Shown here: piece by piece, positions 1 through 20,089 of the stretch | Numbering within the stretch: position 1 is the first letter of the stretch | How the letters are laid out: the number at the start of each line of letters is the position of its first letter | IMG/VR virus record: IMGVR_UViG_3300044295_000290 | Location: 1-20,089 of that record | Length of the DNA stretch: 20,089 bases | Origin: a virus | Direction: 5' to 3' (one strand) | Position numbers and translations under genes: made by a program | The notes under the pieces: model-generated | What the model was told of the DNA's origin: nothing | Database searches by the model: none | Seen by the model: only the letters and a program-made list of their open reading frames with translations

Positions 1-198
1 AACATCACCGGTGGCAACATCTTAACAGGTGGATTAGTTAGTGCAACAGGAACTGTAACTGGTAGTTCAGTACTGGGTTCTGTAGTATCTGCGTCAGCTA
101 ACGTCACCGGTGGCAACATCTTAACAGGTGGATTAGTTAGTGCAACAGGAACTGTAACTGGTAGTTCAGTACTGGGTTCTGTAGTATCTGCGTCAGCT
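1..198 (+). repeat. Two 99-bp tandem direct repeats within the fibre gene
   Basis: Copy 1 is 1-99 and copy 2 is 100-198. They differ at one base only (A at 4, G at 103), and a third, diverging copy begins at 199. Each copy encodes 33 residues in frame (N[I/V]TGGNILTGGLVSATG, then TVTGSSVLGSVVSASA). The near identity contrasts with the heavily diverged units downstream. More copies may lie to the left of the window. Confidence 0.95.
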
Positions 199-3100
199 AA
201 CGTCACCGGTGGTAACTTGTTAACTGGTGGATTGATATCTGCTACATCAACAATCACTTCGGCAGCTAACATCACTGGTGGCAACGTCTTAACTGCCGGA
301 CAAGTTTCAGCAACTGGTAACATCACTGGTGGCAATGTTACCACCGGTGTATTGAATGCCACTACCGGTAACTTGTTGGTTGGTACTTCGGCTGGTAATA
401 TCAATATTGTACCAACTACAGGCAATATTGTATTGGCATCTGGCAATACCTACATCAACAACGTCAAGACTCCGGTACAAGACGGTGATGCAGCCTCTAA
501 ATACTATGTTGATACAATGGTATCATCTGGTATTGCATATCACCAACCAGTGCTTGCAGCCACAGTTTCTAACTCAGCTGTGACCACCGGCGGTACAGTA
601 ACTTATACACAACCCAATGGTGCTGGAAACGGCATTGGTGCATACCTGCAAACAACTGGTAGTTGGAATTTGATTGATAGCGCCAACGTCCAAACAGCCA
701 ACACACGTATCTTGATCAAGGACGAAGGCAACGCAGTTTGGAACGGTGTATATGGTTGGGCTAACGCCACCACAATCATTCGTACTACAGATGCTGATGA
801 ATATGGTCCAGATAGTACAGTGGCATTGAGTATCAACGATTACTTCTTTGTGTCAAGCGGTAGCGTAAATGCTGGATCTGCCTATGTAGTAAGCGCACCC
901 ACAGGCACAATTACCTTTGGCACATCTAATATCACATTTAGTCAGTTCAGCACAAGTCAAGTTTATTCAGCCAATGGATCGGCTGGTTTAAGTTTGAATG
1001 GTACTGTGTTCAATGCCAAAGTAGACAATGCTACCACAGCATTTGATGGCAATGGTAATATCATTGTCAAAGCGTCAGCCACTTTAACCACACCCAATAT
1101 TGGTGCAGCAACTGGTACCAGTTTGAGCACAACCGGTAACGTCACCGGCGGCAATGTGTTGACAGGTGGACTAATATCTGCAACAGGAAATATCACAGGC
1201 AATTATATTATTGGTAACGGCAGTCAGTTGACCGGCTTGCCAGCAAGCTACAGTAACGCAAGCGTTGCTGCATACTTAGCATCAGGCGCTGATACATCAA
1301 ACATCGTTACCACTGCCAACGTTTCAGGCGGCAACTTGCTGACTGGAGGTGCAATTTCTGCTACCAGCAACATCACTGGAGGAAACCTGCTATTAACATC
1401 GGGTACAATATCCGCAGCAGGCATGACTTATGATCCAGCCAATTATCTTTTGCAGATAGGCGGCACCGGTCCGGCAAATATTCGAATTGATGGATTGAGT
1501 GGCATATACGCTGGCACAGGTCGTCAAATATCAGCTATTGCAAACGTCACTGGCGGCAATTTGTTGACAGGTGGATTGATATCCGCAACTGCCAACATAA
1601 CTGGTGGTAACTTGCTGACTGCAGGAGTAGTATCTGTAACTGGCAACATCATTGGTGCTTTAGATCTATATATAGGTAACGGCGCCGCTGCAACTAGTTT
1701 TGTTAACCCCATTGCAATTTTCAAAGATACTGGTAATACCTATGTTCAAGTTGCTGCAATTAATAGTGCAAGCACTGGCTCTGCTGATTTTACTGCCTAT
1801 GGAAACAACGGCGATGATACTCAGTCTTGGGCTGATATGGGCTTTACTGGCAATGCATTTACTGACACTAATTATACAGTAACTGCTCCTGGGGATGGTT
1901 ATTTCTTTGTACAAGGCAACACTGCCACTGGTGGCAATTTGGTGATTGCAACTGGTGCAATAGGCAACACCAAAGATATTGTTTTTGCAACCGGTGGATT
2001 CTTGGCAGGGAATATCAAAGCTAGGTTAGTTAATTCCACTGGCGCATTTAGTGTTACTGCTAACGTTATTGGTGGAAACATAACCACAGCCGGACTTATT
2101 ACTGCGACTGGCAACATTAGCTCAGCTGGCAACATATCAGCCACGTACTTCATTGGTAATGGTAGCTTGTTGACTGGTATATCAGCAGGAAGCTCATATT
2201 CCAATGCTAACGTGGCTGCTTACTTGCCAACTTACACTGGCAACATTGCTGCCAACAACATCAGCATTACCACTTCGTTAACTGGCAATACTATCAGTAC
2301 CAGTGGTAATATTACTACTAGCAACTTATCTCTATCTTATGGTGTAATATCTACTGCCGGTATGGTCTATGATCCAGTCAACTATCTATTGACTATTGGA
2401 TCAGGACCCGCTAATGTCAGAATTGATGGATTTGGTGGAGTGTACGCTGGAACTGGGCGAGTAGTATCCGCAGTTGGTAATATCACTGGTGGTAACTTGT
2501 TGACAGGTGGATTGATTTCAGCCACATCAACAGTCACTTCAGCAGCCAACATCACTGGTGGTAACTTGTTGACAGGTGGATTGATTTCAGCAACTGGAAA
2601 TATCAGCTCAGCTGGTAATGTATCAGGCACATACTTCATTGGTAACGGCAGCTTGTTGACTGGTATATCATCGGGCAGCAGTACCAAGATCAGCAATGGT
2701 ACATCAGAAGCCAACATTGGTACATCGGGTGGCAATGCCAATATTTCAATTGGTGGTACTGCAAACGTTGTGGTTGTGGCCAATACCGGTGTGTATGTGT
2801 CTGGAATAACCAGTGCCAGTGGTAATATCGTAACTGCAGGCAATATAGTTACTGGAGGAGGTACAGGTGGTAACATTAGTGGTGTTAATTATATAACTGC
2901 TACCACATTTAGTGCCACTTCAAATATAATTACAGGTGCCGGAACAGGTGGTAACATTAGTGGTGCTAACGTTATTTCTGCTACTACACTGAGTGCTACT
3001 GCCAACATAACTGGTGGTAACTTGTTAACTAGTGGTTTGATCAGTGTTACTACATCAATCACCGCCGGAGCAGCAATCAGCGCCACAGGCAACGTTACTG

Positions 3101-3471
3101 GCGGTAACATCCTAACCGGTGGCATAGTCAGTGCTATTGGTAACATTGTAACCAATGGTTCGATTAGTGCTGTTGGCAACATTGTATCAATTGGTAACAT
3201 CAGTGGTGGTAACGTGTTAGGCGGAGCCAACGTCAACGCTACAACCCACACAGGTACCACAGTATCAGTAACAGCCAACGTCACTGGCGGTAATATTATC
3301 ACAGCTGGCGTTGTTAGTGCTGCTGGTAACATACAATTGGCAAACGGCTGGTTGATCAACGCCGGCGCGTCTAAGCTGACAATTTATTTTGGTGCCACAG
3401 CAGTGTTCTCAATTGACGCCACAGGCAACGTGATTGGCAAGGCTGACGTAACTGCATACGGCACACCATAA
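1..3471 (+). CDS. Repeat-rich tail fibre / adhesin-like structural protein (5' end missing)
   Basis: The frame is open from the first base with no stop, so the window holds only the C-terminal 1156 residues; no start codon inside the window should be taken as real. About 17 copies of a short unit of the form NxTGGNxLTGGxISATG make most of the protein, typical of beta-structured phage fibres. Between them lie recognisable fibre modules: an INNVKTPVQDGDAASKYYVD segment (about nt 455-520) like the 'PxxxxDAAtKaYVD' repeat of tail fibres, a module with ILIKDEGNAVWNGVYGW and YFFVSSGS (about nt 690-870) common in phage tail proteins, three FIGNGSxLTGI-type segments, and an IGNGAAATSF domain (nt 1672-2060). 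It ends with SIDATGNVIGKADVTAYGTP, a natural-looking C-terminus. The likely role is host-surface binding on the virion. It converges with the Nudix gene and ends in a strong terminator. It could instead be another long virion appendage; no chaperone or peptidase domain is seen. Confidence 0.75.
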   Translation, partial: NITGGNILTGGLVSATGTVTGSSVLGSVVSASANVTGGNILTGGLVSATGTVTGSSVLGSVVSASANVTGGNLLTGGLISATSTITSAANITGGNVLTAGQVSATGNITGGNVTTGVLNATTGNLLVGTSAGNINIVPTTGNIVLASGNTYINNVKTPVQDGDAASKYYVDTMVSSGIAYHQPVLAATVSNSAVTTGGTVTYTQPNGAGNGIGAYLQTTGSWNLIDSANVQTANTRILIKDEGNAVWNGVYGWANATTIIRTTDADEYGPDSTVALSINDYFFVSSGSVNAGSAYVVSAPTGTITFGTSNITFSQFSTSQVYSANGSAGLSLNGTVFNAKVDNATTAFDGNGNIIVKASATLTTPNIGAATGTSLSTTGNVTGGNVLTGGLISATGNITGNYIIGNGSQLTGLPASYSNASVAAYLASGADTSNIVTTANVSGGNLLTGGAISATSNITGGNLLLTSGTISAAGMTYDPANYLLQIGGTGPANIRIDGLSGIYAGTGRQISAIANVTGGNLLTGGLISATANITGGNLLTAGVVSVTGNIIGALDLYIGNGAAATSFVNPIAIFKDTGNTYVQVAAINSASTGSADFTAYGNNGDDTQSWADMGFTGNAFTDTNYTVTAPGDGYFFVQGNTATGGNLVIATGAIGNTKDIVFATGGFLAGNIKARLVNSTGAFSVTANVIGGNITTAGLITATGNISSAGNISATYFIGNGSLLTGISAGSSYSNANVAAYLPTYTGNIAANNISITTSLTGNTISTSGNITTSNLSLSYGVISTAGMVYDPVNYLLTIGSGPANVRIDGFGGVYAGTGRVVSAVGNITGGNLLTGGLISATSTVTSAANITGGNLLTGGLISATGNISSAGNVSGTYFIGNGSLLTGISSGSSTKISNGTSEANIGTSGGNANISIGGTANVVVVANTGVYVSGITSASGNIVTAGNIVTGGGTGGNISGVNYITATTFSATSNIITGAGTGGNISGANVISATTLSATANITGGNLLTSGLISVTTSITAGAAISATGNVTGGNILTGGIVSAIGNIVTNGSISAVGNIVSIGNISGGNVLGGANVNATTHTGTTVSVTANVTGGNIITAGVVSAAGNIQLANGWLINAGASKLTIYFGATAVFSIDATGNVIGKADVTAYGTP
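1423..1536 (+). repeat. Fibre module duplication, copy 1 (YDPxNYLL...YAGTGR)
   Basis: This segment encodes 38 residues beginning MTYDPANYLLQIGGTGPANI and ending YAGTGRQISA. A 37-residue relative is encoded at 2362-2472 (MVYDPVNYLLTIGSGPANVR ... YAGTGRVVSA). Both copies are followed by the same NxTGGNLLTGGLISAT unit, so a larger block was duplicated and then diverged. Confidence 0.85.
2362..2472 (+). repeat. Fibre module duplication, copy 2
   Basis: Second copy of the YDPxNYLL module, one codon shorter than the copy at 1423-1536 (IGSGPAN against IGGTGPAN). It is followed by two exact 41-bp repeats (2482-2522 and 2551-2591) that encode ITGGNLLTGGLIS. Confidence 0.85.
2482..2591 (+). repeat. 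Pair of identical 41-bp direct repeats in the fibre gene
   Basis: The 41 bases at 2482-2522 recur exactly at 2551-2591, 69 bases apart. Identity at synonymous positions suggests recent duplication or gene conversion rather than only protein-level selection. Confidence 0.85.
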
Positions 3472-3522
3472 ACTGTGGGTTAGTTTGCTACAAAAATAGC
3501 AGACTCCACAGTTTGTATTTTT
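3470..3522 (+). terminator. Factor-independent terminator of the fibre gene, inside the Nudix 3' end
   Basis: The outer arms AAACTGTGG (3470-3478) and CCACAGTTT (3506-3514) are perfectly complementary. The inner arms 3482-3490 and 3497-3505 add nine pairs (one of them T.G) around a CAAAAA loop, with a three-base bulge (3479-3481) on the left side. The tail is GTATTTTT. The first arm includes part of the fibre stop codon. Read on the - strand the hairpin is not followed by a T-run, so it serves + transcription. Almost all of it lies within the convergent Nudix coding sequence. Confidence 0.7.
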
Positions 3523-3959
3523 GCTTTGATGCTTTCCAAGTTTACTGTGTTCCACAAACCTGGATGCATGGGTCTGGGCCAAGAACCACGATCAATCCAG
3601 GCATAGCCCATGTGTTCGTGATTGAGCACAGGAACAAATTCTGATGCAACCACACAGATCCATGTGTAGTATTCAAACGCACCGTCAGCTGAAGTAAACT
3701 TTTCCAAGGGCATCATTTGTTGATATGCGGGGAAACAGCCCAGTTCTTCAGTACACTCACGTTCCATGCCGCCTAACAGCGTTTCGCCAGATTCTATTTT
3801 GCCCCCGGGCAAGCCCCATGCGCCGGGGTGTTTGGCATCGTTGCGTAGCAGATAGAGATAGCGTCCGGTGTCTCGAGCCAGAAACCAAACGCCAACGGCT
3901 TTTACAGCACCAGGCTCCATGTGCCGCCGGGGTAAACGCCCTGATAACTTTTTATCCAT
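3480..3959 (-). CDS. Nudix hydrolase
   Basis: A 159-residue protein with a complete Nudix box Gx5Ex7REUxEExGU at residues 53-75 (G53, E59, R67, E68, E71, E72, G74), the Mg2+-binding catalytic loop that hydrolyses nucleoside diphosphates linked to another moiety. The preceding RNDAKHPGAWGLPGGKIE is a typical lead-in. Phage Nudix enzymes are thought to cleanse or recycle nucleotides (T4 NudE acts on ADP-ribose and Ap3A), but the substrate cannot be read here. An in-frame ATG at 3974 exists; I chose 3959 because AGGAG lies four bases upstream of it. With that start it overlaps the end of the gp15-like gene by 58 bases, so it is the last gene of the - strand operon. Its 3' end meets the fibre gene tail to tail, eight bases apart, and carries the fibre terminator. 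Confidence 0.88.
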   Translation of the reverse strand: MDKKLSGRLPRRHMEPGAVKAVGVWFLARDTGRYLYLLRNDAKHPGAWGLPGGKIESGETLLGGMERECTEELGCFPAYQQMMPLEKFTSADGAFEYYTWICVVASEFVPVLNHEHMGYAWIDRGSWPRPMHPGLWNTVNLESIKAKIQTVESAIFVAN

Positions 3960-5305
3960 TCTGCTCCTGTCCATTCGTATTGGATACCTGTAGTTATGTT
4001 GGTCACATACTGAATGTCAGTTTCTCGAGCAGACAAGAATGTCACACGCCAGCGATTTTGACCAGTGTATTCGATAATATCATTGGCACCGGCCACAAGA
4101 GGTTGTCCATCCTCGCCTAACCAAGCTTCGGGATTGGCCTCATTGGCCCAACTGCCTGTGGACTCAGTCAGCAGGTATCGTGTGCCCACCACCGGTGCAG
4201 GCAATCCTGAATCCGGGCCCACAGCCAGGGGATTGATAATGGCAGTGATAGGCGTCATGGTGTTTTGCGGTGCAGTGTCTGCGTCAGGTGTGTAAATCAC
4301 CAGTCGATCGTCATTGGGGTTGATCACAATGGTGCCCACAATGGTTGTTCCGTTAGGTTGATCCAATCTAATTTGACTAATGCCCGGGCGCAAAACACCA
4401 TATGCACCAATCACAGCGTTCCATGACAGTGGACTTTCGGACACCAGTTCGGTGGGTTGTAAGCTTTGATCACTGCCGTTGGGTGTGATAGTGGGCGCCT
4501 GCAACACTTGAATTTGATTGTCGATTACCATGATCTTGTAGTTCCATGGCGAAATCATCATTCTGGTGCCCAACAACAAGTCATTGTTGGTTATGGCATC
4601 AATGGCATCGCCCTGTGCATCAAATATACCAGCAACAATGCGCTCGATAACGCCAAGCTTTTTAATCTTGGCAGGACTGGAAATCCAAATTGGCATGCTG
4701 AACTTCAAGGTGGCGATGTCAATGGGATTTTCTTGGCCCTGTGGTATGGTTCTACTGCTCCAAGTAGTGCTGTCCAAATACATCACACTCAAGCTGGTCC
4801 AGTCAATGTAGTTGTCTGTTGATTGTATTTCCAAACTGGGATTGAACAAGGTAAGAATTTGCTCTAGCAACTGTAATTTTTGGTTAGTGTTGCTAGTCCA
4901 AATGTCCAAGTTAATCGAGAGCTTGTAAGGCACAGGCATCAAGCGTTCCACTGTGAATGCATTGCCTTGCGTGGTTTCGTAGGTCTCGGTCATAGAATCG
5001 TATGTGCGCTGGCGAACCGAAATGTTGTTTACAAAGTACGGCTCTTGCATGCGCTCACGTTCATAGTCCAAGCTAGAAATGTAAAATGTCATCATTGGGG
5101 TCGATGGCAAGCTTGAAGCAGAGTTTTCTTGAATGATAGTTTGGGCATTGCGAGTGGCATCGCCGTAGCGTACAGGCACACGTAGCAAAGTGGCATTGTT
5201 GACCCCGTCAGTTTCGTTGCCATACATTACCTGGAATCCAGAAAAGATTCTAGTAAATTGCAGTAAGAATCTGCGTATTTGTGCGTCATAAAAAAATTGC
5301 TGCAT
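3902..5305 (-). CDS. 15: Tail completion / sheath stabiliser protein (T4 gp15-like) with C-terminal extension
   Basis: A 467-residue protein. The N-terminal part (residues 1-220; QFFYDAQIRRFLLQFTRIFS, LLRVPVRYGDATR, LPSTPMMTFYISSLDYERER, RLMPVPYKLSINLDIWTSN) has the pattern I associate with gp15 of T4-like phages, the hexameric ring closing the top of the contractile tail below the neck. T4 gp15 is about 272 residues. Here about 200 more follow, including an 'ANDIIEYTGQNRWRV' segment and a W-rich end (YEWTGAEWIKSYQG, GGTWSLVL). The ATG at 5305 has AGGA six bases upstream. It lies 15 bases after the gp14-like stop in the same operon, which matches the 14-15 order in T4. The assignment rests on pattern memory and context; another tail-neck protein is possible. 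Confidence 0.68.
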   Translation of the reverse strand: MQQFFYDAQIRRFLLQFTRIFSGFQVMYGNETDGVNNATLLRVPVRYGDATRNAQTIIQENSASSLPSTPMMTFYISSLDYERERMQEPYFVNNISVRQRTYDSMTETYETTQGNAFTVERLMPVPYKLSINLDIWTSNTNQKLQLLEQILTLFNPSLEIQSTDNYIDWTSLSVMYLDSTTWSSRTIPQGQENPIDIATLKFSMPIWISSPAKIKKLGVIERIVAGIFDAQGDAIDAITNNDLLLGTRMMISPWNYKIMVIDNQIQVLQAPTITPNGSDQSLQPTELVSESPLSWNAVIGAYGVLRPGISQIRLDQPNGTTIVGTIVINPNDDRLVIYTPDADTAPQNTMTPITAIINPLAVGPDSGLPAPVVGTRYLLTESTGSWANEANPEAWLGEDGQPLVAGANDIIEYTGQNRWRVTFLSARETDIQYVTNITTGIQYEWTGAEWIKSYQGVYPGGTWSLVL

Positions 5306-5320
5306 GTTTGTCCTGTTTGA

Positions 5321-6673
5321 TTAGCCAATAGTAGGTGGGTTGGGCGGCAAGTTTCCGCCCTGGTCGCCGTTGTCGGCCTTGGGACGCAGGGCTTGCGATA
5401 AACTTTGACGCTGTGGAATGGGTCCCATGTCTGTGGTATTGGTAGTGTATGTATTGTTGACAAAGCTGGACCGTAAAGTTTGGTTCTCTGGACCATTGCT
5501 GAGATCTGTACGAACTTTGTCTTCAATGCGAACCCACAATCTACCATTGTATCGGAACAAGCGATTGGGCTTGTAATCCAGTCGTAGCGCAAAGTCTCCC
5601 ACCACAGGATTGGCTGGGAAGCTAACTCCAGCAGTTACAGGGAATCCGTTGGGTGCAAGGCCGTCGCCTGTCAAGTATCCAGCAGTCCATCCGTCGGCTC
5701 TGGGAGTCAATGCTTGGCCGCCTTCGGTGCTGTCCACTGGTACAGTCTGGTCTGCTCTCAGTCCAGTAGGATCAGCCGGTTCTCCCGTTAGTGTGGTTGG
5801 ATACACATACAACGGAGCCACGTCATAGCCCGACTTGGGCACTTCCACTGTGGCTTGAGCCACAATGTCATCATTGATTTGGTAATCTTTGGTACGAGTA
5901 CTTTGAATATCACTTATGGTAGGCGGAGTGTACGGAGCCCAGTAACTGGTGTTTGTGATGTCTGTTCCTGACGGAACGTTTTGAATTGCTCTGAAATATT
6001 CGTTGCCTTGATTCACAATGGTTCCTGCAGGATAAAAGTTGCCATCGTCCCAGATGTTTTCTTCCACAAACGGCTTGTTGAGAATGTCTGAGAATTCTTG
6101 TTGGTTGTTTAATGGTGTAGCCTTGATACGCCACAAGTGCGGCAACCAAGTTTGGCTAAATCCCTCTGACGCATAGTTGGCATCTTGAATTTGATAGTAA
6201 CGTGGCAATGCTCGGGGAATGGCTTCGTTTAATGGATGATAATCTTTTAAGTTTGGAACTTCGATCACATCGCCGTTCATGAGCTTGCGACCAAATGTGT
6301 CAATCATGTCGTTGTAGTGGAATGTCATAAACAGTGTGTCAGAGTTTAGGAACAGTCCAAATTGTGTTAGGTCAAAGTCCACATCCTGTGTTCTGTATAC
6401 ACCACGCATGATAAAAATGTCGGGTGCGTATGTTCGATCACGGTTTTCCAGCAACAGCAAGTCTTGGATGTTGAGTGGGCTTTGTGTTTCGTAAACAGGT
6501 TGAGTAACGTCAAAATTTCCGCTGCCTGGAACATCAGCACCACCAGTTTGTGGACCGAGATACTTATGGATGTAGATATCGAGGCCGCCAACAGTAAACA
6601 TCTCACTGATTGTGCGGTCAAAAAATTGGTAATCTTTGGTCCTATTGGGACGGTATAAACTGAGTCTTGGCAT
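5321..6673 (-). CDS. 14: Neck protein (T4 gp14-like) with inserted modules
   Basis: A 450-residue protein. Residues 1-200 (MPRLSLYRPNRTKDYQFFDR, MFTVGGLDIYIHKYLG, IQDLLLLENRDR, FGLFLNSDTLFMTFHYNDMI, NGDVIEVPNLKDYHPLN) match my recollection of the gp14 neck protein of aquatic T4-like phages; gp14 with gp13 joins head to tail. T4 gp14 is about 256 residues, so this one is much longer. Residues 207-250 (IWDDGNFYPAGTIVNQGNEY ... YWAPY) look like a CBM5/12-type carbohydrate-binding module. Residues 352-385 form a 'GDFALR...PNRLFRYNGRLWVRIED' unit common in phage tail proteins. The end is Pro/Gly-rich. I chose the ATG at 6673; an upstream TTG (6712) would overlap the divergent promoter. A TAAATA late box lies just upstream. 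First gene of the 14-15-Nudix operon. Confidence 0.65.
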   Translation of the reverse strand: MPRLSLYRPNRTKDYQFFDRTISEMFTVGGLDIYIHKYLGPQTGGADVPGSGNFDVTQPVYETQSPLNIQDLLLLENRDRTYAPDIFIMRGVYRTQDVDFDLTQFGLFLNSDTLFMTFHYNDMIDTFGRKLMNGDVIEVPNLKDYHPLNEAIPRALPRYYQIQDANYASEGFSQTWLPHLWRIKATPLNNQQEFSDILNKPFVEENIWDDGNFYPAGTIVNQGNEYFRAIQNVPSGTDITNTSYWAPYTPPTISDIQSTRTKDYQINDDIVAQATVEVPKSGYDVAPLYVYPTTLTGEPADPTGLRADQTVPVDSTEGGQALTPRADGWTAGYLTGDGLAPNGFPVTAGVSFPANPVVGDFALRLDYKPNRLFRYNGRLWVRIEDKVRTDLSNGPENQTLRSSFVNNTYTTNTTDMGPIPQRQSLSQALRPKADNGDQGGNLPPNPPTIG

Positions 6674-6681
6674 GGTAATAC

Positions 6682-6689
6682 TATTTATT
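6682..6689 (-). promoter_or_regulatory. Late-type promoter box (AATAAATA) for the gp14-like operon
   Basis: On the - strand this reads AATAAATA, seven of eight matching the T4 late consensus TATAAATA. It ends eight bases before the ATG at 6673. By T4 geometry the transcript would start about two bases before the ATG, giving almost no leader. Confidence 0.55.
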
Positions 6690-6694
6690 GACGG

Positions 6695-6723
6695 TTGACC
6701 ATTAAATCTCAAACTGCTATAAT
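6695..6723 (+). promoter_or_regulatory. Sigma70-type promoter, extended -10, probably giving a leaderless mRNA
   Basis: TTGACC (6695-6700), a 17-base spacer, then TATAAT (6718-6723) preceded by TGC, an extended -10. Only six bases separate the -10 from the ATG at 6730, so a start seven bases after the -10 falls on the A of the start codon. Confidence 0.8.
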
Positions 6724-6729
6724 TTGGAC

Positions 6730-7011
6730 ATGAAAGTAGTTAAATTAAACCGCAGATTTCGGCAGTTCAAAGAAGCCGGGCACACAGTGGCCTTGCGTTT
6801 TGAGCACGGTCATACCCCAGATTCCATAGCAATCGAACGAGCATGCCGGGATCGGTTGAAAGAAAACGGCTGGAATCGCAATCACTCCTGGTATACCTAT
6901 TATGGTGATCGTCCCAGTCGCGATGCTGTTCGTCCATATTGGATCACATTTCGCAACGAAGCAGATCTTACTTTAGTACTACTTTCTGCTGACTTGACCA
7001 AAAAACCCTAA
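6730..7011 (+). CDS. Small conserved protein of unknown function, early-type
   Basis: A 93-residue basic protein (MKVVKLNRRFRQFKEAGHTV, then ALRFEHGHTPDS, and near the end RPYWITFRNEADLTLVLLS). I recall similar small 'hypothetical' proteins in aquatic T4-like phages but no function. No signal peptide, membrane segment or metal motif is visible. The ATG at 6730 is chosen over a TTG at 6724, which falls between the -10 and the likely transcription start. There is no Shine-Dalgarno sequence and practically no room for one, so translation is predicted to be leaderless. It is divergent from the late neck operon and heads the early-type cluster, with a second promoter embedded in its last codons. 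Confidence 0.7.
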   Translation: MKVVKLNRRFRQFKEAGHTVALRFEHGHTPDSIAIERACRDRLKENGWNRNHSWYTYYGDRPSRDAVRPYWITFRNEADLTLVLLSADLTKKP

Positions 7012-7022
7012 TATGCTACAAT
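6994..7022 (+). promoter_or_regulatory. Sigma70-type promoter for the 7051-8486 gene pair
   Basis: TTGACC (6994-6999), a 17-base spacer, TGC and then TACAAT (7017-7022). It has the same architecture as the promoter at 6695-6723. The -35 and most of the spacer lie inside the last codons of the preceding gene. The predicted start is near 7029, leaving a leader of about 22 bases that contains the ribosome-binding site. Confidence 0.75.
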
Positions 7023-7050
7023 ACACACTTGTTCAACAAAGAGGTGTGTT

Positions 7051-7338
7051 ATGCAGGCTATCAATTTTGTTGCAAAATATTCCGCCACTAACAAGTCCAA
7101 AGCCGTAGTGCCTTACGACAAAGTTAAAGCAACGGAAAAATGGGTAGAGTATGCACTGGACATTGTAGACATGTCCCACATGCTCATGAAGTCAGATTTT
7201 GACACTAAGTGGAAACTAATGGCTGCTCTTGAGATTGCAGAGCGCAAAAAGGCATACATGTACCGCCACAAGAATTTTGACATCAACCGCGCACTCAAAA
7301 TTTTTGATGCTGTAAAAAATCTGCCCAAAACTAAGTAA
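7051..7338 (+). CDS. Small helical protein of unknown function
   Basis: A 95-residue protein, Lys- and Met-rich, predicted mostly helical by eye (KVKATEKWVEYALDIVDMSH, KWKLMAALEIAERKKAYMYR). I do not recognise it and see no catalytic or metal-binding motif. The ATG has AAAGAGG six bases upstream, in contrast to the leaderless gene before it. It sits eight bases before the 379-residue gene and is surely co-transcribed with it from the promoter at 6994-7022. The early-type promoter suggests a role in takeover or DNA/RNA metabolism rather than in the virion; that is inference. Confidence 0.65.
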   Translation: MQAINFVAKYSATNKSKAVVPYDKVKATEKWVEYALDIVDMSHMLMKSDFDTKWKLMAALEIAERKKAYMYRHKNFDINRALKIFDAVKNLPKTK

Positions 7339-7346
7339 GGACTAAC

Positions 7347-8486
7347 ATGACAGCAATCGCATATAAAATTAAACCGCTCAATCCCCGAAGCGCCGACACC
7401 AAATATGTGGGCGTGGAACCCACATGGCGAACACAACCAGTTGAGGGCCGCATCAGTGCCCTGAGTAATGCATTTGGTTGGTACAACTACTTCTATGGCA
7501 AAAAAGAAGCCAAAGACATGATTGCTCAGTATTTGGATGCACACAACCGCACCAAAGACGCTAAGAAAATCCGTGCGCTGAGTGACAGCCAAATTCGACT
7601 GACCACTGGCTGGTTGTGCCGCATGAGCATGATGGGCTTGGAACTGGATGAACACGAACAAATCAAGCTGGACAATTTGATTGCTGAATTGTTAACGCTC
7701 AAAGAACAACGTCAAGAAGAAGTTGCGGCAGAAGAAGACGCTCCGGCCAAGCCCAACATTCAAGACCGCCTGCGCGAAAAGGTGTCGGAATGTGCTGGCG
7801 AGTTAGATGGTATGTTTGACGAGTTTGTGGCTGCAGGTGCCAAGATGTCAGCAGACTACAAACCTGTGAGCCTGATCCGTAGCATGAACATTGCTCCACA
7901 GTTGATCTATATCATCAGCGACATTTGGAAACGCAAACTGGAAGAATACGAAACTGTGATTGAGGGCAAAGACGGTGCGCTGGCCGAAGGCTATCGGCAT
8001 TTCAGCAAAATCCAGCTTCGCAACATTGTGAAGTTCTGCGAAACTGTGATTTCGGACTGCGGTGCTTATGTGCAGATCAAGAAAGTGGAACGCAAGCCAC
8101 GCAAGGTCAAACCTGTAAGCCCGGAAAAGAAAGCAGCCAAGTTCAAGATTCTTGCAGAATTTGCTGAACTCAAGCTGAAATCATTGCCTGCAACTGCCTT
8201 GGTTGACAAAGCAGAAGCATGGTTGTATGACACCAAGAAGCGCAAGTTGATCCACATTGTTGCAGATGAATACACCAAGGCGTTTACTATTAAGAACAAC
8301 AGTGTAATTGGCTTCAGCACTGTGGAAACGCTCCAGAAAACTGTGCGTAAACCTGCAGAAGTTGTCAAAGCAATCAGTAGTGCCGGCAAGCCCGCCGCCC
8401 GCAAGATCTTCAAAGATCTCACTACCACAGAAACAGCGTGGAATGCCCGAGGCACCGAAAACTTGGTAATCTTGCGTAGTTGGTAA
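7347..8486 (+). CDS. Conserved phage protein of unknown function (379 aa)
   Basis: A 379-residue soluble, Lys/Glu-rich protein. Three parts can be seen: an N-terminal helical domain with ISALSNAFGWYNYFYGKKEA and LTTGWLCRMSMMG (residues 36-95), a charged linker rich in E and A (about 115-135), and a C-terminal domain with ALVDKAEAWLYDTKKRKLIH, TKAFTIKNNSVIGFS and QKTVRKP (about 285-335). I recall related proteins in aquatic T4-like phages, where the C-terminal 'WLYxTKxRKL' unit recurs, but no assigned function. AAGGA five bases before the ATG supports the start. It follows the 95-residue gene by eight bases. No terminator follows it, so its mRNA should read into the gp13-like gene, where a hairpin hides the ribosome-binding site. 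Confidence 0.75.
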   Translation: MTAIAYKIKPLNPRSADTKYVGVEPTWRTQPVEGRISALSNAFGWYNYFYGKKEAKDMIAQYLDAHNRTKDAKKIRALSDSQIRLTTGWLCRMSMMGLELDEHEQIKLDNLIAELLTLKEQRQEEVAAEEDAPAKPNIQDRLREKVSECAGELDGMFDEFVAAGAKMSADYKPVSLIRSMNIAPQLIYIISDIWKRKLEEYETVIEGKDGALAEGYRHFSKIQLRNIVKFCETVISDCGAYVQIKKVERKPRKVKPVSPEKKAAKFKILAEFAELKLKSLPATALVDKAEAWLYDTKKRKLIHIVADEYTKAFTIKNNSVIGFSTVETLQKTVRKPAEVVKAISSAGKPAARKIFKDLTTTETAWNARGTENLVILRSW

Positions 8487-8494
8487 GCTAAATA
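8487..8494 (+). promoter_or_regulatory. Late-type promoter box (GCTAAATA) for the gp13-like gene
   Basis: The TAAATA core is 8489-8494, right after the stop of the preceding gene. By T4 late-promoter geometry transcription would begin near 8500, within the left arm of the hairpin at 8492-8516. Confidence 0.6.
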
Positions 8495-8516
8495 CAGGGA
8501 CCGGGAGTCCCTGTAT
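8492..8516 (+). promoter_or_regulatory. Hairpin covering the ribosome-binding site and start codon of the gp13-like gene
   Basis: Perfect 10-bp stem: ATACAGGGAC (8492-8501) pairs with GTCCCTGTAT (8507-8516) around the five-base loop CGGGA. The Shine-Dalgarno-like GGGAG (8503-8507) lies in the loop and stem edge, and the AT of the start codon is in the right arm. No T-run follows, so it is not a terminator. It should be complete only in read-through transcripts from upstream promoters. Confidence 0.8.
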
Positions 8517-9282
8517 GATCCAAGAGCAAGATACTCTTTCAACACTGAAGCAAAACCTAATAGAATACGTCAAACTACAGTTGGGCGGAGATATCATTGA
8601 CCTTGAGCTAGACCCTAGCCATTTCGAAGCTGCATATCAAAAGACCATTGGCACCTATCGTCAACGTGCCAACAATGCTTACGAAGAAAGTTACAGCTTT
8701 TTTACCCTGGTAAAAGACCAAAACATCTACACATTGCCGCAAGAAGTTATCAGTGTACGTCAGTGTTTTCGCAGAACATTTGGCGACGCTACAGGTCCTT
8801 TTGCGTCAAACTTTGACCCATTTGCTCAGGCCAGCTTGCAAGTTTATTTGATGAACTTCAACGTGGCTGGTGGCCTTGCCACTTACGATTTCTACAGCCA
8901 GTACACTGAGTTGGCTGCTAGAATGTTTGGTGGCTATTTCAACTACACATTCAACCCTGTGACCAAGAAGTTGCAGTTGATGCGTGACCCAAAAAACACT
9001 GGAGAAGCTGTGTTGATTTGGACTTACAATTTGAAGCCCGAAATCAACCTGCTGAGCGATCATCAAATTCAGCAGTGGCTCAAGGACTACATGGTTGCCA
9101 ACTGCAAGATGATCATTGGTGAAGCTCGTGAGAAGTTTGCCACAATCGCCGGACCCCAGGGTGGCGGCAGCTTGAACGGCACTGCTATGAAAGCCGAAGC
9201 CCAAACCCAAATGGACGCACTGATTGGCCAATTGGTAAACTACGTAGATGGCTCTCAACCATTAACCTGGGTTATCGGCTAA
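8515..9282 (+). CDS. 13: Neck protein (T4 gp13-like)
   Basis: A 255-residue protein resembling the gp13 neck proteins of aquatic T4-like phages: an N-terminal helical part (LKQNLIEYVKLQLGGDIIDL, YQKTIGTYRQRANNAYEESY), a central IYTLPQEVISVRQCFRR segment, LATYDFYSQYTELAARMFGG, NPVTKKLQLMRDP, and a C-terminal AGPQGGGSLNGTAMKAEAQ followed by LTWVIG. gp13 works with gp14 in the collar that lets the finished head join the tail. T4 gp13 is about 309 residues. The ATG at 8515 is set by GGGAG seven bases upstream. The gene stands apart from gp14 and gp15, which are on the other strand 1.8 kb away. Expression looks late (TAAATA) with a translational block on early read-through mRNA. The exact T4 name is less certain than its head-tail connector nature. 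Confidence 0.62.
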   Translation: MIQEQDTLSTLKQNLIEYVKLQLGGDIIDLELDPSHFEAAYQKTIGTYRQRANNAYEESYSFFTLVKDQNIYTLPQEVISVRQCFRRTFGDATGPFASNFDPFAQASLQVYLMNFNVAGGLATYDFYSQYTELAARMFGGYFNYTFNPVTKKLQLMRDPKNTGEAVLIWTYNLKPEINLLSDHQIQQWLKDYMVANCKMIIGEAREKFATIAGPQGGGSLNGTAMKAEAQTQMDALIGQLVNYVDGSQPLTWVIG

Positions 9283-9290
9283 ATCCCACT

Positions 9291-9318
9291 AGAACAACAC
9301 TTGCTAATCTGTTACAAT
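9291..9318 (+). promoter_or_regulatory. Sigma70-like promoter with extended -10, probably giving a leaderless mRNA
   Basis: TACAAT (9313-9318) is preceded by TGT, giving an extended -10; the -35 is weak (AGAACA at 9291-9296, 16-base spacer). Six bases separate the -10 from the ATG at 9325, exactly as at 6718-6730, so the transcript is predicted to begin at or next to the start codon. Confidence 0.6.
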
Positions 9319-9324
9319 GTCTGC

Positions 9325-9849
9325 ATGGACTTGATGATAGACTTAGAAGGACTTGGCACTGCGCCCGAAGCAACAATTTTGACCATTGCGGCGCAGGCAT
9401 TTGATCCGCTGGGATCAGGTTATTATGCAGATAAACTCTACTATGCTAGAGTCACACTGGAAAGCCAAGAAAACCGCAACATTGACCAAGGAACCATTGA
9501 GTGGTGGGCCACGCAACCTGCTGTAGTGCGGGACGAAGCGTTTGCGGAAGAAGGTCGCATTCCTTTGGATCAAGCCCTGGACGAATTGGCTAAATTAATA
9601 TGGCATTCAAACCGTATCTGGGCACAAGGCCCAACATATGACATGACCATATTAGAGCATGCATACAAAAGCTACAACAAAACTTTGCCTTGGCAGTATT
9701 ACAAAGTGCGAGACAGTCGTACACTATTGAGTCTATGGCCCGATGTAGAAGCGCCCCCGGCCAGCCATCATGCTTTGGAAGATTGTCGTAGGCAAATCAG
9801 CATGGTACAGGATACATTACAATATTTCAAAATAAAGGAACTTCGATGA
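9325..9849 (+). CDS. DEDDh 3'-5' exonuclease (DexA / Rv2179c-like family)
   Basis: A 174-residue enzyme of the DnaQ-like exonuclease fold. Exo I is DLE (D6, E8) in MDLMIDLEGLGTAPEATILT, Exo II has D106 in PTYDMTIL, and Exo III is H148x4D153 (SHHALEDC), so all four acidic ligands and the histidine are present. The family removes nucleotides from 3' ends with two metal ions. T4 DexA degrades ssDNA, while the Rv2179c relatives act on RNA; which applies here cannot be read. I chose the ATG at 9325; the TTG at 9301 lies upstream of the -10. No Shine-Dalgarno sequence precedes the ATG. It overlaps the dNMP kinase start by four bases (ATGA), so the two are translationally coupled. The pair looks like an early nucleotide-scavenging unit. 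Confidence 0.82.
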   Translation: MDLMIDLEGLGTAPEATILTIAAQAFDPLGSGYYADKLYYARVTLESQENRNIDQGTIEWWATQPAVVRDEAFAEEGRIPLDQALDELAKLIWHSNRIWAQGPTYDMTILEHAYKSYNKTLPWQYYKVRDSRTLLSLWPDVEAPPASHHALEDCRRQISMVQDTLQYFKIKELR

Positions 9850-10496
9850 TCATTGGAATTTGCGGATTAATTGGTGCTGGCAAAGACACTGCTGCTGACT
9901 ATCTAGTAAACTTACATCATTTTCGTCGAGAATCATTTGCCAACAGCTTGAAAGATGCAGTGGCCCAAGTGTTTGGGTGGGACAGAACCATGCTAGAAGG
10001 GCGTACAAAACAAGCTCGGGAATGGCGAGAGCAAGTGGATCCATGGTGGTCCGCCAGGCTGGATATGCCCGATCTTACTCCGCGTTGGATATTGCAATAC
10101 TGGGGCACAGATGTGTGTCGCCGGGCTTTCCACGACGATATTTGGATTGCCAGCTTGGAAAACAAACTACGCAACAGCCAAGATGATGTGGTGATCAGCG
10201 ACTGTAGATTTCCCAACGAAATTCTAGCTATCAAACGTGCCGGCGGCATTGTGGTACGTGTAGTTAGAGGACCTGAACCCGAATGGTATGATGCTGCTGT
10301 GAGTGTAAATCGTGGTCCTGATGGTAACTCCAGCTGGGCACTAAGTAGGCGCCAACTAGAAAAACTCAAAATCCATGCGTCAGAAACGTCTTGGATTGGC
10401 ACCAAGTTTGATGCTGTGCTAGACAACAATGGCACCTTGGATCATTTGTATGAGCAAGTTAAGAATCTGGCTCAAGGTCCCCTGGTCGCCAAATAA
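9846..10496 (+). CDS. 1: Deoxynucleoside monophosphate kinase (T4 gp1-like)
   Basis: A 216-residue P-loop kinase (T4 gp1 is 241). The Walker A motif is GLIGAGKDT (residues 7-15), close to the N-terminus. A central RWILQYWGTDVCRRAFHDDI segment and a VVISDCRFPNEILAIKRAGG segment match the dNMP-kinase family. The enzyme phosphorylates dNMPs to dNDPs in the cytoplasm, feeding phage DNA synthesis; T4 gp1 handles dTMP, dGMP and hydroxymethyl-dCMP. AAGGA seven bases upstream supports the ATG at 9846. The upstream exonuclease releases dNMPs, the substrate of this kinase, which makes the pairing sensible. Its last 38 bases overlap the end of the convergent HNH-like gene, and the operon terminator lies further inside that gene. 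Confidence 0.88.
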   Translation: MIIGICGLIGAGKDTAADYLVNLHHFRRESFANSLKDAVAQVFGWDRTMLEGRTKQAREWREQVDPWWSARLDMPDLTPRWILQYWGTDVCRRAFHDDIWIASLENKLRNSQDDVVISDCRFPNEILAIKRAGGIVVRVVRGPEPEWYDAAVSVNRGPDGNSSWALSRRQLEKLKIHASETSWIGTKFDAVLDNNGTLDHLYEQVKNLAQGPLVAK

Positions 10497-10806
10497 CAGC
10501 GGATCGTTTGATCATGGCCACACAGTTGAGACACACTGTGCGTAGGTTTCTTAACTCAGAATTGTTGAGATTTCCGTCTATGTGGTAAACCAGCAACTGT
10601 GTTGGATGAGCTGCCCTAAACCCGCATTTGTCACATGCGGGTTTTTTCTTGTATCCGTTTGATTGCCATCGGGGCACAGGAGCCCGTGCCTTTTTACCTT
10701 TTTTGATACAAACGTCGCAGCGGGACCTATAGTGAGGTACACCTTCTTTGAGGTAGTTCACAGCACTGTGTCGTTGCCCACAGGCCTTGCATACGGGTCT
10801 ATTCAT
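10459..10806 (-). CDS. Small zinc-rib HNH-like protein
   Basis: A 115-residue basic protein with four CxxC pairs (C6/C9, C30/C33, C58/C61, C92/C95), hence probably two zinc sites. The second half has the HNH-like pattern LLVYHIDGNLNNSELRNLRT followed by VCLNC: H75, D77 and N87 fit, but the residue after the last CxxC is V, not the usual His. I recall the same arrangement in T4-like phages annotated as HNH endonucleases. It may be a degenerate or non-nicking family member, or a DNA-binding protein. The ATG at 10806 is preferred to a TTG at 10833. A perfect TATAAATA box ends four bases before the ATG and there is no Shine-Dalgarno sequence. It stands alone on the - strand between an early operon and the sheath gene, the kind of site where phage homing endonucleases lie. 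Confidence 0.65.
   Translation of the reverse strand: MNRPVCKACGQRHSAVNYLKEGVPHYRSRCDVCIKKGKKARAPVPRWQSNGYKKKPACDKCGFRAAHPTQLLVYHIDGNLNNSELRNLRTVCLNCVAMIKRSAVIWRPGDLEPDS
10619..10647 (+). terminator. Factor-independent terminator of the exonuclease-kinase operon, inside the HNH-like gene
   Basis: AACCCGCAT (10619-10627) pairs perfectly with ATGCGGGTT (10635-10643) around a seven-base loop, and the second arm runs into six Ts (10642-10647). It lies 123 bases after the kinase stop. On the - strand the same bases encode P-A-C-D-K-C-G, the third CxxC of the HNH-like protein, and no T-run follows in that direction. Confidence 0.8.
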
Positions 10807-10810
10807 GCGG

Positions 10811-10818
10811 TATTTATA
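10811..10818 (-). promoter_or_regulatory. Late promoter box (perfect TATAAATA) for the HNH-like gene
   Basis: An exact T4 late consensus TATAAATA on the - strand. The box ends four bases before the ATG at 10806, which is closer than a normal leader allows. Confidence 0.55.
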
Positions 10819-10867
10819 AACGGACCTTTGCAAAGGGATGCATAACGGCTACTTTTTGATGGTTGCG

Positions 10868-10875
10868 AATAAATA
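10868..10875 (+). promoter_or_regulatory. Late promoter box (AATAAATA) for the tail sheath gene
   Basis: AATAAATA with a predicted start near 10881, followed by AAAAGGA (10886-10892) seven bases before the ATG at 10900. This is the best-formed late promoter plus leader in the window. Confidence 0.7.
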
Positions 10876-10899
10876 TTAGAACTTGAAAAGGATTCAACC

Positions 10900-13800
10900 A
10901 TGGCATTAGTATCACCAGGCGTACAAGTAACAGTAATTGACGAAAGTCAATATATTCCATCAGCAGTCAACACAGTACCATACTTTGTTATTGCTACTGC
11001 ACAGAACAAAGTTTCTGGAGCAGGTGTTGGAGTAGCTGCTGGAACAACCGCCGCCAACGCTAACAAAACTTATCTAATCACTAGCCAACGTGATTTGACC
11101 GCCACATTCGGCGTACCGTTCTTCTACAACACAACAACTGGTACACCAATCAACGGTTACGAACTAAACGAATACGGATTGTTGGCAGCGTATTCTGCAT
11201 TGGGCATCAGCAATCGCGCTTATGTTCAACGTGTGGACATCGACCTCAGCGAACTCACAGCCAGCTTGACCCGTCCAAAAGGCACTCCCAACAACGGAAC
11301 CTATTGGTTGGATACCAGCACCACAACATGGGGAATCCAAGAGTGGAATCAAACTACCAATGCATTCACAGTAAAAACTCCACTGGTTCTTAACAGTGCT
11401 GACCAAGTTGATGGCAGCAATGTTCCTCTAGACACAATCGGAAGCATTGGCAATTATGCAGTGGTCACAACCACTGTTCAGAACATCGGTTATTATAAAA
11501 ACAATGACAACACCTGGGTAGTTGTTGGTAGCGATGCATGGAAAACATCATGGCCTACTATTACTGGAACCAATACTCCAGAAAGTTTAACTATTGGTGC
11601 AAACATGTACGTCAACGGAACTTTGGTAACTGTTGACGATGTAAACACACCAGAAGGATTCGCCGACGTTATCAACGCTGCAAGTATTCCGGGTGTTACT
11701 GCTGCTGCTACAGCATTGACAGGTGGACGTTTGGCTCTGTACGGCGATTCAACTGCTACCAATGACGGTTCCACAGCCGACGGTGGCGTTATCAGCATCG
11801 AGCCAGGACCAAACGCAGGCGCAGCATTGTTGACTGCATTGGGCATCACTGCTGACGAGTATCGCACTCCTACATATTTCCCAGGATACAGCTACCAAGC
11901 ACCACGCTGGGGAACAACTCAAACAATCCCACATCCTACAGGAAGTGTATGGCAAAACATGAGTTCAGTCAACAATGGCTTGAGCTTGAAAGTCAAAGAA
12001 TACAGCACCACATTGGGTACCTGGGTTGCTCAAACAACCAATGCCTATGATGGATTCCCAGCTGCATTGTACGGTCTAGACCCAAGCGGAGGTGGCAAGA
12101 ACATTGCAGTAGGTACAACCATTGCACTGTGGGACGCCAACTTCTACAACACTGATCCTAACATGTCTCAAGCCATTGAGATTTACGAAAAGGCAGCATT
12201 TGGCGCCACAGTAGTAACTGGAACCACAGTTCCAACTGGCAATGCATTTACTCCAGGCAACAGCATCTACATTGAAGCCACTGCCGCAGGCACAACCACT
12301 CTCAATACCGGAACAGCAACCATTGGTGGCACAGGTACCGTGGGTGATTTTGTTTCTGCAATTAGTGCTGCTAACGTTCCTTATGTGTCAGCCAGTGTTG
12401 ATACAGCTGGTCACATTGTATTGACACACAGCCAAGGCGGCTTGATTCAATTGAGCAACTTGTCTGGTTCTGCATTGAGTACTGCTGGATTTACTGGCGC
12501 AACACCATTTGTAAGCATTTCGTCAGCTGACGGAACCACACTGGAATTGAGCAACTTTGTTACATCCTCGCTGTTCACATACACTGCCAGCGACACATCA
12601 CCTGACCAAAATCCAGCTGATGGCCGCTTGTGGTACTACAGTGCTGCCGATCAAGTTGATATCATGATCCAAAACAACGGTTCTTGGGTCGGCTATCAGA
12701 ATTGCAGCAACGACGTTCGTGGCTTCAACTTGAGTCTAACCAACGCTGCTGGTCCTATCATTGCTTCCACAGCACCTACCACACAAACCAACTTGGCACA
12801 AAGCCCGTTGCAATATGGCGACTTGTGGATTGATTCCAGTGACTTGGAAAACTATCCAATGATGTATCGTTGGCAACAGGTCAACGGACAAGATCAATGG
12901 GTAGCAATTGATACCACAGATCAAGTTACTCAAAACGGTGTGTTGTTTGCTGATGCACGTTGGGCCACTAACGGTACAACAGATCCAGTAAGCGATCCGA
13001 TTCCTACTATTGTTAGCTTGTTGACCAGCAACTATTTGGATCTAGATGCTCCTGATGCGACTCTATATCCCGAAGGTATGTTGTTGTGGAACACACGCCG
13101 CAGTGGTTACAACGTCAAGAGCTTCCAGGCCAACTACTTCAATGCAACTGATTTCCCTGATCAATCATTGCCAGAGCAAACCAATGCCTGGGTAACTGCC
13201 AGCGGTAACAAAGCCAACGGCGCCATGTATGCAGGTCGTTTGGCACAGCGCGAAATCATTGTCAAGGCCATGAAGTCGGGCTTGGATACCAGCCTGGGCG
13301 CCAGAGAAGAAACAGCTCAGTTCACACTGATTGCAACTCCTGGATATCCAGAAATGATTCCTAACATGATTGCACTCAGCAACGAGCGCAACAACACCTT
13401 GTTTGTAGTTGGCGACACACCAATGCGTTTGGCCGGTAACGGTACAGACTTAGTTGCTTGGGCTACCAACAACAATGGTTTGGGATTGGCCACTGAAGAC
13501 GGACTGCTGGCCACAAGCCAATATTGCGGTGTGTTCTATCCAAGTGCCACAACCACAGACCTCAGCGGAAACACAGTTGTTGTTCCTCCAAGCCACATGA
13601 TGGTTCGCACTATTATTCGCAGCGACGAAGTTGCTTATCCATGGTTGGCTCCGGCTGGTACACGCCGCGGTGTTGTTGACAATGCTATCCAGATTGGTTA
13701 CGTTGATGCAACCACTGGAGAGTTTGTGCCACTCAGCGTGAATCAAGCTCTGCGCGATGTGCTGTATGAGAACAATGTAAACCCAATTACATTCATTCCT

Positions 13801-14178
13801 GGAATTGGTATTACCAACTTTGGTAACAAGACTTCTACCACAATCACATCTGCTCTGGATCGTATCAACGTGTCACGTTTGGTTGCGTTCTTGCGTGGCA
13901 GACTAGAAGAAATTGGCAAGTTGTACTTGTTTGAACCAAACGATCAAATCACACGTCAAGAAATTACCAATACTTGCAACAGCTTGATGATCGACTTGAT
14001 TGCCAAACGTGCTATCTATGACTATTTGGTTGTTTGTGACTTGAGCAACAACACACCGGCTAGAATCGATAGAAACGAGCTTTGGGTAGATATTGCTATC
14101 GAACCTGTCAAGGCAGTGGAATTCATCTATATTCCGTTGCGTATCAAGAACACAGGAGCTATTGCAGCTGGGCAATAA
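10900..14178 (+). CDS. 18: Tail sheath protein (T4 gp18-like), enlarged
   Basis: A 1092-residue subunit of the contractile sheath; T4 gp18 is 659. The N-terminus (MALVSPGVQVTVIDESQYIP, then SAVNTVPYFVIATAQNK) and the C-terminal third are typical: YPEGMLLWNTRRSGYNVKSF (about 723-742), VVVPPSHMMVRTIIRSDEVA, PWLAPAGTRRG, ALDRINVSRLVAFLRGRLEE and VEFIYIPLRIKNTG. These C-terminal elements form the conserved core and the interlocking arm. The extra length sits between residues 120 and 720. Two related modules (229-318 and 449-533) read 'NGT...GFADVINAASIPGVTA...GGRLAL' and 'TATIGGTGTVGDFVSAISAANVPYVSAS', like the flagellin hook IN motif. A 'YGDLWIDSSDLENYPMMYRWQ' unit follows at about 639-659. Good late promoter and AAGGA seven bases upstream. 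It ends in a strong terminator, so it is probably a single-gene unit. Confidence 0.93.
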   Translation: MALVSPGVQVTVIDESQYIPSAVNTVPYFVIATAQNKVSGAGVGVAAGTTAANANKTYLITSQRDLTATFGVPFFYNTTTGTPINGYELNEYGLLAAYSALGISNRAYVQRVDIDLSELTASLTRPKGTPNNGTYWLDTSTTTWGIQEWNQTTNAFTVKTPLVLNSADQVDGSNVPLDTIGSIGNYAVVTTTVQNIGYYKNNDNTWVVVGSDAWKTSWPTITGTNTPESLTIGANMYVNGTLVTVDDVNTPEGFADVINAASIPGVTAAATALTGGRLALYGDSTATNDGSTADGGVISIEPGPNAGAALLTALGITADEYRTPTYFPGYSYQAPRWGTTQTIPHPTGSVWQNMSSVNNGLSLKVKEYSTTLGTWVAQTTNAYDGFPAALYGLDPSGGGKNIAVGTTIALWDANFYNTDPNMSQAIEIYEKAAFGATVVTGTTVPTGNAFTPGNSIYIEATAAGTTTLNTGTATIGGTGTVGDFVSAISAANVPYVSASVDTAGHIVLTHSQGGLIQLSNLSGSALSTAGFTGATPFVSISSADGTTLELSNFVTSSLFTYTASDTSPDQNPADGRLWYYSAADQVDIMIQNNGSWVGYQNCSNDVRGFNLSLTNAAGPIIASTAPTTQTNLAQSPLQYGDLWIDSSDLENYPMMYRWQQVNGQDQWVAIDTTDQVTQNGVLFADARWATNGTTDPVSDPIPTIVSLLTSNYLDLDAPDATLYPEGMLLWNTRRSGYNVKSFQANYFNATDFPDQSLPEQTNAWVTASGNKANGAMYAGRLAQREIIVKAMKSGLDTSLGAREETAQFTLIATPGYPEMIPNMIALSNERNNTLFVVGDTPMRLAGNGTDLVAWATNNNGLGLATEDGLLATSQYCGVFYPSATTTDLSGNTVVVPPSHMMVRTIIRSDEVAYPWLAPAGTRRGVVDNAIQIGYVDATTGEFVPLSVNQALRDVLYENNVNPITFIPGIGITNFGNKTSTTITSALDRINVSRLVAFLRGRLEEIGKLYLFEPNDQITRQEITNTCNSLMIDLIAKRAIYDYLVVCDLSNNTPARIDRNELWVDIAIEPVKAVEFIYIPLRIKNTGAIAAGQ

Positions 14179-14179
14179 A

Positions 14180-14203
14180 ATAAGGCCCAAGGGCCTTATT
14201 TTT
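14180..14203 (+). terminator. Factor-independent terminator after the sheath gene
   Basis: ATAAGGCC pairs with GGCCTTAT (14180-14199, four-base loop CAAG) and is followed by a T-run to 14203. Four As precede the stem, so it could also act in the other direction. It separates sheath from tube expression. Confidence 0.88.
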
Positions 14204-14217
14204 CCAGTCTTATAGCA

Positions 14218-14225
14218 GGTAAATA
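14218..14225 (+). promoter_or_regulatory. Late promoter box (GGTAAATA) for the tail tube gene
   Basis: TAAATA core at 14220-14225, between the sheath terminator and the tube gene. AGGAGAG (14234-14240) follows, then the ATG at 14249. Restarting transcription here is needed because of the terminator just upstream. Confidence 0.65.
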
Positions 14226-14248
14226 AAAGTAACAGGAGAGATTATAAA

Positions 14249-14884
14249 ATGCCAGTTTCATCACTACAAAGAATGACAGTACCGCTAGCGTCTGACCAAA
14301 GTGCTAGCACACAAGGTCTGTTGATGCCTAAACTCAGATATCGCTTTCGAGTGATGTTTGAAAATATTGGTGTTAGCAAACCAACTACTGAATTGACCAA
14401 GCAAGTTGTCAGCTTCAGTCGTCCAAATTTGACATTTGAAGAAATTCCATTGCCTATCTACAACAGCACATTGAAACTGGCTGGACGTCACTCATGGGCA
14501 GATGTAACATGTGAAATTCGCGACGATGCATCAGGCAACGTAAGCAAGCTGATTGGTGAGCAGATGCAGAAGCAAATGGACTTCTTGGAAATGAGTAGTG
14601 CCGCTTCAGGTATCGACTACAAATTCAAGACAATGTTTGAAATACTTGACGGTGGTAACGGTGCCAACGAACCAGTTGTGCTAGAGTCATGGGAACTGTA
14701 TGGCTGCTACCTCAAAGGTGCTGACTACGGTGCAATGAACTATGGTACCAACGAAGCTGCAACAATTTCATTGACAATTGCTTTTGATAATGCCAACCAA
14801 GGCAATCAAGGTGGTGGCGGTATTGGTGGTATCACTGCTCGTACACTCAACAACGTTGTGACCGGTGCCGGCCAAGGCATCTAA
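14249..14884 (+). CDS. 19: Tail tube protein (T4 gp19-like)
   Basis: A 211-residue protein (T4 gp19 is 163). MPKLRYRFRVMFENIGVSKP followed by LTKQVVSFSRPNLTFEEIPL, and ILDGGNGANEPVVLESWELY with GTNEAATISLTIAFDNA, form the tail-tube beta-barrel pattern. The protein polymerises as hexameric rings inside the sheath to form the DNA conduit. The C-terminus adds a Gly-rich tail (NQGNQGGGGIGGITARTLNN). AGGAG before the ATG and the position right after the sheath gene follow the T4 order 18-19. The related tube-fold gene starts ten bases downstream. Confidence 0.9.
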   Translation: MPVSSLQRMTVPLASDQSASTQGLLMPKLRYRFRVMFENIGVSKPTTELTKQVVSFSRPNLTFEEIPLPIYNSTLKLAGRHSWADVTCEIRDDASGNVSKLIGEQMQKQMDFLEMSSAASGIDYKFKTMFEILDGGNGANEPVVLESWELYGCYLKGADYGAMNYGTNEAATISLTIAFDNANQGNQGGGGIGGITARTLNNVVTGAGQGI

Positions 14885-14894
14885 GGATTAACCT

Positions 14895-16052
14895 ATGCCT
14901 ACATTTGGGCAAGATTTCCTTCAGGGATTCACAGCTAGCAATAACTTGCGTGATTACACTCACGCAAGCAAAGTTTTTACCACAAACTCTTGGGAACTTA
15001 AACCACGGTTCAAGTTCCTTTTCCATGTGGTGTTTACACTCAACGTGGGGCAGATAGCCGCACTGCGAAACTCCAAGGTATTTGGGGCAAGTCAAATTTA
15101 TAATCTCAGCCTGGCAGTAAAGACTATTGACTTACCTAAGTATACAATTTCCACTGACACTCTCAATCAGTACAATCGCAAACGTGTGGTTCAGACCAAG
15201 ATCAACTATGATCCAGTGACTGTGACATTCCACGACGACGGTGGCGACAACATTCGCGAAATGTGGTATCAGTACTACAGTTACTACTACAAAGATCCTG
15301 CACAAAAATACAGTAATATTTCTAACACTAACGGCAGTATTGGCGCTATAACCAATTCAACCAACAATATGGATTACAATGCCCGAGACATTTATGAACA
15401 AAGTCGGGTGGCCAACGTAAACGATTGGGGCTACATTGGAGAAAGTTACACCGACGGTGCCACTAGTGCTGCTAGTGGCAAGCCTCCGTTTTTTAGAGAC
15501 ATTCAAATCTACGGCTTTGACCAGCACAAATATGCAAGATATGTGTTGATCAATCCGCTAATCACCAGCTGGGCACATGACCAATATGACTACAGTCAAG
15601 GAGCAGGCATCATGCAAAACTCCATGACCATTGCATACGAAACCGTGAAGTACTACTCGGGTGGACTTGGCAAGCCCGACGCCAACGTTGCTTGGCCAGA
15701 TACTGCACACTACGACAATACTCCTAGTGCTCTCAGTCGTCCTGGCAGTACCGCTAGTATATTTGGCCAAGGTGGCTTGCTCAGTACTGGACAAGGTATC
15801 ATACAAGATTTGCAAAGCGGCAGCGTATTGGGCCTAATTGGTGCAGCACAAAAGGCCGGAGCTGCATACAATACTCTCAAAGGCAAAAATCTCAAGAGTA
15901 TTGTACAAGCTGAAGCCACGTCAATTGGTAAAGATGTTATTCAAGGCCAACTGCCTGGGGCGGTGAGATCAGTTGCAGGCAAGGCCGACGGCTGGTTGTT
16001 CCCTAATAAAACACTACAACGCCAAGCCAATACTGAAACTCCACCTATCTAA
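14895..16052 (+). CDS. Tube-fold baseplate protein (tail-tube initiator gp54 / cap gp48-like)
   Basis: A 385-residue protein. Residues 1-256 resemble an elongated tail-tube domain: WELKPRFKFLFHVVFTLN, FGASQIYNLSLAVKTIDLPK, NRKRVVQTKINYDPVTVTFH, DNIREMWYQYYSYYYKDP and ending MTIAYETVKYYSG. In T4, gp54 (320 aa) and gp48 (364 aa) are gp19 paralogues that start the tube on the baseplate. Size and position suggest one of these, but I cannot tell which. Residues 140-200 are a polar insertion, and the last 125 residues are Gly/Ala-rich with helical stretches. AAGGA eight bases before the ATG sets the start. It lies ten bases after the tube gene in the same transcription unit. Confidence 0.7.
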   Translation: MPTFGQDFLQGFTASNNLRDYTHASKVFTTNSWELKPRFKFLFHVVFTLNVGQIAALRNSKVFGASQIYNLSLAVKTIDLPKYTISTDTLNQYNRKRVVQTKINYDPVTVTFHDDGGDNIREMWYQYYSYYYKDPAQKYSNISNTNGSIGAITNSTNNMDYNARDIYEQSRVANVNDWGYIGESYTDGATSAASGKPPFFRDIQIYGFDQHKYARYVLINPLITSWAHDQYDYSQGAGIMQNSMTIAYETVKYYSGGLGKPDANVAWPDTAHYDNTPSALSRPGSTASIFGQGGLLSTGQGIIQDLQSGSVLGLIGAAQKAGAAYNTLKGKNLKSIVQAEATSIGKDVIQGQLPGAVRSVAGKADGWLFPNKTLQRQANTETPPI

Positions 16053-16055
16053 ATA
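16048..16055 (+). promoter_or_regulatory. TAAATA box overlapping the next start codon (doubtful promoter)
   Basis: TCTAAATA made of the stop codon and the two following bases plus the A of the next ATG. A transcript starting at T4 spacing would begin inside the gene at 16055, so it could not supply this start codon. It may be chance, or serve the gp4 gene further down. Confidence 0.25.
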
Positions 16056-16414
16056 TGTCAACAGTAAATTATACCAATACCAAAGTAGATTTGACCGTCC
16101 GGGTCTTTGATAATTTTTACAAGTATGATGTAAATGTACCTGCTGCTGAGTATGATATTGTGTACAGCTTTTTCAAGCAAGCAATGTCCAATGCTCGTGC
16201 TGCTGGCAATTTTACTGTGAGTTTGTTTCAAGTGGCTGACCAAACAGGCATACCTGTGCTGACATTGTTGGACAACATGAAAGGCCAAACCGGTCTTGAT
16301 CTCACTGTCAGCATGGCTTATTACCTCAACAACATTCGCAGCAATGCCACGCTGTTGGGTGTCAACGCTCAAACAACTCCTAATTTTTACGCAGCTAGAA
16401 ACGTATTGCAATGA
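16055..16414 (+). CDS. Conserved T4-like phage protein of unknown function (beside gp4)
   Basis: A 119-residue protein: KVDLTVRVFDNFYKYDVNVP, AAEYDIVYSFFKQAM, GIPVLTLLDNMKGQTGLDLT and AYYLNNIRSNATLLGVN. I recall a similar small protein next to structural genes in aquatic T4-like phages with no assigned role. It has no Shine-Dalgarno sequence. The ATG comes two bases after the preceding stop, so ribosomes probably reinitiate. Its stop overlaps the gp4 start (ATGA). This tight packing between a baseplate gene and head-completion gp4 points to a virion or assembly function. It is not gp53, whose pattern I do not see. Confidence 0.7.
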   Translation: MSTVNYTNTKVDLTVRVFDNFYKYDVNVPAAEYDIVYSFFKQAMSNARAAGNFTVSLFQVADQTGIPVLTLLDNMKGQTGLDLTVSMAYYLNNIRSNATLLGVNAQTTPNFYAARNVLQ

Positions 16415-16842
16415 GCAAGTGGGCACAAGGCGTATATCAAGTGATCAATAGATCCAAATACGTGGGTCAAGGTCTGCCGCGCTATCGTTCGGGCTGGGAA
16501 CACAGTTTCATGCGCTTTCTTGATTCTAACGACCACATACTACAGTGGGCATCAGAAAGCATACGCATACCCTATCGACATCCTATCACTGGTAAAAATA
16601 CAACTTACGTTCCTGATTTTTTGATCACATATCGTACCAAAAACAATACTGTGAAAGCAGAACTAATTGAAATCAAACCCAAAGGACAAAGTGTTATTGC
16701 TGAAGGACAAAAGCCAAGGGATCGAGCAGTGGTAGCAATCAACTATGCCAAATGGGCCGCGGCCCAAGCCTGGTGCCAACGCCAGGGGCTGACATTTAGG
16801 GTCATTACCGAAGATGACATGTTTAGAAACGGCAGCAAGTAA
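16411..16842 (+). CDS. 4: Head completion nuclease (T4 gp4-like)
   Basis: A 143-residue protein (T4 gp4 is 150). It carries the gp4 pattern YRSGWEHSFMRFLDSN, ILQWASESIRIPYRHP, TTYVPDFLITYR and ELIEIKPKGQ. E30, D69 and E87-x-K89 fit a PD-(D/E)xK nuclease site. The second half has AVVAINYAKWAAAQAWCQRQ and ends in a basic/acidic tail. In T4, gp4 acts with gp2 and gp50/65 in finishing filled heads before tail joining. It overlaps the upstream gene by four bases (ATGA) and no separate ribosome-binding site is evident, so coupling is likely. The small terminase gene follows 17 bases downstream. Confidence 0.88.
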   Translation: MSKWAQGVYQVINRSKYVGQGLPRYRSGWEHSFMRFLDSNDHILQWASESIRIPYRHPITGKNTTYVPDFLITYRTKNNTVKAELIEIKPKGQSVIAEGQKPRDRAVVAINYAKWAAAQAWCQRQGLTFRVITEDDMFRNGSK

Positions 16843-16847
16843 CAGTC

Positions 16848-16855
16848 ACTAAATA
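16848..16855 (+). promoter_or_regulatory. Late-type box (ACTAAATA) before the small terminase gene
   Basis: TAAATA core at 16850-16855 in the only gap between gp4 and the terminase gene. It ends four bases before the ATG at 16860, the same spacing as in front of the HNH-like gene. No clear Shine-Dalgarno sequence fits between. Confidence 0.4.
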
Positions 16856-16859
16856 GGTG

Positions 16860-17357
16860 ATGTCCAAGAAACTTGAAGAATTATTTGATCTGCCCGCAAC
16901 AGAAAGCGATTTAGCTGTGTCTGTGCCCGCTATCCCAGAAAACCAAGAAAAAATTGCTGCTATAGACGAAGCAATTGACAAAATTGATCATGCCTTGCCA
17001 GCAGTACGAGGACTAGAAGCAACTGATCAAGAAATGGACACGCTGGCTGATTTGGCCACATCAAGCTACAAAGACCTAATGGACTTGGGCATGCAAGTTG
17101 ACTCAAGATTTGCATCAGAAATTTTCAGCGTGGCTTCAAACATGCTAGGGCATGCTATCACAGCCAAGACTGCCAAGCTGGACAAAAAGCTCAAGATGAT
17201 TGATCTACAGCTTAAAAAAGCACGATTAGATCAACAGCAAGCCAGCAAAGAAGCCGATGGAGAAGCAATTCCAACTGCACAAGGAATGGTGTTGAGTCGT
17301 AATGATTTGTTGGAGCGCATTATAGCCGGTAGCAAAGAAAACGCTAAAAAAGAATAA
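16860..17357 (+). CDS. 16: Terminase small subunit (T4 gp16-like)
   Basis: A 165-residue mostly helical protein (T4 gp16 is 164). It has an acidic N-terminal arm (KKLEELFDLPATESDLAVSV), a central helical pair (QEMDTLADLATSSYKDLMDL, SRFASEIFSVASNMLGHAIT) likely to form the oligomeric coiled core, then a long basic helix (AKLDKKLKMIDLQLKKARLD) and a C-terminal end (LLERIIAGSKENAKKE). This fits the T4-type packaging-regulator family that recognises concatemer DNA and stimulates the gp17 motor. I started at the ATG at 16860; an adjacent in-frame GTG at 16857 would add one residue. The gp17 gene is not next to it here. The assignment rests on fold pattern and neighbours. Confidence 0.7.
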   Translation: MSKKLEELFDLPATESDLAVSVPAIPENQEKIAAIDEAIDKIDHALPAVRGLEATDQEMDTLADLATSSYKDLMDLGMQVDSRFASEIFSVASNMLGHAITAKTAKLDKKLKMIDLQLKKARLDQQQASKEADGEAIPTAQGMVLSRNDLLERIIAGSKENAKKE

Positions 17358-17360
17358 ATA
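17353..17360 (+). promoter_or_regulatory. Late promoter box (AATAAATA)
   Basis: AATAAATA overlapping the stop codon of the small terminase gene. The predicted start is near 17366, and AGGAA (17367-17371) lies seven bases before the ATG at 17379. Confidence 0.6.
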
Positions 17361-17378
17361 TATCACAGGAACCTGACA

Positions 17379-17987
17379 ATGAAACCATTTGCACAATATC
17401 TTGCTGAAAGCGAACGTACATACGATTACCGCATTAAAATGTGTGGTGACGCATCTACCGACTTCGTCAAGCAACTCAAATCCAAACTAGACCAGTTTGC
17501 TCCAGTTAAAATGAGCGACATCAAAACCACTCCAGTTCAGATTATCCCAACAGATTTTCCAAACTTCAAAAACGAGCGTGTTAGTATGTTTGATGTCAGC
17601 TTCAGATACCCAGCTATCGAGCCACAAATCAAGCAATTGGCTCAGTTGCTAGGAATGGATCCCAACAAGATTGTAATGCAAACTCAAGCACATGTTGATG
17701 GTCTTGTTGATGAATACGAAAAGATTGAGGACCAAAACAAAGACTTGTTGACAGACACTGATTATCCTGCTGATACTGCTGAACAAAAGGCCTTGATCAA
17801 GGACTACTCAGCAGAGCCTCACAATCATGCTGTGTTAAGAAACGCCTACCGCAGTGACTTCACTGTAGCTGGCGGCAAAACACCACAAGCACAAACCACA
17901 AATGACCTTCCACAAGGTACCAAGGGCCCGATGTACAAAATCAATCGCCCAGCAAAGCCGGCCACAGGTGCCAACCCAAGAGGATAA
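17379..17987 (+). CDS. Conserved T4-like phage protein, possible head-core component
   Basis: A 202-residue soluble protein beginning MKPFAQYLAESERTYDYRIK. Phage proteins with this MKxFxxYLxE opening followed by a 'YxYRIKxxG' strand and IIPTDFPNFKNERVSMFDVS recur near packaging and head genes of aquatic T4-like phages in my memory, without a proven role. The body is alpha/beta (KDFVKQLK-like helix, PVQIIPTDFPNF, FRYPAIEPQIKQLAQLLGMD). The last 60 residues look disordered and end basic. L8-A9-E10 then S11 fits the (L/I)xE cleavage preference of the T4 prohead protease, hinting that it is a core protein trimmed on maturation; that is inference. It is eight bases from the next gene, in the same unit. 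Confidence 0.65.
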   Translation: MKPFAQYLAESERTYDYRIKMCGDASTDFVKQLKSKLDQFAPVKMSDIKTTPVQIIPTDFPNFKNERVSMFDVSFRYPAIEPQIKQLAQLLGMDPNKIVMQTQAHVDGLVDEYEKIEDQNKDLLTDTDYPADTAEQKALIKDYSAEPHNHAVLRNAYRSDFTVAGGKTPQAQTTNDLPQGTKGPMYKINRPAKPATGANPRG

Positions 17988-17994
17988 TAATAAA

Positions 17995-20061
17995 ATGTCT
18001 GACAATTTCTTTTATGATATGAACAAAAAACTACAGCAAGTAGTTGACGCTCCTAAGAGTGAGCACAAGCAATTGAACGAGCGCGATGAAGGCAAGCACA
18101 ACAATGCTACCACAGGTTTCAAAGCTCTAGCTGCTAAAGCCGCCAAGGAGTATGGCAGCAAGGCTGCTGGCGAGCGTGTGGCTGGTGCTGTACATGCCAA
18201 AATGAAAAAGGCTGGTAAGCTGGAAGAAGAGAACATGGAAGAAGGCATGTTGGACAGCCTCAAAGCTGGCGTAAAGAAAGTTGCCAAGAAAGGCCTTGAG
18301 AAGTTGGGACACGGTAGCGACGAAGCCATGCGTGCTGACCTGCAAAAGAAAATGGGTCTACCCCCAACAGGCAAGAAGCCCGTAGGCGAAGAGTATGGCC
18401 CAATGGAAGGCGGTGCCCCAATGACTGCCAAGCAAAAGAAATTTGCCAAACTGGCACCTCCTGCAGACAAGATCACTTTCGCTGACAAGATTGCTGGCGC
18501 CAAGAAAGAAGTTGACGAGATGCTGGGCGACGTTGCTGCTGACGCCATCAAGAAAGCTGTTACCAGCAAAGGTGGAAAAGTCATAGCCAGCAAGGGCGTT
18601 ACCAAGCACCAGGCAGGTCCTGGAGTTTACGGCGGCTCTGAACCGGATGTGCATCCACTGGACCGCTTGAAAGGACCAAGCAAGAAAAAACTAACTGGCA
18701 AAGAAGAAACCGACGAAGGTTCGGACTGGAGTCAGCTGGGCAAAGAATACAGCCGTCCAAAGGTTGGTACTATCACACACGGACACAAGCATGACATTGA
18801 GCAAACTGCCACAGGTCAACGTGTGACTCGCCGCACAGATCCCAACACAGGACACTCAGTTGGTGCAGATGACGATGACAAGCCAGCAACTGGAGAAAAG
18901 CGCGGACGTGGTCGTCCAGCTGGCAGCAAGAAAGCCATGGGAGCCAAAGGCCCAAGTGGCAAGTCAAAGCTAATGACCAAAGAAGCTGATCACGATCAAA
19001 GCGAAGTAAAGGCCGCTATGGCTTTGCTGAAGAAAGCTGGTTACAAAGTTGAGAAGGCCGAACAAGAACTTGACGAAAAAGCAGTAAGCAAGGCCCAACA
19101 ACGTTTTATGGGCATGGTCCACGCCACACAAAAAGGCGAAAAGGCTCCTTCAAAAGAAGTTGCTAAAGTTGCCAAGACCATGAAGAAGTCGGACGCAGAA
19201 GATTTTGCCGCTACCAAGCACAAAGGTCTGCCAGAAAAGAAAAAGCCCGAAGGTAAAAAGAAAGAAAAAACTGAAGAAGCAGGCGGCACAGGTACTCCCA
19301 CAGCCAGCAGCGGATTCGGTTTCGGCAAAGGCATTTATGATTCAATGAATCGTGAATTGGAAAACATGATTGCTGAGTCAATGAGCATCAACATGAGCGA
19401 CTCTACCGAAGGTGGCAAGAGCTTGACTGTTACTGCCACAGACGAAGACGCAATGTCCTTGGCTGCAATGTTACAAAACGCCGGCCTCGGCGGTGGCGAG
19501 CATGAACATGCTCAAGTAGTTGGTGGCGAAGAGCCTTGCGAAACATGCGGCAGTCATGACTGTGGCTGCGGCGACATTGAAGAAGCTGTAAGCGAGAATG
19601 AACCCAACTGGCCCACAGATGAAGTGACCAGCGATGATGCTCTACAATATTCCGGTGGTTTAAACAAGCCTAAGACAACTGTAGCCGGTGATGGTCAAAC
19701 AACTGTTCCGGTAACAGCAGTTCAAGTTCGTGAAGAAGCCGAAGAAGAATTAGACGAGCAAGAACAAGTTATGGCAGTAGAAGAAGCCAAAGAAATGTGC
19801 GAAGTCTGCGAAGCTACTCCATGCAAGTGCGACGAAAATGTAGCAGAAAGCCTGGCCCGTTTCCGTAGCCTAGCCGGCATTCAAGAATCAGAAAAAGTCA
19901 AAGAAGACGACGTCGAAGAAGGCAACAAGTTTACCGGCGAGCTAGCCAAGGCACGTGCTGCTGGTAAGAAAGAAGCTGATTTAGACGGCGACGGCGACCT
20001 TGAAAAAGTTCGCGAAAGCATTTTCAACATGAACAATCTTTGGAAAGCCTACAAGGGGTAA
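17995..20061 (+). CDS. Large charged disordered protein, probably in the phage head interior (AT-hook, DUF3008-like segment)
   Basis: A 688-residue Lys/Glu/Ala-rich, largely disordered protein. It starts at ATG 17995, with AGAGGAT nine bases upstream; an earlier in-frame ATG at 17902 lies inside the preceding gene. Visible parts: repeated helical Lys/Ala segments (residues 30-200); MTAKQKKFAKLAPPADKITF and an ADKIAGAKKEVDEMLGDVAA stretch; an AT-hook KRGRGRPAGSKK (302-313); a segment at 363-418 (AVSKAQQRFMGMVHATQKGE, KSDAEDFAATKHKGLPEKKK) that I recognise as DUF3008-like; two CxxCx4CxC clusters (C515-C525 and C602-C612); and an EF-hand-like DLDGDGDLE at 662-670. I/LxE sites suiting a prohead protease occur at 459-461 and 629-631. 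Composition, DNA-binding motif and place next to packaging genes suggest a core or internal DNA-associated protein. I do not know a named T4 equivalent. Confidence 0.6.
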   Translation: MSDNFFYDMNKKLQQVVDAPKSEHKQLNERDEGKHNNATTGFKALAAKAAKEYGSKAAGERVAGAVHAKMKKAGKLEEENMEEGMLDSLKAGVKKVAKKGLEKLGHGSDEAMRADLQKKMGLPPTGKKPVGEEYGPMEGGAPMTAKQKKFAKLAPPADKITFADKIAGAKKEVDEMLGDVAADAIKKAVTSKGGKVIASKGVTKHQAGPGVYGGSEPDVHPLDRLKGPSKKKLTGKEETDEGSDWSQLGKEYSRPKVGTITHGHKHDIEQTATGQRVTRRTDPNTGHSVGADDDDKPATGEKRGRGRPAGSKKAMGAKGPSGKSKLMTKEADHDQSEVKAAMALLKKAGYKVEKAEQELDEKAVSKAQQRFMGMVHATQKGEKAPSKEVAKVAKTMKKSDAEDFAATKHKGLPEKKKPEGKKKEKTEEAGGTGTPTASSGFGFGKGIYDSMNRELENMIAESMSINMSDSTEGGKSLTVTATDEDAMSLAAMLQNAGLGGGEHEHAQVVGGEEPCETCGSHDCGCGDIEEAVSENEPNWPTDEVTSDDALQYSGGLNKPKTTVAGDGQTTVPVTAVQVREEAEEELDEQEQVMAVEEAKEMCEVCEATPCKCDENVAESLARFRSLAGIQESEKVKEDDVEEGNKFTGELAKARAAGKKEADLDGDGDLEKVRESIFNMNNLWKAYKG

Positions 20062-20063
20062 TC

Positions 20064-20089
20064 ATGACATATAAAGCATACAATGAATC
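20064..20089 (+). CDS. Start of a further gene, cut by the window edge
   Basis: An ATG two bases after the preceding stop, with AAGGGG about six bases upstream of it, opens MTYKAYNE before the sequence ends. Only eight full codons are present, so no product can be named. The spacing matches the compact late operon. Confidence 0.6.

Follow-up and report, generated by a model that had tools for sequence, protein, structure and literature searches.

Among the closest described systems are late genes carried on early or middle transcripts, whose ribosome-binding site stays hidden in a hairpin until a late promoter drops the left arm. These include T4 soc, 49, I-TevI/II/III and segB, and mobE of phage Aeh1 (PMC2988022). 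In T4 e, a co-directional early gene lies upstream, a hairpin covers the start, TAAATA stands in the left-arm region and the late RNA is predicted to be open (PMC3014915). Hairpins are also found at the start of the late virion genes 25 and 38 of T4, where the structure sits between the Shine-Dalgarno sequence (SD) and the AUG and enhances translation (PMC3014915). Here we describe a hairpin at the start of a gp13-like neck gene in a 20,089-base virus fragment of a T4-like phage ("the window" refers to this whole fragment), whose relatives are jumbo phages. The locus appears to share the features listed above for e and for the soc group. Unlike e, which uses two boxes and pairs its SD within the right arm, the window has its SD in a small loop, a single box and a jumbo-type neck gene. 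The genes of the soc group differ in being mostly homing endonucleases or accessory genes, and their hairpin sequences are unrelated. A split-SD enhancer of the 25/38 type was rejected for the window, where the SD lies inside the hairpin, in the loop.

Table 1. Features at the neck-gene junction of the window.
Feature	Position	Strand	Remark
Early-type promoter of the upstream operon (sigma70, extended -10)	6994-7022	+	TTGACC-17-TACAAT with TG, 10/12
95-aa ORF, first after the promoter	7051-7338	+	ORF
379-aa early-type gene, phrog_11903 (function unknown), directly 5' of the neck gene	7347-8486	+	family match
Late-type promoter box TAAATA	8489-8494	+	sequence; overlaps left end of hairpin
Hairpin left arm ATACAGGGAC	8492-8501	+	mostly 5' of predicted late start
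Predicted late transcription start	8500 (8499-8502 plausible)	+	6th nt after box; T4 spacing and leaderless-gene calibration
Hairpin loop CGGGA	8502-8506	+	5 nt
SD GGGAG	8503-8507	+	5-nt loop plus first right-arm base
Hairpin right arm GTCCCTGTAT	8507-8516	+	extends into neck-gene start codon
gp13-like neck / head-tail adaptor gene	8515-9282	+	phrog_211 (head-tail adaptor Ad2), E 2.3e-26

The neck gene is homologous to the 121Q gene annotated 'neck (T4-gp13-like)', and its protein is up to 42% identical to counterparts in phages of roughly 285-490 kb. Its ATG occupies 8515-8517, a 28-nt gap separates it from the 379-aa gene in the same direction, and the stop codon of the latter falls 5 nt before the stem. 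A family search with the 95-aa ORF (7051-7338) returned no match. The first-pass annotation had proposed a late box and, upstream of it, an early-type operon running into the neck gene with no terminator in between. The box was found as described, with GC rather than TA before it; the operon promoter matches at 10 of 12 positions, and a terminator scan of the + strand from 6994 to 8515 was empty. Elsewhere in the window, TAAATA at 16050 and 16850 overlaps or almost touches a start codon (TAAATATG; TAAATAGGTGATG), so that a start 6 nt downstream would remove the annotated ATG. Within the tail gene cluster, a 143-aa protein (16411-16842) gave a hit to PF08722, the N-terminal domain of TnsA-like endonucleases (E 1e-21).

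The sequence from 8492 to 8516 reads ATACAGGGAC-CGGGA-GTCCCTGTAT. The perfect 10-bp stem that the first-pass annotation reported is exact in coordinates and pairing. Its further claim, that the stem traps GGGAG together with the start codon, holds for G8507 and for the A and U of the ATG; the GGGA of the SD lies in the 5-nt loop and is unpaired. In most relatives, unlike the window, the ATG lies just beyond the stem. Dinucleotide-shuffled windows are expected to hold 0.05 stems that are 10 bp or longer and have a loop of 3-8 nt, compared with three in the window, of which the other two (10618 and 14177) are terminator-like. The hairpin had no match in an Rfam search.

In the relatives, a sigma70-like promoter matching at least 10 of 12 positions is present in 74/74 distinct regions between gp14 and the 379-aa gene, mostly as TTGACC-17-TATAAT with an extended -10. 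The motif TTGACC-17-(TGn)TATAAT before this operon is very uniform and often occurs in two or three copies, as in the window (6695-6723 and 6994-7022). None of 138 homologues has TAAATA within 45 nt upstream of the 379-aa gene. From its upstream signals, the 379-aa gene behaves as an early-type gene. The neck gene begins no more than about 30 nt beyond it, and in relatives as well no terminator intervenes.

We examined the TAAATA box in two relatives, where 75/142 copies stand before the ATG of an ORF of 80 aa or more, compared with 9-23% for seven control hexamers. By this measure, the box is a gene-start element. Box-to-ATG spacing in these genomes is bimodal, with 28 genes at 4-7 nt, 41 at 15-31 nt and almost none between; in a third relative (G013) the short spacings have a sharp maximum at exactly 5 nt (23 genes). 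The short-spacing genes are best read as giving leaderless late mRNAs that would start some 6 nt past the box. Boxes only 4-7 nt before an ATG also occur in the window, at 6687 and 10816 (- strand), and in the relatives G002, G005 and G013 (28/75 genes in two of them); for such genes this spacing predicts a leaderless late mRNA and no SD on read-through RNA. In T4, the late promoter TATAAATA lies at -13 to -6 (PMC1524935), a spacing that places the late start of the neck gene at 8500. The first-pass annotation had predicted a start near 8500, in agreement with both the T4 spacing and the leaderless genes. A gp55-family sigma is encoded in 9/12 close relatives and in 7/7 records of other lineages; the window itself is a 20-kb fragment.

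The hairpin has a folding energy of -15.9 kcal/mol. When we compared read-through RNA with the predicted late RNA, as the first-pass annotation had suggested, the cost of opening the region from SD to AUG fell from 16.3 to 4.9 kcal/mol. The same calculation gave 14.4 falling to 1.2-3.9 kcal/mol for T4 e, 8 falling to 4-5 kcal/mol for T4 soc, and 5.3 falling to 3.0 kcal/mol for the sheath gene, our control. Across 35 relatives with a hairpin, the median cost drops from 11.3 to 3.3 kcal/mol, and the late cost is nearly constant when the start is set anywhere from 5 to 8 nt past the box. Among all late leaders scored in CBB and in two window-lineage genomes (G002 and G005), gp13 shows the largest predicted gain, and several other late genes show moderate gains. 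A strict scan had made the box-linked hairpin appear unique to gp13; this idea was dropped when a broader energy scan found others. Start-region hairpins built on the box, with a large predicted late gain, were seen at further late genes, among them the tail sheath gene of CBB (in CBB, L276:14240, L281:13274, L281:14297 and L285:5989; elsewhere, G013 L300:18399, G005 L192:8264 and L193:5210, and G002 L189:8827). For late genes overall, strong hairpins occur in 13/87 leaders after a co-directional gene and in 1/31 others (p 0.07), and median gains do not differ with the direction of the upstream gene.

A scan of viral contigs yielded 154 window-lineage loci with a readable leader, and all 154 keep the TAAATA box before gp13. 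These loci comprise 48 distinct box-to-ATG leaders, most of which pair around the SD although their sequences differ; alternative stems include GGGAC/GTCCC, GGGGGAAC/GTTCCCCC, GGGTAC/GTACCC, GGAAC/GTTCC and AAGGAC/GTCCTT. Because MAFFT misaligned the variable loops, we aligned the stem arms in one fixed register, with the SD as anchor. Covariation in this register was 0.336, compared with 0.168 +/- 0.022 in shuffles that ignore kinship (0/500 as high), and slid registers reached at best 0.182. When 3' halves were exchanged between leaders and re-optimised, the observed pairing score of 9.76 was matched in 0/2000 permutations (at most 7.43), again ignoring kinship. Tree-based counts of double changes were set aside, since their register had been selected for pairing. 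Leaders of the sheath and kinase genes score 2.7, compared with 9.8 for gp13 leaders. Inner stem pairs have G-U in 10 cells and A-C in 4, a weak signal. These data, which answer a check proposed in the first-pass annotation, indicate that stem pairing is kept in relatives through compensatory changes.

Of 31 distinct leaders that adjoin the 379-aa gene, 29 carry the hairpin, compared with 7 of 18 behind inserted cassettes (p 6e-5); the two adjoining leaders without a strong hairpin are L155 and L148, and 11/18 cassette leaders have lost it. In many relatives (L008, L031, L034, L063, L077 and others), the 379-aa gene is separated from gp13 by one or two further genes of the same orientation, and one inserted gene shows, by eye, a radical-SAM-like CxxxCxxC motif. 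Most cassettes have their own late box at the start, usually on the 379-aa stop codon. A link between this box and hairpin loss proved weak, and the box does not tell which leaders lost the stem.

Other jumbo-phage lineages have different hairpins over gp13. In CBB, 121Q, RaK2-type phages, Muenster, Munch, XaC1 and relatives, the box lies within the left arm and the SD within the right arm, as in CCCC[TAAATA]...TTTAGGGG, and the hairpin stands behind a co-directional metabolic operon. According to the published promoter text for CBB, ATAAATA precedes its structural genes and the phage has a gp55-like sigma (PMC5259590). In these respects CBB is like the window lineage; that text names no gp13 hairpin, whereas one was found here. 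A third form, TAAATA-CTCTGTA...ACAGAGG, occurs in PA5oct-like metagenomic phages. PA5oct itself has a co-directional upstream gene but a gain of only 2.5 and lacks a strong hairpin. Little gain was found where the upstream gene is divergent (Atu_ph07, Phosso, Vibrio 2.275.O, SCTP-2, L221 and L249), and L220 has a separate intrinsic terminator upstream and no hairpin. Outside the window lineage, the median gain is 10.3 behind co-directional and 2.35 behind divergent genes (p 2e-4 by leader; p 0.095, merely suggestive, when collapsed to lineages).

The best explanation of the locus, to which we assign a probability of roughly 0.78, is a translation switch of the T4 e/soc type that is off early and on late. 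Early in infection, transcripts from the host-type promoter at 6994-7022 would continue past the end of the 379-aa gene and enter the neck gene. Carrying both arms, this RNA would hold the SD in a tight loop that blocks ribosomes and would keep the start region closed, so that the neck protein would not be made early. Late in infection, a gp55-type sigma would use the box and RNA would start near 8500; lacking most of the left arm, it would form no hairpin and would be translated. As in e and soc, the upstream genes are co-directional and lack a terminator, a hairpin lies over the start, and the box is placed so that the predicted late RNA would miss the left arm; in the window lineage the stem also covaries. 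The first-pass annotation had arrived at this timing switch, and the box, the promoter, the covarying stem, the energetics and the sigma in relatives all support that inference. The absence of a hairpin in PA5oct, in L155 and in the cassette leaders that lost the stem is not explained by an early-off, late-on switch.

The main rival, which we regard as unlikely, is translational coupling, in which a ribosome ending the 379-aa gene melts the stem and ties neck synthesis to upstream translation. The short distance between stop codon and stem in the window speaks for coupling, as does the fact that the 379-aa gene of many relatives ends on the TAA of the box; since the stop codon adjoins or overlaps the box, a terminating ribosome might open the stem. 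T4 e has a similar layout, with nudE ending 37 nt before the e start codon, yet it is repressed about 100-fold on early RNA (PMC3014915). Coupling also fits poorly with a left arm placed where the late start would remove it, and with similar locks in other phages that stand behind unrelated upstream genes at gaps of 45-57 nt.

A protein operator, with the stem-loop bound by a repressor (autoregulation, as for T4 gp32 and gp43) or cut by a RegB-type nuclease, appears improbable. T4 does have RNA hairpin operators, its RegB cuts GGAG (PMC3014915), and GGAG recurs in the loop here. Stem sequence and loop length vary freely, though, and what stays constant is the SD. Structure inhibits RegB sites, and the nuclease was rejected as an actor when a search of 6 large relatives for PF10715 gave no match.

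Slightly less probable still is an intrinsic terminator that would keep early transcripts from reaching the neck gene. In XaC1 (L198), CBB (L200), 121Q (L202) and Munch (L203), a U run ends the gp13 hairpin, and there the structure may also act as a terminator that contains a late promoter. In the window, GATCC comes after the stem and start codon; neither the window nor its lineage has a U run there, the right arm enters the start codon and the terminator scan did not pick up the hairpin. Finally, a palindrome acting at the DNA level, or a chance inverted repeat with no role in RNA, which the overlapping promoter might favour by holding a dyad binding site, is very improbable, being largely refuted by a pairing that is conserved and strongly covarying though its sequence is not, and to a weak degree by the excess of G-U over A-C.

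The early-off, late-on switch at gp13 may be one case of something wider. It is possible, though we put it forward only tentatively, that jumbo T4-like phages as a rule guard their early-to-late junctions, either by box-centred hairpins, evolved independently at least three times over gp13, or by boxes 4-7 nt before the ATG that leave a gene readable only as leaderless late mRNA. The mechanism itself is familiar; the literature searched describes it neither for this gene nor for this phage group, and reports neither covariation evidence nor repeated re-invention. The switch at gp13 gives a prediction open to direct test in culturable phages such as CBB, 121Q and RaK2, in which the timing of structural genes is little studied. 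It would carry the T4 lysozyme timing trick over to a head-tail neck gene across a widespread jumbo-phage group, and the recurrence of unrelated hairpins over gp13 suggests that making neck protein early does harm or is a waste.
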